Assembly (NCBI RefSeq): GCF_016734905.1
Contig: NZ_JAERPO010000001.1
Span: forward strand, 620,001-684,000
From: Sphingopyxis jiangsuensis
GTDB taxonomy: Bacteria; Pseudomonadota; Alphaproteobacteria; Sphingomonadales; Sphingomonadaceae
Reading direction: 5' to 3'
Length of the DNA: 64,000 nucleotides
How positions within the stretch are numbered: position 1 is the stretch's first letter; every line of letters begins with the position of its first letter. The notes under the pieces are model-generated. The model had not been told where the DNA came from, searched no databases, and saw only the letters and a list, made by a program, of their open reading frames with translations. Of the stretch, positions 1 through 64,000 are shown piece by piece. The position numbers and the translations under genes were made by a program.

Positions 1-451
1 CACCGCGCTCGTCATTGATTGCGGCGATCGTCGAAGACCCGCTGACATTTTCGCGCGTTTCGCTCGTCCAGTTTGCCGTCGCGCCGACCTCTTCGCCGCG
101 CGTGACCTCTTCGGTCGCTGCCGCTGCCTGGACCTGCTCGCCCGGATCCAGACGGCAAGCAATCGCGTTCGTCAGCGTGCCGCTGACCTCCGCGATCGGG
201 ACAAAGCCGTACACACCGACCTTTTGCGCCGCCTTGCCGACGGCATGATCCATCACGCCGCCGATGATCATGCGGCCCGTTCCATCGCCCTTTTTGCCGG
301 CGGGACATCCGCCATTGTCCTTTTCGGTGGGCGTCGGCGCCGGAGTCGGGGTTGTTATTTTCCGCAGCAATCCGCCAAACTGGGCCTGCGCCGGAACTGC
401 CACCAGCATGCAGCTTGCCAGAACTGCGGGACCAGCCAGAAATTTACGCAT
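1..451 (-). CDS. Exported surface-antigen-like protein, 3' truncated by window edge
   Basis: The start codon is at 451 and the frame stays open to base 1, so about 150 N-terminal residues are visible and the C-terminus is missing. Residues 1-23 form a typical Sec signal peptide ending in VPAQAQ. A Pro/Thr-rich linker (TPTPAPTPTEK) follows, then a glycine-rich stretch with MIIGGVMDHAVG, then ACRLDPGEQVQAAAATEE and GATANWTSETRENVSGSS. The last two blocks resemble alphaproteobacterial 17-kDa surface-antigen / outer-membrane proteins, in which a conserved Cys precedes an E-Q-x2-A-A-x2-A-T motif. The role is probably structural in the envelope; no enzymatic motif is visible. Assignment to that family is from memory of the motif. 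Confidence 0.6.
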   Translation of the reverse strand, partial: MRKFLAGPAVLASCMLVAVPAQAQFGGLLRKITTPTPAPTPTEKDNGGCPAGKKGDGTGRMIIGGVMDHAVGKAAQKVGVYGFVPIAEVSGTLTNAIACRLDPGEQVQAAAATEEVTRGEEVGATANWTSETRENVSGSSTIAAINDERG

Positions 452-601
452 GAATTATCCACCTTCGTCGCGCCCGAAATGGGCTTTCCCGCCCCCCATG
501 GCCGCGCTCCATGCCATTCGCTGTGACCTACATCAACATCGCAGATATAATCTCATCCTGACAGGTTGAATTAAACGAAAATTTGGCTCACTACGCCGCC
601 C

Positions 602-1051
602 ATGCTCTCGCAGAAGACCCGCTATACGATCCGCGCCTTCCAGCATCTTGCCGATCATTGGGGCAAGGGACAGGTGCAGTTGGCGGACATTGCCGACGCG
701 CAGAATATACCGCCGAAATTTCTGACCGTCATCCTGTCCGAAATGGCACGCGAAGGCCTGCTTATTTCGCAGCGCGGCCGCGACGGCGGCTATCAGCTCG
801 CGCTGCCTCCCGTCGACATCAGCTATGGCGACCTCGTCCGGCTGACGCGCGGGTCGCTCGCGCTCGTTCCCTGCGCGAGTCGCAATGCACATGAACATTG
901 CAAGAATTGCCTGCCCGAGGCCGAATGCCGGATGCGAAGCCTGATGCTGAAGGTGCGCGACGACACGGCGGCCGTCCTTGACCGCATCACCCTCGCCGAC
1001 CCGATCCGCATGGAGCCGCTGTTCGATGAAAAGGAAGAGGCGGTGCTTTAA
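602..1051 (+). CDS. Rrf2 family transcriptional regulator with Cys cluster
   Basis: This 149-residue protein starts MLSQKTRYTIRAF and has the Rrf2/IscR winged-helix layout: a helix-turn-helix around residues 26-50 (LADIADAQNIPPKFLTVIL) and a wing with RGRDGGYQLA at 58-67. Four cysteines sit at 91, 100, 103 and 109 (C-x8-C-x2-C-x5-C), the region where IscR, NsrR and RirA bind an Fe-S cluster, so it is probably a redox-, iron- or NO-sensing regulator. The spacing differs from IscR, so the ligand and regulon cannot be named. There is no strong ribosome-binding site before the ATG and no co-directional partner. Confidence 0.85.
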   Translation: MLSQKTRYTIRAFQHLADHWGKGQVQLADIADAQNIPPKFLTVILSEMAREGLLISQRGRDGGYQLALPPVDISYGDLVRLTRGSLALVPCASRNAHEHCKNCLPEAECRMRSLMLKVRDDTAAVLDRITLADPIRMEPLFDEKEEAVL

Positions 1052-1103
1052 ACGGGCGCCGTATCAAGCCCGCTATGGCGATTGATCGCGGCAGGATTGG
1101 CTG

Positions 1104-1133
1104 AAAAGAAAAGGCCCGGCATGGCTGGGCCTT
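1104..1133 (-). terminator. Rho-independent terminator of the tRNA-Ala transcript
   Basis: On the minus strand AAGGCCC and GGGCCTT pair across a short loop and are followed by TTTTCTTTT. It lies downstream of the tRNA-Ala gene and its 3' remnant. Confidence 0.75.
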
Positions 1134-1141
1134 CTTGAAAA

Positions 1142-1187
1142 TGGTGGAGCCTGGCGGGATCGAACCGCTGACCTCTAATATGCCATG
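1142..1187 (-). pseudogene. Partial tRNA-Ala: duplicated 3' half
   Basis: This stretch repeats the 3' half of the intact tRNA-Ala (anticodon loop, variable region, T-arm, acceptor and CCA) with only a few mismatches, but the 5' half (acceptor strand and D-arm) is absent. It lies 29 bp downstream of the intact gene in the same orientation. The short sequence before the CCA-proximal end (AAATGGTGGAGCCT on the plus strand) is shared by both copies. It cannot fold as a tRNA. Such 3'-end duplications arise by tandem duplication or as attachment-site scars left by integrating elements. Confidence 0.7.
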
Positions 1188-1215
1188 AGGGGCGCCCGTT
1201 CGCGCCGAGGAGAAA

Positions 1216-1291
<76 letters not shown>

Positions 1292-1424
1292 GTGCCATTT
1301 CTGCGGGTCGCCCTGGGTGGTGCGACCGGGACGCCGCCTTTACCAGCGCCGGCGTCCGATGCAAGGGGCCAAATGCATCGCTGCGATGCTTTTTTGGCCC
1401 CCGATATTCAAAAACCCGATTTCG

Positions 1425-1748
1425 TCAGCTTTCGTCGTCGTCATCGTCAGCCTTGGTGACGCCCAGATCGTCGTCCCCGCCAAGGTCGACGTCATTGTCG
1501 GGCGAATCGCTGTCCTCGTCAACATCGACGTCCAGATCCAGATCGTCGTCGGCCGACTCTTCCTTGACGACCTTGCCGGGCTTCTCGGCTTCCTCGAACG
1601 GCATCGGCTGCTTCGATTTCAGTACCGATTCCGGGATCCAGCTATAGCCGCAATTGATGCAGCTGACCGGGTCATCCTTGGTCAGATCATAGAATCGGGT
1701 GGCGCATTTCGGGCAGCTACGCTTGGTGCCCCATTCAGCCTTTATCAT
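1425..1748 (-). CDS. TIGR02300 family zinc-ribbon protein (FYDLN acid)
   Basis: The 107-residue protein has an N-terminal zinc ribbon with CxxC pairs at C12/C15 and C30/C33. Between them lies ATRFYDLTKDDP, the FYDLN-type signature of this alphaproteobacterial family. The second half is very acidic (runs of Asp after residue 65) and probably disordered. The family is widespread in alphaproteobacteria and its function is unknown; the combination suggests protein or nucleic-acid binding, but that is inference. It is divergent from aroA, with about 125 bp between the starts, and is transcribed away from it. Confidence 0.9.
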   Translation of the reverse strand: MIKAEWGTKRSCPKCATRFYDLTKDDPVSCINCGYSWIPESVLKSKQPMPFEEAEKPGKVVKEESADDDLDLDVDVDEDSDSPDNDVDLGGDDDLGVTKADDDDDES

Positions 1749-1873
1749 ATAAGCCTCATAACCTTTTGGAAACCGGATAGGAATCTCGGGAAGTAGGCGA
1801 CGCCTGAATAGCTATCCGCCAAATCGGCGTGCGCCTTGCCAGATTGTCGGGCCGCTGTCAAAAGCCGCACGCC

Positions 1874-3202
1874 ATGACCGATCAAACCGCCACGCCCCGC
1901 AGCTTTTCCGCTTCCGTTGCCTTGAAAGGCAAGATCGCCATTCCGGGGGACAAAAGCATCTCGCATCGCGCGCTGATGCTGTCGGCGCTTGCGGTGGGGA
2001 CGAGCCGCGTCACGGGATTGCTCGAAGGCCATGATGTACTCGCCACCGCGGCCGCGATGCGGGCGATGGGCGCGACGATCGAGCGGCGCGACAGCGGCGA
2101 ATGGGTGATCGACGGCGTCGGCGTCGGCGGACTGCTCCAGCCGCGCGAAGCGCTCGACATGGGCAACAGCGGCACGTCGACGCGGCTGCTGATGGGTGTC
2201 GTCGCGAGCCATCCGATCACCGCGACCTTTGTCGGCGACGCGAGCCTTTCGGGCCGCCCGATGGGACGCGTCATCGACCCGCTCTCGCAAATGGGCGCCG
2301 ATATCAGCGCTTCGCCGGGAGGCCGCCTGCCGCTGATGGTGCGCGGCCTCGCCCCGGCCGTCCCCCTCTCCTACCGTCTGCCGATGGCTTCGGCGCAGGT
2401 GAAGAGCGCAGTGCTGCTCGCGGGGCTCAACACCCCAGGGATCACCGAGGTGATCGAACCGGTGCCGACGCGCGACCATAGCGAACGGATGCTCAGGGGA
2501 TTCGGTGCCGAACTCAGCGTCGATACCGACGCTGACGGCACGCGCCATATCCGCATCACTGGCGAAGCCGAGCTGAAGCCCCAGACGATCGCCGTGCCGG
2601 GCGACCCCTCGTCGGCAGCCTTCTTCATCGTCGCGGCGCTGATCGTACCCGGTTCCGACGTCACCATCGCCAATGTCGGGCTCAACCCTACGCGCGCGGG
2701 CCTTGTCGATGTCCTTCGCGCAATGGGCGGCGACATTGAGGAACTGGACCGCCGCGAAGTCGGCGGCGAGCCCGTCGCCGACCTTCGTGTCCGTCACAGC
2801 GCCTTGAAGGGCATAGAGGTCGATCCGGCTGTCGCGCCGAGCATGATCGACGAGTTTCCGGTCCTGTTCGTCGCCGCCGCGCTCGCGGAAGGCCGCACGA
2901 CGACGACCGGGCTCGACGAGCTGCGCGTCAAGGAAAGCGACCGGCTGGCGGTGATGGCGGCCGGCCTTGAGGCGATCGGCGTGCGCGTGACCGAAAACGA
3001 GGACGGGCTGGTCATCGAGGGCAGCGGCGGCGATCCGCTCCCCGGCGACGCGACCATTGCGGGCCATCTCGATCATCGCATCTGCATGAGCTTTGCCGTC
3101 GCGGGGCTGGCGAGCAAGGCGCCCGTAACGGTCGACGACATCGCGCCCGTGGCGACGAGCTTCCCCAATTTCGAGGCGCTGCTTGCAGGGTTGCAGGCAT
3201 GA
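1874..3202 (+). CDS. aroA: 3-phosphoshikimate 1-carboxyvinyltransferase (EPSP synthase)
   Basis: This is the sixth step of the shikimate pathway: it joins shikimate-3-phosphate and phosphoenolpyruvate to form EPSP in the cytoplasm. The 442-residue protein carries [13 protein letters not shown] near the N-terminus, [22 protein letters not shown], the [15 protein letters not shown] block, [10 protein letters not shown] and [12 protein letters not shown], with a [12 protein letters not shown] tail. Overall it looks closest to the class II (CP4-like) EPSP synthases, yet it has Gly, not Ala, in the GNSGT loop that influences inhibitor binding. I start at MTDQTATP (1874); an in-frame ATG at 1829 adds 15 unconserved residues. 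It overlaps the next gene by 4 bp (ATGA). Confidence 0.96.
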
Positions 3203-3468
3203 TCGACTGGATCCCCGGACGCGCCGCGGATGTCATCGGCTTGATCGGCACCGCATGCGTCCTCGCCGCATTCGCCTATATCAACAGCGCAAAAGTGCCG
3301 AACGGCGTGCTGTTCAACGCGGTCAACCTGATTGGCGCGCTGTTGCTGATGATATCGCTGCTCGTCCATTTCAATCTCGCCTCTTTCCTGCTCGAAATTG
3401 CCTGGGCGAGCATCGCCATCTGGGGATTGGCAAAGGCGCTCCGCCGCGGGCGCGAGGATGCGGCATGA
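3199..3468 (+). CDS. Small membrane protein (CBU_0592-like)
   Basis: The 89-residue protein has about three hydrophobic segments (residues 10-27, 38-57, 62-80) and a short basic C-terminus (KALRRGRED). It resembles a small conserved family of unknown function often called CBU_0592-like. It is translationally coupled on both sides: its ATG overlaps the aroA stop and its TGA overlaps the cmk start, so it belongs to an aroA-x-cmk operon. There are no catalytic motifs, and a transport role would be a guess. Confidence 0.8.
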
Positions 3469-4094
3469 TTGTCGCGGTCGATGGCCCGACCGCGTCGGGA
3501 AAAGGATCTATCGCCCGGCGGCTGGGTGAATATTTCGGCCTGCCCGTGCTCGATACGGGCCTTCTCTATCGGGCGGTCGGTTACCAGACGCAGCTCAACC
3601 ATGGTGACGCCGACAACGCCTCCGACGCGCTTGCTGCCTGCGATTTCCCCGACGACCTGCTCGACGATCCGGCGCTGCGCTTCGAAAGCACCGGAAGTCT
3701 TGCGAGCCGCGTGTCGATCCACCCCGCAGTGCGCGCAGCACTGTTTCAGCGCCAGGTCGATTTCGCCAACCAGCCAGGCGGTGCCATACTCGACGGGCGC
3801 GACATAGGGACCGTCATCGCGCCGCACGCCGATGCCAAGCTGTTCGTGACCGCGAGCGCCGAGGAGCGCGCCCGCCGGCGCCAGGCCGAGATGCTCAATC
3901 GCGGCCTCGATGTCGGGTACGAGGTCGTGCTGGCCGACATTCACGCCCGCGACGCGCGTGACACCGGCCGCGCCGACGCCCCGCTGCTGCGGGCGAACGA
4001 TGCGATGCTGCTCGATACGAGCGCGATGGACATTACGGCTGCGGTCGCGGCGGCGATCGCATTTATCGAGGAACGGGTCAGGCGACCCAGTTGA
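3465..4094 (+). CDS. cmk: Cytidylate kinase
   Basis: It phosphorylates CMP and dCMP with ATP in pyrimidine nucleotide metabolism. The 209-residue protein starts [20 protein letters not shown], which contains the P-loop GPTASGKG. It continues with LDTGLLYRAVG (the CMP-binding region) and LDGRDIGTVIAPHADAKLFV, both typical of the family, and an ARRRQAEM lid region. The start at 3465 overlaps the preceding stop by 4 bp. The 3' end converges on the adenylate cyclase gene and the two overlap by 17 bp. Confidence 0.95.
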   Translation: MIVAVDGPTASGKGSIARRLGEYFGLPVLDTGLLYRAVGYQTQLNHGDADNASDALAACDFPDDLLDDPALRFESTGSLASRVSIHPAVRAALFQRQVDFANQPGGAILDGRDIGTVIAPHADAKLFVTASAEERARRRQAEMLNRGLDVGYEVVLADIHARDARDTGRADAPLLRANDAMLLDTSAMDITAAVAAAIAFIEERVRRPS

Positions 4095-5358
4095 TGTCGG
4101 GCAGCGCCGGTGCACGCGGCACCGAGTGATAGACGCAGGTTTCGCCGACGCCCTTGAGCAATTCACTATGCGGCGGACCGAAGGCGGCGCGGCCTTTCGC
4201 GCGCAGCCATGTGCTTTCGGAAATCGCGATACCGTTGACCGGCGCGCAGCCTTCAAGGCGTGCCGCCATGTTGACCGTCTCGCCCCAATAATCATAGGCC
4301 ATGCGCGTGGCACCGATAACGCCGCCGACGACGGGCCCGCTGTGGATGCCGACGCGCAAGCCGACTTCGGTGCCCGCAACCGGCTGCAGCGCCGCAACCC
4401 CGGCAAGCACATCCTGCGCAAAGGCGATGGCAACGTCGGCGCTGTTGCCGACGCTCTGGTTGCCGCCCGCGATGGCGAGATAGGCATCGCCGATGGTCTT
4501 TACCTTTTCGACGCCATGCTTTGCCGCACAGCGGTCGGCATGGTTGAAAAAGGCGTTGAGCAACTCGACGAGATGGCCGGGCGACACACGCTGCGCGAGC
4601 TTGGTGAAGCCGACCATGTCGATGAAGATCACGCTGGCGTCGGCATAGCTGTCGGCGACCATCCGCCCGTCGCGAATCCGTTCGACTGCGGCAGGCGGGA
4701 GCATGTTGAACACGAGTTCCTCGCTCTTCGCGCGCTCGACCTCGAGTTCTTCCGATAGGGCGAAGGCGGCGCGGCTCGACCGGTCGATGGCGAAATTGAT
4801 CGCGATCATGACCAGCGCGCCGCTGACATAGCTGAGGATTGCGTACCAAAGGCCGGCGCCGTGATCCTGGATCGCCATGACCGTCGCGAGGAACACGACG
4901 CATTCGAGCGCGAGCCACAAGAGGAACAGGCGCGGTCGGCCTGCCAGCGCGACCGCCGCAAACGCCGTTATCGCCAGCCGGTTGATCGCGCCCACCGCGT
5001 GGAGGTCGTCGTCAAGTTCGATCAGTTCGGCGAGCAGGACGATGTTGACGAGCCCGACAAGCAGCGAAATGCCGAGCAGGGCCGCAAAATCGAGCGCCGG
5101 TTGTTTGATATAGCCGCTCCAGAAGGTCACTGCGACATAGGCGCCCGCGAGAAGCAGCACCGACCCGAGCAGAATTGCCAGAAAGGCAGCGTCATGGGCG
5201 TGCAGGAACAGCGGATTGGCAATCGAATAGGCGAGCGCGACGAGCATGAAGAGCACGCCATAGATACGCACGAACGGCAGGCGCAGCGTCCGCGACGCCG
5301 CCTGATAGCGCTCCTCGACACTCCGGTCCATGAAACGGCCGCTTATCGTCGCCTGCAT
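4078..5358 (-). CDS. Membrane-anchored class III adenylate/guanylate cyclase
   Basis: The 426-residue protein makes cyclic nucleotide from ATP or GTP. Residues about 25-195 form five or six transmembrane segments. A short linker rich in charged residues (SEELEVERAKSEELVFNMLP, a signalling-helix-like stretch) precedes the catalytic domain. Catalytic motifs visible are FIDMVGFTKLA (first metal Asp), VKTIGDAYLAIAG (substrate Lys and second metal Asp), GIHSGPVVGGVIG and YDYWGETVNMAARLE (transition-state Asn/Arg). The Asp in YDYWGE favours ATP over GTP. It stands alone on the minus strand between cmk and rpsA, genes that are neighbours in many proteobacteria. Confidence 0.92.
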   Translation of the reverse strand: MQATISGRFMDRSVEERYQAASRTLRLPFVRIYGVLFMLVALAYSIANPLFLHAHDAAFLAILLGSVLLLAGAYVAVTFWSGYIKQPALDFAALLGISLLVGLVNIVLLAELIELDDDLHAVGAINRLAITAFAAVALAGRPRLFLLWLALECVVFLATVMAIQDHGAGLWYAILSYVSGALVMIAINFAIDRSSRAAFALSEELEVERAKSEELVFNMLPPAAVERIRDGRMVADSYADASVIFIDMVGFTKLAQRVSPGHLVELLNAFFNHADRCAAKHGVEKVKTIGDAYLAIAGGNQSVGNSADVAIAFAQDVLAGVAALQPVAGTEVGLRVGIHSGPVVGGVIGATRMAYDYWGETVNMAARLEGCAPVNGIAISESTWLRAKGRAAFGPPHSELLKGVGETCVYHSVPRAPALPDINWVA

Positions 5359-5686
5359 CCGCCCCTCTCGATCAATTCAGAACTGATAGCCGATAAGCCT
5401 TACCGCCGCGTTTATCGGCAATTCGCCTTGCCGAAAGGGGGACGATCCACTATAGGCCGCCCGTCCGACGGGCCTGAACGCCGGTCGAGGCACGGTCAAA
5501 CCGCCGCTCCGACACGAGCGTCGGGCGTGATGGGGCTCACCCATCGCGCCCATTTTGCTTTGCCCGTATCTCGGCCCACAGGTTCGAAGGATGTCCCGAC
5601 CCGCATCCGGCGGCCGGGACGGATCGGCCACAAGACCAGCGGAACCAACCGCTTGGCCGGAACAAATGAAGTAAGGAATACTATTT
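5359..5686. other. 328-bp intergenic region upstream of rpsA
   Basis: This is a divergent region between the cyclase gene and rpsA. It contains a plausible promoter facing rpsA, leaving a 5' leader of about 220 nt. I see no ORF with a ribosome-binding site and no recognisable riboswitch. Long rpsA leaders are often targets of autoregulation by S1, but no specific structure is claimed here. Confidence 0.6.
5428..5456 (+). promoter_or_regulatory. Candidate sigma70-type promoter for rpsA
   Basis: TTGCCG (5428-5433) and TATAGG (5451-5456) are separated by exactly 17 bp, a good match to the housekeeping -35/-10 layout, directed towards rpsA. It is predicted from sequence only. Confidence 0.5.
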
Positions 5687-7399
5687 ATGGCCTCTACGGC
5701 TTTTCCGACGCGCGACGATTTCGCCGCGATGCTCGATGAATCGCTGGGCGGCGCCGACGGCGGCTTTGAAGGCCGTGTCGTCAAGGGCACCGTGACCGGC
5801 ATCGAAAATGACCTGGCAGTTATCGACATCGGCCTGAAGAGCGAAGGCCGCGTGCCGCTTCGCGAATTCGCCATGCCGGGCCAGAAGGCCGACCTGAAGG
5901 TCGGCGATGAAGTCGAGGTCTATGTCGACCGCGTCGAAAACGCCAATGGCGAAACGATGCTCTCGCGCGACCGCGCCCGCCGCGAAGCCGCGTGGGACCG
6001 CCTCGAAGAAGAATTCAACAAGGAAGCCCGCGTCGAAGGTGTCATCTTCGGCCGCGTCAAGGGCGGCTTCACCGTCGACCTCGGCGGCGCCGTGGCCTTC
6101 CTTCCGGGCAGCCAAGTCGATATCCGCCCCGTGCGCGACGTCGGCCCGCTGATGGACCTGCCGCAGCCCTTCCAGATCCTGAAGATGGACCGTCGCCGCG
6201 GCAACATCGTCGTATCGCGCCGCGCGATCCTCGAGGAAACGCGCGCCGAGCAGCGTTCGGGCCTGATCCAGAACCTCGAAGAGGGCCAGATCATCGAAGG
6301 TGCGGTCAAGAACATCACCGATTATGGTGCGTTCGTCGACCTCGGCGGCATCGACGGCCTGCTCCATGTCACCGACATGAGCTACAAGCGCGTCAACCAC
6401 CCGAGCGAAGTCATCAACATCGGTGACACGGTCAAGGTGCAGATCATCCGCATCAACCGCGACACGCAGCGCATCAGCCTCGGCATGAAGCAGCTCGAAA
6501 GCGATCCGTGGGAAGGCGTCGCCGCCAAATATCCGATCGGCGCGAAGCTGTCGGGTACGGTCACGAACATCACCGATTACGGTGCGTTCGTCGAACTCGA
6601 GCCCGGCATCGAAGGCCTGGTCCACGTCAGCGAAATGTCGTGGGTCAAGAAGAACGTCCACCCCGGCAAGATCGTCTCGACGAGCCAGGAAGTCGACGTC
6701 ATCGTTCTCGAAGTCGACAGCGACAAGCGTCGTATCTCGCTTGGCCTCAAGCAGGCTCAGTCGAACCCGTGGGGCGCTTTTGCCGAAGCGCATCCGGTCG
6801 GCTCGGTCGTCGATGGCGAAGTCAAGAATGCGACCGAATTCGGTCTGTTCGTCGGCCTTCCGGGCGACGTCGACGGCATGGTTCACATGTCGGACATCGC
6901 GTGGGGCATTTCGGGCGAAGAAGCGCTGCACCTCCACCGCAAGGGCGAGGCCGTGCAGGTCGTCGTTCTCGACGTCGATGTCGAAAAGGAACGCATCAGC
7001 CTCGGCATCAAGCAGCTTGAAAAGGGTGCTCCCGCCGTTGGCGGCGGTACCGCTGCCGCGGGTTCGTTGAAGAAGAACGACGTCGTTACGGTCTCGGTTC
7101 TCGAAGTCCGCGACAACGGCCTCGAAGTCCAGGCTGGCGACGATGGCGCGACCGGCTTCATCAAGCGCGCCGACCTCGGCCGCGACCGCGACGAACAGCG
7201 CCCCGACCGTTATCAGGTCGGCCAGAAGTTCGACGCAATGGTCGTCGGTTTCGACCGTTCGAAAAAGCCGAACTTCTCGGTCAAGGCGATGCAGATCGCC
7301 GAAGAGAAGCAGGCTGTCGCCCAATATGGTTCGTCGGATTCGGGCGCCTCGCTCGGCGACATCCTCGGCGAAGCCTTGAAGGCCGGCAAGAAGGATTAA
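5687..7399 (+). CDS. rpsA: 30S ribosomal protein S1
   Basis: S1 binds mRNA on the 30S subunit and helps melt structured translation starts. The 570-residue protein carries six consecutive S1/OB-fold domains (about residues 30-98, 116-181, 202-270, 287-357, 374-444 and 461-531). The repeat signature NITDYGAFVDLGGIDGLLHV recurs as NITDYGAFVELEPGIEGLVHV, and each domain ends in RISLGMKQ or RISLGLKQ. Length is normal for proteobacteria. Its ATG follows TAAGGA. Codon use is strongly biased, as expected for a highly expressed gene. A strong terminator follows and then ihfB, the usual rpsA-ihfB order. Confidence 0.98.
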   Translation: MASTAFPTRDDFAAMLDESLGGADGGFEGRVVKGTVTGIENDLAVIDIGLKSEGRVPLREFAMPGQKADLKVGDEVEVYVDRVENANGETMLSRDRARREAAWDRLEEEFNKEARVEGVIFGRVKGGFTVDLGGAVAFLPGSQVDIRPVRDVGPLMDLPQPFQILKMDRRRGNIVVSRRAILEETRAEQRSGLIQNLEEGQIIEGAVKNITDYGAFVDLGGIDGLLHVTDMSYKRVNHPSEVINIGDTVKVQIIRINRDTQRISLGMKQLESDPWEGVAAKYPIGAKLSGTVTNITDYGAFVELEPGIEGLVHVSEMSWVKKNVHPGKIVSTSQEVDVIVLEVDSDKRRISLGLKQAQSNPWGAFAEAHPVGSVVDGEVKNATEFGLFVGLPGDVDGMVHMSDIAWGISGEEALHLHRKGEAVQVVVLDVDVEKERISLGIKQLEKGAPAVGGGTAAAGSLKKNDVVTVSVLEVRDNGLEVQAGDDGATGFIKRADLGRDRDEQRPDRYQVGQKFDAMVVGFDRSKKPNFSVKAMQIAEEKQAVAQYGSSDSGASLGDILGEALKAGKKD

Positions 7400-7425
7400 T
7401 TCCTCTTTCCGCGCTTGCGCGAAAG

Positions 7426-7460
7426 AAAAGGCCCGCAGAGTGTCCCTCTGCGGGCCTTTT
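7426..7460 (+). terminator. Rho-independent terminator after rpsA
   Basis: A 15-bp perfect stem (AAAAGGCCCGCAGAG with CTCTGCGGGCCTTTT) around a 5-nt loop ends in a T-rich tract (TTTTTCTTTC). It lies 26 bp after the rpsA stop. Confidence 0.92.
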
Positions 7461-7602
7461 TCTTTCAGTGATATATTTTGACCAAACAGTGATTCATGAT
7501 AGGCTCCGTGCCGCGTCAGGAGGGGGCCTCACGCAATTCGCACCGGCAACGACCGGGTGATCTGCGTCCTGCGGGATGCGCGTGATACAATAGGGGAAGC
7601 CA

Positions 7603-7881
7603 ATGATCCGGTCGGAATTGGTCCAAAAGATCGCTAGTGAAAACAGTGATTTGCGACATGATGAGGTCGAGCGCATTGTCGACGCCTTCTTCGATTCCAT
7701 CGTCGATCAGCTTGCCGAGGGCGGCCGCGTCGAACTCCGCGGCTTCGGCGCCTTTTCGACGCGCAGCCGCGACTCGCGCACCGGGCGCAATCCGCGCACC
7801 GGCGCTCCCGTCGCGGTAAAGGCGAAAAATGTGCCCTATTTCAAACCCGGCAAGGAAATGCGCGAGCGGCTCAACGACTGA
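7603..7881 (+). CDS. ihfB: Integration host factor subunit beta
   Basis: This is the DNA-bending histone-like subunit that pairs with IhfA. The 92-residue protein starts [14 protein letters not shown] and contains [25 protein letters not shown], the beta-arm region whose RNPRTG tip inserts into the minor groove, and ends with [12 protein letters not shown]. Length is typical. It sits downstream of rpsA, as in most proteobacteria, but behind a terminator, so it probably has its own promoter in the roughly 140-bp gap. Confidence 0.97.
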
Positions 7882-7909
7882 GCATAGCCTTGGTTGAGTG
7901 CCGCGCAGC

Positions 7910-7930
7910 CCGGCTCAATTCTTGAGCCGG
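7910..7930. terminator. Hairpin between ihfB and the convergent ABC permease gene
   Basis: A 9-bp perfect stem (CCGGCTCAA / TTGAGCCGG) with a 3-nt loop overlaps the stop codon of the convergent permease gene. It has no T-tract, so it is only a possible bidirectional terminator. Confidence 0.4.
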
Positions 7931-8682
7931 TAGCCTGTCCGGAACATCCAGAACACGATTGCCAGGCATATCGCCAGGAACAGCGTGACCGCGCCCATGC
8001 TGACGCCGATGCCGACATCGCCCGCGCCGAAGAATGTCCAGCGGAAGCCGCTGATCAGATAGACGACGGGGTTGAACAGCGTCACCGTCTGCCACGCCTT
8101 CGGCAGCATATCGAGCGAGTAGAAGGCGCCGCCAAGGAAGGTGAGCGGATAGACAACCAGCATCGGAATCACCTGCAACTGCTCGAAACTCTGCGCCCAG
8201 ATACCGATGATGAAGCCGAACAGGCAAAAGGTCACCGCCATCAGCACCATGAAGGCGACCATGAACAGCGGGTGTGCCACCTGGACATCGACGAAGAGAT
8301 GCGCGGTTGCGAAGATGATCGATCCGATGATGACCGATTTGGTCGCCGCCGCGCCGACATAGGCGATAAGAAGCTCGATCGGCGACATTGGCGCCGACAG
8401 CATCTCGTAAATCGTGCCCGTCCATTTGGGCATATAGATGCCGAAGCTCGCGTTGCTGATGCTTTCGGTGAACATCGTCAGCATCATGAGGCCGGGCACG
8501 ATGAACAGGCCATAGGGGACGGCGCTCACTTCGCTCATCCGGCTGCCGATCGCCGAGCCAAAGACGATGAAATAGAGCGTCGTCGTGATGACGGGCAGCA
8601 TCAGGCTGGTCCAGAAGGTCCGGCCAAAGCGCGCCATTTCGAACATATAGATGGAGCGGATGCCCCGCAGGTTCGCGATCAT
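7915..8682 (-). CDS. ABC-2 type transporter permease (YadH-like)
   Basis: The 255-residue integral membrane protein has six hydrophobic segments and belongs to the ABC-2 family. It contains the FVFMLP-like region [19 protein letters not shown] and the late conserved block [20 protein letters not shown], typical of NodJ/YadH exporters. It overlaps the upstream ATPase gene by 4 bp (ATGA), so the two form a coupled exporter operon. The substrate is unknown: E. coli YadGH homologues are uncharacterised, and NodIJ/DrrAB relatives export lipo-oligosaccharides or drugs. Confidence 0.92.
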
Positions 8683-9626
8683 GCCGCCTTCTCCGCCTCA
8701 TCTGCAGAGCTGTGGACGAGCCCCACGAAAATATCCTCAAGCGAGCTTTGCCGCGTGTGCAGGTCCTTGAACGCAATACCGAGATCGCTCAGCCGTCGCA
8801 GCAATGACGGGACGCCCGTTGCCTCGGCGTGGCTGTCGAATTCATAGACCAGCTCGTGTCCCTCGCCCGCCAGTTCGAGCTTCCATTGCGACAGATCCTC
8901 CGGAACGCTCTCCAGCGGCTCGGCGAGGTTGAGCGTCAGCGTCTTGCGGCCGAGCTTCTTGATCAGCGCATTCTTCTCTTCGACCAGGATCAGCCGTCCC
9001 TTGCTGATCACCCCGACGCGGTCGGCCATTTCCTCGGCCTCCTCGATATAATGGGTGGTCAGGATGATCGTTACGCCGCGCTCGCGAAGACCGCGCACCA
9101 TGTTCCACATGTCGCGGCGCAGTTCGACATCGACGCCGGCGGTCGGCTCGTCGAGGAAGAGGATTTCGGGCTCGTGACTCAACGCCTTGGCGATCATCAC
9201 GCGGCGCTTCATCCCGCCCGACAGCTCCATGATCTTGCTGTCGCGCTTGTCCCAGAGGGTCAGGTCCTTGAGCAGCTGTTCGATATAGGCGGGATCGCGC
9301 GGCTTGCCGAACAGACCGCGCGAAAAGTTGACCGTGGTCAGAACCGTCTCGAAGGCGTCGGTGTGGAGTTCCTGCGGCACCAGCCCGATCATCGAACGTG
9401 CGGCGCGATAGTCGCGCGCATGGTCGTGCCCCGCGACGCTCACCGTGCCGCGGCTTGGCGTCACGATGCCGCAGACGATGCTGATCAGCGTCGTCTTGCC
9501 CGCGCCGTTCGGCCCGAGCAGCGCGAAAATTTCGCCCTTGTTGATCGAAAGATCGACGTCGGAGAGCGCTGTGTGCCCGCTTTTATATGTCTTGCCGAGC
9601 CCAGCGATGGAGAGAACCGGTTGCAT
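8679..9626 (-). CDS. ABC transporter ATP-binding protein (YadG-like)
   Basis: The 315-residue ATPase subunit powers the adjacent permease. Walker A is GPNGAGKTT (about residues 38-46), the Q-loop is LVPQE, the ABC signature is [15 protein letters not shown], Walker B is [12 protein letters not shown] and the switch His is in [17 protein letters not shown]-terminal extension of about 90 residues is typical of this exporter subgroup. I start at [17 protein letters not shown] (9626); the open frame continues far upstream across the tRNA-Leu gene, which cannot be coding. Confidence 0.94.
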
Positions 9627-9715
9627 GGCGCACCGTCTAACCGACTGGCGCGCCATGGTGAAGGCGCAAACGTACTTGACCTCAACCGGCCCATCGTCTC
9701 TTGCCGGATGCGCGT

Positions 9716-9803
9716 GCGGACGTGGCGAAATCGGTAGACGCAGCAGACTTAAAATCTGCTTTCCTTCTGGAAGTCCGGGTTCAAGTCCCGGCGTCCGCAC
9801 CAA
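9716..9803 (+). tRNA. tRNA-Leu (anticodon TAA)
   Basis: This 88-nt class II tRNA has acceptor GCGGACG/CGTCCGC, anticodon stem GCAGA/TCTGC around loop CTTAAAA (anticodon TAA), a long variable arm, T-loop GGTTCAAGTCC and an encoded CCA. Confidence 0.96.
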
Positions 9804-9852
9804 TATCGACCGATCCCGATGACCCCCCTTTTCGCCTTGGGGCGGCGCTCCT

Positions 9853-11397
9853 ATGAAGAAGATGATGGCGCCCCGAAACGAAAGACAGGCAAACTCGATC
9901 CACAAACGCCGCGCGGAGTTTCGTGCCGCGCGCTTCGCCTTGGGCGCGCTGCTCATTACCCTCGGCTCCTGCTCCCTGTTCGGCGAGCGCGGCCCCGTCC
10001 GCATCGCGGCGATCGGCCCCGTCAACCCCGCCGCCAACCCGGTCAATGGCGAACTGTCGGCGGGCAATGCGGCCCTGCTTGACGCGACCTCGCAAGGACT
10101 GGTCAGCTTCGACAATCAAGGGCAGATCGAACCCGGACTCGCCGAACGCTGGACCGTCACGACCGACGGGCGCAGCTATATCTTCCGTATTCGCGAGGCG
10201 AAATGGACCGACGGCCGCAAGGTCAACGCCGAAGACGTTGCCGCGATCCTGCGCTCCTATCTCGCCGAGCGCAGCCGCCACCTGATGCGCGACGACTTTC
10301 CGGAGGTCGAGACGATCAAGGCGATGACCGACATGGTCATCGAGATTCGCCTCGCAACGCCGCAGCCTGCCATCCTCGACCTGCTCGCCCAGCCGTCGAT
10401 GGCCATCGTCGGACGGCGCGGCGGTGCAGGACCGATGCGTGCAAAGCGGATCGGCCGCGCGCTGCTGCTCAGCCCCGTACCCGACCCGCTCGCCGAGGAT
10501 AGCGAGGCCGCCGAAGCCGCCGCCAACGATCCGGCCGCGTCGATCGAACTGGTCGGCGCGACCGCGCCGCGCGCGCTCGCGCGCTTCCAGAACGGCTACG
10601 CCGACGGCGTGATCGGCGGGCGCTTTTCGACGCTCCCCTATTTCGTCGCATCGAACATCGGACGGTCGCGTCTCGTCGTCGATCCCGTCCCCGGTATTTT
10701 CGGCCTGACGGTGCTGCGCACCGACGGTTTTCTGGCGATCGATTCGAACCGGGCGGCGCTGTCGCGCGCGATCCGGCGTGACCGGCTCGTTCGCGCCTTC
10801 GGCCTCGCCGAGTGGCAGCCACAGGTGTCGCTGCGCCCAGATCACCACCGTCGCGACGGCGGTCCGCCTCCCTATATTCCCACATGGTATGATTATGACG
10901 ATGCCTCGCGCCAGGCGCAGGCGCGCCGCGCGGTCGAGGCATGGCGCAGCGGCGGGCGCGAGATTGCCCCGTTGCGGATCGCGGTTCCCGATTCACCCGG
11001 GGGCCGCATATTGTTCGCTTATATTTCCGCCGATTTCGCTGCGGTCGGCGTCCCCAGCCGCCGTGTCAAGATGAACGAAACCGCCGATTTGAAGCTGCTC
11101 GACGAGGTTGCGCCCAACGACGATCCGCTTTGGGCGCTACGCCGCCTGTCGTGCCGCCGCGACACGCTGTGCAACCGCGACGCGCAGGCGCTGATCGACC
11201 TTGCCAATGCCAATGTCGACGCCGGCCAGCGCATGAGTCAGCTGGTCGAGGCCGAGATCGTTCTGGCCCGCTATTCGCCCTTCATCCCGCTCGCGACCCC
11301 GCTGCGCTGGTCGGTCGCGTCGCAGCGGCTGGCGGGGCTGCGCGCCAACGGGCGCGGACACCACCCATTGAACCTGATGCTCGCCGCCACCAACTAG
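9853..11397 (+). CDS. Extracellular solute-binding lipoprotein (SBP_bac_5 family)
   Basis: The 514-residue protein resembles periplasmic oligopeptide/nickel-binding proteins of ABC importers. A basic N-terminus and hydrophobic stretch end in the lipobox LGSC with Cys40 as the predicted lipidation site. The family block [34 protein letters not shown] is clear. No ABC importer permease or ATPase lies nearby (the adjacent ABC genes encode an exporter), so it is an orphan binding protein or serves a transporter elsewhere. An alternative start at codon 5 (MAPRNE) would still leave the signal intact. Confidence 0.85.
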
Positions 11398-11453
11398 GGT
11401 CCTGACCCGAAAGACCATGGTTGGCGTTTCGACCGCCTGCCGAAAGGAACCCG

Positions 11454-11891
11454 ATGGCCCCTTCGCCCCAAGATTTCGATGCGATATTCGATAATCTGAT
11501 TGCCGATCGCACCGATCCTGCGGCGCTGCGCAAACGCGTCGAATCGCTCGAGTTCGTCCTCGAACGCAGCTTTACCATTCCGGGGATCAACCGCCCCGTC
11601 GGGCTCGACGCGATCGTCGGGCTGGTCCCCGTGCTCGGCGACATCGTTACCGCCGCGATGGGCGCCTATCTGATCTGGGAAGCGCGCAATCTCGGCATGC
11701 CGCAATGGAAGATCTGGCGGATGATCGGCAATCTGGGCATCGACACGGCGCTGGGTGCCATCCCACTCGCAGGCGACGCGTTCGACTTCATCTTCCGGTC
11801 GAACACGCGCAACCTGCGCATCATCAAGCGTCACCTCGACAAGCATCACCCCGGGACGATGGTCGTCGAAGGACGCGCGCGCGAGCGGTAA
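11454..11891 (+). CDS. DUF4112 domain-containing protein
   Basis: The 145-residue protein contains DAIVGLVPVLGDIVTAAMGAYLIWEARNLG and the later GNLGIDTALGAIPLAGDAFDFIFRSN, two hydrophobic helical hairpins with repeated P-x-G-D motifs that define DUF4112. It is probably membrane-associated; function unknown. I start at 11454, where GAAAGGAACCCG gives a well-spaced ribosome-binding site; an in-frame ATG 33 bp upstream lacks one. Confidence 0.88.
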   Translation: MAPSPQDFDAIFDNLIADRTDPAALRKRVESLEFVLERSFTIPGINRPVGLDAIVGLVPVLGDIVTAAMGAYLIWEARNLGMPQWKIWRMIGNLGIDTALGAIPLAGDAFDFIFRSNTRNLRIIKRHLDKHHPGTMVVEGRARER

Positions 11892-11913
11892 CCGCCCGCG
11901 CACCCGTCAGGCG

Positions 11914-12114
11914 TCAGCCGCCGGTCGAGCCGTCGAACACCTTGACGTGCGGCCCGCCACCGGGACCCGCAGCGATAATCACCTTGTCGTCTTCTTCGCT
12001 GGCGGCTGCCTCGCGCACTTTTTGCACCGCAGGAAGCAGCAGCCCGATACCGCCCGTCACATTGTCGAGCGCGGCATCGTTCAGCGCTTCGGGCTTTTTC
12101 GTCTTCTTGGTCAT
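11914..12114 (-). CDS. Small peptide with double-glycine-leader-like N-terminus
   Basis: The 66-residue product starts MTKKTKKPEALNDAALDNVTGG. The last part (LNDAALDNVTGG) fits the double-glycine leader consensus (L-x-x-x-x-L-x-x-V-x-G-G) cleaved by peptidase-containing ABC transporters. The remainder has IGLLLPAVQKVREAA, an acidic linker, then AAGPGGGPHVKVFDGSTGG, which resembles one blade of FG-GAP/calcium-binding propeller repeats. The start at 12114 has GGGAG seven bases upstream; an ATG two codons earlier is possible. No processing transporter is adjacent. I do not know a function; the leader assignment is inference from the motif. Confidence 0.6.
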   Translation of the reverse strand: MTKKTKKPEALNDAALDNVTGGIGLLLPAVQKVREAAASEEDDKVIIAAGPGGGPHVKVFDGSTGG

Positions 12115-12265
12115 CGTCATTCTCCCTCGTACGGGCCGATTCGCCGGCCGATGGACAGGATTTAGAATGGTCGTTCGCGTCGCGCTGTGCGGACGCGCAC
12201 AGGACGAAGAATGTGGCGCTATCCTATCACAAAGCCTAGGCCTGGCGAAGGCCCGCCCGGTCCGG

Positions 12266-13492
12266 TCAGGCGAAGTGCAGCTTTCGGTACTTGCCGCGGA
12301 AATAGAGCAAGGGGTCGCGGCGCGGCTCGAAAATCGCCTTCAGCACCCGCCCGACAAGGATGAAATGATCGCCCCCGTCGTGCACAGCCTCGCGCGCGCA
12401 TTCAAAGCTGCTCAGCGATCCGCTGAGCACCGGCGTCCCAAACTCGCCGACCTCCCACGGTGTCGCGGCAAAGCGATCCTCGTCCTTCCCGGCAAAGCGG
12501 TTCGACGTCGGTTGCTGCCCGATCTGGAGGACATTGACGGCAAAGCGGTCGGCGCCGCGCAAATAGGGGGCGCTGCCCGCGCCCTTGGCGATACAGACGA
12601 GCAAAAGCGGCGGGTCGAGCGATACCGAGGTAAAGCTGTTCGCGGTCAGGCCGATCGGCGTGCCGTCGGGGCACATCGCCGTCACGACGGTCACGCCGGT
12701 CGCAAAACAGCCGAGTGCGTCGCGGAACGTGCGCGCATCGCTTCCCGCCCGATATTCCGGCGATCCGCGTGGCGCACGGCGCTCGAGGAAGTCGATCAGA
12801 TGTCCGTTGAGCGCATCGATACGGTCTTCGGTGACGACGAGCGACGCGTCGGCAACCTCGACGAGTTCGCCGTCGGGAAGCTGGCCGACAAAGGCCGCCG
12901 CGTCGGCGGTCGAAACTAGTTCGCTCATCGCCCCGCGCGCATAGAGCGCCGGAAGCGCGATCCGCGGCGCCGCGCCCTGCAACCGGGCGGCGATCGAATC
13001 GGCGTCGAAAGCATCGAACAGGCGGGCATCCCACTGCGCCTGCCCCGGCGCCGGGCTGGCCGGTTCGCGCATCCGCTCGCCGACGCGGCGCATGACCTGC
13101 GCATCGAAATTGACCGGCGTGTCGATCAGCACAAGACCCGAGGCAAGCAGCGCCGCATCGCGGTCGAGTGCGGCGACCGCGATCCATCCGCCCAATGTCG
13201 ACGCAACGACCATCGGCCGCGAGCCGAGCTGCGCGAGCACCGCGCGCAAATCTTCGACCATCGTTTCGAAATCATAGCGGCCATCGTCGGGCCACTCGCT
13301 GCCGCCATGCCCGCGCAGGTCGAGCGCGATGACGCGGCGCCCCGCCTTTTCGAGCGCGTCTGCCACGCTCGACCAGACCGCACGCGTCTGCCCTGCCCCG
13401 TGAAGCAGCAGGACCGCCGGATCATCCTCGGCGCCGACGACATCGGCCTCCAGCCGGACACCCGCAAAGCCGCGATATGCGACGACGGCCAT
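12266..13492 (-). CDS. Fusion: alpha/beta hydrolase plus flavin reductase domain
   Basis: The 408-residue protein joins two enzymes. Residues 1-240 are an alpha/beta hydrolase fold: oxyanion loop LLLHGAGQT, LDLRGHGGS, and the nucleophile-elbow position VVASTLGGW, where Thr99 stands in place of the usual Ser. Residues about 250-408 are a flavin reductase (FMN-binding split-barrel) domain: RDALGCFATGVTVVTAMCPDG, GLTANSFTSVSLDPPLLL and a C-terminal LLYFRGKYRKL. The reductase half would supply reduced flavin to a monooxygenase or reduce a flavin-linked substrate. I start at ATG 13492 behind GGAAGGA; a TTG lies one codon earlier. Confidence 0.85.
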   Translation of the reverse strand: MAVVAYRGFAGVRLEADVVGAEDDPAVLLLHGAGQTRAVWSSVADALEKAGRRVIALDLRGHGGSEWPDDGRYDFETMVEDLRAVLAQLGSRPMVVASTLGGWIAVAALDRDAALLASGLVLIDTPVNFDAQVMRRVGERMREPASPAPGQAQWDARLFDAFDADSIAARLQGAAPRIALPALYARGAMSELVSTADAAAFVGQLPDGELVEVADASLVVTEDRIDALNGHLIDFLERRAPRGSPEYRAGSDARTFRDALGCFATGVTVVTAMCPDGTPIGLTANSFTSVSLDPPLLLVCIAKGAGSAPYLRGADRFAVNVLQIGQQPTSNRFAGKDEDRFAATPWEVGEFGTPVLSGSLSSFECAREAVHDGGDHFILVGRVLKAIFEPRRDPLLYFRGKYRKLHFA

Positions 13493-13652
13493 CAATCTTC
13501 CTTCCCTGCCCCGCAGTCACGAACCGCATTGGCGTAGCCGCCCGCCGAACCGGCGTCGAGACCGAAGCATCGACCGCGTTCGCAGGCTGAACCGATTGTA
13601 GCGGCGGTGAGGTGGGATTGGCGGTGGGAGGAGATGCCCTCGGACCAGAGGG

Positions 13653-13738
13653 TGGTGGACAGGGCTGGATTCGAACCAGCGTACGGAAACCCGGGCAGAT
13701 TTACAGTCTGCTGCCTTTAACCACTCGGCCACCTGTCC
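13653..13738 (-). tRNA. tRNA-Tyr (anticodon GTA)
   Basis: This 86-nt class II tRNA reads on the minus strand: acceptor GGACAGG/CCTGTCC, anticodon stem GCAGA/TCTGC around CTGTAAA (anticodon GTA), a long variable arm, GGTTCGAATCC T-arm and an encoded CCA. Confidence 0.96.
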
Positions 13739-13819
13739 ATTGGGGCCCGCTTTGGGAAGTGGCCCAATGGCGAAACGAGGCTTGCCTGTCAATGCCAGTC
13801 ATGGGAAAGGCGCGCCATC

Positions 13820-14587
13820 ATGCGTCAATTTTCTCGTCACCGCCGCCCGTCGGGCGGAAACCAGCGCGGCCAGGCCATTCGTTTCTGGGGCCGCCACGCC
13901 GTCCTCGCCGCGCTCGCCAACCCCGAACGCACCGTCAAGCGCATCTGGGGCACCCGCGAAGCCCTGGGCCAGCTCGACCTGCCGCCGGTGATTCCGATCA
14001 GCTACGCCGATGTCGCCGACCTCGCGCGCCTCGTCGCGCGCGACGCGCCGCACCAGGGGCTGGTGATCGAGGTCGACCCGCTCGAAGGCATCCATCTCGG
14101 CGATCTGTTGCAGGAAGAGGTCGACGCCGGCAGCAAGCGCCCGCTTATCATCCTCGACCAGGTCACCGACCCCCACAATATCGGCGCGGTGCTGCGTTCG
14201 GCCGCCGCCTTCGATGCGGCGGCGATCATCACGCAGGACCGGCACAGTCCGCCCGAAAGCGGCGTCATCGCGCGCTCGGCCTCGGGCGCGCTCGAAAGCG
14301 TGCCGTGGGTGCGCGTCGTCAACCTGTCGCGCGCGCTCGAGGAAATCGCCGAGGCGCAATATTGGCGCATCGGGCTGATGGGCGACACCGAAACGACGCT
14401 TGGGCAAACGCTCGACGGCAGCAAGGTCGCGCTCGTCCTCGGCTCCGAAGGCGACGGAATGCGCCACAATGTGATGGAACATTGCGACGTGCTGGCAAGG
14501 CTGCCGATCTCGCCGCGAATGGAGAGCCTCAATATTTCCAACGCCGCGGCGATCGCGCTCTACGCGGTGGCGACGGCAGGCCAGTAA
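13820..14587 (+). CDS. rlmB: 23S rRNA 2'-O-methyltransferase, TrmH/SpoU family
   Basis: It probably methylates the 2'-O of G2251 in 23S rRNA (RlmB), using S-adenosylmethionine. The 255-residue protein has a basic N-terminus (RHRRPSGGNQRG), an L30e-like substrate domain starting at FWGRHAVLAAL, and the SpoU knot motifs: LDQVTDPHNIGAVLRSA, LVLGSEGDGM and LPISPRMESLNISNAAAIALY. Those motifs supply the catalytic Arg and Glu and the SAM-binding loop. RlmB rather than another TrmH-family enzyme is inferred from length and domain layout. Confidence 0.88.
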   Translation: MRQFSRHRRPSGGNQRGQAIRFWGRHAVLAALANPERTVKRIWGTREALGQLDLPPVIPISYADVADLARLVARDAPHQGLVIEVDPLEGIHLGDLLQEEVDAGSKRPLIILDQVTDPHNIGAVLRSAAAFDAAAIITQDRHSPPESGVIARSASGALESVPWVRVVNLSRALEEIAEAQYWRIGLMGDTETTLGQTLDGSKVALVLGSEGDGMRHNVMEHCDVLARLPISPRMESLNISNAAAIALYAVATAGQ

Positions 14588-14588
14588 T

Positions 14589-14690
14589 AATCGTCATTGC
14601 GAGCGAAGCGAAGCAATCTCCAGCTATCGGCAAAGCACCATGCCGACAGCTGGAGATTGCTTCGTCGCTACGCTCCTCGCAATGACGATA
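14589..14690. repeat. Long inverted repeat, CGTCATTGCGAG family
   Basis: Two arms of about 38 nt, each beginning or ending in CGTCATTGCGAGCG and containing AATCTCCAGCT, face each other across a 22-nt loop and would form a long imperfect hairpin. A single compact member of the same family lies at 25162-25191. It sits between two convergent genes and may also act in termination. Confidence 0.8.
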
Positions 14691-14694
14691 TTGA

Positions 14695-15012
14695 TCAATC
14701 CTCCGCCGCGATGCGCACCTTCAGCCCGTCGAGCGCATCGCTGAACGGAATCTGGCACGACAGGCGCGAATTTTCGTCGCGGTCGCTCGTCGAATCGAGC
14801 AGGTCGTTTTCGTCCTCGCTCATCGCGGGGAGCGCATCCTTGGCGCCCGCCTCGACATGGACGTGGCAGGTCGCGCACGAACAGCAGCCGCCGCACAGCG
14901 CGAGCAGTTCGTCGAAGCCTGCATCGCGGATATTCTCCATCACGGTCAGGCTGGTGTCGCCCTCGATCTCATGCTCGGTTCCGTCGCGCGTCACGACAAT
15001 CAGCTTGGCCAT
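14695..15012 (-). CDS. [2Fe-2S] ferredoxin, adrenodoxin type
   Basis: The 105-residue electron carrier has the ligand pattern C40-x5-C46-x2-C49 within [13 protein letters not shown] and a fourth ligand C86 in SRLSCQIP. This is the adrenodoxin/Isc-ferredoxin arrangement rather than the plant type. An acidic region ([18 protein letters not shown]) probably docks partners. No isc genes or P450 adjoin it, so the partner is unknown. I start at [11 protein letters not shown] (15012); the longer frame adds MRTS without conservation. Confidence 0.92.
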
Positions 15013-15113
15013 GCTCGTCCTCATCGGTTCGTGTTGCGGGGGCTATGTCGCGCGTTGCGCGGCAAATCAAGCGTTGCTAAAGGCAAGGCTTGGAACAAAA
15101 GGAGAATATCGCG

Positions 15114-15731
15114 ATGGGGCTCAGCCAGCAGCAGCTCAACGCCGGAATCGACGCCCTCGCCGCGCGCGACCCCAATTTTGCGCGGGCACTCGGCAACGCC
15201 GGCTATCCCGAGCCGCGCATCCGCGAGCGCGGCTATACGACCCTGCTGCGCACGATCGTCGGCCAGCAGGTCAGCGTCGCTGCCGCGACGTCGATCTGGA
15301 ACAAGCTGGAGGCGGGATTCGGCGCAGGATGCCCCGCCGAAACGATCGCCGCCGCCGATTTCGACGCGCTGCGCGCCTGCGGCTTGTCAGGACAGAAACA
15401 GGGCTATGCGAAAAGCCTCGCGCAGCTCGTGCTCGACGGCGAACTCTCCTTCGACGCCCTCCCCGCCGACGATGAGGAGGCGATTTCGCTGCTCACCAAG
15501 GTCAAAGGGATCGGGCGCTGGTCGGCCGAAATCTACCTGCTCTTTGCCGAAGGGCGCCCCGACATCTGGCCCGCGGGCGACCTTGCGGTGCAGGAGGCGG
15601 TCGGCCGGATCCTGAAACTCGACGCGCGCCCGAGCGAAAAACAGGCGCGCGAACTCGCCGAACCGTGGCGCCCCCACCGCGGCGCCGCGGCGATCTTCAG
15701 CTGGCACTGTTATAATATGGCGGTGATCTAG
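15114..15731 (+). CDS. DNA-3-methyladenine glycosylase II-like (HhH-GPD)
   Basis: The 205-residue base-excision-repair enzyme belongs to the helix-hairpin-helix GPD superfamily, AlkA-like branch. RTIVGQQVSVAAATSIWNKL opens the fold, the HhH is in LTKVKGIGRWSAEIYLLFA and the catalytic Asp follows in WPAGDLAVQEAV. It would excise alkylated purines. It lacks the extra N-terminal domain of E. coli AlkA, consistent with the short bacterial glycosylases. The ATG at 15114 is preceded by AAGGAG at good spacing. Confidence 0.9.
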   Translation: MGLSQQQLNAGIDALAARDPNFARALGNAGYPEPRIRERGYTTLLRTIVGQQVSVAAATSIWNKLEAGFGAGCPAETIAAADFDALRACGLSGQKQGYAKSLAQLVLDGELSFDALPADDEEAISLLTKVKGIGRWSAEIYLLFAEGRPDIWPAGDLAVQEAVGRILKLDARPSEKQARELAEPWRPHRGAAAIFSWHCYNMAVI

Positions 15732-15776
15732 TTTACAGTGGATAGACATCCCCCGCTTCGTCATTCCCCCCACCTT

Positions 15777-15800
15777 CGTCATTCCCGCGAAAGCGGGAAC
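15777..15800. repeat. Short palindrome, TTCCCGCGAAAGCGGGAA family
   Basis: A single hairpin (GTCATTCCCGCGAAAGCGGGAAC) related to the paired copy at 17999-18077 and the variant at 21422-21441. It is a common form of extragenic palindrome in this genome. Confidence 0.75.
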
Positions 15801-15822
15801 CCGATAGCGACGGTCGACGAAA

Positions 15823-15858
15823 AAAAGGCCGGGTGGAGCATCCTCCACCCGGCCTTTT
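15823..15858. terminator. Bidirectional terminator between glycosylase gene and tig
   Basis: A perfect 16-bp stem (AAAAGGCCGGGTGGAG / CTCCACCCGGCCTTTT) with a CATC loop, A-rich on the left and T-rich on the right, serves both convergent genes. Confidence 0.92.
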
Positions 15859-15879
15859 CATTGTCGTGTCGCCGCAGGA

Positions 15880-17451
15880 TCAATCCTTGGCGGCGGCCTT
15901 CTTGGCCGGAGCCTTTTTGGCGGGAGCCTTCTTCGTAGCAGGCTTGTCCTCGGCTTCTGCCTTGGCGGTTGCCGCCTTCTTGGCGGGCGCCTTCTTTGCC
16001 GGCGCAGCAGCGGCCTTGTCTTCCTTCGGCTCGGCCTTCTTGGCCGCGGGCTTTTTCGCCGCCGCCTTCTTGGCGGGCTTTTCGTCATGGTCGTGGCCAC
16101 AGCCCGGACCGTGGACATGGTCCTCATCGGCCTCGATTGCCGCTTCCAGTTCCTCGCGCGTCACTTCGCGATCGCTGATTTCGGCCTTGTCGAACAGGAA
16201 GTCGACGACCTTGTCCTCATAAAGCGGCGCGCGGAGCTGCGCGGCGGCGAGTGCGTCCTGCTGGACATATTCGACGAAGCGCTGACGGTCTTCGGGGCGA
16301 TACTGCTGCGCCGCCTGCATGATGAGGCGCTGCATTTCCTGGCTGCTGACCTGCACGCCGTGCGCCTGCCCGATTTCGGAGAGAAGCAGGCCCAGGCGGA
16401 CGCGGCGCACCGCGATGCTGCGATATTCGTCGCGATCCTTTTCGAGTTCGGCCTTCGCCGCCTCGGGATCTTCCTCGTGGCTCGCCTCATGCTCGAGCTG
16501 CTGCCAGATCTGGTTGAACTCGGCCTCGACCATCGTCGGCGGCACGTCGAAGTCGTGGCTCGCGGCGAGCTGGTCGAGCAGCTTGCGCTTCATATAGGTG
16601 CGCGTCAGCCCGTTGAGTTCCTGTTCGACCTGGTCCTTCATCAGCTCCTTGAGCTTGTCGAGGCTTTCAAGGCCAAGCGACTTGGCGAACTCGTCGTCGA
16701 TCTTCGTGTCGGCGGGAACCTTCACTTCCTTCACCGTCACGGCAAATTCGGCGTCCTTGCCCTTCAGCGTGTCGACCGGATAATCGTCGGGGAAGGTGAC
16801 CTTCAGCGTCTTTTCGTCGCCCGTCTTCACGCCGACAAGCTGGTCCTCGAAACCGGGGATCAGCTGGCCCGATCCGATCTCGACCGCCATGTCCTCACCC
16901 GTGCCGCCGTCGAAGGGGGTGCCATCGACGCTGCCAGCGAAGTCGATGATGACCTGGTCGCCGGTCGCGGCCTTCCTGGTCTTCGGCGCTTCCTCGAAGC
17001 GCTTCATCTGCGCGGCGAATTCCTCGATCTTCGCCATCACCGCCTTGTCGTCGGCGGGAACGGTCAGCCGTTCGAGCTTCAGCCCGTCGATCGACGGCGC
17101 CTCGATGTCGGGCAGCACTTCGAGCGCGACGGTCAGCTCGGCATCCTTGCCGCGCTCATAACCGTCGGCGAGCGTCACTGCGGGCTGCAGCGCGGGGCGC
17201 AGCTTTTCCTTGCCCATCAGATCCTTGACGCCCGCGTCGATCGCCTTGTTGAGCGCGTCGGCCGACAGCGCTTCGCCGTGCATCTTGCGGATCAGGTTCG
17301 GCGGAACCTTGCCGGGACGGAAACCGGGCATGCGCACGGTCGGGGCGATCGTCTTGACCTCTTCATCGACCCGTGCGTCGATGTCCTTCGCGGTGATGGT
17401 CAGGCGATATTCGCGCTTCAGCCCTTCGTTCAGCGTTTCGACGGTCTTCAT
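15880..17451 (-). CDS. tig: Trigger factor with His-rich and histone-like C-terminal tail
   Basis: This is the ribosome-associated chaperone and peptidyl-prolyl isomerase. The 523-residue protein has the ribosome-docking loop GFRPGKVPPNLI, an FKBP-like PPIase domain (GDQVIIDFAGSVDGTPFDGG ... GSGQLIPGFEDQLVG) around residues 160-250, and a long helical C-terminal chaperone domain. Unusual is the end: a HVHGPGCGHDHDE metal-binding-like segment (about 445-457), then about 66 residues almost entirely Lys, Ala and Pro (repeats of APAKKA), like bacterial histone H1 homologues. E. coli trigger factor (432 residues) lacks both. The start MKTVETLNEGLKREY at 17451 matches the family N-terminus. Confidence 0.96.
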   Translation of the reverse strand: MKTVETLNEGLKREYRLTITAKDIDARVDEEVKTIAPTVRMPGFRPGKVPPNLIRKMHGEALSADALNKAIDAGVKDLMGKEKLRPALQPAVTLADGYERGKDAELTVALEVLPDIEAPSIDGLKLERLTVPADDKAVMAKIEEFAAQMKRFEEAPKTRKAATGDQVIIDFAGSVDGTPFDGGTGEDMAVEIGSGQLIPGFEDQLVGVKTGDEKTLKVTFPDDYPVDTLKGKDAEFAVTVKEVKVPADTKIDDEFAKSLGLESLDKLKELMKDQVEQELNGLTRTYMKRKLLDQLAASHDFDVPPTMVEAEFNQIWQQLEHEASHEEDPEAAKAELEKDRDEYRSIAVRRVRLGLLLSEIGQAHGVQVSSQEMQRLIMQAAQQYRPEDRQRFVEYVQQDALAAAQLRAPLYEDKVVDFLFDKAEISDREVTREELEAAIEADEDHVHGPGCGHDHDEKPAKKAAAKKPAAKKAEPKEDKAAAAPAKKAPAKKAATAKAEAEDKPATKKAPAKKAPAKKAAAKD

Positions 17452-17537
17452 TGGCTCAATCTTATCCTTGCTCAAAATCTCTCGTTCGAACCCAGCCCTG
17501 GCGGCTGAATTCCCCATTCCCGGCCTGCGGAGCGAAT

Positions 17538-17622
17538 TGGTGCGGGCGAAGGGACTCGAACCCCCACATCTTGCGATACTGGTACCTAAAACCAGCGCGT
17601 CTACCAATTCCGCCACGCCCGC
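17538..17622 (-). tRNA. tRNA-Leu (anticodon TAG)
   Basis: This 85-nt class II tRNA on the minus strand has acceptor GCGGGCG/CGCCCGC, anticodon stem CTGGT/ACCAG around TTTAGGT (anticodon TAG), a long variable arm and an encoded CCA. It lies just upstream of tig on the same strand and may be co-transcribed. Confidence 0.95.
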
Positions 17623-17791
17623 AGGAGCTTTCGGCCGGGTGCACGGATGCCATGCGCTGTGCCGCGCACGCCCGTGCGGGCCGCGCGGGGCTATAGCAGA
17701 CGCGCCGCCAAGGGCAAGGGCGGAAAGCCGCGCGTCGCCGCGGCGGAACATGGGCGGTCATCGGACGTTTATCAGCTCAAGGAGACCAGAG

Positions 17792-17989
17792 ATGACGAAC
17801 GGTACCGATCCGCTGCCCAAGCCCAAGCCCGACACGATCGAGCCCCAATCGCCCCCCGAAACCCCCGCGCGCCCGACGCCGCAGGAAGACCCGGCGGGCC
17901 AGCCGCTCGAAATCCCCGGAAGTCCGGGCGGCGACGGGATCGACGAACCGGGCCGCGGCCCGGACGAACTGCCGCCGGGGCAGATCTAG
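17792..17989 (+). CDS. Small Pro-rich hypothetical protein
   Basis: The 65-residue product starts MTNGTDPLPKPKPD and is about one quarter proline with many Asp, Glu and Gly, so it is almost certainly disordered. AAGGAG seven bases before the ATG supports translation. There is no signal peptide and no recognised domain. I do not know a function; similar short Pro-rich ORFs are common in sphingomonads. Confidence 0.55.
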   Translation: MTNGTDPLPKPKPDTIEPQSPPETPARPTPQEDPAGQPLEIPGSPGGDGIDEPGRGPDELPPGQI

Positions 17990-17998
17990 CGCGCTCCT

Positions 17999-18077
17999 CG
18001 TCATTCCCGCGAAAGCGGGAACCCAGGGCGCAGCCAAGCTAACCCCTCTCTGGGTTCCCGCTTTCGCGGGAATGACG
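17999..18077. repeat. Inverted-repeat pair, TTCCCGCGAAAGCGGGAA family
   Basis: Two facing copies of CGTCATTCCCGCGAAAGCGGG...CCCAG, each itself palindromic, are separated by a short spacer, giving a REP-pair-like hairpin between convergent genes. Confidence 0.85.
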
Positions 18078-18099
18078 ATTGGTTGTAAGAAGCCAGTCC

Positions 18100-19566
18100 C
18101 TAACCCAGCGCCTTTTTCAGCAGTTCGTTCACGACCTGCGGGTTGGCCTTGCCCTGCATCGCCTTCATCGTCTGCCCGACGAAGAATCCGAACAGCGCTT
18201 CCTTGCCGCCCTTATACTGCTCGACCTTGTCGGCATTGGCGGCGAGCACCTCGCCGATGACCTTTTCGATCGCGCCGGTATCGCTCGTCTGCTTGAGGCC
18301 CTTTTCCTCGACGATTTTCGCAGGCGCATCGCCGGTTTCGAGCATGATCTCGAACACCTGTTTCGCGATGCTGCCCGAAATCGTCCCGTCGGCGACAAGG
18401 CCGAGAAGTTCGGCGGCCTCGGCGGGACTGACCGGCGATTCCTCGATGCTCTTGCCAAGGCGGTTGAGCGCACCGAACAGCTCGCTCGTCACCCAGTTCG
18501 CCGCTGCCTTGGGCTCGGCGCCCGTTTCCAGCAGCGCGTCGAACCAGCGCGCATTCTCGACCTCGGCGGTCAAGACATCGGCGTTATAGGCCGAAATCCC
18601 CGCCGCTTCGTAGCGCGCACGCTTGGCGTCGGGCAGTTCGGGAAGGCTGGCGCGGCATTCGTCGAGAAAGGCGTCGTCGAGTTCGAGCGGCAGCAGGTCG
18701 GGGTCCGGGAAATAGCGGTAATCGTGCGCGTCTTCCTTTGACCGCATCGTCCGTGTCGTGCCGCTGTCGGGGTTGAACAGCCGCGTTTCCTGCACGACAG
18801 TTCCGCCGCTTTCGATCAGCTCGACCTGGCGCTTTGCCTCATATTCGATCGTCTGCATCACGAAGCGCACCGAATTGACATTCTTCGTTTCGGTCCGCGT
18901 GCCGAACGGGTCGCCGACCTTGCGCACGCTGACGTTGACGTCGGCGCGCATCGAGCCTTCTTCCATATTGCCGTCGCACGAGCCGACATAGCGCAGGATC
19001 GCGCGCAATTTGCGAAGATACGCCCCCGCCTCGGCGGGCGAGCGCATGTCGGGTTTCGACACGATTTCCATCAGCGCGACGCCCGAACGGTTCAAATCGA
19101 CGAAGCTCATCGTCGGATGCTGGTCGTGCATCAGCTTGCCCGCATCCTGTTCGACGTGGATGCGTTCGATCCCGATCATCTTGCCGTGCGCGATGCCGGC
19201 CTTTTCGTCAGCCTCGACATGCAGCGAACCTTCGCCGACAAGCGGGTGATAAAGCTGCGAAATCTGATAGCCCTGCGGCAGGTCGGCATAGAAATAATTC
19301 TTGCGGTCGAACCGCGACCATTTGTTGATCTGCGCCTCGATCGCCATGCCGGTGCGCACCGCCTGGCGGATGCACTCGCGGTTCGGCACCGGCAGCATCC
19401 CCGGCATCGCGGCATCGACCAGCGACACCTGCGTATTCGGCTCGGCGCCGAACGCGGTCGCCGCGCCCGAAAACAGCTTGGCGTTGGTCGTGATCTGGGC
19501 GTGGACCTCGAGGCCGATCACGACCTCCCATTCGCCGGTTTCGCCCTTGATACGATAGTCACTCAT
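18100..19566 (-). CDS. gatB: Asp-tRNA(Asn)/Glu-tRNA(Gln) amidotransferase subunit B
   Basis: GatB binds mischarged tRNA and activates its carboxyl with ATP so that GatA-derived ammonia can amidate it. The 488-residue protein has the family opening [23 protein letters not shown], the kinase-like core with [14 protein letters not shown], and a C-terminal YqeY-like tail domain ([42 protein letters not shown]) that docks tRNA. Its ATG overlaps by 4 bp the stop of the small upstream gene, so it is coupled to that gene rather than directly to gatA. Confidence 0.97.
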
Positions 19567-19919
19567 ACTGTTCTCCAGCTACCGCCATCATCGGCAGCTT
19601 CGCTTTGCGTACTCTTAAAGTGGCTCGGGACCACGAACTTGATGCGGCTTACAGATGAGCTCTCAGAGCTATCAGATGCACCTAGGTTTGCTCCGACAGA
19701 GAAAACTTGAACCTTAAATCCCCCTTCTGCCGTTCCAACCTTCTTTGCCGAAACCGCGATATCGAACTCGACTTCCTTGGGAGCCGAAAACCCGGATATG
19801 CCGGTGCCGTGTGCCGATTTTATCTGCGTTCCTTGGGCATCAGTGATGCCCTTCGCAATGGCCACCAACGTGCTAGTGACGAAGGCGGAAAGCTCGTCTG
19901 AATTTGCAGTTTCAGCCAT
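19563..19919 (-). CDS. Trypco2-like domain protein inserted in the gat operon
   Basis: The 118-residue protein has [22 protein letters not shown], then [10 protein letters not shown], then [15 protein letters not shown] and [12 protein letters not shown]. This helix-plus-beta-sandwich pattern resembles the trypsin-co-occurring domain 2 (trypco2) and related small proteins found near proteases and conflict systems. There is no catalytic motif. It lies between gatA (3-bp gap) and gatB (4-bp ATGA overlap), so it must be co-translated with them. Its base composition looks more AT-rich than the flanking gat genes, suggesting later arrival. The family assignment is from pattern memory. Confidence 0.65.
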
Positions 19920-19922
19920 TTT

Positions 19923-21404
19923 TTACCACCACTTCTCCGCCCGCGCCGTGAAGCCCGCGCGTTCCTCGATCGCCAGCCCGGCGTTGAGCACGCCCTGCTC
20001 GTCGAACGCCTTGCCGATGATCTGCAGGCCCAGTGGCAGCCCTTCGCGGTTCAGCGCCGCGGGGACCGACATCGCGGGCAGCCCCGCGAGGCTCGCGGGC
20101 ACCGCGAACACGTCGTTCAGATACATCGCCAGCGGATCGGCCATTTTCTCGCCCAGCCCGAACGCCGCCGACGGCGCGGTCGGCGCGAGGATGACGTCGC
20201 ATGATGCAAAGGCCGCCTCGAAATCGCGCGAAATCAGCGTCCGCACCTTTTGCGCCTGCGTATAATAGGCATCGTAGAAGCCCGCCGACAGCACATAGGT
20301 GCCGATCATGATGCGGCGCTTGACCTCGGGCCCGAAGCCGTCGGCGCGCGTCGCGGCGTACATGTCCTGCAACCCCGCACCCTGCGGCAGGTCGCGGAGG
20401 CCATAGCGCACGCCATCATAGCGCGCGAGGTTCGACGAGGCTTCGGCGGGCGCGATGATATAATAAGCGGGCAGCGCATATTTGGTGTGCGGCAGGCTGA
20501 TCTCGACGACATCGGCCCCCGCATCCTTCAGCATCGCGATCCCCGTATCCCACATCGCGTCGATGTCGGGGTCGATGCCATCCAGTCGATATTCTTTGGG
20601 AATGCCGACTGTCTTGCCCTTGAGATCACTCGACAAAGCGGCTTCCCAATTGGGCACCGGCATGTCGAGGCTCGTCGCGTCCTTCGGATCGAAGCCCGCC
20701 ATATTCTCGAGCATGATCGCGCAGTCGCGCACGTCGCGCGCCATCGGCCCCGCCTGGTCGAGCGAGCTTGCAAAGGCGACGATGCCCCAACGCGAGCAGC
20801 GGCCATAGGTCGGCTTGATCCCCGAAATGCCGGTGAAGGCCGCGGGCTGGCGGATCGAGCCGCCGGTGTCGGTCCCCGTCGCCGCGGGGCACAGCCGCGC
20901 CGCGACCGCGGTCGACGATCCGCCCGACGAGCCGCCCGGCGCGAGCGCGGCGTTTCCGCCGTCCTTGCGCTTCCACGGGCTGATGACATTGCCGAAATAG
21001 CTCGTCTCGTTCGACGACCCCATCGCGAACTGGTCGAGGTTCAGCTTGCCCAGCATCCCCGCGCCCGCATCCCACAATTTCTGGCTGACGGTCGATTCAT
21101 AGCGCGGCACAAAGCCTTCGAGCATATGGCTCGCCGCGGTCGTCTGGACGCCGTTCGTGCAAAACAGGTCCTTCATCCCGATCGGCACGCCCGACAAGGG
21201 CTTCAGCGTCCCCGCCGCACGGTCGGCGTCGGCCGTCTTCGCGGCGGCGAGCGCATGCTCGGGGGTCTCGACGATGAACGCGTTGAGCGCCTTGGCGGCC
21301 GCGACATTGGCGCTGAACGCCTCGGCGACCTCGACGGCGCTGAAATCGCCCGCGCGGTGGCCGTCGCGGATCTGCGCTACGGTAAGGTTCGTAAGATCAG
21401 TCAT
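19923..21404 (-). CDS. gatA: Asp-tRNA(Asn)/Glu-tRNA(Gln) amidotransferase subunit A
   Basis: GatA is the amidase subunit that releases ammonia from glutamine. The 493-residue protein carries the amidase-signature Ser-cisSer-Lys machinery: PIGMKDLF (catalytic Lys), [15 protein letters not shown] (Gly/Ser-rich signature) and [15 protein letters not shown] (cis-Ser and nucleophile Ser). It lies downstream of gatC and upstream of the inserted small gene and gatB. I start at [15 protein letters not shown] (21404); an ATG three codons earlier is possible. Confidence 0.97.
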
Positions 21405-21421
21405 GTTTCGCACTCTTGTGC

Positions 21422-21441
21422 GCTCCCGCGAAGGCGGGAGC
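21422..21441. repeat. Short palindrome in gatC-gatA spacer
   Basis: GCTCCCGCGAAGGCGGGAGC is a near-perfect palindrome and a variant of the CCCGCGAAAGCGGG repeats elsewhere in the window. It lies within the presumed gatC-gatA mRNA. Confidence 0.65.
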
Positions 21442-21530
21442 CCAGGGCGGCATAAACCGCAGTTTTTCGTTTCTGAACCCCGGATCGCTCGCGGCTGCGC
21501 CGCTGTCCGGGATGATCGAATGATGTGCCA

Positions 21531-21833
21531 TCATTCGATCACCTTCGGCACGCCAAAGAAGCCATGCTGCGGCTCCGGCGCATTCGCCAGCACATCGTCG
21601 CGGCGCCCTCCGCCGGTCAGCGGATCGGCGTCGACGACATCGTCGCGCAGGCGCAGCGTGTTCGGAATCACCGCGGTCATCGGTTCGACCCCGGCCACAT
21701 CGACCTCGCCGAGTTGCTCGACCCAACCCAGGATATTGTTGAGTTCGCCTTCCATCGCCGCAGCCTCCGCATCGCTGATCGCGATGCGCGCCAGCGACGC
21801 GATTTTCTTCACCGTTGCCTGATCGATTGCCAT
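21531..21833 (-). CDS. gatC: Asp-tRNA(Asn)/Glu-tRNA(Gln) amidotransferase subunit C
   Basis: GatC stabilises the GatA-GatB complex. The 100-residue protein starts [20 protein letters not shown] and includes the family block [22 protein letters not shown] and a C-terminal [11 protein letters not shown], both diagnostic. Start 21833 matches the family N-terminus; the open frame extends 15 unconserved codons upstream. It is the first gene of the gatC-gatA-x-gatB run, with a 126-bp repeat-containing gap before gatA. Confidence 0.96.
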
Positions 21834-21900
21834 TGAGTCCTGCCTTTGCGGAAGAAGACGCGCCGCTAGCACCGTCATTTGATTGCTTCAACCATGCTGA

Positions 21901-21930
21901 TCCTCCCTGCGGCAAAGCCGTAGGGGAGGA
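21901..21930. repeat. Short hairpin, TCCTCCCTGCGG..GGGGAGGA family
   Basis: TCCTCCC and GGGGAGGA flank a loop containing GCGGCAAAGCCG. The same outer arms occur at 25663-25695, inside bioD (41513-41641) and at 48024-48126. Confidence 0.75.
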
Positions 21931-21934
21931 AAAT

Positions 21935-23695
21935 TCAGAACCCTTCGGTCTCCGCCACCCCGTCGACCATCACGCGCCGCTGCGCGACCGTTTCGACAGA
22001 GATCGTCGCGGTCGAGAGATCGACATCCTTGCGCGCCGCCTCCGGTTGGCGGTCGGCCTGCCCGACGACCCACCGCCCGCTGTCGTTGCGCGTCACGAAG
22101 TCGGACTCGATCGCCCCGCCTGCCTCGCCTTGGCCGAGCACCGCGATGCGGCCCTCGTCGATCACCACCGCGACGCACTGCGCCGAGCGGCTGCACATAT
22201 AGCTATCGGCAATCCGCTCGCGCGCGCCGTCGGGCAGCGCGCGGCCTTCGGGAAGGATGCGCAGCCGCTCCTCGATCGGCGCGACCGGCACCAGCCCGCG
22301 CGGCCCGTCAAGGTCGTATCTGTTCGTCGCGCCGAGCGCCGCTTTCGCCGCATCGGCGCGCGCCTTGTCGGGTGACTTGGCGAGGGCAGCCAACGCTGCG
22401 CGTCCTTCGGGGCCGAAATCGAACGCCATCGCCGCCCAGTCGAACTCTTCGGCCTTCACCGCGCCCGATTCGAGCCGCGCGAGTTGGTCGCGCGTCGAAA
22501 TCGCGCCGAAATCGACGAGCGGCAGCGCAAGAAACAGCGCGAGCAGCATCAGCGCGATCGCCAGCCGCTGCTGCAGCGGGCGCAGCAGCTCTTCGAAGCG
22601 CCAGCGCCCCATCGCCACCGCCCACAGCCCGGCAATCCCATAGGCGAGCGCGATGCCGACCGCGATCGCGCCCCAGATGCGCTCGGGCGTCCAGCCATAT
22701 TGGCCGATTCGCACCTGCATCGACGCCGCCGCAATCGCCGCAAGCGGCAGCACCGCCAGCGCGAGCAGCGCCGCCGCGCCGCGCATCATCCGGTTCGCCG
22801 ACCCTTCGTCGCCGCCGTTGCCGATCACCGCATTGGCGAGCAGCACCGCAAAGGCGGCCGCCGCGAGCATCAGCGCGGCGGTCGAAAAGCCCGAACTCCA
22901 CAGTCCGCCAAGCCCGGTGCCGGCCAGCGACAGCAGGAACAACAGCAGCGCCGCCGCGAGCACCGGCGCCAGCACCGCGAGCACGATCATCACGAGCCGC
23001 TGCAGGGTCGCGACAAGCCTGTCGCGCTCGCGCAGCACGCCCACCGCGCCGCCGAACGCTGCGCCCGCGAGCATCCAGCCGAACCATTCGTCGTTGAGCA
23101 GGTCAAAGATCAGGTTGATCCCGATCAGCTTGAACATCTGCCCGATCAGCACGGTGAGCAGGAAGGTCACCCCGACAAAGGCAAGGCTCGCCGCGCCGAG
23201 CACCGCGTCGGCCCACGCATGGCTGTGCAGCCGCGCGTAGGGCATCTGCCACAGTTTCCAGAACCGCCAGTCGGGCGCGACGTCGCGCCGCGTCTGGAAC
23301 AGCGGCGTCGCGACAAGCACCGCGAGCATCCCCGACCAGAACGGCCATTCGACGGGCGTACCCTGCAGATTATAGCCCGCGGTCTGCCACGCGATCAGCC
23401 CCATGATGACGCCCCACAGCGCCGCAAAGCCCAATGCCCAGTGCCAGCGCCGCTGCTCGACGCCGAGGACGAACACGATCGTCGCGACGGCCACCGCCGC
23501 CGCCAGGGCGCTCCGCCACGCGGCGAGCCGCTCGGGATATTGATGATCGATCAGCAGGTGGAACAGCAGCCCGGCGACGGCACAAAGCGCCGCCATGATC
23601 CAAGGCCGCAGCGGCCACGGCGCGTCGCTGTCGTCGAGGCGTGCCGAGGCAGCGCGGGGCGAATCGGCGGCGGGGGGTGTGGCGGCGTCGGTCAT
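21935..23695 (-). CDS. DUF4153 domain-containing membrane protein
   Basis: The 586-residue polytopic membrane protein has roughly twelve hydrophobic segments between residues 30 and 430 and a soluble C-terminal region of about 150 residues. The family-like stretch VEWPFWSGMLAVLVATPLFQTRRD is followed by a long Ala/Leu-rich membrane core. DUF4153 proteins have no established function. I start at MTDAATPPAADSP (23695), because upstream sequence contains an intergenic repeat. Confidence 0.8.
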   Translation of the reverse strand: MTDAATPPAADSPRAASARLDDSDAPWPLRPWIMAALCAVAGLLFHLLIDHQYPERLAAWRSALAAAVAVATIVFVLGVEQRRWHWALGFAALWGVIMGLIAWQTAGYNLQGTPVEWPFWSGMLAVLVATPLFQTRRDVAPDWRFWKLWQMPYARLHSHAWADAVLGAASLAFVGVTFLLTVLIGQMFKLIGINLIFDLLNDEWFGWMLAGAAFGGAVGVLRERDRLVATLQRLVMIVLAVLAPVLAAALLLFLLSLAGTGLGGLWSSGFSTAALMLAAAAFAVLLANAVIGNGGDEGSANRMMRGAAALLALAVLPLAAIAAASMQVRIGQYGWTPERIWGAIAVGIALAYGIAGLWAVAMGRWRFEELLRPLQQRLAIALMLLALFLALPLVDFGAISTRDQLARLESGAVKAEEFDWAAMAFDFGPEGRAALAALAKSPDKARADAAKAALGATNRYDLDGPRGLVPVAPIEERLRILPEGRALPDGARERIADSYMCSRSAQCVAVVIDEGRIAVLGQGEAGGAIESDFVTRNDSGRWVVGQADRQPEAARKDVDLSTATISVETVAQRRVMVDGVAETEGF

Positions 23696-23782
23696 GCGCG
23701 ATATCTGGGCTTGTTTCGCCGCGCGCGGCAAGCCAAATGCACATTGCCTGCGGGAACCAACGCCCGTTGCCGTTCGTGTCGG

Positions 23783-23838
23783 GCGCAGTCGAGACACCCC
23801 TCGTCGCCGCGCGCGGCCGTTGGGCGTCTCGACTGCGC
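23783..23838. repeat. Inverted repeat GCGCAGTCGAGAC / GTCTCGACTGCGC
   Basis: Perfect 13-bp arms are separated by 30 bp in the divergent space between the DUF4153 and DUF3089 genes. It resembles other intergenic palindromes of sphingomonads. Confidence 0.75.
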
Positions 23839-23898
23839 TCGATGCGAATGGATAAAAGACGCCGCAAATCACTGCCGGCCCCCTGATGGAGCTCTTGT

Positions 23899-25158
23899 TT
23901 GGCCCGCAAATTCCTTTACCTCATCGCCGCGATCATCCTGCTCATCCTCGGCGCTGGCGTCGTCTACCAGCTCTTTCCGGGCTGGATCGCGCGCGTCGCC
24001 TTCGTGCCGAGCGCCGAGTTCGAGCAACAGGCCGCCGCCGCGCCCAACGCCTATGACGACCCCGCCATGTGGTTCGCGCGCCCCGGCCTCGCCGACGATC
24101 CGACCGCATGGCGACCCGACCCCGACGGCGCGGTAACCCCCGGCCCCGACAGCGCCGAGGCGCAAAGCGGCGACCAGCTACTCCCGCCGGCAGGAGCCGC
24201 CGACGCCCCGGTCCCCGCCTTCCCCAAAGGCAACGCCGCGGTCTTTTTCGTCCACCCGACGAGCTATTACAGCAAGTCGAGCTGGAACGCCCCGCTCGAC
24301 GATGCCGATGCCAACCACCGCGCCGGCCTGTTCATGCGCGGCATGGCGAGCGCCTTTGCCGATGCGGGCGAGATGTGGGCGCCGCGCTATCGCCAGGCGA
24401 CGCTCGGCGCCTTCCTTGCGAGCGACCGGGTGACGGCGGGCAAGGCAATCGACGCCGCCTATCGCGACGTCGAGCAGGCGTTTGACGCCTTCGTCGCCGC
24501 GATCCCGGCGAACAAGCCGGTCATCCTCGCGGGGCACAGCCAGGGCGCGCTGCACCTCACCATGTTGCTCAAGAACCGCGTCGCGGGCACTCCGCTCGCG
24601 AAGCGCATCGTCGCCGCCTATATCGTCGGCTGGCCGGTCAGCGTCGACACCGATATCGAGGCCATGGGCCTCCCCGCCTGCCAGAACCCCGACCAAAAGG
24701 GCTGCATCCTGAGCTGGGCAACCTTCGCCGAACCCGCCGATCCCGAAATGGTGCTCGGCGCCTATGACGGCACAATCGGCTTCGATGGCCGCCCGCGCGC
24801 CGACACCCGGATGCTCTGCACCAATCCGCTCACCGGCACCCCCGATACAGTGGCCACGGCCGACGCCAATATCGGCACGCTCAAGCCCGTCGACGGCTTC
24901 AAGGCGGGCAGCCTCGTCCCCGGCGTGATCGGTGCGCGCTGCGACGAGGAGCGCGGCCTGCTGCTCATCGGCGATGCCAATGTCGCCAAGGATTATGCGC
25001 CCAATTATGTGCTGCCCGGAAACAATTATCATGTTTTCGACATCACCCTCTTCTGGGCGAACGTCCGCGCCGACGTTTTGCGGCGTTTGGCGAGCTTCGA
25101 GGGCAAACCGTCGCCGGTCCCGCCCGCCGCGGCGCCTGCAGAAACGCCGACTTCCTGA
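23899..25158 (+). CDS. DUF3089 family alpha/beta hydrolase
   Basis: The 419-residue protein has an N-terminal signal-anchor (residues 5-24, LYLIAAIILLILGAGVVYQL) followed by an exported domain. VFFVHPTSYYSKSSWN is the family signature, and LAGHSQGALHL carries a GxSxG nucleophile elbow, so a periplasmic or membrane-tethered esterase/lipase-like hydrolase is likely. A Pro/Ala-rich tail ends the protein. It uses a TTG start at 23899; GGAG lies seven bases upstream and no ATG precedes the signal anchor. Confidence 0.87.
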   Translation: MARKFLYLIAAIILLILGAGVVYQLFPGWIARVAFVPSAEFEQQAAAAPNAYDDPAMWFARPGLADDPTAWRPDPDGAVTPGPDSAEAQSGDQLLPPAGAADAPVPAFPKGNAAVFFVHPTSYYSKSSWNAPLDDADANHRAGLFMRGMASAFADAGEMWAPRYRQATLGAFLASDRVTAGKAIDAAYRDVEQAFDAFVAAIPANKPVILAGHSQGALHLTMLLKNRVAGTPLAKRIVAAYIVGWPVSVDTDIEAMGLPACQNPDQKGCILSWATFAEPADPEMVLGAYDGTIGFDGRPRADTRMLCTNPLTGTPDTVATADANIGTLKPVDGFKAGSLVPGVIGARCDEERGLLLIGDANVAKDYAPNYVLPGNNYHVFDITLFWANVRADVLRRLASFEGKPSPVPPAAAPAETPTS

Positions 25159-25161
25159 GAT

Positions 25162-25191
25162 CGTCATTGCGAGCGAAGCGAAGCAATGACG
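25162..25191. repeat. Compact hairpin, CGTCATTGCGAG family
   Basis: CGTCATTGC and GCAATGACG form a perfect 9-bp stem around GAGCGAAGCGAA. It is the same sequence family as the arms of 14589-14690. Confidence 0.8.
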
Positions 25192-25205
25192 GCTAAGGAG
25201 CGAAA

Positions 25206-25664
25206 ATGATTACCACCGCCGCCCCCGATCTCGCCGCCGCGCTCCCCGATGGCGGACGCCTCGCGGGGCTCGATGTCGGCACCAAGACCATCGGCGTCGC
25301 GCTCTGCGACGCGGGGTGGAGCTTCGCGACCCCCGACAAGACGATCGTCCGCAAGAAATTCGCCGCCGACCTTGAAGCGCTGCGCGCGCTCGTCGCCGCG
25401 CAAGGCGTCGTCGGTCTCGTAGTCGGGCTGCCGCTCAACATGGATGGCAGCGACAGCCCGCGCACCCAGTCGGTGCGCGCCTTCGCCCGCAATCTCGCCC
25501 CGCTCGCTCTTCCCCTGCTGCTGTGGGACGAGCGCTGGTCAACCGCCGCGGTCGAACGCGCGATGGTCGCCGCCGACGTCAGCCGCGCCAAACGCGCCGA
25601 ACGCATCGACAGCGCCGCGGCGGCGTTCATCCTGCAGGGTGCAATCGACGCGATGGTGCGCTGA
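25206..25664 (+). CDS. ruvX: Putative pre-16S rRNA nuclease / Holliday junction resolvase YqgF
   Basis: The 152-residue RNase H-fold protein has [14 protein letters not shown] (first catalytic Asp), [27 protein letters not shown] (Glu region) and [16 protein letters not shown] (last catalytic Asp). E. coli YqgF processes the 5' end of 16S rRNA; a resolvase role has also been proposed. AAGGAG precedes the ATG. A 33-bp hairpin repeat begins on its stop codon. Confidence 0.93.
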
Positions 25665-25695
25665 TCCTCCCTGCCGCGTAGCGATGGGGAGGATC
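25663..25695. repeat. Hairpin GATCCTCCC..GGGGAGGATC overlapping the ruvX stop
   Basis: Complementary arms flank a loop with GCCGCGTAGCGAT. It belongs to the TCCTCCCT/GGGGAGGA family that also entered bioD. It may also end or stabilise the ruvX transcript. Confidence 0.75.
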
Positions 25696-25738
25696 GCGCT
25701 TGCGCAATCGCCTCCCGCCCCCTAAACGCTCGGCTTTA

Positions 25739-26734
25739 ATGACAAGCTCATCCATCCGGCCCGCCAGCGACTATCCGCCCGGTGGCGATGCGTTTCGCCA
25801 TCGCCATCTGCTCGGTATCGCCCCGCTCACCCCGTGGGAAATCTCCTACATTCTCGACGCCGCCGAAGAGTGGGTCGAAATGAACCGCAGTGGCGCCGCA
25901 AAACATGACGACCGGCTCGCGGGGCTCACGATCATCAACGCCTTTTTCGAAAATTCGACGCGCACCCTGCTGTCGTTCGAAATCGCCGGAAAGCGCCTCG
26001 GCGCCGACGTCGTCAACATGCACGCCGCGCAATCGAGCGTGAAAAAGGGCGAGACGCTGATCGACACCGCGATGACATTGAACGCGATGCGCGCCGACGC
26101 GATCGTCATCCGTCATGCGTCATCGGGCGCGGTGCAGCTTATCGCCGACAAGGTCGACTGCCCCGTCCTCAACGCAGGCGACGGGCGCCACGAGCACCCG
26201 ACGCAGGCGCTGCTCGACGCGCTGACGATCCGCCGCCGCAAGGGACGGGTCGAGGGGCTGACGATCGCAATCTGCGGCGACGTGCTCCACAGCCGCGTCG
26301 CGCGCTCGAACATCCTCGCGCTCACCCTGCTCGGCAACGAGGTGCGCGTCGTTGCGCCGCCGACGCTCACCCCGCCCGCGATGGAACGGATGCATGTTGC
26401 GACCTTCACCGACATGGACGAAGGGCTGAAAGACGCCGACGTCGTGATGATGCTGCGGCTCCAGAACGAGCGGATGGACGGCGCCTACCTCCCCTCGGCG
26501 CGCGAATATCACGCGCTCTATGGTCTCACCCCGGCGCGGCTCGACAAGGCGAAACCCGACGCGATCGTCATGCACCCCGGCCCGATGAACCGGGGGGTCG
26601 AAATCGACAGCAGCATCGCCGACGATCCCGAACGCTCGACGATCACCGAACAGGTCGAAATGGGCGTCGCGGTGCGCATGGCGTGCCTCGACATCCTGAC
26701 GCGCCGCAAGCGGGGAGTGCCCGGATGGAACTGA
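25739..26734 (+). CDS. pyrB: Aspartate carbamoyltransferase, catalytic subunit
   Basis: It condenses carbamoyl phosphate and aspartate in pyrimidine synthesis. The 331-residue protein has [13 protein letters not shown] (the carbamoyl-phosphate S-T-R-T site), SSVKKGETL (mobile loop), [15 protein letters not shown] and [13 protein letters not shown], and ends with GPMNRGVEI. It is slightly longer at the N-terminus than E. coli PyrB, as in the pseudomonad class that forms a complex with a dihydroorotase-like partner, encoded here by the next gene with a 10-bp overlap. ATG 25739 is preferred to the upstream TTG at 25700. Confidence 0.96.
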
Positions 26735-27942
26735 ACCCGCTCGTCATCACCAACGCGCGCCTGCTCGGCGGCGACAGCGTCACCGTGCTCGCCGTCGCCG
26801 GGAGCATTTCGGCGATCAACCCGTCCGATCTGCCCGACGGCGCCGAGACGGTCGATGCCAAGGGCCAGTGGATCGCACCCGGCATCGTCGACCTTGGCGT
26901 GTTTGCGACCGACAAGCCCGCCTTTCACTTCGGCGGCATCACGCGCGCCGCGCTGATGCCCGACGGCGCGCACCCGCTCGACCATCCGGGCATGGTCGAG
27001 CGTGCGGCAAAGGGCGGCAAGCCCGACCTTTGGGTCCACCCGCTCGCCGCCGCCACCAAAGGGCTCGAAGGCAAGGAACTCGCCGAAATCGCGCTGATGA
27101 AGAGCGCGGGCGCGCGCGCGGTCGCGACCGGCCGCCGCCGCATTGCCGATGCGGGCGTAATGCGCCGCGTGCTGTCCTACGCCGCCGCGCTCGGCCTCAC
27201 CGTGATCGCGCATGCCGAGGACGAGGGGCTGACCCACGGCGCGGTGGCGACCGATGGCGAAATGGCGACGCGGCTCGGTCTCGCCTCGGCCCCCGCGATT
27301 GCCGAAGCGATGGCGGTCGCGCGCGACCTGATGCTGGTGGAGGAAACCGGCGCGCCGCTCCATTTCCGCCAGCTCTCGACCGCGCGCGCGCTCGATCTCG
27401 TCCGCGAGGCCAAGGCCAGGGGGCTGCCCGTGACCTGCGGCATCACCCCGGCTCATCTCTTCCTCTCGGATACCGCGGTCGGCGATTTTCGCACCTTCGC
27501 GCGCCTGTCGCCGCCGCTTCGCAGCGAGGACGACCGCCTCGCCTGCCTCGCCGGGGTCGCCGACGGCACGATCGACATCCTCGCGTCGGGCCATGACCCG
27601 CGCGGGCCCGAGGACAAGCGCCTTCCCTTTGCCGAGGCGCTGCCCGGCATGGCGGGCGCCGAAACCTTGCTCGCGATGGGGCTCCAGCTCGTTCGCGATG
27701 GCCATGTCACGCCCGCGCGCCTCTTCGACCTCCTCGCCGCCAATCCCGCGCGCCTGCTCGGCATCGACGCGGGGCGCATCGAGACGGGGCTCGACGCCGA
27801 CCTAATCCTGGTCGACGAAGGCACGCCGTGGCAGGTCGATGCCAAGAAAATGGCCGCCTGGGCGGGCAATACTCCGTTCGACGGCATGCCCGTCCAGGGC
27901 CGCGCGACCGCGATGTGGAAAGGCGGCGTGCGAATACGCTGA
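26725..27942 (+). CDS. Dihydroorotase-like protein lacking zinc ligands (PyrX type)
   Basis: The 405-residue amidohydrolase-fold protein is coupled to pyrB. In active dihydroorotases the first strand ends in D-x-H-x-H; here residues 56-60 read DLGVF, so both His are missing. The later metal His is Gln in LHFRQLST, and the catalytic Asp of the usual T-D-H-A-P motif is Gly in [15 protein letters not shown] is retained. It is therefore probably catalytically inactive and structural, like the PyrC' (PyrX) subunit that supports aspartate transcarbamoylase assembly in Pseudomonas. A separate active PyrC should exist elsewhere; none is in this window. Confidence 0.85.
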
Positions 27943-27952
27943 CCGCAAAAAT

Positions 27953-27982
27953 GAAGCGCGGTCCTTCACAGGACCGCGCTTC
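27953..27982. terminator. Hairpin between pyrX-like gene and SPOR gene
   Basis: A perfect 13-bp stem (GAAGCGCGGTCCT / AGGACCGCGCTTC) with a 4-nt loop lies between two convergent genes. There is no long T-tract, so its termination strength is uncertain. Confidence 0.65.
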
Positions 27983-28019
27983 CCCCCATAACCCCCTCGC
28001 GTGCGAGAGGGGAAATTCC

Positions 28020-29447
28020 TTATCGCGAAGCGAGCTGCACCGGGCGCGCCTTGGCGGCCCATTGGATCGCCTCGCTGCCGCCCATCTGGCGGACGAAGCA
28101 GCGCTCGCCCTCGGCTTTGAGCTGTTGGCACAATGCCTTGGCATCGCTGCTGCTCTTGAGGCCGTTGACCGTCAGGCGGTGAAAGGTGCGCCCGTTGACG
28201 ACCGCGGCGTGGCTCGACGCCGGAAAGCTTGCGAGCATGGCGTTGCGCTGTTTCAGCACGCCCCATTTTTCCTTGGCGACCGCCAGGCTGTCATAGGCGC
28301 CGAGCTGAACCGCCCAACCGTTCGGATTTTTCGTATCAAAGCCCATTGCGGCGGGGATCAGGCGGGTTGCGATCTCAAGTGCCTGCCGCTGCGCGGGGCG
28401 CAGTGTTTCGGCCTTGGCGCCCGCTGCTCCCGCCACGCGCGGCGCATGGCGATAGGGCGCGGCATCGGCGAGGATGATTTCGCCCGCTGCGGCCGGCTGC
28501 GGCAATTCGGTGACCGGGACGACGCCGTCGGCGTTGCGTTCGGGCATCGGCAGTTCGATGCTGCGGATCGCGCTCGATGCATCGGCCATCGCGACCGGTG
28601 CGGCTTCGGGCGGCGGCGGCGGCGCAAAGCTTTCGAGCGGCGCCGGGTCCGCGCTTGCCAGCATGACGGGTTCGGCGTCCGCGGCGGCCATCCGAACCGC
28701 CGGGAAATTGGCGAGTGCAAGGCGCACCGGCATACCGGCGTCGGCCTGCGCCTTGGTGCCGATCAGGTTCGCAACGCGCACCTGCGCGTCCGGCTGGCCT
28801 GCAAGCTGCGACCATTCGGCCATCCGGCCTTCGATCTTGTCGAGCGGCAGGTCCTGCGAGGCGATGATGCGCGCCTGCGCCCAGCGCCCCGACAGTGCGA
28901 GCGCCAGCGCCAGATTCTGCCGCGTGCGCGCGGTCGCGTCCTTGGCCCGCGCCGCTTCGGTCAGCACAAAGATCGATGCCTCGCTATCGCCCGCAAGCGC
29001 CAGCGCGAGCCCGAGGTCGGTCGCCGGAACGGTGTCGCGATGCTGCGACAACAGATCGACGGCCTCGCGGCGCTTGCCCTGCGCAATCTGCGCGAGGCTC
29101 AGCGCGATGACGCTATTGGCGTCGGGCGCGCCGAGTTCCATCGATTCGCTGAGCGCATGCGTCGCCGACGCGAAACGCCCGTCGTTGAGATAGGCCTGCC
29201 CCAGCAAAGCGCGATAGCGTGCATCGCGCGGGCTCGCCTCGACGGCGGCTTCGGCAAAGGCGACCGCCTTACTGACCTTGCCATGCTCCATCGCATCGCG
29301 CGCGCGCTCGGCCGACTTTTCGGCGGTCGCGGGCGCCCCGGCGGCGCTCGACGGCGCTTTCGCCATCGTGCCCAGCCCGCTGCATCCAGTGGCCGTGCCG
29401 AGGACGAACCCCGAAACGGCCAGCTTCATCAGCATCTTGCGATTCAT
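28020..29447 (-). CDS. SPOR and TPR domain lipoprotein
   Basis: The 475-residue envelope protein has a lipobox (GTATGC, Cys22) after a short signal sequence, then tetratricopeptide-like helices (residues about 45-200, e.g. ARYRALLGQAYLNDGRFASATHALSE), a Pro/Ala-rich linker and a C-terminal SPOR domain (GWAVQLGAYDSLAVAKEKWGVL ... GLKSSSDAKALCQQL). SPOR domains bind denuded septal peptidoglycan, so it is probably recruited to the division site. It forms a run with the minus-strand RHH and ParA genes, which start upstream. Confidence 0.87.
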   Translation of the reverse strand: MNRKMLMKLAVSGFVLGTATGCSGLGTMAKAPSSAAGAPATAEKSAERARDAMEHGKVSKAVAFAEAAVEASPRDARYRALLGQAYLNDGRFASATHALSESMELGAPDANSVIALSLAQIAQGKRREAVDLLSQHRDTVPATDLGLALALAGDSEASIFVLTEAARAKDATARTRQNLALALALSGRWAQARIIASQDLPLDKIEGRMAEWSQLAGQPDAQVRVANLIGTKAQADAGMPVRLALANFPAVRMAAADAEPVMLASADPAPLESFAPPPPPEAAPVAMADASSAIRSIELPMPERNADGVVPVTELPQPAAAGEIILADAAPYRHAPRVAGAAGAKAETLRPAQRQALEIATRLIPAAMGFDTKNPNGWAVQLGAYDSLAVAKEKWGVLKQRNAMLASFPASSHAAVVNGRTFHRLTVNGLKSSSDAKALCQQLKAEGERCFVRQMGGSEAIQWAAKARPVQLASR

Positions 29448-29472
29448 GACAGGTCCCCCTTTTTCTCGCTGT

Positions 29473-30141
29473 CTAGTTCGTCTTGCGTACCGGACGCGCT
29501 GCCGGCAGGCGGCTCGCCATTGCGTCGATTTCGGGTAGCGACGACAGATATTCGTCGAGCAGGTCGGTCAGGATTGCCTGCGCCGACTTGTTCGTCACGG
29601 CGCTCGCCAGCCGCAACCGCAGATGGCGTTCGGCGTCGAGGCGCAACGTGAACGCCGCCTTGTCGCGGGCGCGCAGCGCGCGCGGCGCCTTGGCTTTCGG
29701 TGCGGGACGCTGTTCGACCTTCGCCGCAACCGCGGCGACGCGATCCTTTAGCGATTCCTGCTGACGGACGACTTCGGGCACGTCGACCGGATCAGCGTCG
29801 AAGCCTTCCCCGGCCAATGCTTCGGTCAGGTCGCCGCCGCGTTCGGCGTTGATCGCCTCGTCGCGCGTCGCGCTTTCTTCGACCGCATGTTCGGCTTCGC
29901 TGTTGTGCGCCAGCACCGATCCGGCGAGGAGCGGCTTCAGGTCGACCATCCGGCCGCCGTCGTTCGACTGGTCGGGGTCGACATCATAGCCCATGTCGTT
30001 CCAGCCAAGGTCGTCATAGCCCGTCCCGGTCAGCGGTGCGGGGCCGCTGCCGAGCGGCTGACGGCGCATGGCGGGTCGTGCCCCACCCTTGCGGGCAAGG
30101 AGTCCGGCGCTCAGCGATGCGAGGGGTTTGGGTTCGCCCAT
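29473..30141 (-). CDS. Basic-tailed ribbon-helix-helix-like protein downstream of ParA
   Basis: The 222-residue protein starts MGEPKPLASLSAGLLARKGGARPAM. The first 140 residues are low in predicted structure, with an Ala/Lys/Pro linker. Residues about 165-205 (AAFTLRLDAERHLRLRLASAVTNKSAQAILTDLLDEYL) look like a ribbon-helix-helix DNA-binding domain: one beta strand, two helices and an N-K-S-A-Q turn. It lies 17 bp after the ParA-like ATPase gene, so the two may work as a ParA/RHH-adaptor pair, like the partition or cargo-positioning pairs of plasmids. The function is inferred from domain and context only. Confidence 0.65.
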   Translation of the reverse strand: MGEPKPLASLSAGLLARKGGARPAMRRQPLGSGPAPLTGTGYDDLGWNDMGYDVDPDQSNDGGRMVDLKPLLAGSVLAHNSEAEHAVEESATRDEAINAERGGDLTEALAGEGFDADPVDVPEVVRQQESLKDRVAAVAAKVEQRPAPKAKAPRALRARDKAAFTLRLDAERHLRLRLASAVTNKSAQAILTDLLDEYLSSLPEIDAMASRLPAARPVRKTN

Positions 30142-30158
30142 GGTTCCAAACTCTCCCG

Positions 30159-30884
30159 TCACTGACCGGCGACGCGGCGGCCGAAGCCACCACCCATCGG
30201 ACGGACCGCGCCATAACTGCCCGGCTGCGGCACCGCGGGTGCCGAAAAGACGGTGCGGCGGAAATTCTTTTCCAGCCGGTCGTTTATATAGGTCCACAAT
30301 TGGCGAATCTCTTCGGCCGAACGCCCGTTGGGGTCGACCTCCATCACCGTGCGCCCGTCGATCATCGACGCCGCATAGTCGGTGCGATGGTGCAGCGTCA
30401 CCGGTGCGACGGTGCCGTGCTGCGACAGCGCGACGGCGGCCTCGCTGGTGATCTTTGCCTTGGGGGTCGCGGCGTTGACGACGAACACGAGCGGTTTGCC
30501 CGCGCGTTCGCACAGGTCGACCGTGGCGCCGACGGCGCGCAGGTCGTGCGGGCTCGGGCGCGTCGGGACGACGATGAGTTCGGCGACGCCGATAACGCTC
30601 TGGATCGCCATCGTGATCGCCGGCGGCGTGTCGATAACGGCGAGTTTGAAGCCCTGCTGGCGCAGCACTTCAAGGTCCGATGCAAGCCGCGCGACCGTGG
30701 TCTGCGCAAAGGCCGGAAGGTCGGTTTCGCGCTCGTTCCACCAGTCGGCGAGCGAGCCCTGCGGGTCGATGTCGATCAACACGACGGGGCCGGCGCCGGC
30801 AAGCTGCGCCTGCACCGCGAGGTGCCCCGACAGCGTCGTTTTGCCCGACCCGCCTTTCTGTGAAGCCAATGCCAATACGCGCAC
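30159..30884 (-). CDS. ParA family ATPase
   Basis: The 241-residue protein begins with LALASQKGGSGKTTLSGHLA, the deviant Walker A of ParA/MinD ATPases (Lys10 and Lys15), followed by VLIDIDPQGSLADWWNER and LAVIDTPPAI. It is an orphan ParA rather than the oriC-linked parAB, since no parB or gid genes adjoin. It probably positions a cargo on the nucleoid together with the RHH-like protein downstream. I use the GTG at 30884: it follows GAGGGGG by six bases and places the Walker A at the usual distance from the N-terminus. An upstream in-frame start adds 15 unconserved residues. Confidence 0.88.
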   Translation of the reverse strand: MRVLALASQKGGSGKTTLSGHLAVQAQLAGAGPVVLIDIDPQGSLADWWNERETDLPAFAQTTVARLASDLEVLRQQGFKLAVIDTPPAITMAIQSVIGVAELIVVPTRPSPHDLRAVGATVDLCERAGKPLVFVVNAATPKAKITSEAAVALSQHGTVAPVTLHHRTDYAASMIDGRTVMEVDPNGRSAEEIRQLWTYINDRLEKNFRRTVFSAPAVPQPGSYGAVRPMGGGFGRRVAGQ

Positions 30885-31143
30885 TGCTATCCCCCTCGGA
30901 TATCCAATAATCGGCCGGAGGAATGGCATGGAGGACGCTAAAATTGAGTTAACGATGATAAATTGTCGGTGAACGAGCCGTTGGATTCTGTGGTAAAGAT
31001 CCGCTTAATGCGAAACTGTCCCGGCATGGAGCAACTACGGGCATCCCGCACGCGTCGCTAACGGGGTGTTAGCCAATTGCCCCTATCCGCTTTGCCGGGA
31101 CCGACGGCCGATCACATGCGCCGCAAGCCAGTGGAGATACTCG

Positions 31144-32370
31144 ATGCGTTCCATTCGCACCGCCGCCCTTTTCAGCCTGCCGCTCGCGCTCGCCGCGCTT
31201 GCCGTGCCCGCCAATGCCGATGTGAAGGATGGCGTCGATGCCTGGCAGGCGGGCGATTATCAGGCCGCCGTCGCCGAGTGGCGCCCGCTCGCGCTTGCCG
31301 GCGACCCCGATGCGCAATTCAATCTGGGCCAGGCCTACAAGCTCGGCCGCGGCGTTCCCGCCGATCTGGCGCAGGCCGAGGCCTGGTATCGCCGCGCCGC
31401 GAAACAGGGCCATTTGCAGGCCGAGGACAATCTTGGCCTCGTGCTTTTCACCGCCAACCGCCGCGACGAGGCGATGGACTATATCGCCCGATCCGCCGCG
31501 CGGGGGGAACCGCGCGCGCAATATGTCCTCGGCACCGCGCATTTCAACGGCGACCTCGCCACGCGCGATTGGCCGCTTTCTTATGCACTGACGAAGCGCG
31601 CGACCGACGCCGGGCTCGACATCGCCGCCGCACGGCTCGCGCAGCTCGACCGGTTGATCCCGCTCGAACAGCGCCAGCGCGGACTTGCGATGCTCCCCGA
31701 CATGGAAAAGTCCGAAGCGCGCGCACGCCTTGCCGCGGTCAATGCCGCCGCACCGCCGCCGCCCAAGGCGGTGGCCTCGCCGGTGAAGACCGCCCGCCTA
31801 CCCGCTTCGCTCCCTGCCACCAGCTACACGCCCCCGCCGGTGATTGCGGCTGCGAAGCCGCCCGCCGCTGCTGCGGTCCCCGACGCGCCTACCGCAATCG
31901 TCACACCCGCGCCGGCTCCGCTGCTCTCGCCCGTCGCACAGGCGGCAGCCGATGCCGCAAGCGAGGCAACGGCCGCCGCAGCGGCAGCGGCCGGAACGAG
32001 TTTCGACGCGCCGCCCGAAACGGCGCCGGCGGCATCTGCACCCGTAAAGCCTGTCAAAACGGCGGTCGCTCCGGCGCCCGAACGGCCCGCCCCCGTCAAA
32101 ACCGCCACGCCCGGGCACGCCCCGGCAAAGCAAGCCGAAAGCCCGTGGCGCGCGCAGCTCGGCGCCTTCGGTGTCGAGGCCAACGCCCGCAACCTCTGGG
32201 CGGCGCTCTCCGGCAAGCACCCGGCCGTCGCGGCGCGCAAACCCTATTTCGTCAAGACCGGCGCGCTCACCCGCCTCCACGCGGGCGGATTTGCCGACAA
32301 GGCTGCGGCCGACCGCTTCTGTACGGAAATGACAGCCAGCGGCCAGCCCTGCCTCGTTATCGCAAAATAG
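31144..32370 (+). CDS. Sel1-repeat and SPOR domain exported protein
   Basis: The 408-residue protein has a signal peptide (residues 1-25, cleavage near VPANA), then Sel1/TPR-like repeats (about 30-165: GDPDAQFNLGQAYKLGRGVPADLAQAEAWYRRAA), a long Ala/Pro-rich linker and a C-terminal SPOR domain (PWRAQLGAFGVEANARNLWAAL). It has the same overall design as the protein at 28020-29447 on the other side of the ParA locus. Such proteins bind division-site peptidoglycan. GGAG precedes the ATG by seven bases. Confidence 0.87.
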   Translation: MRSIRTAALFSLPLALAALAVPANADVKDGVDAWQAGDYQAAVAEWRPLALAGDPDAQFNLGQAYKLGRGVPADLAQAEAWYRRAAKQGHLQAEDNLGLVLFTANRRDEAMDYIARSAARGEPRAQYVLGTAHFNGDLATRDWPLSYALTKRATDAGLDIAAARLAQLDRLIPLEQRQRGLAMLPDMEKSEARARLAAVNAAAPPPPKAVASPVKTARLPASLPATSYTPPPVIAAAKPPAAAAVPDAPTAIVTPAPAPLLSPVAQAAADAASEATAAAAAAAGTSFDAPPETAPAASAPVKPVKTAVAPAPERPAPVKTATPGHAPAKQAESPWRAQLGAFGVEANARNLWAALSGKHPAVAARKPYFVKTGALTRLHAGGFADKAAADRFCTEMTASGQPCLVIAK

Positions 32371-32561
32371 CGCCGCGCCTCCGCGCGCAATGTACCTGCC
32401 CTAACAGCTTGCCGTAGCGTCATTTAAATGCAATACTTGGCCCCGGACCGCACGTTCATTGCCGCACGGCATTGAACGGGGGGCCGGGAAGTTCCCCCGG
32501 CTCCTGCCAAACTCGGGCGGTCCATCCATCGCATGGACCGACCCGCGGAAGGGAGGGCTTG

Positions 32562-33200
32562 ATGGACAGGGGCATCGATTCGCGTTCCGAAAGCGGAGGC
32601 GCGACCAATATTCGGGAATCGCCGGAACAACCGGACCGGCGCGAGGGCGATCGCTATCGCTCGGTTTGCCGTATCGCGCGCGTGAGCCGCTCTGACGACA
32701 TGGGCCTGTGGCGTGTGCGCAATATCTCCGACAAGGGGATGATGCTCGCGGCCGACGTCGAATTGGCCGGGGGCGAAGCGGTGGAGATCGCGCTGTCAGA
32801 AAGCACCGTCATCAGCGGCCGGATAGTCTGGGCGGACAAGGGGCGCTGCGGCATTGCTTTCGACCAGCCTATCGACGCAGCCGCGGTGCTCGCGGCGCTG
32901 GCGCAGGAACAACAGGCCGAAGGTTATCGTGCCTTGCGGCTTCCAATCGAAATCGAAGCGCTCGTCCTTTTCCGCAACGACGCGCGCCCGATCGACCTTG
33001 TCGACATTTCGCAAAGCGGCGCGGGCTTCGTTTACGACAGCAAGCTCGACACCGGGACCGAGATCGACCTGCTGCTTCCCGGCGATGATCAGAAACGCCC
33101 GGCGCTCGTGCGCTGGTCAAAGGGGAATCGCGGCGGCCTGTGGTTCAGGCGGCCGCTCGACAGGACCGAGCTGGAAAGCGTCGCGCGCTTTCGATCCTGA
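32562..33200 (+). CDS. PilZ-domain protein, two tandem domains
   Basis: The 212-residue protein appears to contain two PilZ-like beta barrels. The first has RREGDRY followed by VRNISDKGMMLAAD and GRIVWADKGRCGIAFD; the second has LPIEIEALVLF, VDISQSGAGFVYD and GLWFRRPL. PilZ domains bind cyclic di-GMP through an RxxxR and D/NxSxxG; R-R-E-G-D-R and N-I-S-D-K-G in the first domain approximate this, while the second (D-I-S-Q-S-G) lacks an obvious RxxxR. It is probably a cyclic-di-GMP responder. GGAAGGGAGG precedes the ATG. Confidence 0.85.
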   Translation: MDRGIDSRSESGGATNIRESPEQPDRREGDRYRSVCRIARVSRSDDMGLWRVRNISDKGMMLAADVELAGGEAVEIALSESTVISGRIVWADKGRCGIAFDQPIDAAAVLAALAQEQQAEGYRALRLPIEIEALVLFRNDARPIDLVDISQSGAGFVYDSKLDTGTEIDLLLPGDDQKRPALVRWSKGNRGGLWFRRPLDRTELESVARFRS

Positions 33201-33223
33201 CGACGCCGCGCGCACATGCGGCG

Positions 33224-33673
33224 CTATGGCATGTGGCGCAGGTGAATGATCGGATAGGGTCGCCCCTGCCCGTCGAGCGCAGACCGGCCGACGGGCACGA
33301 AACCAAGCCGCCGGTAAAAGCCCACCGCCTGGTCATTCTGCTCGTTGACGTCGGTTGAAAGCCCCGGCGCCCGCGCCAGCGCATGAAGGACGAGCATGCG
33401 CCCGACGCCCTTGCCGCGATGCGCGGGGGCGATGAAAAGCGCATCCATATGGGCGCCGTTCAGCAGCATGAAACCCACCGGCCGATCCGCTCCATCGACG
33501 GCGAGCCAGAGCGGTGCCGAGGGCAGGAAATCGGCGACTTCGGCGTCGATTTCCTTCCGGTCGGCTGCGGACAGGAAGTCGTGCGTTGCATCGACCGCGT
33601 CGCGCCAGATCTGCAGCACCGCGGCGCCGTCGCCGGGCACAGAGGCGCGCATTGTACAGGGCGCGCGGTCCAT
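33224..33673 (-). CDS. yjaB: GNAT family N-acetyltransferase, YjaB-like
   Basis: The 149-residue protein closely resembles E. coli YjaB: IWRDAVDATHDFLSAADRKEI, LWLAVDGADRPVGFMLLNG, HMDALFIAPAHRGKGVGRML (the acetyl-CoA Q/R-x-x-G-x-G/A loop) and VNEQNDQAVGFYRRLGF. It would transfer acetyl from acetyl-CoA to an amine; the physiological substrate is unknown. It lies 32 bp downstream of serB on the same strand and may be co-transcribed. An internal ATG seven codons in is an alternative start. Confidence 0.88.
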   Translation of the reverse strand: MDRAPCTMRASVPGDGAAVLQIWRDAVDATHDFLSAADRKEIDAEVADFLPSAPLWLAVDGADRPVGFMLLNGAHMDALFIAPAHRGKGVGRMLVLHALARAPGLSTDVNEQNDQAVGFYRRLGFVPVGRSALDGQGRPYPIIHLRHMP

Positions 33674-33705
33674 CGTCCTTGTTCTCGCCCGGCGTCCGGC
33701 GTCGT

Positions 33706-34590
33706 TCAGCCCAGAACCCAATCGCGCCGCGGATAGCCCTGCGCCCACAAGAGCGCGGTCAGGTCGTGGTGGCGGATCGCTGCGTCGGCGGCCTGGGCGG
33801 CGGCGGCGTGCGGGTGGTAAGCGATGCCGAGCCCCGCCGCGGTGATCATCGGAATATCGTTCGCCCCGTCGCCGACCGCGAGAGTGTCGGCCAGCGGCAG
33901 CCCGTGTTTCGCCGCCTCGGCGGTCAACGTTGCATGCTTGGTGCTCGCATCGACCACCGGTTCGGTCACCCGGCCCGTCAGCTTGCCGTCGACAACCTCC
34001 AGCACATTGGCAACGACGCGGTCGAAACCGATCGCCTCGCCCACCGGATCGGCAAAAGCGGTGAATCCTCCGGTGACGAGCACCGACCGCGCGCCATGCG
34101 CCTTCATCGTCTGGATCAGCGTGCGCGCGCCGCGCGTCAGGCGCACCCGCTCGATCCGGCATTCGGCCAGCACGCTTTCGTCCATCCCGCCGAGCAGCGC
34201 GACGCGCTCGGCCAGCGCGGCGCGAAAATCGAGCTCGCCCTTCATCGCGCGCTCTGTAATCGCCGAAATCTGCGGTTTCAGTCCGGCGTAGTCGGCCAGT
34301 TCGTCGATGCATTCACAGCGGATCATCGTCGAATCCATGTCGGCTATGATCAGCTTCTTGGTGCGGTCGCCGAGCGGCTGGACGACCACGTCGAGCGCCC
34401 CATGATCCATTTTCGCCAGTTCTTTGCGCGCGCTCACCAGGCTCCCCTCGAACGCGATGTCCACAGCGTCACCGACGTCGAGCCAGTGCGGCGCGCCGAC
34501 GTCATGCCCCGTCATGTCGAGCCGGTCGATCGCTTCGCGGACCACCTCACCCGTCAGCTTTCCGTCGGCGATCAGCGTGGCAACGAACAT
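33706..34590 (-). CDS. serB: Phosphoserine phosphatase
   Basis: This is the last step of serine synthesis. The 294-residue protein has an N-terminal ACT-like regulatory region (residues 1-80) and a HAD hydrolase core: IIADMDSTMIRCEC (nucleophile Asp in DxDST), SVLVTGGFTAFADPV (motif II Thr/Gly), a conserved Lys, and LAVGDGANDIPMI (motif III). AAGGAG before the ATG at 34590 supports the start over an ATG 72 bp upstream. Confidence 0.95.
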   Translation of the reverse strand: MFVATLIADGKLTGEVVREAIDRLDMTGHDVGAPHWLDVGDAVDIAFEGSLVSARKELAKMDHGALDVVVQPLGDRTKKLIIADMDSTMIRCECIDELADYAGLKPQISAITERAMKGELDFRAALAERVALLGGMDESVLAECRIERVRLTRGARTLIQTMKAHGARSVLVTGGFTAFADPVGEAIGFDRVVANVLEVVDGKLTGRVTEPVVDASTKHATLTAEAAKHGLPLADTLAVGDGANDIPMITAAGLGIAYHPHAAAAQAADAAIRHHDLTALLWAQGYPRRDWVLG

Positions 34591-34896
34591 GGCGGCTCCT
34601 TCTCCCTTGGCTCGCGGCGCGCGCCGCCCTTCCCTTATCGCGGGCGCCGCGGTCTGCGGCAAGAGTGCTTTGGCAGTCGGGCGGCCGATGCCGCGGCGCG
34701 ATGGCGGCCGACGACGATCCGGTGTCCGCTAAAGCCCGGGTTTCATCGCGCGAAGAACTCTCCCTATTGCGCGCCTGACAGCCGGCGGCAATAGCATCGC
34801 CCGTCTCGCGTGACTGACGCTTGAGATGGGGCACCATCGGGAAGCGCGAGCATGATCGGCCGCGCGTCTGGGCATCCATCTCGCAAGGAGGAACCG
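34591..34896. other. 306-bp divergent intergenic region, serB / LysE gene
   Basis: It separates two divergent genes and should hold both promoters. I see no ORF with a good ribosome-binding site and no convincing RNA structure. A strong Shine-Dalgarno (AAGGAGG) lies at its right end for the LysE gene. Confidence 0.5.
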
Positions 34897-35529
34897 ATGC
34901 CCCAATCCGAAAATCTGCTCGCCTTCGCCATCATCGCGCTCGGCATGGTGCTGACGCCCGGTCCGAACATGGTCTATCTGATCTCGCGCGCCATCTGCCA
35001 GGGCCGTTCGGCGGGCGTGATTTCGCTTGGCGGGGTCGCGCTCGGCTTCGTCTTTTACATGCTCTGCGCCGCGTTCGGGATCACAGCGCTCGTGATGGCG
35101 GTGCCCTTTGCCTATGACGCAATCCGCTTTGCAGGCGCGATCTATCTGCTGTGGCTCGCTTGGCAGGCGGTGCGACCGGGCGGGCGTTCGCCGTTCGAGG
35201 TCAAGGATCTCGCCGTCGACCCGCCGGCAAAGCTTTTTGCGATGGGGTTCCTGACCAACCTGCTCAACCCCAAGATTGCCGTCATGTACCTGTCGCTTCT
35301 GCCGCAATTCATCTCGCCCGATGCCGGCGGGATACTCGGTCAGGCGCTCGTGCTTGGCACGACACAGATCATGATCAGCATAATCGTGAATCTTGCGATC
35401 ATCGTGTCGGCCGCATCGATCGCGCGCTTCCTTGTCCGGCGGCCCAGCTTTGCGAGCATCCAGCGCTGGGTGATGGGTACGGTGCTGGCGGGGCTCGCGG
35501 TGCGGATGGCGACCGAAGCACGTCGTTGA
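34897..35529 (+). CDS. LysE/RhtB family exporter
   Basis: The 210-residue protein has six hydrophobic segments. It opens with FAIIALGMVLTPGPNMVYLISRAICQGRSAGVISLGGVALG, the signature of amino-acid/homoserine-lactone exporters, and later has GFLTNLLNPKIAVMYLSLLPQF. The exported substrate (amino acid or a toxic analogue) cannot be deduced. AAGGAGG ends six bases before the ATG at 34897, which decides the start over an ATG 45 bp upstream. Confidence 0.92.
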   Translation: MPQSENLLAFAIIALGMVLTPGPNMVYLISRAICQGRSAGVISLGGVALGFVFYMLCAAFGITALVMAVPFAYDAIRFAGAIYLLWLAWQAVRPGGRSPFEVKDLAVDPPAKLFAMGFLTNLLNPKIAVMYLSLLPQFISPDAGGILGQALVLGTTQIMISIIVNLAIIVSAASIARFLVRRPSFASIQRWVMGTVLAGLAVRMATEARR

Positions 35530-35618
35530 ACGCTACCCGGACCGCCCGGCGGCGCAGGGGGAACAGTTGACGACACGGCCTCGCACGTTGGCGTGCGGGC
35601 TGTTATCACCATCGGAAT

Positions 35619-36578
35619 ATGAACCAGTCCCTTCCTTCCTCTTCCAACCGCCCTCCCCTGGCGCTCATCGTCGGTCCGACCGCGAGCGGCAAGAGCGCTC
35701 TTGCAGTCGCGCTGGCGCAGGCCCTCGGCCGGGCGCAGGTCGTCAATGCCGACGCGAGTCAGGTTTACCGCGACCTCGCGGTCCTTTCGGCGCGCCCGAC
35801 GGACGAAGAGATGGCGGGGGTGCGCCATTGCCTCTTCGGCCATGTCGATGGCGCCGAAGCCTATAATGCCGCACGCTGGGCGCAGGAGGCGCGCCGCGCG
35901 CTCGCCCATGCGTGGGAGGATGGCGACGTCCCCATCCTCGTCGGCGGCACCGGCATGTATCTGCGCACGCTCTTGTTCGGCATCGCACCGGTTCCCGACA
36001 TCGATCCCGACGTCCGCGCCAAGGTGCGCGCGCTGCGCCTCGACGACGCCTATGCCGCGCTTGGGCGCGAAGATCCCGTCGCGGCCGAAAAGCTCGACCC
36101 GACCGACGGGCTGCGCATCGCCCGCGCGCTCGAGGTTATCCGTTCGACCGGCCAGCCGATCGCGGCATGGCAGCGTTCGCTCGTCGGCGGCATTGCCGAC
36201 ACTGTGACGCTCGTTCCCCTCATCCTTCTCCCGCCGCGCGGCTGGCTGCGCGAACGCTGCGACCATAGGCTCGCGCAGATGTTCGACGGCGGCGCGATCG
36301 AAGAGGTTGAGGCGCTCGTCGCGCGCGGACTCGACCCCGATCTGCCCGTGATGCGCGCCATCGGCGTTCCGCAAATCGCGGCCTTTCTGACGGGCGAGCT
36401 GTCGCGTGACGAGGCGCTGGCGCGGGCACAGGCGGCGACGCGCCAATATGCGAAACGTCAGTTCACCTGGTTCCGCCACCAGCCTCCGCCCGAATGGCCA
36501 CGGCACGCAGAGTCATTAAACAACGATTCTATCAATAAAATTGCAACAAAATTACACGATAGATTATTGACAGGATAG
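35619..36578 (+). CDS. miaA: tRNA dimethylallyltransferase
   Basis: It transfers an isopentenyl group to A37 of tRNAs reading UNN codons. The 319-residue protein has P-loop [38 protein letters not shown] (substrate Asp and Ser), [13 protein letters not shown] and [15 protein letters not shown], all diagnostic. The last 25 codons are unusually AT-rich ([19 protein letters not shown]), unlike the rest of the gene, and probably overlap the promoter of the downstream ilv operon. Confidence 0.96.
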
Positions 36579-36582
36579 AATC

Positions 36583-36648
36583 ATGCACTTATTGCCCGCA
36601 ACCCTGTTGCAGCGCACAAGGCGCGTGCCCTTGCGGCTGCCAGATTGA
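36583..36648 (+). CDS. Candidate leader peptide of the ilv operon
   Basis: This 21-codon ORF ends 15 bases before the ilvB start. It encodes MHLLPATLL in its first half and contains six Leu, including the rare TTA and two LL pairs, plus one Val. That composition suits ribosome-stalling attenuation of branched-chain amino acid genes. Against this, its own ribosome-binding site is poor and no terminator hairpin with a T-tract lies before ilvB, so any control would have to act on the ilvB initiation region. Inference only. Confidence 0.35.
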   Translation: MHLLPATLLQRTRRVPLRLPD

Positions 36649-36663
36649 AGAAGGAGTTTCGTC

Positions 36664-38418
36664 GTGACGGAAATGAGTGGTGCCGACATGGTGGTTCAGG
36701 CGCTGGTCGACCTCGGGGTCGATACGGTGTTCGGCTATCCGGGCGGCGCCGTGCTTCCGATTTACGACGCGCTCTTCAACCATCCGCAGATCAAGCATAT
36801 TCTCGTCCGCCACGAACAGGCGGCGACGCACGCGGCCGAGGGCTATGCGCGCGCGACGGGCAAGCCCGGCGTCGTGCTCGTCACCTCGGGTCCCGGTGCG
36901 ACCAATGCCGTCACCGGCATCACCGATGCGCTGCTCGATTCGATCCCGATGGTCGTGCTCACAGGACAGGTTCCGACGAACCTGATCGGCACCGACGCCT
37001 TTCAGGAATGCGACACGGTCGGCATCACCCGCCACTGCACCAAGCATAATTATCTGGTGATGGACCCCGACCGGCTCGGCCCGGTGATCCACGAGGCCTT
37101 CTTCATCGCGACGCACGGCCGCCCCGGCCCGGTCGTCGTCGACATCCCCAAGAATGTGCAGGTCGCGACCGGCAGCTACACCGTGCCCGAGCGGATCGAG
37201 CATAAAAGCTATCGCCCGCAGATCGAGCCCGACGCCGACCCGATAGCCAAGGCGATCGCGCTCATCGCCGCGGCCGAGCGCCCCGTTTTCTATTCGGGCG
37301 GCGGCGTCATCAACGCCGGCCCCGACGCGAGCGCGGCGCTGCGCCAGCTCGTGGCGCTCACCGGCGCGCCGATCACCTCGACGCTGATGGGGCTCGGCGC
37401 CTTCCCGTCGGACGACCCCAAATGGCTCGGCATGCTCGGGATGCACGGCACGTACGAAGCCAATATGGCGATGAACCGCGCCGACCTGATCATCGCGGTC
37501 GGCGCGCGCTTCGACGACCGCGTCACCGGCCGTCTCGACGCCTTCGCGCCCGAGGCGAAGAAAATCCACATCGACATCGACCGAAGCTCGATCAACAAGA
37601 TTGTCCCCGTCGATATCGCGATCGTCGGCGACGCCGGCCGCGCGCTCGACGCGCTCATCGCCGCGTGGCAGGACCGGGGGCATCAGGCGCGCGACCTTGG
37701 CGAATGGTGGCGCCGCATCGACGGCTGGCGCGCGACGCGCTGCCTCGATTTTCCCGAAAAGACCGAGGCGTCGGCCGAGATCATGCCGCAGCGCGCGATC
37801 AAGGCTTTGTTCGACGCAACGCGCGGCCGCGACCCGATCATCACGACCGAGGTCGGCCAACACCAGATGTGGGCGGCGCAGCATTTCGGCTTCTCGGCCC
37901 CCAACCGCTGGCTCACCTCGGGCGGGCTCGGCACGATGGGCTATGGCTTCCCCGCCGCCGTGGGCGCGCAGATCGCCAAGCCCGACCGCCTCGTCGTCTG
38001 CGTTGCGGGCGAAGCGTCGCTCCAGATGAACATCCAGGAAATGGGCACGGTCAGCCAGTACCGCCTGCCGGTGAAGATCTTCATCCTCAACAACGAATAT
38101 ATGGGGATGGTCCGCCAGTGGCAGGAACTCACCTATGAAAGCCGCTATTCGAACAGCTATTCGGACAGCCTGCCCGATTTCGTGAAGCTCGCCGACGCCT
38201 ATGGCTGGACCGGGCTGCGCATCGACACGCTCGGCGAACTCGAGGACGGCATTCGGACGATGATCGACACGCCGGGTCCGGTGATCGTCGACTGCCGCGT
38301 CGCCAAGCTCGCCAACTGCTTCCCGATGATTCCGTCGGGCGCGGCACACACCGACATGATCCTCCAGCCGAGCGACGTCATCGGCACGATGGACGACGAA
38401 GCGAAAGCATTGGTCTAG
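36664..38418 (+). CDS. ilvB: Acetolactate synthase large subunit
   Basis: This thiamine-diphosphate enzyme makes acetolactate or acetohydroxybutyrate in valine, leucine and isoleucine synthesis. The 584-residue protein has YPGGAVLPIYDALF, RHEQAATHAAEGYARATGK (catalytic Glu), FAD-region FPSDDPKWLGMLGMHGTYEANMA, and the C-terminal cofactor region VAGEASLQMNIQEMG...ILNNEYMGMVRQWQ. In the last block the usual G-D-G reads G-E-A, so the Mg-ligand Asp is replaced by Glu450. It has a GTG start with AAGGAG upstream. ilvH follows after 4 bp. Confidence 0.95.
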   Translation: MTEMSGADMVVQALVDLGVDTVFGYPGGAVLPIYDALFNHPQIKHILVRHEQAATHAAEGYARATGKPGVVLVTSGPGATNAVTGITDALLDSIPMVVLTGQVPTNLIGTDAFQECDTVGITRHCTKHNYLVMDPDRLGPVIHEAFFIATHGRPGPVVVDIPKNVQVATGSYTVPERIEHKSYRPQIEPDADPIAKAIALIAAAERPVFYSGGGVINAGPDASAALRQLVALTGAPITSTLMGLGAFPSDDPKWLGMLGMHGTYEANMAMNRADLIIAVGARFDDRVTGRLDAFAPEAKKIHIDIDRSSINKIVPVDIAIVGDAGRALDALIAAWQDRGHQARDLGEWWRRIDGWRATRCLDFPEKTEASAEIMPQRAIKALFDATRGRDPIITTEVGQHQMWAAQHFGFSAPNRWLTSGGLGTMGYGFPAAVGAQIAKPDRLVVCVAGEASLQMNIQEMGTVSQYRLPVKIFILNNEYMGMVRQWQELTYESRYSNSYSDSLPDFVKLADAYGWTGLRIDTLGELEDGIRTMIDTPGPVIVDCRVAKLANCFPMIPSGAAHTDMILQPSDVIGTMDDEAKALV

Positions 38419-38422
38419 CCCC

Positions 38423-38938
38423 ATGAAAATCCAAACCGAAGCGGGCGAGCGCCATGTGCTCGCGGTCACCGTCGACAATGAATCGGGCATCCTCGCCAAG
38501 ATCACCGGCATGTTCTCGGCGCGCGGCTATAATATCGAGAGCCTGACCGTCGCCGACATCAGCGCCGATCATGCGGTGTCGCGGATCACCATCGTCACCA
38601 GCGGTCCGCCCGCGGTGATCGACCAGATCATCGCGCAGCTCGACCGGCTGGTGCCCGTCCACAGCGTCACCGACCTCACCGACCAGGGCGCGCATGTCGA
38701 GCGCGAAATTGCGCTCGTCAAGGTCGCGGGCACGGGCGACAAGCGGATCGAGGCGCTGCGCATGGCCGACGTCTTCCGCGCCAAGGTCGTCGACACCACG
38801 CTGACGAGCTTCATTTTCGAAATCACCGGGTCGAGCGACAAGGTCGACCGCTTCGTCGCCTTGATGCGCGAATGCGGGCTGGTCGAGGTCGGCCGCACCG
38901 GCGTCGTCGCCATCGCTCGCGGGGCGGAGGCGGTTTAG
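38423..38938 (+). CDS. ilvH: Acetolactate synthase small (regulatory) subunit
   Basis: The 171-residue regulatory subunit starts MKIQTEAGERHVLAVTVDNESGILAKITGMFSARGYNIESLTV, an N-terminal ACT domain with the N-E-x-G-x-L valine-binding pattern. A second domain follows (REIALVKVAGTGDKRIEALRMADVFRAKVVD). It confers valine feedback inhibition and raises activity of the large subunit, with which it forms an operon (4-bp gap). Confidence 0.95.
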   Translation: MKIQTEAGERHVLAVTVDNESGILAKITGMFSARGYNIESLTVADISADHAVSRITIVTSGPPAVIDQIIAQLDRLVPVHSVTDLTDQGAHVEREIALVKVAGTGDKRIEALRMADVFRAKVVDTTLTSFIFEITGSSDKVDRFVALMRECGLVEVGRTGVVAIARGAEAV

Positions 38939-38964
38939 GGTTTACGTCTTGGGTTTCAACTTGT

Positions 38965-40076
<1,112 letters not shown>

Positions 40077-40085
40077 ACCTTCTGT

Positions 40086-40212
40086 CTCCCCTCCCCTTCA
40101 GGGGAGGGGCAGCGAGACTCGCGGGTCATGCCCGCTAGTCGCAGCGGGGTGGGCGTTGAGCTGGCTGAAGGCGGCGACCCCCACCCCAACCCCTCCCCTG
40201 AAGGGGAGGGGC
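40086..40212. repeat. 127-bp complex inverted repeat between ilvC and bioF
   Basis: Each end carries a CCCCTCCCCT..AGGGGAGGGG hairpin, and the interior has further complementary GC-rich segments (CGCGGGTCATGCCCGC, CGGGGTGGGC / CCCACCCC). It is probably a composite extragenic palindrome; it could also end the ilv transcript. Confidence 0.8.
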
Positions 40213-40231
40213 TTATTGATAGAGGCCGCGC

Positions 40232-41365
40232 ATGACGCCCCCCTTTGCCCCCCACCGCGCCGATCTCGCCGCGCTCGCCGCCGACGACCGGCGCCGCGCG
40301 CTCGCGCCGCGCACGGGGATCGACTTTGCCTCGAACGACTATCTCGCGCTCGCGGGTTCCTATGCGCTCGCCGAGGCGCTTGCCGAGGGCGCGGCGCGCG
40401 GTATCCCCGCGGGTTCGGGCGGCTCGCGCCTGCTGCGCGGCAACCATGAGGAGCATGAGGCGCTCGAAGCCGACGCCGCGCGCCATTACGGGACCGAGGC
40501 CGCGCTCTTCTTCGCGACCGGCTTTGCCGCCAACGCCGCGCTGTTCGCGACGCTGCCGCAGCGCGGCGACCTCGTCGTCCACGACGAACTCATCCACGCG
40601 AGCGCGCACGACGGGATGAAGCTCGGCCGCGCCGGGCGCATCGACGCGCGCCACAATGACGCGCAGGCGTTCGACGACGCCATTGCGCGCTGGCGGCGCG
40701 GCGGCGGCGTCGGCACGCCGTGGATCGCCGTCGAAAGCCTCTATTCGATGGACGGCGACCGCGCCCCGCTCGCCGATCTCGCCGCCGTCGCCGACCGCCA
40801 CGATGCGGTCCTCGTCATCGACGAGGCGCATGCGACGGGGGTTTACGGCCCCGCGGGACAGGGGCTCGCGCACCAATATGCCGGCCGCCCGAACGTCATC
40901 ACCCTCCACACCTGCGGCAAGGCGCTGGGGACCGAGGGCGCGCTGCTCTGCTGCCCCGCGATCGTCCGCGATTTCCTCGTCAACCGCGGCCGCCCCTTCA
41001 TCTTTTCGACTGCGCCCTCGCCGCTGATCGCGTGGCTCGTGCGACAGGCGCTCGAAATCGTCGCGACCCAGCCCGAGCGCGCGGCGCGCCTCGACGCGCT
41101 TGTCCGCCACGCCGAACATCGCCTCGCCGCGCTCGGCCTGCCGTCGAGCGGCAGCCAGATCCTGCCCGTCGTCATCGGCGACAACGCCCGCACAATGCGG
41201 ATCGCCGCCGCGCTCCAGGCTGCCGGCTTCGACATTCGCGGCATCCGCCCGCCGACCGTACCGCACGGCACCGCGCGGCTGCGCATCGCGCTGACGCTCA
41301 ACGTCGGCGAAAGCGACATCGACGCGATGACGGAGGCGCTGTCGGCCGCTATGGCCGCGGCATGA
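40232..41365 (+). CDS. bioF: 8-amino-7-oxononanoate synthase
   Basis: It catalyses the first committed biotin ring-precursor step, condensing pimeloyl-thioester with alanine using pyridoxal phosphate. The 377-residue protein has [65 protein letters not shown] and the PLP-lysine region [16 protein letters not shown]. It overlaps bioD by 4 bp (ATGA). Confidence 0.95.
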
Positions 41366-42090
41366 CCAGGCGCTTCATCGTCACCGGCACCGACACCGGC
41401 ATCGGCAAGACCATCTTCTCCGCCGCGCTCGCGGGCGCGCTCGGCATTCCCTACTGGAAGCCGATCCAGTCGGGCCTCGAAGACGAAACCGACAGCGAAA
41501 CCGTCGCCAAACTCCTCCCTGCGGCGAAGCCGTGGGGAGGGGGACCGCGCCCGACGGGCGTGGTGGAGGGGCAAGAAGGACAAAGCCCCTCCGTCAGTCC
41601 TGCGGACTGCCACCTCCCCATCGCTTCGCAACAGGGAGGAACGATCCTCCCCGAAGCCTATCGCCTCGTCACCCCCGCCTCCCCGCATATTGCGGCCGAA
41701 ATCGACGGCGTGACCATCGACGCCGCCGCCCTCACCCCGCCCCCCGGCGACCTGCTCGTCGAGGGCGCGGGCGGCGCGCTCGTCCCCGTCACGCGCTCGC
41801 TGCTCTACGCCGACCTGTTCGCGCGCTGGCAGATCCCCGTGATTATCTGCGCCCGCACCGCGCTCGGCACGATCAACCACAGCCTGCTGACGATCGAGGC
41901 GCTGCGCGCACGCGAAGTCCCGATCCACGGCATCGCCTTCATCGGCGACGCGGTCGAGGACAGCGAGGCGATCATCTGCGACCTCGGCAAAGTCCGCCGC
42001 CTCGGCCGCCTGCCGATCGTCGATCCGCTGACGCCGGAAACGCTCGCGGACGCCTTCGCCACGAACTTCGACCTCACTGATTACCAATAA
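41362..42090 (+). CDS. bioD: Dethiobiotin synthetase with in-frame repeat insertion
   Basis: It closes the ureido ring of dethiobiotin using CO2 and ATP. The 242-residue protein has P-loop [40 protein letters not shown] and [23 protein letters not shown]. Residues about 51-94 ([11 protein letters not shown] ... IASQQGGT) have no counterpart in the family and are encoded by a copy of the intergenic TCCTCCCT/GGGGAGGA repeat (41513-41641). The normal sequence resumes at [19 protein letters not shown]. The frame is preserved, so the enzyme probably carries a surface loop of about 44 residues. Confidence 0.93.
41513..41641. repeat. Palindromic repeat inserted within bioD
   Basis: The left part shares TCCTCCCTG, TGGGGAGGGGGACCGC and GTGGTGGAGGGG, in the same order, with the intergenic copy at 48024-48126; only the loop sequences differ. 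The right part (CCCCTCCGTCAGTCC ... CACCTCCCCATCG ... GGGAGGA) is the inverted complement. The element is a multiple of three as inserted, so bioD stays open. Confidence 0.8.
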
Positions 42091-42095
42091 TCATA

Positions 42096-42173
42096 CGTCA
42101 TCCCGGCGAAGGCCGGGATCTCGCCCACTCGACCCAACGCACCGGCGAGATCCCGGCCTTCGCCGGGATGACG
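42096..42173. repeat. Inverted repeat CGTCATCCCGGCGAAGGCCGGGATCTCG
   Basis: Two long complementary arms (each containing CCCGGCGAAGGCCGGGAT) face each other between bioD and bioA. This is the same design as the pair at 17999-18077. Confidence 0.85.
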
Positions 42174-42194
42174 AAATGAGGTAGGGCGCCCGAT

Positions 42195-43457
42195 ATGACC
42201 ACCACCCCTTCCCCCGTCTGGCACCCCTTCACCCAGCACGGCCTCGGCGAACCGATCCCGCTCATCGACCGCGCGGAGGGCGCGCGCATCTACGACGCCC
42301 TCGGCAATAGCTGGATCGACGCCATCTCGAGCTGGTGGGTCACGACGCACGGCCACGCGCACCCGCGCATCATGGCGGCGATCCGCGAGCAGTCGGAAAA
42401 GCTCGACCAGCTCATCTTCGCGGGCTGGACGCACGAACCCGCCGAGACCCTCGCCGCCGAACTCGTCCGCATCACCCCCGACCCGCTCACCCGCGTCTTC
42501 TTTTCGGATTCGGGATCGACCAGTGTTGAGGTCGCGCTCAAGATGGCGCTCGGCTATTGGGCGAACGTCGGCGCGGACCGCAGCCGCATCCTCGTCCTCG
42601 AACACAGCTATCATGGCGACACGATCGGCGCGATGTCGGTCGGCGAGCGCGGCGTGTTCAACCGCCCCTATCAACCTTTGCTCTTCGACGTCGGCACCAT
42701 CCCCTTCCCGCACGAAGGGCGCGAGCAAGAGGCGCTCGACGCGCTCGAAGCCGCCTGTCGCGAAAAGCCCGCCGCCTTCATCGTCGAGCCGCTGATCCTC
42801 GGCGCGGGCGGCATGCTCGTCTATCCCGCATGGGTGCTCGCCGAAATGCGCGCCATCTGCGCGCGCCACGATGTGCTGTTCATCGCGGACGAGGTGATGA
42901 CCGGATGGGGCCGCACCGGCACGCGCTTCGCCTGCGACCAGGCGGGCGTCATCCCCGACATCCTGTGCCTGTCCAAGGGGCTCACCGGCGGCGCGGTCCC
43001 GCTCGCGGTGACGCTGTGCATCGAACCGATTTTCGCCGCGCATCTTTCCGAAGACCGCGCGCGGCTCTTTTATCATTCGAGCAGTTATACCGCGAACCCG
43101 ATCGCCTGCGCCGCCGCCAACGCCAATCTCGCCATCTGGCGCGACGAGCCGGTGCAGGCACGCATCGACGCGCTCGCCGACGCGCAGGCCGCGCACCTTG
43201 CAATGCTCGCCGCGCACCCGCGCGTCGCCAACGCGCGCCGCCTCGGCACCATCGCCGCGCTCGACGTCGTCGCGACCGACACCGGCTATCTCTCGAACCT
43301 CGCCCCGCGCCTCACCGCCTTCTACCGCGACCGCGGCGTCCTCCTCCGCCCGCTCGGCAACAGCATCTATGTCATGCCGCCCTATTGCACGACGGCGGAC
43401 GAATTGGCGGAGGTGTGGCAAAGCATTGCCGTGTCGCTCGATGAAATCACTCGGTAG
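42195..43457 (+). CDS. bioA: Adenosylmethionine-8-amino-7-oxononanoate aminotransferase
   Basis: It aminates 8-amino-7-oxononanoate using S-adenosylmethionine as donor. The 420-residue class III aminotransferase has WHPFTQHGLGEPIPL (family N-terminus), DAISSWWVTTHGHAHPRI, FFSDSGSTSVEVALKMALGYW, HSYHGDTIGAMSVG, LFIADEVMTGWGRTG and CLSKGLTGG with the PLP Lys. Together with bioF and bioD it forms a bioFDA cluster; bioB and bioC are not in this window. Confidence 0.96.
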   Translation: MTTTPSPVWHPFTQHGLGEPIPLIDRAEGARIYDALGNSWIDAISSWWVTTHGHAHPRIMAAIREQSEKLDQLIFAGWTHEPAETLAAELVRITPDPLTRVFFSDSGSTSVEVALKMALGYWANVGADRSRILVLEHSYHGDTIGAMSVGERGVFNRPYQPLLFDVGTIPFPHEGREQEALDALEAACREKPAAFIVEPLILGAGGMLVYPAWVLAEMRAICARHDVLFIADEVMTGWGRTGTRFACDQAGVIPDILCLSKGLTGGAVPLAVTLCIEPIFAAHLSEDRARLFYHSSSYTANPIACAAANANLAIWRDEPVQARIDALADAQAAHLAMLAAHPRVANARRLGTIAALDVVATDTGYLSNLAPRLTAFYRDRGVLLRPLGNSIYVMPPYCTTADELAEVWQSIAVSLDEITR

Positions 43458-43583
43458 CAATTCGGAACGGCTTAAAGCTTGTTAGCTACTTGTTCTCGTC
43501 GATTTATTTGTTAGTCCCTCTATCTGTTCAGTCATCAAGGCCGAACACTGCAGCTCGTGCAACAAGGAAAACGGGGGACAAAT

Positions 43584-43988
43584 ATGGAATGGATGCTGAT
43601 GCCGCTAAAACGCTACGCCGAATTTTCGGGGCGTTCGCAGCGGAAAGAATATTGGATGTTCACGCTCTTCATGGTGCTTGTAATCGCGGCCCTGATGTTC
43701 GGTGCGGCACTATTGGGCGGCTTTGACGACACCGACGACACAAGTATCGGCGGCGCAATTTTTCTGTTGCTCCTTATCGGTTTCGTGCTCGTCACCGCCA
43801 TTCCTTCGATTGCGGTCACCGTTCGGCGACTACACGATCAGGACAAATCTGGCTGGTTCTATTTGATCAGCTTTGTCCCATACGTCGGAGGAATCATCAT
43901 GTTTGTATTCATGTGCATCGACGGCACCCACGGATCGAACCGATTTGGGCCGGATCCCAAAGGCGGTCATAGCGAAATTTTCGCCTGA
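43584..43988 (+). CDS. DUF805 family membrane protein
   Basis: The 134-residue protein begins MEWMLMPLKRYAEFSGRSQRKEYWMF, the DUF805 signature (F-x-G-R-x-x-R-x-E-Y-W), followed by three or four transmembrane segments with VRRLHDQDKSGWFYL between them. Function unknown. GC content here is visibly lower than in the bio genes, and the upstream 120 bp is AT-rich. The ATG at 43584 has a G-rich stretch (CGGGGGA) upstream. Confidence 0.88.
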   Translation: MEWMLMPLKRYAEFSGRSQRKEYWMFTLFMVLVIAALMFGAALLGGFDDTDDTSIGGAIFLLLLIGFVLVTAIPSIAVTVRRLHDQDKSGWFYLISFVPYVGGIIMFVFMCIDGTHGSNRFGPDPKGGHSEIFA

Positions 43989-44030
43989 CCGCCCAATTTT
44001 GATCCACGGATGCGAAGGGACGGGGTGGGC

Positions 44031-44510
44031 TTACCCCCCGAACTTCGCGTCCGCCGGGATCACCTCCCAATTCTTGTGCCCGTTCGCGATATTCGAGTCG
44101 CGTTCCTTCAACCACATTGCGCGCACGTCGCGGTTGAAGTTGAGGTAGAGCTTGCCGTCGACCAGCGTATAGGCGAGCGGGTCGCCGGGCGCGAGATAGC
44201 CGCGCGACATCGCCCATGCGCAATGTCCGCCGAACTGCGGCGCAAAGGCTTCGGGGTTGGCGGCAAAGCGTGCGGCATTGGCGGCATTGGCGAAATGATA
44301 GACCGCGCCGTCATGCTCGACCGCATGTTCGGCCTTGCCCATCACCGGGTCGCCGCCGGTTTCGAAATAGCTCACCGTGTCATAGCCGCTCACGGCGACA
44401 TTGCCGCCCTCGACCCCGACATAGACGGGCTTGGCGTGAGCGGGCGACAGCGACAGCGCGAGCGGCGCGAGCAGCGCCGCGAATAGTGCGAACAGCGACC
44501 TTTTTTTCAT
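44031..44510 (-). CDS. YHS domain-containing exported protein
   Basis: The 159-residue protein has a signal peptide ending SPAHA, then VAVSGYDTVSYFETGGDPVMGKAEHAVEHDGAVYHFANAANAARFAANPEAFAPQFGGHCAWAMSRG, a YHS domain (thought to bind metals or act as a metal sensor/chaperone module). A C-terminal part, NFNRDVRAMWLKERDSNIANGHKNW, is typical of the small periplasmic YHS proteins. Function unknown. It is transcribed alone. Confidence 0.85.
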   Translation of the reverse strand: MKKRSLFALFAALLAPLALSLSPAHAKPVYVGVEGGNVAVSGYDTVSYFETGGDPVMGKAEHAVEHDGAVYHFANAANAARFAANPEAFAPQFGGHCAWAMSRGYLAPGDPLAYTLVDGKLYLNFNRDVRAMWLKERDSNIANGHKNWEVIPADAKFGG

Positions 44511-44672
44511 GACATTTTCTCTCCGGACGGCGCCGGCCCGATGCCGGGCACCCGCAAGGCTTCGCGCGGTCCGGCATTTCGGTTACACCAATCCCCTTGC
44601 CCATCCGGTTCGGCTGAGGTTCATCTTCAGGGCCTAGCATCGGGTGCGGGATGGGTTATCGGGAATGCGCGC

Positions 44673-45074
44673 ATGAAAAACTTGTCCTCCCTCATCCTGC
44701 CCTTGCTGCTCCTCGCGACCCCGGCGCTCGCACAGGAAGAGGAAAGCCTCGCCCAGTCGAGCACGCCGCCCCAGAAAACCTCGATCCTCTATACCTATGG
44801 CGACGAACCCTGCCCCGAAGGCGCCGCGAACGAAATCGTCGTCTGCGCGCAGCAGCCCGAATCCGAACGCTATCGCGTGCCCAAGGAATTGCGCGAGGAG
44901 CTGAAGGACGACGCCCCCGCGGGCGGCGGCAGCTGGGCCTCGCGCGTCGAGGGCTATGACGGCATCGCGCGGCAGACGCGCCCCGACAGCTGCTCGGCGG
45001 TCGGCAGCTATGGCTTCACCGGCTGCGCGGCGCTCGCATTGCGCGAGTGGTTCGAGGCGAAGCGCGCGCCCTGA
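44673..45074 (+). CDS. Exported hypothetical protein
   Basis: The 133-residue protein has a clear signal peptide (MKNLSSLILPLLLLATPALAQ). The mature part has four Cys, in DEPCPEG, IVVCAQQ, PDSCSAVGSYGFTGCAA, that could form two disulfides in the periplasm, and ERYRVPKELREELKDD. Similar proteins with a YGDEPCP...EIVVCA pattern are common in sphingomonads, always of unknown role. Confidence 0.7.
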   Translation: MKNLSSLILPLLLLATPALAQEEESLAQSSTPPQKTSILYTYGDEPCPEGAANEIVVCAQQPESERYRVPKELREELKDDAPAGGGSWASRVEGYDGIARQTRPDSCSAVGSYGFTGCAALALREWFEAKRAP

Positions 45075-45170
45075 TCGGGTCCGGCGATACGGCGCACCCA
45101 TATTGTCACATCGCGGCGCTACAGCCCGCATCGGGGCCGCTTTTCCGCCCCTTCGCAGGAGCGCAGTGCG

Positions 45171-45539
45171 ATGAGCGAACTGGTACGCGAAATTGTCGAA
45201 CTGAACGCCGGGATCGACGGCGACGAGGACAGCCCGCTGCTCGTCGTCGAGGTCGAGGGGCTCGCCCCCACCGCCGGCTGGACGCAGGTGCGGCTCGAAC
45301 CGCATGTCTATATCACCCCGCCCGACGACGGCTTCCAGGATTTCGACCTTGTCGGCGACCGTCCCGCCGATCCGGCGGCAGAGGTCATGACCGCGGTCGA
45401 GGCCGGATGGGAAGGCCCGCTCGACGACTGGGTCATCGGCGTGCGCGTCCACGCCATCGACAATATGATCGAGGACGAGATTTTCGAACCCTGGGACGAA
45501 GCCGACGACGCCGACGACGCCGACAGCGAGGCTGCCTGA
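45171..45539 (+). CDS. Acidic hypothetical protein
   Basis: The 122-residue protein is rich in Asp/Glu and ends with an acidic run (DEADDADDADSEAA). The core (LLVVEVEGLAPTAGWTQVRLEPHVYITPPDDGFQDFDLVGDRP) looks like a small beta-rich domain. There is no signal peptide and no known motif. I do not recognise a function. Codon use matches its neighbours, which supports it as a real gene. Confidence 0.6.
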   Translation: MSELVREIVELNAGIDGDEDSPLLVVEVEGLAPTAGWTQVRLEPHVYITPPDDGFQDFDLVGDRPADPAAEVMTAVEAGWEGPLDDWVIGVRVHAIDNMIEDEIFEPWDEADDADDADSEAA

Positions 45540-45651
45540 CTCCCCCGCACTGCGCCGGGCCGCGTCGCGGCGCGGTCCGGCGACATTTTCGGTTCATCGT
45601 CCGTCCATCGGTGCGGGTTTAGCGTCTCCCCATATCCCTGGGAGGACCCTC

Positions 45652-46143
45652 ATGCGCCGCACATTCTGCCTCGCCCTTGCGCTCGCTGCCGCCCCTTCGG
45701 CGCTGGCGCAGGCAAATCCCCAGATCGACTATCCCGCCTTCGCCGCGCTCACCGCAAGCGTCGCGCCGCAGCGCGCCGAGCGCCTGCTCGCCTTCGACGC
45801 CTTCAAGGCCGAGGCCGCGAGGCCCGGCGCGCTGCTGCTCGACGCGCGGTCGAAGGACGCCTTTGCGCGCGGCCATATCAAGGGCGCAGTCAACCTGCCG
45901 CTCACCGATTTCACCGCGGCCAGCCTTGCCGCGGTCATCGGCCCCGACGCGAACCGGCCGATCCTCATCTATTGCAACAATAATTTCTCGAACGACCAGA
46001 GCCCCGTCCCCGTCAAGGCGGCCGCGCTCGCCCTCAATATCCAGACCTTCATCAACCTCGTCGGCTATGGCTATCCCAATGTCCGCGAGCTTGCCGATGT
46101 CGTCGATTTCACCGATCCGAGGGTCGAGTGGGTGACAGGCTGA
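45652..46143 (+). CDS. Periplasmic rhodanese-like domain protein
   Basis: The 163-residue protein has a signal peptide cleaved after ALAQA and a rhodanese fold: LLLDARSKDAFARGHIKGAVNLPL and the active-site loop ILIYCNNNFSND with Cys108. The Cys suggests a sulfurtransferase or redox role in the periplasm; the substrate is unknown. GGGAGGA precedes the ATG. Confidence 0.85.
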   Translation: MRRTFCLALALAAAPSALAQANPQIDYPAFAALTASVAPQRAERLLAFDAFKAEAARPGALLLDARSKDAFARGHIKGAVNLPLTDFTAASLAAVIGPDANRPILIYCNNNFSNDQSPVPVKAAALALNIQTFINLVGYGYPNVRELADVVDFTDPRVEWVTG

Positions 46144-46212
46144 GCGCGCCACGCGCGCAATTATCGCACTCCCCCCTTGCCAAGCGCGACATTTTGCATC
46201 ACTAGGACGCGC

Positions 46213-46263
46213 ATGCGTAGCGCCAAGCTTCTTCTTCTGCGACTTACACGCCCTTGGGCGTGA
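46213..46263 (+). CDS. leuA leader peptide
   Basis: This 16-residue ORF encodes MRSAKLLLLRLTRPWA: four consecutive Leu codons and a fifth two codons later (CTT CTT CTT CTG CGA CTT), about 95 bp upstream of leuA. Leucine leader peptides of this kind control leuA by attenuation: leucyl-tRNA shortage stalls the ribosome on the Leu run. Downstream, CCCTTGGGCG (46251-46260, overlapping the end of the ORF) is perfectly complementary to CGCCCAAGGG (46297-46306), giving the long-range stem that stalling would modulate. Confidence 0.8.
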   Translation: MRSAKLLLLRLTRPWA

Positions 46264-46306
46264 CGTTCGGCCTGCGCGACTAGCGGCGGGCCACGGCGCC
46301 CAAGGG
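46251..46306 (+). promoter_or_regulatory. leuA attenuator stem region
   Basis: CCCTTGGGCG at the end of the leader ORF pairs perfectly with CGCCCAAGGG 36 bases later. A shorter GGCC...GGCC stem lies inside the loop. There is no long T-tract, so the mechanism may be Rho-dependent or act at translation. Predicted from sequence only. Confidence 0.6.
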
Positions 46307-46355
46307 TCATCGGCACACACCCCCGCAATTTACCAAGCAGAAGACGACCAGAACC

Positions 46356-48020
46356 ATGACGATGCTCCGCGACCCCTCGGTCAAATATTCGCCCTTCCCG
46401 CAGGTTCCGTTGGCCGACCGCCAGTGGCCGTCGCGCACGATCACCCAGCCGCCGATCTGGCTCTCGACCGACCTTCGCGACGGCAACCAGGCGCTGATCG
46501 ACCCGATGGATGCGGAGAAAAAGACGCGCTTCTTCGACCTCCTCGTCCGCTGCGGGCTCAAGGAGATAGAGGTCGGCTTTCCGGCGAGCGGCGCGACCGA
46601 TTTCGACTATATCCAGAACCTCGTCCGATCGGGCCGCATCCCCGACGATGTGACGCCGCAGGTGCTGACGCAGGCGCGCGCCGACCTGATCCGCACCAGC
46701 TTCGACAGCCTTCAGGGCGCACGCACCGCGATCGTCCACCTCTATAACGCGGTCAGCCCCGCGTGGCGCCGCGTCGTCTTCAATATGGAGATGCCGCAGA
46801 TCAAGCAGATCGCGATCGACGGCGCGAAGCAGCTGCGCGACAATGCCGCGCGCCTCCCCGGTACCGACTGGCGTTTCGAATACAGCCCCGAAACCTTTTC
46901 GACCGCCGAGCTCGATTTCAGCATCGAGGTGTGCGCCGCGGTGATGGACGTGCTGCAACCCACCGCCGACAAGCCGATCATCCTCAACCTCCCCGCGACG
47001 GTCGAGGCGGCGACACCGAACATCTATGCCGACCAGATCGAATATTTTGCCAGGCATTTGCCCAACCGCGAAGCGGCGCTGATATCCTTGCACACCCACA
47101 ACGACCGCGGCACCGGCGTCGCGGCGGCCGAGCTCGGCCTGCTCGCGGGCGCCGACCGCGTCGAGGGCTGCCTGTTCGGCAATGGCGAGCGCACGGGCAA
47201 CACCTGCCTCGTCACCATCGCGCTCAACATGTACACGCAGGGCGTCGACCCCGGCCTCGACTTTTCGGACATCGACGAAGTCATCGCGACGGTCGAATAT
47301 TGCAACAACATCCCCGTCCACCCGCGCCACCCCTATGGCGGCGAGCTGGTGTACACCGCCTTTTCGGGCAGCCACCAGGACGCGATCAAGAAAGGCTTCG
47401 CCGCGCGCGAACGCCAGAATGACGAAAAGTGGGAGGTGCCCTACCTCCCCATCGACCCCGCCGACCTCGGCCGCGATTACGAAGCGGTGATCCGCGTCAA
47501 CAGCCAGTCGGGCAAGGGCGGCGTCGCCTGGGTGCTCGAACAGGACAAGGGGCTGAAACTACCGAAGAAGATGCAGGCGAGCTTCAGCCATGTGGTGCAG
47601 GCGCTGGCCGACCAGACAAGCCGCGAGCTCGCCGCCGACGACATCTGGCACGCGTTCGAGGCGCATTATCTGGCGAGCGAAGCCAAGCGCTTCCAGCTCG
47701 TCGACTGGTCCGAATCGCACAGCGGCCCCGACCGCATCTTCGCCGGCAAGCTCACCATCGACGGCCAAACGCGCAGCGTCAGCGGCCGCGGCAACGGCCT
47801 GATGAGCAGCGTCATCGCCGCGCTCGGCGAAAGCGGCGGCCCGCTGATGGACATCGTCGATTACAGCGAACACGCGATTGGCCACGGCAGCGACGCGCAA
47901 GCCGCCGCCTATGTCGAATGCCGCACGGCGGACGGGCGCAGCCTGTTCGGCTGCGGCCTCGACACCGACGTCGCGACGGCAAGCGTGCGGGCGATCCTTT
48001 CAGCCGCCAACGGGGCATAA
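46356..48020 (+). CDS. leuA: 2-isopropylmalate synthase (type 2)
   Basis: It performs the first committed step of leucine synthesis, condensing acetyl-CoA with 2-ketoisovalerate. The 554-residue protein is of the longer LeuA type: KYSPFPQVPLADRQWPSRTI, WLSTDLRDGNQALIDPMD (metal-binding R-D-G-N/D-Q), IEVGFPASGATDFDYI, the metal ligands SLHTHNDRGTG and GCLFGNGERTGN. A C-terminal leucine-binding regulatory domain (about 420-554) follows. It is preceded by a leucine leader peptide. Confidence 0.96.
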   Translation: MTMLRDPSVKYSPFPQVPLADRQWPSRTITQPPIWLSTDLRDGNQALIDPMDAEKKTRFFDLLVRCGLKEIEVGFPASGATDFDYIQNLVRSGRIPDDVTPQVLTQARADLIRTSFDSLQGARTAIVHLYNAVSPAWRRVVFNMEMPQIKQIAIDGAKQLRDNAARLPGTDWRFEYSPETFSTAELDFSIEVCAAVMDVLQPTADKPIILNLPATVEAATPNIYADQIEYFARHLPNREAALISLHTHNDRGTGVAAAELGLLAGADRVEGCLFGNGERTGNTCLVTIALNMYTQGVDPGLDFSDIDEVIATVEYCNNIPVHPRHPYGGELVYTAFSGSHQDAIKKGFAARERQNDEKWEVPYLPIDPADLGRDYEAVIRVNSQSGKGGVAWVLEQDKGLKLPKKMQASFSHVVQALADQTSRELAADDIWHAFEAHYLASEAKRFQLVDWSESHSGPDRIFAGKLTIDGQTRSVSGRGNGLMSSVIAALGESGGPLMDIVDYSEHAIGHGSDAQAAAYVECRTADGRSLFGCGLDTDVATASVRAILSAANGA

Positions 48021-48023
48021 ATA

Positions 48024-48126
48024 TCCTCCCTGTTGCGCAGCAATGGGGAGATGGCAGCGCAGAATCCTCCCTGTGCCCGCAGGGCATGGGGAGGGGGACC
48101 GCTCGCAAAGCGAGTGGTGGAGGGGG
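48024..48126. repeat. Palindromic repeat, TCCTCCCT/GGGGAGGA family, intergenic copy
   Basis: It contains two related hairpins; the second (TCCTCCCTG..CATGGGGAGGGGGACCGCTCG..CGAGTGGTGGAGGGG) is the reference copy for the element found inside bioD. It lies directly after leuA. Confidence 0.8.
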
Positions 48127-48160
48127 GCCCAAGCCAAATCATCCCGCTTGCGGTCATACT

Positions 48161-48193
48161 TTGCATGATCTTGTCTAACGCAATAAAACAAGA
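48161..48193 (+). promoter_or_regulatory. Promoter with inverted repeat upstream of the two-gene island
   Basis: TTGCAT (48161-48166) and TAAAAC (48184-48189) are separated by 17 bp. TCTTGT (48169-48174) and ACAAGA (48188-48193) form an inverted repeat overlapping the spacer and -10 region, the position expected for a repressor site. Predicted only. Confidence 0.45.
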
Positions 48194-48236
48194 CAGCATG
48201 TCCGTACTTAACGATCGACGTTGCTGAGGGGGAAAT

Positions 48237-48860
48237 ATGGCTGAGCAAGATATCGACGCTCTTCTGGCGCGCATGCCTGAAATTGCGACGGCTGTTAATG
48301 CTTTCAAATCCGAAAGCGTTCAACAGGCCGCGTTTGACGCACTCGTTTTGGCATTTGGCGTAACTGACGATAATCTGAAAAATGCCGAAGAGTCACCTAT
48401 TCGGCAAGCTAAGACGCCTAAGCAGACTCAAACGACGCGCCAAGCCGCTAAATCCGAGAACTCGGGGCGTCAGAAGCGAAAGTCGCGGGCGACCGGCGGT
48501 AACGCCGGAGCAACGATAACACCGGTGAAAGATTTAAACTTACGTCCGAAAGGGTTAGAATCGTTCGATGACTTCATTGCGAAAAAACTTCCAAGAAACA
48601 ATCAAGAGAAATTTACTATTGCTGTCTATTGGCTTGAAGAAATTGCAAAGGTTAGCCCGGTCACGCTCGCGCACCTAGCAGCGATATTTAAGCAAACTTC
48701 CGGATGGAGAGAGCCCGGAAATCTGAAGGTCGGCGTCCAGATGACGGGATTTCGAAAGAACACAATCGACACGTCGGACATGAGCAACCTGCGCACGACC
48801 CCGCATGGACGAAATTTCGTCGAACATGATCTGCCCTCAAAACCCACGAAGAATAAATGA
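48237..48860 (+). CDS. Hypothetical protein with C-terminal winged-helix-like domain (island gene 1)
   Basis: The 207-residue protein is unlike its neighbours in base composition (visibly AT-richer). Residues 1-50 are helical and acidic, 55-95 a Lys/Arg/Gln-rich flexible linker (TPKQTQTTRQAAKSENSGRQ), and 110-200 a compact domain: EKFTIAVYWLEEIAKVSPVTLAHLAAIFKQ, then GNLKVGVQMTGFRKN and LRTTPHGRNFVEHDL. The last pattern (T-x2-G-x3-V) is typical of the wing and final helix of winged-helix DNA-binding domains. GAGGGGGAAAT precedes the ATG. The stop overlaps the next start by 4 bp. Function unknown; probably the DNA-binding member of a two-gene module. Confidence 0.7.
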   Translation: MAEQDIDALLARMPEIATAVNAFKSESVQQAAFDALVLAFGVTDDNLKNAEESPIRQAKTPKQTQTTRQAAKSENSGRQKRKSRATGGNAGATITPVKDLNLRPKGLESFDDFIAKKLPRNNQEKFTIAVYWLEEIAKVSPVTLAHLAAIFKQTSGWREPGNLKVGVQMTGFRKNTIDTSDMSNLRTTPHGRNFVEHDLPSKPTKNK

Positions 48861-49630
48861 GCGGATTAGATTCTAGCAAAGCGCTAACCGGAATCCCCGC
48901 TGCGCTCAGAACTCCACTTGTTGATGAATTCAACAAGCTCGTGCGGCACTACCGCGAAGGACGATGGGAGCCCGCCGAACTGAATGGCGGGAAACTTTGC
49001 GAAATTGTGTATTCAATTTTGCGAGGGCATGTTGACAATAGGTTCCCTTCCCGTCCCTCCAAACCTAGGAATATGGTGGATGCATGCCGTGCATTCGAAA
49101 ACGAAACCGCGTTCCCTCGTTCTGTGCGCTTCCAAATCCCTAAGATGCTAATCTCGCTGTATGAAGTGAGAAACAATCGGAATGTCGGTCATGTGGGTGC
49201 CGACGTCGATCCGAACCACATGGATGCAACGGTAGTTCTGAGTATCACGCAGTGGATCATGGCGGAGCTCGTTCGCCTTTTTCACACCGTCAGCACGGAA
49301 GAAGCGACAGAAATCGTAAATAGCTTGGTAGATCGGACCTTTCCGCTGCTATGGAAGGTTGGTGACAAAGTAAGAATTCTGGACCCAAATATGAGCGCAA
49401 AAGACAAGTGTCTAGCTCTGATTTATGGATCAATTGGACCTCAAAATGTTAGATTTATCGTAGATTCCATAGAATATTCTAATATAACACAGTTCAAAAT
49501 TAAAGTTCTGAAACCAATGCACAAATCTAAACTCATCGAATACGACAGGAAGAACGAATCTGTATCAATATCCCCTTTGGGGACTGCTTATGTCGAAAAG
49601 AACATCCTTCCATCCTGTACGATAATCTAA
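48857..49630 (+). CDS. HEPN-like protein with C-terminal winged helix (island gene 2)
   Basis: The 257-residue product is coupled to gene 1 by an ATGA overlap. Residues about 15-140 are all-helical, with KLCEIVYSILRGH and LYEVRNNRNVGHVGAD. The latter contains R105-N-x5-H112, fitting the Rx4-6H motif of HEPN ribonucleases. Residues about 185-255 (KDKCLALIYGSIGPQNVRFIVDSIEY...SPLGTAYVEKNIL) look like a winged helix. HEPN proteins are common in toxin-antitoxin, abortive-infection and other defence systems; this specific architecture I do not know as a named system. GC content is low, in line with horizontal acquisition. Confidence 0.7.
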   Translation: MSGLDSSKALTGIPAALRTPLVDEFNKLVRHYREGRWEPAELNGGKLCEIVYSILRGHVDNRFPSRPSKPRNMVDACRAFENETAFPRSVRFQIPKMLISLYEVRNNRNVGHVGADVDPNHMDATVVLSITQWIMAELVRLFHTVSTEEATEIVNSLVDRTFPLLWKVGDKVRILDPNMSAKDKCLALIYGSIGPQNVRFIVDSIEYSNITQFKIKVLKPMHKSKLIEYDRKNESVSISPLGTAYVEKNILPSCTII

Positions 49631-49716
49631 GAGATAAGATCTCAAAAATCCCCCTTTCCTACAATTCACCCATATGGTTCATTCTGTCGGTTTTAACTCA
49701 CCGAAAGGACGAATCG

Positions 49717-50790
49717 ATGGACGCGACCGACACCGAAGACACCCTCCCCCGCCGCCCCAGCTATCATTGGACGCCCGCGCTGCAGCGCGAATTTCTGGAG
49801 CATCTGGCCGCCACCGGCTCGGTGCGGACTGCGGCGATGCATGTGTCGATGTCGCCTTCGGCGGCGTACCAGCTTCGCCACCGGCCGGATGGCGCGGCGT
49901 TCAGGCTCGGCTGGGCGGCGGCGGTGCTGATCGCGCGCGAGCGGCTCGCCGACGAGCTGCTCGACCGCGCGATCTGGGGCTATGAGGAGACCGCGACGAT
50001 CAGCCGCGAGGACGGGCGCAGCTTTGCGCGGCGGCAGCGCCGCGACAGCCGCCTTGGCCTCGCGATGCTCGCGCGGCTCGACCAGATGGTCGAGGTGCGC
50101 GCGCGGGCGGGCGAAGCGATGGCGGCGCAGGTGATCGCGGGCGACTGGCCGGGCTTCCTCGCGCTGTTCGATGCCGCGCAGGCGCAATTCGACGCCGCGC
50201 GCGCCGCCGCGGCCTCCCCCGACACCTCCCCCACCGGCGAGAGCGCCGACGCCCCGTCCGAAACCCCCACCGGCGCCGCCCCTTCCGCCGCCGTCCCCGG
50301 CCAGGGCGCCGCGCTGGCGGTCTGGCTCGCCGGGCGCGACAACCGCGCCAACCCGCTCGCCACCCTGTGGGCGGGAAGTGCAATCGCGAGTGAAGTTGCG
50401 CGGATTTCCGCCAATTTCGACGCCGGCCTCCCCGCCGATCTCGACTCCCGCTGCAATGCCCAGCCAACGGTCGCAGAGGCGGTCGGCGCAATGGGCGTGT
50501 GGCGCGACGGAGAGACCGGCGAATGGCGCACCGATTTCCCGCCCCCCGCCGACTTCACCGGGATCGAAGACGGCGAGTTCGGCGAGGCGCGTTACGAACG
50601 CACGCTCGACCCCGACGAGGAAATGGCGTGGGAGGCCGCGCGCGCCGCCGACGCCGCGCCGCTGCGCCATGCGGCAGAGGCGGCACGCCGCGCCTGCTTC
50701 GGCCTCCCCGCCCCCGCGAACGACCCCGACGATCACGACGCCGACGCCGACGCCGCCGCAGCCGCCCCGCGCGCCGCGGCGGGCGGCTGA
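49717..50790 (+). CDS. Sphingomonad HTH-like hypothetical protein
   Basis: The 357-residue protein has an N-terminal region YHWTPALQREFLEHLAATGSVRTAAMHVSMSPSAAYQLRHRPDGAAFRLGWAAAV that looks like a helix-turn-helix (A-A-x5-S-x2-A-A-Y), comparable to the DNA-binding part of terminase small subunits or LuxR-like helices. The rest is Ala/Pro/Asp-rich and probably disordered, with an acidic region near the end. A DNA-binding role is possible; no catalytic motif is visible. High GC and codon use match the core genome. Confidence 0.65.
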   Translation: MDATDTEDTLPRRPSYHWTPALQREFLEHLAATGSVRTAAMHVSMSPSAAYQLRHRPDGAAFRLGWAAAVLIARERLADELLDRAIWGYEETATISREDGRSFARRQRRDSRLGLAMLARLDQMVEVRARAGEAMAAQVIAGDWPGFLALFDAAQAQFDAARAAAASPDTSPTGESADAPSETPTGAAPSAAVPGQGAALAVWLAGRDNRANPLATLWAGSAIASEVARISANFDAGLPADLDSRCNAQPTVAEAVGAMGVWRDGETGEWRTDFPPPADFTGIEDGEFGEARYERTLDPDEEMAWEAARAADAAPLRHAAEAARRACFGLPAPANDPDDHDADADAAAAAPRAAAGG

Positions 50791-51125
50791 TCGCCGGACG
50801 GCCGTACCCCAAACCAGCGGCCAATTACCTGCGCCGCACCGGCAAAGAGTCGCCGTGGCCGCGGTCAGTATTTTCATGGCCCAGGCCAGAAAAAGCGAAG
50901 ATCAAGCTGCGCGGATATTTGACTGCAAACATGGCGATATATCGCGTTCATTTTGCTGGAATTTGCGGAAAAACTTGACATTTTGAAAGGAGGCCTCCAT
51001 TTATGCCGCGCTACCGTTGCCTGCGACGGAAATTAGAAGCCTTCGCGGCGGATACTTCCCTTCACTCGCTACCAGCTCCGTCGACGCTGTTGTCGCCGGA
51101 TATCGTTTCGTGAAAGGAACATCCC
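50791..51125. other. 335-bp region holding the cold-shock gene leader
   Basis: It is AT-richer than its surroundings. It holds a strong promoter candidate and, downstream of it, about 115 nt of untranslated leader before the cold-shock gene, as is usual for cold-inducible mRNAs. A 36-codon frame from 51004 to 51114 with GGAGG upstream is possible but has no support from composition. Confidence 0.5.
50977..51006 (+). promoter_or_regulatory. Candidate promoter of the cold-shock / IF-1 operon
   Basis: A consensus TTGACA (50977-50982) is followed after 17-18 bp by CATTTAT (51000-51006) as a weak -10. It also overlaps the palindrome GGAGGCCTCC (50991-51000). Confidence 0.5.
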
Positions 51126-51332
51126 ATGCCGATAGGCACCGTAAAATTCTTCAACGCCGACAAGGGCTATGGCTTCATTTCGGACGAAGATGGCTCGGGC
51201 GACGCGTTCGTCCACATCACCGCCGTCCAGAACGCCGGCATGTCTGGTCTCGAAAAGGACCAGCGCATTTCGTACGAGCTGGAAACCGGCCGCAATGGCA
51301 AGACCTCGGCTGTCAATCTGACCCAGGCCTGA
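51126..51332 (+). CDS. Cold-shock protein (CspA family)
   Basis: This is a single-strand RNA/DNA chaperone. The 68-residue protein has MPIGTVKFFNADKGYGFI (RNP1) and GDAFVHITAVQNAG (RNP2), with standard length for the family. AAAGGAA precedes the ATG. The IF-1-like gene follows after 3 bp, so the two are co-transcribed. Confidence 0.95.
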   Translation: MPIGTVKFFNADKGYGFISDEDGSGDAFVHITAVQNAGMSGLEKDQRISYELETGRNGKTSAVNLTQA

Positions 51333-51335
51333 TCT

Positions 51336-51605
51336 TTGGCGAAAGAAGAAGCGCTCAGCTTCGACGGCGTCATCGACGAGATCCTGCCCGACGGCCGCTT
51401 TGGCGTCGTGCTGGAAAATGGCCATCGCCTGATTGCCTATACGGCTGGCCGGATGCGGCGTTTCCGCATCCGGTCGGTCGTCGGCGATTCGGTGAAGGTC
51501 GAAATGACCCCCTATGACCTCTCCAAGGGACGCATCGTCTATCGCGATCGCGGTCCGGGAGCCGGGGGGGGCGGCCCGCGCGGCCGCCAGCCAAAGCGCC
51601 GATGA
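51336..51605 (+). CDS. infA: Translation initiation factor IF-1 paralogue with basic tail
   Basis: The 89-residue OB-fold protein matches IF-1 throughout: [61 protein letters not shown]-1 normally ends there (about 72 residues); this one adds a Gly/Arg/Lys tail ([17 protein letters not shown]), reminiscent of RNA-binding RGG tails. Its initiation codon is TTG at 51336, 3 bp after the cold-shock stop, so translation may be coupled. Pairing with a cold-shock gene suggests a cold-adapted second copy; whether a canonical infA exists elsewhere cannot be seen. Confidence 0.9.
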
Positions 51606-51645
51606 CGGCGCCAATAGCAATAAAAGAATGAATATCAGAGGATTT

Positions 51646-51789
51646 ATGTTCAACTACAGTAACGCATTCCCCCAATTGGCCAGCGCGCTGCACCGCGCCG
51701 TCCCGGCGCGCCCTGCGCCGCGCGACCGGCGCTCGCCGACGCTCTCGCGTCGCGAACTGCGCCGCCTGATCGCCGACATGATCGACTGA
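51646..51789 (+). CDS. Small basic hypothetical protein
   Basis: The 47-residue product starts MFNYSNAFPQLASALHRAV, has a proline/arginine-rich middle and ends SPTLSRRELRRLIADMID, a helix found in small sphingomonad proteins. AGAGGA lies three bases before the ATG at 51646; another in-frame ATG lies six codons upstream. Function unknown. Confidence 0.55.
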   Translation: MFNYSNAFPQLASALHRAVPARPAPRDRRSPTLSRRELRRLIADMID

Positions 51790-51841
51790 TCGCACCACCC
51801 CGGCCGCGCCTCGCCGCGCGGCCGCCCAAAGGAGAAGCCCC

Positions 51842-52063
51842 GTGTCCGCCACCAGCGATTTCTATCTGAAACAGGCTGAAAAATGCGAAAGCGACGCAGT
51901 GGAAACCGCGCTCGGCAATGTGCGTGAGCGCAATCTGCGCGCCGCCGCCGCGTGGCGCACGATGGCCGACAAGCTGATCCTCACCGAACAGACGCGCGAG
52001 AAGCGCGTTGCGGACGCCGCGCGCGAGGCCGAACTGCGCGACAAGGCCGCCGCCACCGCCTGA
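51842..52063 (+). CDS. Small alpha-helical hypothetical protein
   Basis: The 73-residue product (GTG start at 51842 behind AAAGGAG) is almost entirely helical and charged: FYLKQAEKCESDAVETALGNVRERNLRAAAAWRTMADKLIL. It resembles small alphaproteobacterial proteins with an FYL-x2-A motif of unknown role. Confidence 0.65.
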   Translation: MSATSDFYLKQAEKCESDAVETALGNVRERNLRAAAAWRTMADKLILTEQTREKRVADAAREAELRDKAAATA

Positions 52064-52151
52064 CGCGCCGCCGCGCGGGCTCCGCCGATTCGGGACAGCC
52101 GCGGGACAAATCGCGCCTGTCGCTTTGGCGAGACCCTTGTATCATGGCGCG

Positions 52152-52793
52152 ATGACTGTCTCCCCCGACTCCGATCCGCGCGCGAACCAGAAACAGCGCA
52201 CCCGCACCGCCATCGTCGACGCCGCGATCGCGCTGCTCGCCACCGGCTGCCGCCCGACGGTCAGCGAGGCCGCGACCGCCGCCAAAGTGTCGCGCGCGAC
52301 CGCCTATCGCTATTTCCCGACGCAGGACTCGCTCCTCGTCGAGGCGGCGGCGCACGGCCCGGTCGAACCGATCGAGACGCTCGTCGCCGCGCAGACCGGC
52401 GACAACGCCCGCGCCCGCTTCGCCGAGCTGCAGGCGGCATTCAACGCGCTGGTGGGGGAGGAAGAGGCGGCAATGCGCATGGCGCTCCGCTCCTATCTCG
52501 ACGCCTGGTTCGCGGCGCGCGAGCGCGGCACGCTCGCCCCCGACGTGCGGCAGGGGCGCCGCATGCGCTGGATCGCCGCGACGCTCGCCCCGGCGCGCGG
52601 CACGCTCGCCCCCGACACCGCGCAGCGCCTGTCGGCGGCGCTCGCGCTCACCCTCGGCATCGAGCCGCTGTTGGTGATGAAGGACATCTGCCGCTTGGAT
52701 GACGCCGCCGCGCGCGATACGCTGCAATGGATGGCCAAGACGCTGCTCGAGGCCGCGCTGACAGAGCAAAGCGCGACGCGAAATGATGATTAG
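52152..52793 (+). CDS. TetR/AcrR family transcriptional regulator
   Basis: The 213-residue regulator has an N-terminal TetR DNA-binding domain: RTRTAIVDAAIALLATG, VSEAATAAKVSRATAYRYFPTQDSLL (helix-turn-helix at about residues 37-60). A ligand-binding helical domain of about 145 residues follows. Its gene is 66 bp upstream of the SnoaL-like gene, and a perfect palindrome in that gap is a likely operator. The start at 52152 matches the usual length before the HTH. Confidence 0.9.
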   Translation: MTVSPDSDPRANQKQRTRTAIVDAAIALLATGCRPTVSEAATAAKVSRATAYRYFPTQDSLLVEAAAHGPVEPIETLVAAQTGDNARARFAELQAAFNALVGEEEAAMRMALRSYLDAWFAARERGTLAPDVRQGRRMRWIAATLAPARGTLAPDTAQRLSAALALTLGIEPLLVMKDICRLDDAAARDTLQWMAKTLLEAALTEQSATRNDD

Positions 52794-52808
52794 ACTTTTC
52801 TCTTGTGG

Positions 52809-52824
52809 TGAGACTCGAGTCTCA
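52809..52824. promoter_or_regulatory. Perfect palindrome TGAGACTCGAGTCTCA, candidate TetR operator
   Basis: The 16-bp perfect inverted repeat lies between the TetR gene and the SnoaL-like gene, 36 bp before the start of the latter. Size and symmetry suit a TetR-family operator that would control the SnoaL and arylamine N-acetyltransferase genes. Confidence 0.6.
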
Positions 52825-52859
52825 TTAATGGGCGCGCCACCCCAAAGGAGATTCGCATC

Positions 52860-53300
52860 ATGACCCCCGAACAGATCGACAAGCTGATCAACGAACATTT
52901 CGAATATGAGGCCACGGACAACATCGACGCCGTCGTCGCCGGAATGACCCCCGACGCCGCACATCACGTCATCCCCTCGCCCGCCGGTCCGATTTCGGGG
53001 CACGCCGCGGTGCGCGCCTTTTACACGCGCCTCTTTGCCGCGATCGCCGGCGAAAAGGTCACGCCGGTCCGCCGCCTCTACGGCCCCGACTTCGTCGTCG
53101 ACGAGGTGCTGTGGGAGGGCCAGGTCCACGACGGCAGCATCTTCCTGTGCGACGGCAAGAGTGGCCGCGTCACCTTCCGCATGCTCCACGTCTTCGAATT
53201 CGACGGCGAACTCGTAAAGAGCGAGCAGGTCTGGTGCGACCTCGCCGCGATCCAGGCGCAGCTCGGCGTCGGCGCTGCTGCGGCGGCCGTCGCGGCATGA
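52860..53300 (+). CDS. SnoaL-like / NTF2-fold protein
   Basis: The 146-residue protein has the NTF2-like pattern: an N-terminal helix IDKLINEHFEYEATDNIDAVVAGM, then SGHAAVRAFYTRLFAA and a beta sheet with VWEGQVHDGSIFLCDGKSGRVTFRMLHVFEFDGELVKSEQVWCD. SnoaL-like proteins are small-molecule isomerases, hydratases or ligand binders; the substrate is unknown. It overlaps the arylamine N-acetyltransferase gene by 4 bp (ATGA), so they share an operon. Confidence 0.8.
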   Translation: MTPEQIDKLINEHFEYEATDNIDAVVAGMTPDAAHHVIPSPAGPISGHAAVRAFYTRLFAAIAGEKVTPVRRLYGPDFVVDEVLWEGQVHDGSIFLCDGKSGRVTFRMLHVFEFDGELVKSEQVWCDLAAIQAQLGVGAAAAAVAA

Positions 53301-54118
53301 CCGCCGCCACTGCCGCGACCCCCGCGCAGCTTGCCGCCTATCTGGCGCGCATCGGCTTTGCGGGGATTCCGCGCGCCGACCTCGACACGCTCACCGCGAT
53401 CCACCGCGCGCATGTCGAAAGCTTTGCGTGGAACTGCATCGACGCCTTTGTCGGGCGCGCAACGGGGCGCGACCCCGCGGCGGCCTTTGTCAAGATTGTC
53501 GAACAGGGGCGCGGCGGCTGGTGCTACGAAATGAACGGGCTGCTCGCCGCGATGCTCGAGGCGATCGGCTTTCGGCTGACGCGCCTTGCCGCCGCGGTGA
53601 TGCGCGACGAACTGGGTGAGGTGTCGCTCGGCAATCATCTGATGATGATCGTCCATCTCGACCGCGATTATATCGCTGACGTCGGCCTCGGCTCGGGCCT
53701 TGTCGAGCCGATCCCCTTCGCCGCGGGCCGCACCACGCAGCGCGGCTCCGACTATGCGCTCGAACCCATTGCGGGCGGCTGGTGGCGTTTTCACAACCGG
53801 CCGGGCGTGCTGCCGCCCTATTTCGACTTTTCGCCCGACATCCACGACGAGTCTTTGCTCGACGGCAGCTGCCGCTGGCTCCAGACCGACCCCGCCTCGC
53901 CCTTCCGCCAGAATCTCGTCGTCCAGCGCTACACGCCGCACGGCCTCGACTCGCTGGTCGGACGCAGCCTGACGTGCCGCGACGCGAGCGGCGAGACGCA
54001 GCGCGAAATCGCCACCGCCGCTGAACTCGATACGGTGCTGCGCGAGCGCTTCGGTCTGTCGAACATCGACATCGCGGCCGTCTGGACGGGAATTGAAGCC
54101 ACAACGCAGCCGGCCTAG
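53297..54118 (+). CDS. Arylamine N-acetyltransferase
   Basis: It transfers acetyl from acetyl-CoA to arylamines, hydrazines or related amines. The 273-residue protein has the complete catalytic triad: Cys76 in GRGGWCYEMN, His114 in SLGNHLMMIV and Asp128 in DYIADVGLG. The N-terminal DLDTLTAIHRAHVESFAWNCIDAF and VKIVEQGRGGWC are typical. It is coupled to the SnoaL-like gene and under the presumed TetR regulator; together they look like an inducible detoxification locus (inference). Confidence 0.93.
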   Translation: MTAATAATPAQLAAYLARIGFAGIPRADLDTLTAIHRAHVESFAWNCIDAFVGRATGRDPAAAFVKIVEQGRGGWCYEMNGLLAAMLEAIGFRLTRLAAAVMRDELGEVSLGNHLMMIVHLDRDYIADVGLGSGLVEPIPFAAGRTTQRGSDYALEPIAGGWWRFHNRPGVLPPYFDFSPDIHDESLLDGSCRWLQTDPASPFRQNLVVQRYTPHGLDSLVGRSLTCRDASGETQREIATAAELDTVLRERFGLSNIDIAAVWTGIEATTQPA

Positions 54119-55110
54119 GCGGCCGCGGGTACCGCGAAGCGTTGGCGATATTCGTGGGGCGTCAGCCCGGTAATGCGGTGGAACAGCTTGCGGAACGCCG
54201 CGGCATCCTCGTAACCGACGGTCCACGCGATCTGGTCGACGGTGCGGCGCGTGAATTCCAGCAACTCGCGCGCCTTGCCGACGCGCAGGTGCTGGACATA
54301 TTCGACCGGGGTCATCCTCGTTGCCGCCTTGAACCGCCGCTGGAACGTCCGTTCTTCCAGCCCCGCCTCGGCGGCCATCGCGGGAACTGCAACCGGTCCC
54401 GGCCCCTTGGCCTGTAGCCAGTGCTGTACCTTCAGCACCGCTTCGTCGCCATGGCTCAGTTTGGGCGCAAAGCTCGCATAATTTTTCTGCTCGCGCCCCG
54501 CGGGGTCGATCAGCAGGAAGCGCGCCGTCTCCATCATCACCGTCGGACCCAGCAGCCGCTCGACGATCCGCAGCCCCAGGTCGGTCCACGCCATCAACCC
54601 GCCCGCGGTGATGATGTCGCCATCGTCGATCACCATCCGGTCGATCTCCAACCGTACATCGGGGAAACGCTCGCGAAATGCGTCGGCAAAAAACCAGTGC
54701 GTCGTCGCCGGCCGCCCGCCCAGCAATCCCGTCGCCGCGAGAGCAAACGACCCCGCGCAATTCGACGCGAGCACCGCGCCCTGCGCATGCCGGTCGAGCA
54801 GCCAGCGGGCATAGGGCTCCGCCTCTTCGGGATCGAGCAGGCGGTGCAGGCTCCCGGGCACGATCAGCACCGCAGGCCGATGGCATTCGGGCTCGTCCGG
54901 GTGGCTGTCATATGACGGCGCCATCCCGCCGCCTTCCTCGACCCGCCAATGGGTGACGCGGATCGGCGGGCGGTCGTGCTTGACTGCAAAGCGTCCCGCA
55001 ATGTCGAACAAGTCGGTGATCCCGTGAACCATCCCCATCTGACAATCGGGATAGGTCATCACCCCGACCTCGATCAGCGGCACACTGGTTTCGCCCGGCT
55101 GTTTCGGCAT
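54115..55110 (-). CDS. GlxA family transcriptional regulator (DJ-1/PfpI plus AraC)
   Basis: The 331-residue protein has an N-terminal amidotransferase-like DJ-1/PfpI domain (VGVMTYPDCQMGMVHGITDLFDIAG ... VLASNCAGSFALAATGLLGGRPATTHW, with a Cys in the nucleophile-elbow position). A C-terminal AraC-type DNA-binding domain follows (GLEERTFQRRFKAATRMTPVEYVQHLRVGKARELLE, VGYEDAAAFRKLFHRITGLTPHEYRQRF). It probably regulates the divergent hydrolase/dehydrogenase genes. AAGGAG precedes the ATG at 55110. Confidence 0.92.
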   Translation of the reverse strand: MPKQPGETSVPLIEVGVMTYPDCQMGMVHGITDLFDIAGRFAVKHDRPPIRVTHWRVEEGGGMAPSYDSHPDEPECHRPAVLIVPGSLHRLLDPEEAEPYARWLLDRHAQGAVLASNCAGSFALAATGLLGGRPATTHWFFADAFRERFPDVRLEIDRMVIDDGDIITAGGLMAWTDLGLRIVERLLGPTVMMETARFLLIDPAGREQKNYASFAPKLSHGDEAVLKVQHWLQAKGPGPVAVPAMAAEAGLEERTFQRRFKAATRMTPVEYVQHLRVGKARELLEFTRRTVDQIAWTVGYEDAAAFRKLFHRITGLTPHEYRQRFAVPAAA

Positions 55111-55235
55111 GAGTCGACTCCTTGTCGTAATCAGCCCGCATAATGTCGTTTCCGCCAATCCCTTTCAAGGGGGCAAGCACTTAAATCCGAAAACACCGGC
55201 GGACAGGACCGCCCGACACCCGAAAGGAAAGCATC

Positions 55236-56063
55236 ATGACCACGATCAAAACCAAGGACGGCACGAACATCTTCTTCAAGGACTGGGGTCCGAAGGACGG
55301 CCAGCCCATCGTCTTCTCACACGGCTGGCCGTTGACCGCCGACGCATGGGATGCGCAGATGGTGTTCTTTGCTGGCAAAGGCTTCCGCACGATTGCCCAC
55401 GACCGCCGCAGCCACGGCCGTTCGGACCAGGTCTGGGACAATAACACCATGGACCAATATGCCGACGATCTCGCCGAACTGATCGAACAGCTCAACCTCA
55501 ACGACGTCATCCTCGTCGGCCACTCGACCGGCGGCGGCGAAGTCACCCGCTATATCGGTCGCCACGGTACTGCCCGCGTCGCCAAGGTTGCGCTGATCGG
55601 CGCAGTTCCGCCCCTGATGCTCAAGACCGAAGCCAATCCGGGCGGGCTGCCGATCGACGTGTTCGACGGCATCCGCAAGGGCACGTTCGACAATCGGGCG
55701 CAATTCTTCAAGGATCTGACCATTCCCTTCTACGGCTATAACCGCGACGGCGCGGTCGTTTCCGAAGCGGTGCGCGACGATTTCGTGCGCCAGGGACTGA
55801 TGGGCGGCCTGAAGGGCGAACTCGACAGCATCCGCGCCTTTTCGGAAAGCGACTTCAACGACGACCTCAAGAAGTTCGACAAGCCGACTCTCGTCCTCCA
55901 CGGCGACGACGACCAGATCGTTCCGATCGACGCCTCGGCCCATTCGACGGTCAAGATCGTCAAGCATGCGGTGCTGAAGGTCTATGAAGGCGCCGACCAC
56001 GGCCTGACGGTGACCCATCAGGACCGGTTCAACGCCGATCTTCTCGATTTCATCAACGGATGA
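55236..56063 (+). CDS. Alpha/beta hydrolase, cofactor-free haloperoxidase (perhydrolase) type
   Basis: The 275-residue protein has [18 protein letters not shown] (oxyanion loop), [16 protein letters not shown] and the nucleophile elbow [18 protein letters not shown] with Ser97. A late Asp lies in [12 protein letters not shown] and a His in [13 protein letters not shown]. The [15 protein letters not shown] and GHSTGGGE blocks are those of bacterial non-haem chloroperoxidases/arylesterases, which use peracetic acid or hydrolyse esters. It faces the GlxA-type regulator. Confidence 0.93.
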
Positions 56064-56072
56064 TACAAGGCA

Positions 56073-56100
56073 GGGCGCGGTGCCGGCCGGCACCGCGCCC
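56073..56100. terminator. 28-nt perfect palindrome after the hydrolase gene
   Basis: GGGCGCGGTGCCGG and its exact complement CCGGCACCGCGCCC form a very stable hairpin ten bases after the stop. There is no T-tract beyond a TTC, so it may stabilise rather than terminate the transcript. Confidence 0.6.
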
Positions 56101-56126
56101 TTCGCCCCGGACAAGGGAGTGAAGAC

Positions 56127-56903
56127 ATGACTCAGGACACCTATCTCATCACCGGCGCATCGGACGGCATCGGCGCGGTCTATGCCGACCGGCTGGCCAA
56201 GCGCGGCGTCAATCTGATCCTCGTCGCGCGCCGCGCCGACAAGCTCGAAACCCTCGCCGCCCGGCTGCGCGCCGAAACCGGCGTTGCGGTGGACATCATT
56301 GCCGCCGACCTCGCCGACGCCGCCGATCTCGCCCGCATAGAAAACCGCCTGCGCAGCGACACCGCGATCACGGGCCTTGTCAACAATGCGGGGATTGCGG
56401 GCGAAACAGCATTTGTCGAGGCCGACCCCGCGCATCTGACCGCGCTGGTCAACCTCAACATTCTTGCCGTCACCCGGCTTTCCGCCGCGATCGCGCCGCG
56501 CCTTGCCACCGCAGGATCGGGGGCAATCATCAACATCACCTCGGTCACCGCGCTGCTGCCCGATGGCTTCACTGCGGCCTATCCCGCCAGCAAGGCATTC
56601 GTGCTCGCCTTTTCCGAAGCGCTGAACGTCGAACTGGGCGCAAAGGGCGTCCGCGTGCAGGCGGTGCTCCCCGGCATCACACGCACACCGATCTGGGACG
56701 AGGCACAACTCGCAAACATCCCGGCAGAGATGGTGATGGACGTCGACGACATGGTCGATGCCGCGCTCAAGGGGTTTGACATCGGCGAAACCGTGACGAT
56801 CCCGGCGCTTCCGGATCAAGCCGACTATGACGCCTATATCGCCGCGCGCGCCGCGCTCCGTCCCAACCTGTCGCGGTCCCAGCCCGCGGCACGCTATCGC
56901 TGA
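56127..56903 (+). CDS. Short-chain dehydrogenase/reductase
   Basis: The 258-residue NAD(P)-dependent oxidoreductase has TGASDGIG (residues 10-17), VNNAG, and the catalytic set Ser139 (NITSV), Tyr152 and Lys156 (YPASK). GVRVQAVLPGITRTPIWDE follows, as usual in the classical SDR family. Arg at the end of the second strand (VARRADKL) favours NADP. The substrate is unknown. It lies between the haloperoxidase-type hydrolase and a small membrane protein, 21 bp before the latter. Confidence 0.93.
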   Translation: MTQDTYLITGASDGIGAVYADRLAKRGVNLILVARRADKLETLAARLRAETGVAVDIIAADLADAADLARIENRLRSDTAITGLVNNAGIAGETAFVEADPAHLTALVNLNILAVTRLSAAIAPRLATAGSGAIINITSVTALLPDGFTAAYPASKAFVLAFSEALNVELGAKGVRVQAVLPGITRTPIWDEAQLANIPAEMVMDVDDMVDAALKGFDIGETVTIPALPDQADYDAYIAARAALRPNLSRSQPAARYR

Positions 56904-56924
56904 GCGAACGAAAGGAGATCTGCC

Positions 56925-57425
56925 ATGATCCTCGGACTCACCATTCCGCAGTTCACCGCGCTCCACGTCGCGATCAGCTTCGTCGGCATCGGCAGCGGCC
57001 TGATCGCCCTGCTCGCCTTCGCCCGCGGACGCCTCATGCCGCGCACGATGGGCATCTTCCTCTGGACGACTTTGCTCACCACGCTCACCGGCTTCCTCTT
57101 TCCGATCGTCGCCTTCACGCCGGCCCTCGGGGTCGGGATCGTGTCGACGCTGATCCTCGTCGCAGCTTTCTGGGCCTGGTACGGTCGCAGACTTACGGGG
57201 GCCGCCGGGAGCGTCTTTGCTGTGACGGCAACGGTCGCGCTGTGGCTCAACCTGTTCGTGCTCGTCGTGCAATCCTTCCTGAAGGTCCCGGCGCTCAACG
57301 CGCTCGCCCCGACAGGAAGCGAGCCGCCCTTCGCTGCCGCACAGGCCCTTCTGCTTCTCGCTATGATTGCACTCGGTTACGCTGCGGTCCGATCGGTGCG
57401 CCCCCGCGCGGATGTCCGACCCTGA
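56925..57425 (+). CDS. Small integral membrane protein
   Basis: The 166-residue protein has four to five hydrophobic segments (residues about 12-32, 40-62, 66-86, 92-118, 132-155) and little else. FVGIGSGLIALLAFARGRLMPRTMG and WYGRRL are the only charged loops. It starts with GGAG eight bases upstream. Function unknown; the operon with the SDR gene is inferred from spacing. Confidence 0.8.
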   Translation: MILGLTIPQFTALHVAISFVGIGSGLIALLAFARGRLMPRTMGIFLWTTLLTTLTGFLFPIVAFTPALGVGIVSTLILVAAFWAWYGRRLTGAAGSVFAVTATVALWLNLFVLVVQSFLKVPALNALAPTGSEPPFAAAQALLLLAMIALGYAAVRSVRPRADVRP

Positions 57426-57514
57426 CGGTTACAAAGGCAGAGACGGTGGCCAGCCGTCCCTGTCCCGCTTCCATTCCGCGCCCTGTCACTCTCACCCACT
57501 TGCGCTGCCTTCCG

Positions 57515-57530
57515 TTGACGTTAAGGTAAG
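57515..57530. promoter_or_regulatory. MerR/LiuR-like dyad TTGACGTTAAGGTAAG
   Basis: The site lies 30 bp before the nitronate monooxygenase-like gene and resembles the TTGACGTTAACGTAAA boxes of MerR-family regulators (e.g. LiuR) upstream of acyl-CoA/branched-chain degradation genes in alphaproteobacteria. Similarity is by eye. Confidence 0.4.
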
Positions 57531-57559
57531 TTTCAAAGCGCAACCGGAGAGAGTGATTC

Positions 57560-58531
57560 ATGGCCCTTCCCCCGATTTTCGACCGCCTTCGCCTGCCCGT
57601 CATCGGGTCGCCCCTGTTCATCGTCTCCGGCCCCGAACTCGTCATCGCACAATGCAAGGCCGGGATCGTCGGGAGCTTCCCCGCGCTCAACGCGCGCCCG
57701 CAGTCGATGCTCGACGAATGGCTCCACCGGATCACCGAGGAGCTGGCGGCGTGGGACCGCGACAATCCCGACCGCCCCGCCGCACCCTATGCCGTCAACC
57801 AGATTGTCCATCGCTCGAACGACCGGCTCGAGGCCGACATTGCGACCTGCGCCAAATGGAAGGTGCCGATCACCATCACCTCGCTTGGCGCGCGCGAGGA
57901 ACTCAATCAGGCAGTCCATAGTTGGGGCGGCATCACGATGCACGACATCATCAACGACCGCTTTGCGCGCAAGGCAGTCGAAAAGGGTGCCGATGGCCTG
58001 ATCCCGGTCGCGGCTGGCGCGGGCGGTCATGCCGGCGTCCAGTCGCCCTTTGCGCTCGTGCAGGAAATCCGCGAATGGTTCGACGGCCCGATTGCATTGT
58101 CGGGCGCCATCGGCCACGGTCGTTCGGTGCTGGCAGCGCAGGCGTGCGGGGCCGATCTTGCCTATATCGGCAGTGCCTTCATCGCGTGCGAGGAAGCAAA
58201 CGCCAGCGACGATTACAAGCAAGGCATTGTCGAGGGCCGCGCCGCCGATATCGTCTATTCGAATCTTTTCACCGGCGTTCACGGCAATTATCTGCGCGGT
58301 TCGATTTCGGCGGCCGGACTCGATCCCGACGCGCTGCCCGAAGGCGACCTCAAGACGATGAATTTCGGTTCTGGCGGCAATACCAAGGTAAAGGCCTGGA
58401 AGGACATTTGGGGATCGGGCCAGGGTATCGGCGCGGTGCGCTCGGTCGGCCCGGTCGCCGATTTCGTCGCGCGGCTGACCGAGGAGTATCGCGACGCCTA
58501 TCACGCGCTCGAAGGCAAATTCATCCGCTGA
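57560..58531 (+). CDS. NAD(P)H-dependent flavin oxidoreductase / nitronate monooxygenase-like
   Basis: The 323-residue FMN-dependent TIM-barrel protein has SPLFIVSGPELVIAQCKAGIVGSFPALNARP, then VNQIVHRSNDRL, GAGGHAG (phosphate-binding) and AYIGSAFIACEEA. These are class I/II 2-nitropropane dioxygenase features. The GAGGHAG motif is standard. It would oxidise alkyl nitronates or act as an enoyl/flavin reductase. CGGAGAG precedes the ATG. Its 3' end overlaps the convergent AHH gene by 11 bp. Confidence 0.9.
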   Translation: MALPPIFDRLRLPVIGSPLFIVSGPELVIAQCKAGIVGSFPALNARPQSMLDEWLHRITEELAAWDRDNPDRPAAPYAVNQIVHRSNDRLEADIATCAKWKVPITITSLGAREELNQAVHSWGGITMHDIINDRFARKAVEKGADGLIPVAAGAGGHAGVQSPFALVQEIREWFDGPIALSGAIGHGRSVLAAQACGADLAYIGSAFIACEEANASDDYKQGIVEGRAADIVYSNLFTGVHGNYLRGSISAAGLDPDALPEGDLKTMNFGSGGNTKVKAWKDIWGSGQGIGAVRSVGPVADFVARLTEEYRDAYHALEGKFIR

Positions 58532-59003
58532 CGAGCGCGTACATCCGATCGATCGCGGCATCGAGATAGGGACGATCGACAAAGAGTCGCATGGGATCGC
58601 GTCGGTTGAGCCAGAATCCGCCGCGATGCCCGTCGGTCAACGCTCGCCGCATCGTCTTCTGAATCAGGCACAGGCGCATCACTGCCGTACGGCGCGCAGT
58701 GCAATAATCGCTGTGTGCCTGCCGCTCGAACGTAGCGCGGACCTGTTCAACGCGCGCCGCGATCACGTCGGTATATCCCCGATGCGGTCCGCGGTGCAGC
58801 GCGTGCCCTGAGCGCAGCGCCATTTCTTCCCGGGCGGGGAGCATGACGCCGTTGCGATCAAATTGCTGCAATGCAAAGCCCTCACGTCGCAAATGGTCGA
58901 ACATCGTCGCCATTTGGCTTCGCCGCAGGATTGCAACCGGAATCAGATGGTGGCGCTGAAACCCCGCTCGAGCTGGCGGTGCGCAGTGCCAGCGCGCCGC
59001 CAT
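58521..59003 (-). CDS. AHH-type nuclease domain protein
   Basis: The 160-residue protein has the AHH/HNH-like treble-clef nuclease pattern: GFQRHHLIPVAI (His18-His19), MFDHLRREGFALQQFDRNGVMLP and LHRGPHRGYTDVIAARVEQVRATFE (His70, His74, Tyr77). AHH nucleases are often the toxin tips of polymorphic or contact-dependent systems; here the domain stands at the N-terminus of a small free-standing protein without a signal peptide. It is translationally coupled (ATGA) to the upstream gene at 59003-59821. Whether it is a toxin or a housekeeping nuclease cannot be decided. Confidence 0.75.
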   Translation of the reverse strand: MAARWHCAPPARAGFQRHHLIPVAILRRSQMATMFDHLRREGFALQQFDRNGVMLPAREEMALRSGHALHRGPHRGYTDVIAARVEQVRATFERQAHSDYCTARRTAVMRLCLIQKTMRRALTDGHRGGFWLNRRDPMRLFVDRPYLDAAIDRMYALVSG

Positions 59004-59821
59004 CAGCGGTGATCGATAAATTCGACTGCAACGATCGTCGGGGAATTGGCGGCGCGGGCAGGATGCAGAACAAGCCTGATCGACTCCCCCGCCGTCATAC
59101 CCCGAATCCGCTGCGGACCGTCGATCGCCCCATGAAGAATGACATCGATGGCGATGCGGGCCAATCGCTTTACGCCGTCGGCGATTGTCCAGCCGGAAGG
59201 CAGATGTGCCCGTAATTCCTGATCCGAAAACAGAGCCAGACCGCGCGTCGAAACGACGTCGGCACCGTCAATCTCACTGCGGCGAAAAGCGACGAGATGA
59301 AGTACCGGCGGCATGCTGCTCGCCATCATCTCGGCAACGGCACTGCGCAACTGCGATGCGTCGGACCAAAGACGTGCGGGGGGCCAAAAGAAATGGCTCG
59401 CGTCGAACAGGTCAACCGCCAGCACGACCAGCTTGAGATAGTCGCGTTGCGGCAACGACGCCGCGCCAGTCATCTCGGGAACGAAGCGCCAGCATTTGTC
59501 TGTTTTGTTCCAATTGGCAGGCAGGCTCGCTGCCAGCAGGCTGGTCGCCGGGTCGGCAGGGTCCGCCTCTGTCACTGCGCCGTCCGCCGCAGGTCCGGCG
59601 AGGACCGTCACCGATCCAAAGCGAATCCGGTAACAGGGTAGTCGGATTTCATCGGTCAAATTCGCTGGGACCGATTGAAGCGTTTCGGGCTGCAGCCCCA
59701 TGTGGCGCATCGCCGTTTCGATGTGGCCGGCGTCGGCGCCGTGCAGCCTCGGACCGATAATCAGGGCGAAGGGTTCCGGGACAACCGGCAAAATATTCTT
59801 ATCGCTGTCGCCGACGTTCAT
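59003..59821 (-). CDS. Uncharacterised protein coupled to the AHH nuclease gene
   Basis: The 272-residue cytosolic protein (no signal peptide) starts MNVGDSDKNILPVVPEPFALIIGPRLHGAD and contains IETAMRHMGLQPETLQSVPANL, LVVLAVDLFDASHFFWPPARLWSDASQLRSAVAEMMASSMPPVLHLVAFR and a C-terminal VAVEFIDHR. The FFWPP / LWSD and MPPVLHL segments recall families that sit next to effectors, but I cannot name one. Its stop overlaps the AHH start, so the two products are made together; an immunity or regulatory role is a hypothesis. Confidence 0.65.
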   Translation of the reverse strand: MNVGDSDKNILPVVPEPFALIIGPRLHGADAGHIETAMRHMGLQPETLQSVPANLTDEIRLPCYRIRFGSVTVLAGPAADGAVTEADPADPATSLLAASLPANWNKTDKCWRFVPEMTGAASLPQRDYLKLVVLAVDLFDASHFFWPPARLWSDASQLRSAVAEMMASSMPPVLHLVAFRRSEIDGADVVSTRGLALFSDQELRAHLPSGWTIADGVKRLARIAIDVILHGAIDGPQRIRGMTAGESIRLVLHPARAANSPTIVAVEFIDHR

Positions 59822-59916
59822 CTGCTTGCCGACCTTTGCTTGACGACCCCTGCATCGCAAGACTTGCGCCGATGTTCAAATGCTTATTGCATCCCGGCCA
59901 TGACAGCGCCGGTTCG

Positions 59917-61878
59917 TCAGATTGCGACCTGGCTTCCCAGTTCGACCACGCGGTTGGTCGGCAAACGGAAATATTCCATCGCGCTTTCCGAGTTCCGAAG
60001 CATCCACGCGAACAATTTTTCGCGCCAGATCGGCATTCCCGGCGTTTTCGCGGCGATCAGCGTCTGACGCGACAGGAAAAAGCTGGTCTCGATCATCTTG
60101 AACTCGCCGCCACAGCTTGTGACGCGGTCCAGTGCTGCCGGGACATCGACAGGCTGCATGAAACCATAATTCAGGATCAGGCGGTGGAAACCCTGCCCCA
60201 GATCGTCGAGAGAACAGAGTTTCTCTGCGCTGACAAACGGCACGTCGGCGATCTTGATGGTCAGCAGGATGACGCGCTGGTGCAGCACCTTGTTGTGCTT
60301 CAGATTGTGGAGCAGCGCGTGCGGCACCCCGTCCGAACTCGATGTCATGAACACCGCGGTACCCGGAACGCGCGTCGCGCTGTTCGCCGCCGATTTCACG
60401 AAGATCGGGATCGGCATTGCGCCTTCGGCCATTTCCTGCTGCATCAGCTTGCGCCCGCGCGACCAGGTGGTCAGCAAGGTAAAGATCGTCAGGCCAATGG
60501 CGAGCGGCACCCAGCCGCCGTCCGGAACCTTGATCAGATTCGCACCGAAATAGGCGATGTCGACGATGAAGAAGACGGCTAGCACCGGCAGCGCCTTCCA
60601 CGCCGGCCATTTCCACAGCGCGAACAGCACAACGCTCATCAGGCAGGTGTCGATGAACATCGCCCCCGTCACCGCGATGCCATAGGCGGCCGCGAGGTTG
60701 CTCGACGATCCGAAGAAGAGGACGAGGATGATGACCATCACCATCAGCCCCCAGTTGACGACTGGAATATATATCTGCCCGGCCGTCGCGGCGCTCGTAT
60801 GCTCGACGCGCAGGCGCGGCATGAAGCCGAGTTGGATCGCCTGCTGGGTGAGCGAGAAGGCGCCCGAAATCACCGCTTGGCTCGCGATGATCGTCGCGAG
60901 CAGCGCAAGGATGACGACGGGTATGCGCCACGCGTCGGGCATCATCAGGAAAAAGGGGTCCTGGATCAATCCAAGCCGTGCCCCCGCCTCGGCGCTCAAC
61001 ACCATCGCGCCCTGTCCCATATAGTTGAGCATCAGCGCGGGGAGCACGAAGAACAGCCAGCTGATCCCTATCGGCCCGCGTCCGAAATGGCCCATGTCGG
61101 CATAAAGCGCCTCGGCACCCGTCACCGCAAGCACCACCGCGCCGAGCGCAATGAATGCGGTGAAGCCGTCAACATAGAAAAAGCGCAGCGCATTGACCGG
61201 ATTCAGCGTGTGGAGGATGATCTGCGGATGCTCGAAAATATGCATGATCCCAAGCGTCGCGAGCATCAGGAAGTAACAGAGCATGATCGGCCCGAACAAT
61301 CCGCCGACCTTCGCCGTCCCGCGCGACTGGATCGCGAACAGCCCGATCAGGATCGCGAGCGCAATCGGCACGATATAGGGCTCGAACCCCTGATTGATGT
61401 AGCTCAGCCCCTCGGTTGCCGACAGCACCGACATCGCCGGGGTGATCATGCTGTCGCCGTAAAAGAGCGCGGTCGCGAACACGCCGAGCAGGATGATCGG
61501 CCATGTCCAGCGCTTGCCTTCCGACGAGCGACTGATCAGCGCGAGCAGGGCAAGACTGCCCCCTTCACCCTTGTTGTCGGCGCGCATGATCGTCATCACA
61601 TATTTGAAGGTGACGACGAGCATCATCGACCAGAAGACAAGGCTGAGCACGCCATAGATGTGCAGCCGGTCGGGATCGATCGAGTGATGCCCCGCAAAAG
61701 TTTCGCGAAACGCGTAAAGCGGGCTGGTGCCGATGTCGCCGAACACGACGCCGACAGCGCCGACGGCCAGCTTCAGCCTGCCATCGCCATGATGTCCGTG
61801 GCCGTGATGGCCGGAAGCGGCGGCGGGAGACGCGGGCGCGTCTGCGCCCTCGGCCGCCAATTGCGACTCAGAAGTCAT
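59917..61878 (-). CDS. kup: Low-affinity potassium uptake protein Kup
   Basis: This is a K+/H+ symporter of the inner membrane. The 653-residue protein has a His-rich cytosolic N-terminus ([10 protein letters not shown]), then [20 protein letters not shown], the family signature, twelve predicted transmembrane segments with [22 protein letters not shown], and a cytosolic C-terminal domain (residues about 480-653). Length is close to E. coli Kup (622) with a short N-terminal addition. No regulatory site was noticed upstream. Confidence 0.96.
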
Positions 61879-61935
61879 GCCGCGCCCCTTAGACGAGTGC
61901 GCGGCGAGAAAACAGGTTCCAAATTGGGACGCATA

Positions 61936-62586
61936 TCAGCGCTGCGTCGCGCTTTCGGGCGGCAGTGCGGGTCCGAGCGCCTGCCGCAGCTGGGCAAGCC
62001 GCGCTTCGAGGTCGGGACGCCACGGCGCGCCATCGGGGCTGCGCGCCAGCAATTCGCTCCACACCGCCTCGGCGCCTTTGAGGTCGCCGCTCTGCGCCAG
62101 CGCCAGCCCCGCGAAAAAGGGTGGCGCCGGATGGTTCGGATCGCGCTTTGCTGCCTCGTCGAACGCCAGCGCCGACGCGGGCGACATCACCCCGCCGCCA
62201 TGCGCGACGAGCGCATTGCCGAGCCCGACCCAAAGGTCGACATTGTCGGGGTGCTGCTCCAGCCCCTTTTGCAGCGTCTGCGCCGCGAGCGCAGTCTTGC
62301 CCGTGCGCGCGAAGCCATCGGACATGCCGAGCCATTGCGCCGCCGGACCGAAGCGGTCGGCCATCCCCTGCCGCTGGTCCTTGATCGCCTCGCCAAAGCC
62401 CTCGGGCTCGTCGAATCCCGCCACCGGCTTTCCGGGTAACGAGGGATTCCCCTGCAAGGCATAGCCGGCAAGGCCCAGCATCACCGCCGCTGCGGCGAGT
62501 GGACGCGTCGTTGCGGGCAACCGGCCGGGCCAGACGAAAGCGCCGATGGTCAGCGCCGCGGCGAGAAGGACCCAGAGCCAGGTCAT
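61936..62586 (-). CDS. ccmI: Cytochrome c maturation TPR protein CcmI-like
   Basis: The 216-residue protein has a membrane segment (residues 2-20) followed by a second one (33-46), then TPR-like helices (AAQTLQKGLEQHPDNVDLWVGLGNALVAHGG). It acts with CcmH to hold apocytochrome c for haem ligation. The name CcmI rests on position in the ccmF-G-H-I run and on the TPR architecture. ATG 62586 overlaps the ccmH stop by 4 bp. Confidence 0.85.
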   Translation of the reverse strand: MTWLWVLLAAALTIGAFVWPGRLPATTRPLAAAAVMLGLAGYALQGNPSLPGKPVAGFDEPEGFGEAIKDQRQGMADRFGPAAQWLGMSDGFARTGKTALAAQTLQKGLEQHPDNVDLWVGLGNALVAHGGGVMSPASALAFDEAAKRDPNHPAPPFFAGLALAQSGDLKGAEAVWSELLARSPDGAPWRPDLEARLAQLRQALGPALPPESATQR

Positions 62587-63017
62587 GTCGCCCCGCCCTC
62601 TTCCTCGTCCTTGGCGCCGCGCAGCCGCCCAAAAGCAAGCCAGCCTCCGATTGCAAGGAAGGCAAGTGGTCCGAGCCACAACAACGCGGTCGCGCCATCG
62701 AACGGCGGGTCATAACTCACCCAATTGCCATAGCGCGCGACGAGCCATTCGCGGATTGCGTCGGGGCTTTCGCCAGCGGCAAGCTTGCTCCGCACCTCGT
62801 GCCGCATGTCACCCGCGAGCGGCGCGTCGCTGTCGGCGATCGACTGACCCTGACAGACCAGGCAGCGCAGCGTTTCCATCAGCGCCTTCGCCTGCGCTTC
62901 CTTCGCAGGGTCCTGAAGCTGCTGATAGGCATAGGGCGCCGACGGCAGCCGGTCTTGCGCTGCCGCGGGTGCCGCCGCCGCGCAGAGGAGCAGCGCAAGG
63001 GCTAGCCGCAACCTCAT
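62583..63017 (-). CDS. ccmH: Cytochrome c-type biogenesis protein CcmH
   Basis: The 144-residue protein has a signal sequence (residues 1-21), the thiol-oxidoreductase motif LRCLVCQGQSIADSDAPLAGDMR (Cys52 and Cys55), the family block REWLVARYGNWVSYDPPF and a C-terminal membrane anchor (ALLWLGPLAFLAIGGWLAF). It reduces apocytochrome c for haem attachment. It overlaps ccmG and ccmI by 4 bp each. Confidence 0.95.
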   Translation of the reverse strand: MRLRLALALLLCAAAAPAAAQDRLPSAPYAYQQLQDPAKEAQAKALMETLRCLVCQGQSIADSDAPLAGDMRHEVRSKLAAGESPDAIREWLVARYGNWVSYDPPFDGATALLWLGPLAFLAIGGWLAFGRLRGAKDEEEGGAT

Positions 63018-63544
63018 TCCATCGCCTCCAGCTTGGCGACAATCTCCGGCACCTGATCGGCGAGGATCACGCCCTGGATCTGCTCGCGAATGATACCCTT
63101 GCCATCGACGAGAAAGGTTTCGGGAACGCCCGACGATCCGAGCGCGATCTGGACGCTGCTTTGCATATCCGAGCCGATACGGTCGAAGGGGTTGCCATAT
63201 TCGCGCAGGAATTGAGCGACATCCTCGGGCCGGTCGCGGATCGCGATGCCGTCAATCGGGACGCCCGCCTGTTTCAGCGCTTCGAGCTGCGGCGCCTCGG
63301 CGCGGCACGGGATGCACCAGCTTGCAAAGACATTGACGAGGCGCGGCCGCCCGTCGGCGAGGTCGCTGCTTTTCAGCCCCTCGACGCCTTCGGTCGCGGG
63401 CGGCAGGTCGAACAGCGGCATCGGCTTGTCGATCCATTGCGACTGGATCAGCGTTTCGGCAGGAACCGTCAGCCGATATATGAAGGCGCCGAACAGCAGC
63501 CCCATGATCGCCAGCGGCACGAAAAGGACCCAGCGGTTCTTCAT
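63014..63544 (-). CDS. ccmG: Thiol:disulfide interchange protein CcmG (DsbE)
   Basis: This is a membrane-anchored periplasmic thioredoxin-like reductant in cytochrome c maturation. The 176-residue protein has a transmembrane anchor (7-24), then VNVFASWCIPCRAEAPQLEAL with active-site Cys77 and Cys80, and SSGVPETFLVDGKGII with the cis-Pro. A conserved RDRPEDVAQFL insertion is typical of CcmG. Start 63544 overlaps ccmF by 4 bp. Confidence 0.95.
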   Translation of the reverse strand: MKNRWVLFVPLAIMGLLFGAFIYRLTVPAETLIQSQWIDKPMPLFDLPPATEGVEGLKSSDLADGRPRLVNVFASWCIPCRAEAPQLEALKQAGVPIDGIAIRDRPEDVAQFLREYGNPFDRIGSDMQSSVQIALGSSGVPETFLVDGKGIIREQIQGVILADQVPEIVAKLEAME

Positions 63545-64000
63545 GGCGCGAAACGCTCCTCTGCCTTGCGCGCGCGCCGGACGCGCCAGATCGCCAGCAA
63601 TTGTGCGCGCCCGATCAGCGCGAGCGCGGCACCGAGCGCGATCAGCCCGCCGCCGAGCCATATCCACCATACGAGCGGCTTCCACCACAGCCGCAGCTGA
63701 TAGCGGTCGGGCGTACCGTTCGTCCCCGGAACCGGCTGGCCGAGAACCGCATAAAGCTGACCGCCCGGCCGCGTCAGCAGCGCGGCTTCATTGGTTTCGG
63801 TCGGCGCAGTGCCCATCAGCCCCGGGAACATCCGCGATTCGGGCTTGAGCACGAACGACGCGCCGCCCGGCGTCGTCGCGGTCAGCGACCCTTCGAGCGC
63901 TGTGTAATTGGGCCCCGCGACCGGCCTCACCCCGTCGAAGCGCACGGCAAAATCGGCGACGCGCACCGTTTCGCCCGGCGCCGCGGCGACCAGTCGTTCC
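63541..64000 (-). CDS. ccmF: Cytochrome c haem-lyase subunit CcmF, C-terminal part
   Basis: The frame is open from the window edge; only about the last 152 residues are visible and the start lies beyond base 64000. GQLYAVLGQPVPGTNGTPDRYQLRLWWKPLVWWIWLGGGLIALGAALALIG is the C-terminal periplasmic loop plus last membrane segment of CcmF (cf. P-L-V-x-W-I-W-x-G). It is followed in order by ccmG, ccmH and ccmI. Confidence 0.9.
   Translation of the reverse strand, partial: ERLVAAAPGETVRVADFAVRFDGVRPVAGPNYTALEGSLTATTPGGASFVLKPESRMFPGLMGTAPTETNEAALLTRPGGQLYAVLGQPVPGTNGTPDRYQLRLWWKPLVWWIWLGGGLIALGAALALIGRAQLLAIWRVRRARKAEERFAP

Follow-up and report, generated by a model that had tools for sequence, protein, structure and literature searches.

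A widespread gene pair encoding a predicted HEPN/winged-helix protein and a winged-helix partner is a candidate for an uncatalogued self-shutdown system of bacteria

Introduction

Two short open reading frames (ORFs) lie between leuA and the next gene in a 64,000-nt stretch of Sphingopyxis DNA (hereafter, the window), in the segment with the lowest G+C content of the entire window. Where did these genes come from, are they inherited as a pair, and what do their products do? Here, we analyzed the locus, its relatives, and the predicted structures of both proteins, and we conclude that the pair has the appearance of a bacterial self-shutdown system, so far uncatalogued and probably directed against phages.

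Results

Location, composition, and boundaries of the unit

The unit and the features at its edges are as follows.

48150..49650 (no strand assigned): whole unit, i.e., leader, gene 1, and gene 2; approximate bounds from comparison with relatives
about 48066–48128 (no strand assigned): REP-like palindrome, a dispersed repeat directly before the unit
48169..48193 (no strand assigned): inverted repeat TCTTGT-N13-ACAAGA, a possible operator; from a pattern count, kept in locus L014
48857..48860 (+): ATGA overlap of gene 1 and gene 2, from the ORF coordinates

As an earlier note on this DNA had described, the two genes are coupled by the ATGA overlap, the island is AT-rich, and it sits between leuA and the next gene, right after a palindromic repeat. 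Specifically, the G+C content of positions 48161–49630 is 47.5%, compared with 65.1% for the whole window, and none of 256 sliding 1,470-base windows proved lower. The two flanking genes give the pair a core-gene setting rather than that of a defense island. On the left, the non-repeat sequence common to the unit and its counterpart in Sphingopyxis sp. LC363 (L014) starts at 48150, and on the right, the stretch just 5′ of the next gene is common to LC363 and to L109, a locus without the pair. The 18-base core of the REP-like palindrome occurs at three places in the window (≤3 mismatches), a related pattern has six exact copies elsewhere in the genome, and LC363 carries a shortened REP-like element that also lies directly before the pair. 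The repeat may be the insertion target of the unit or part of an exchanged piece. Elsewhere in the window, a ZTP riboswitch was matched at 34800–34880 on the (+) strand (Rfam RF01750, 55.7 bits).

The TCTTGT/ACAAGA inverted repeat had also been thought to overlap a predicted −10 element. The repeat itself is present (one match vs 0.01 expected in shuffles, for a pattern defined after its discovery), but the overlap did not hold up, as a promoter scan found no sigma-70-like site there. The repeat is kept in L014, a 94% identical sister that is too close to inform on conservation. The pair may be autoregulated, this leader repeat being the one feature that points to it.

Probable gain or exchange of the unit in Sphingopyxis

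The closest relative of the pair is found in LC363, where it likewise follows leuA, with one 158-aa ORF in between. The gene 1 and gene 2 products of the two genomes are 92% and 96% identical, respectively, and DNA identity amounts to 94% for the pair genes vs 86% for leuA; at third codon positions, it is 90% and 86% for the pair genes vs 75% for leuA. Since the pair genes are closer to each other than the leuA genes are, gain or exchange of the unit is probably a later event than the divergence of the neighboring leuA. The pair was absent after leuA in all 29 other loci examined in the genus, each followed for ~1.5 kb or to the contig end. In three of these 29 (L096, L105, and L109), leuA is followed by a homolog of the window's next gene, and L109 retains the sequence preceding that gene as in the window.

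A different arrangement was seen in 2 of 39 related genomes, where a partial second leuA 3′ end lies ~0.6 kb past leuA, with other sequence between (L106, 3744–3971; L114, 3834–4065). Insertions may recur at this position behind leuA.

Gene 2 codes for a predicted HEPN domain fused to a winged helix

48857..49630 (+): gene 2, proposed HEPN ribonuclease (RNase) effector, 257 aa; from ORF, alignment, and model
48899..49282 (+): HEPN domain, residues 15–142; from the model (pLDDT 92.1) and VIA Z scores
49169..49192 (+): HEPN Rx6H motif R105-N-N-R108-x3-H112, invariant in 87/87 proteins
49349..49618 (+): C-terminal winged helix, residues 165–254; MarR-like, VIA Z about 10

The structural model of gene 2 (mean pLDDT of 92.1) is helical up to residue 142 and ends in a winged helix, in agreement with the domain layout that the earlier note had read from the sequence. 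With VIA-align, the best HEPN structure was 2hsb (AF_0298; Z of 12.0, 124 residues aligned, rmsd of 3.2), followed by 3o10 (sacsin, 10.8), 1ufb (TT1696, 10.2), and the Csm6 structure 6tug (9.9), and the C-terminal part aligned with MarR-type winged helices at a Z of about 10. Because helical bundles easily attain such Z values and Foldseek returned nothing with an E-value below 0.05 for the model, the HEPN assignment needs fold, motif, and position jointly; taken together, these three identify the N-terminal domain as a predicted HEPN domain. A search of PDB sequences with the gene 2 profile gave chance-level matches only.

The motif R105-N-x5-H112, whose conservation had been proposed as a check, is present in the window protein, and both R105 and H112 are invariant in our alignment of 87 gene 2 proteins (window included), all of which have the form R105-N/S-x5-H112. 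Also invariant are G45, E49, R108, D123, W133, R140, and G242. Passages of PMC3710099 describe HEPN variants with a six-residue spacer between R and H and a polar residue after R, and they give a second motif with an acidic residue, typically Ex3[KR], for many HEPN families. In the gene 2 family, the glutamate of this second motif (E49) occurs in 87/87 members and position 53 is T in 40, S in 30, and R in 8, so that few members have the full Ex3[KR] (R53 in 8/87). Gene 2 had one match in 30 of 31 genomes and two in the remaining one.

Gene 1 codes for a predicted winged-helix partner with a flexible linker

48237..48860 (+): gene 1, proposed inhibitor/sensor partner, 207 aa; from ORF, upstream place, and model
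48243..48353 (+): N-terminal helical module, residues 3–39, of a type that varies in relatives; from model and alignment
48354..48563 (+): flexible linker with a Lys-rich part, residues 40–109; pLDDT under 50 at residues 51–74
48564..48830 (+): winged helix, residues 110–198; VIA Z up to 8.0

The gene 1 model (pLDDT of 82) bears out the flexible Lys-rich linker and the winged-helix-like C terminus claimed previously: the linker is predicted to be disordered, and the C-terminal domain aligns with winged helices at a VIA Z of up to 8.0. The winged helices of gene 1 and gene 2 show weak mutual similarity (hhalign probability of 60, E-value of 8.6e-5).

The two genes occur as a pair across 18 phyla

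A scan of genome contigs with gene 2 yielded 156 relatives, of which the best 80 were kept (L014–L093, 96 to 41% identity). The phylum was known for 76 rows of the tree, that of the window among them, and by these rows the best 80 of 156 relatives represent 18 phyla, one of them archaeal. The family is sporadic closer to home; counting the genome of the window itself, gene 2 relatives were found in 8/296 genomes of the order and 3/398 of the phylum. Searches with gene 1 by class gave 1/240, 2/246, and 2/229 genomes, the last two counts including the seed genome.

Next, we asked if homologs occur as a pair, a check suggested when the pair was first noticed. Among the best 80 of 156 relatives, a partner-type frame lies upstream of gene 2 in 80/80 loci, on the same strand and within about 200 bases. 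A script recovered gene 2 in 78 of these loci and, in 76, an ORF of 110 aa or more upstream of it, although the frame picked in L025 and L043 was wrong; ten loci, i.e., the doubtful ones plus two others, were checked by eye, and each has a partner-type frame. The frame is cut by the contig end in L038 and has in-frame stops in L043 (one) and L027 (two). BLAST clustering placed 69 of 75 partners (window included) in three clusters, with the other six lacking a link to the rest and judged alike from their position and by inspection. Profile comparison connects the two large partner types (probability of 92, E-value of 5e-7). A same-strand upstream partner is also present in eight more distant loci (L002–L007, L011, and L013; partial matches L008 and L012 not counted), at ~340 bases in L007. 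In L009, the relative from an archaeal plasmid, no partner lies upstream on the same strand.

The gene 2 tree (79 rows) displays 31 changes of phylum vs 3 changes of partner type, as raw counts with one partner type dominating. The few changes of partner set against the many changes of phylum indicate that the two genes seem to travel together, and the pair seems to move horizontally as one unit. By eye, a second gene-1-like gene is located near the pair in 7 of 78 clustered loci, upstream in six (L023, L026, L043, L076, L085, and L087) and downstream on the other strand in L093. Three-gene variants with two partners were found in L005 and L006.

Genomic neighborhood and carriage by mobile elements

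One viral contig (L013) carries the pair, and genes nearby resemble, by eye, umuC/umuD as well as genes for phage lysis and tails. Scans of viral contigs with gene-1 profiles and with the three-gene subfamily as query returned none. Gene 2 matched one protein of an archaeal plasmid and none in phages, gene 1 had no match among plasmid proteins, and searching BFVD by fold revealed nothing with an E-value below 0.001.

Three of the 32 pair loci considered (31 genomes) have N6_Mtase at a distance of up to 10 kb vs 0.36 expected (P = 0.006), an enrichment from a small sample in which this was the sole neighbor family tested and 31 of 58 genomes entered the statistic. An additional N6_Mtase, outside this statistic, lies about 1 kb from the pair by coordinates in L075/G1438. 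Across the 78 clustered loci, no neighbor family occurs in more than seven, and ordinary families occur in up to six. PADLOC matches among 277 neighbor ORFs (from a rough gene caller) include DarT, DarG, AbiEii, DrmMII, R-M, mads, dGTPase, MzaA, PD-T4-6, and one ORF matching the DRT model RTasPolA, among the matches listed (the first 25 of 259 and of 59 families); we take these as presence only, not as enrichment.

Partners of the gene 1 type also precede other effectors

Searches with gene-1 profiles found partners beside effectors other than gene 2. In L159 (3833–5601), one partner that shares 41% identity with the L093 partner and a second, beta-type partner (by eye) accompany a 260-aa effector, which we read from its sequence as an N-terminal winged helix followed by a C-terminal Rx4H HEPN domain (R-N-A-C-G-H). 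On viral contig L161 (about 3274–4732), an effector 65% identical to that of L159 (RNGCGH) follows a gene-1-type partner, and this partner is 38–39% identical to those of L005 and L006, which precede members of the gene 2 family. Neither BLAST nor profile comparison revealed similarity between the L159/L161 effector and gene 2. Its C-terminal part matches the PADLOC model PD-T7-3 (E-values of 1.9e-5 for L159 and 1.4e-8 for L161), which part of PMC9519451 presents as an anti-phage system; that source counts six systems with HEPN-like motifs, but the HEPN reading of the matched region belongs to the effector, not to the source's account of PD-T7-3. The effector also weakly matches the solved chain Dandelion-hepn (E-value of 0.024), and the L159 protein had no match in searches of plasmid and phage proteins. 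Judging from these arrangements, gene-1-type partners apparently exchange effectors.

In L160 (3373–4684), a beta-type partner is followed by short ORFs that look broken and match DUF4145 weakly (E-value of 0.026). These are apparently what is left of a third type of effector, now decayed, whose HEPN motif resembles that of DUF4145.

Comparison with protein-family libraries and the literature

The window pair had no match in Pfam, PADLOC, or NCBIfam, and its sole library match was that of gene 1 to one PHROG family of unknown function (weak, E-value of 0.02). Comparing the 87 gene 2 members with PADLOC gave no strong match (best E-value of 0.0017, to a CARF model, in four members), and PD-T7-3 is not among the models matched by them or by the window pair. 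Hence, the window proteins are covered by no library model of known function, and their relatives not strongly. A description of this two-gene architecture was not found in the literature searched, which lay largely outside subscription journals.

Gene 2 shares its fold and R-N-x5-H motif with HEPN superfamily RNases such as Csm6/Csx1, the Abi families, and HepT, but, unlike these, it is unmatched in Pfam, NCBIfam, and PADLOC, carries a fused C-terminal winged helix, and has a winged-helix protein as partner. Among these, the Rx6H motif in rows of Abi_C (PF14355) aligns with that of gene 2. The domain layouts differ, the curated cut-off of Abi_C was not reached by the window protein (no match) or by any of the 87 members (best E-value of 0.021, in two), and profile comparison gave non-significant probabilities of 2.8 (four rows, one or more of them in the wrong frame) and 0.8 (two rows). 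As a putative HEPN effector module, the pair is new in composition but not in principle.

Discussion

How might such a pair work? With moderate confidence, we favor a two-gene module in which gene 2 is a HEPN RNase effector silenced by gene 1 and freed most likely by a phage component. Gene 2 would be an endoribonuclease with an active site of R105 and H112, probably together with E49, R108, and D123 and probably formed in a dimer. Gene 1 would bind gene 2 and hold it silent while probably sensing the trigger or a nucleic acid. If a phage component (the most likely cause) or a similar stress displaced or removed gene 1, the freed gene 2 would cut cellular RNA and halt growth, as in abortive infection. 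RNase activity, inhibition, and the phage trigger are what we infer; a partner-first gene order, a constant motif, variable N termini of the partner, and an apparent exchange of effectors fit a sensor/inhibitor coupled to an effector. A role in defense finds indirect support in carriage by a viral contig, nearby methyltransferases, and the swapped effector that matches PD-T7-3. Points against the favored model are the core-gene surroundings of the pair, the single neighbor family behind the enrichment, the weak homology among some partners, the missing same-strand partner in L009, the rarity of a full Ex3[KR], the lack of a strong PADLOC match to gene 2, and the viral-contig scans with gene-1 profiles, which were empty.

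An ordinary type II toxin–antitoxin or stress/addiction module, with gene 1 as a labile antitoxin that regulates its own operon and gene 2 as a HEPN RNase toxin without specific phage sensing, is rather improbable in our view but the strongest competitor. Its layout of two adjacent genes with a conserved partner, on one strand in 80/80 loci, is that of the pair, and the overlapping or closely spaced genes, the leader inverted repeat, and the sporadic occurrence fit it as well. However, the diverse N-terminal modules of the partners and the two-partner variants suggest sensing, and the effector found in place of gene 2 matches the anti-phage gene PD-T7-3. The HEPN/MNT (HepT/MntA) toxin–antitoxin system resembles the pair in being a two-gene module with a HEPN toxin. 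The pair differs in its partner, which models as a winged helix, and no match to a minimal nucleotidyltransferase (MNT) was found in the window pair or in 42 partners.

We consider it unlikely that the pair is a nucleic-acid sensor akin to type IX retrons, with a different DNA or RNA serving to silence it, although these retrons offer the closest mechanistic parallel found, by analogy. As described in part of PMC13405049, their winged-helix protein and HEPN RNase are locked silent by RT-DNA until a phage helix-turn-helix protein opens the lock. Like this system, our pair encodes a HEPN protein together with a winged-helix protein, and both gene products end in winged helices with weakly similar profiles. 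However, type IX retrons contain a reverse transcriptase (RT) and msDNA, and inspection by eye revealed no convincing RT-motif ORF near the pair in 80 loci (4 kb, some cut by contig ends) or in the window (~6 kb); the active sites also differ, the HEPN protein of these retrons lacking the canonical motif according to PMC13405049, whereas the Rx6H motif of gene 2 is invariant. Retron membership itself was rejected on the missing RT ORF, and the Rfam matches of the window included no retron RNA.

Least probable of all is a regulatory pair in which the HEPN domain does no more than bind RNA or protein, with both winged helices being ordinary transcription factors, since, despite the two winged helices and the existence of inactive HEPN proteins (e.g., many MtlR members, according to a section of PMC3710099), R105 and H112 are constant in 87/87 members over 18 phyla and no neighbor family occurs in more than 7 of 78 loci.

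The favored reading, an effector silenced by its partner, can be extended, tentatively and with more doubt than belief, to a prokaryote-wide modular immune family. Winged-helix partners with exchangeable sensing N termini would control exchangeable HEPN effectors (HEPN–winged helix with Rx6H, winged helix–HEPN with Rx4H, and perhaps a DUF4145-like type), and the paired winged helices would form a nucleic-acid-gated lock, i.e., an RT-less counterpart of the type IX retron.

The pair is a compact module of 1.5 kb with an invariant RNase-type motif, present in 18 phyla, yet the window proteins lie outside every family of known function in the four protein-family libraries. Were it active, gene 2 would represent a new family of RNase effectors with a built-in winged helix, controlled by a partner that apparently exchanges effectors, and this exchange would make the signal sensed by the partner directly testable with natural variants.
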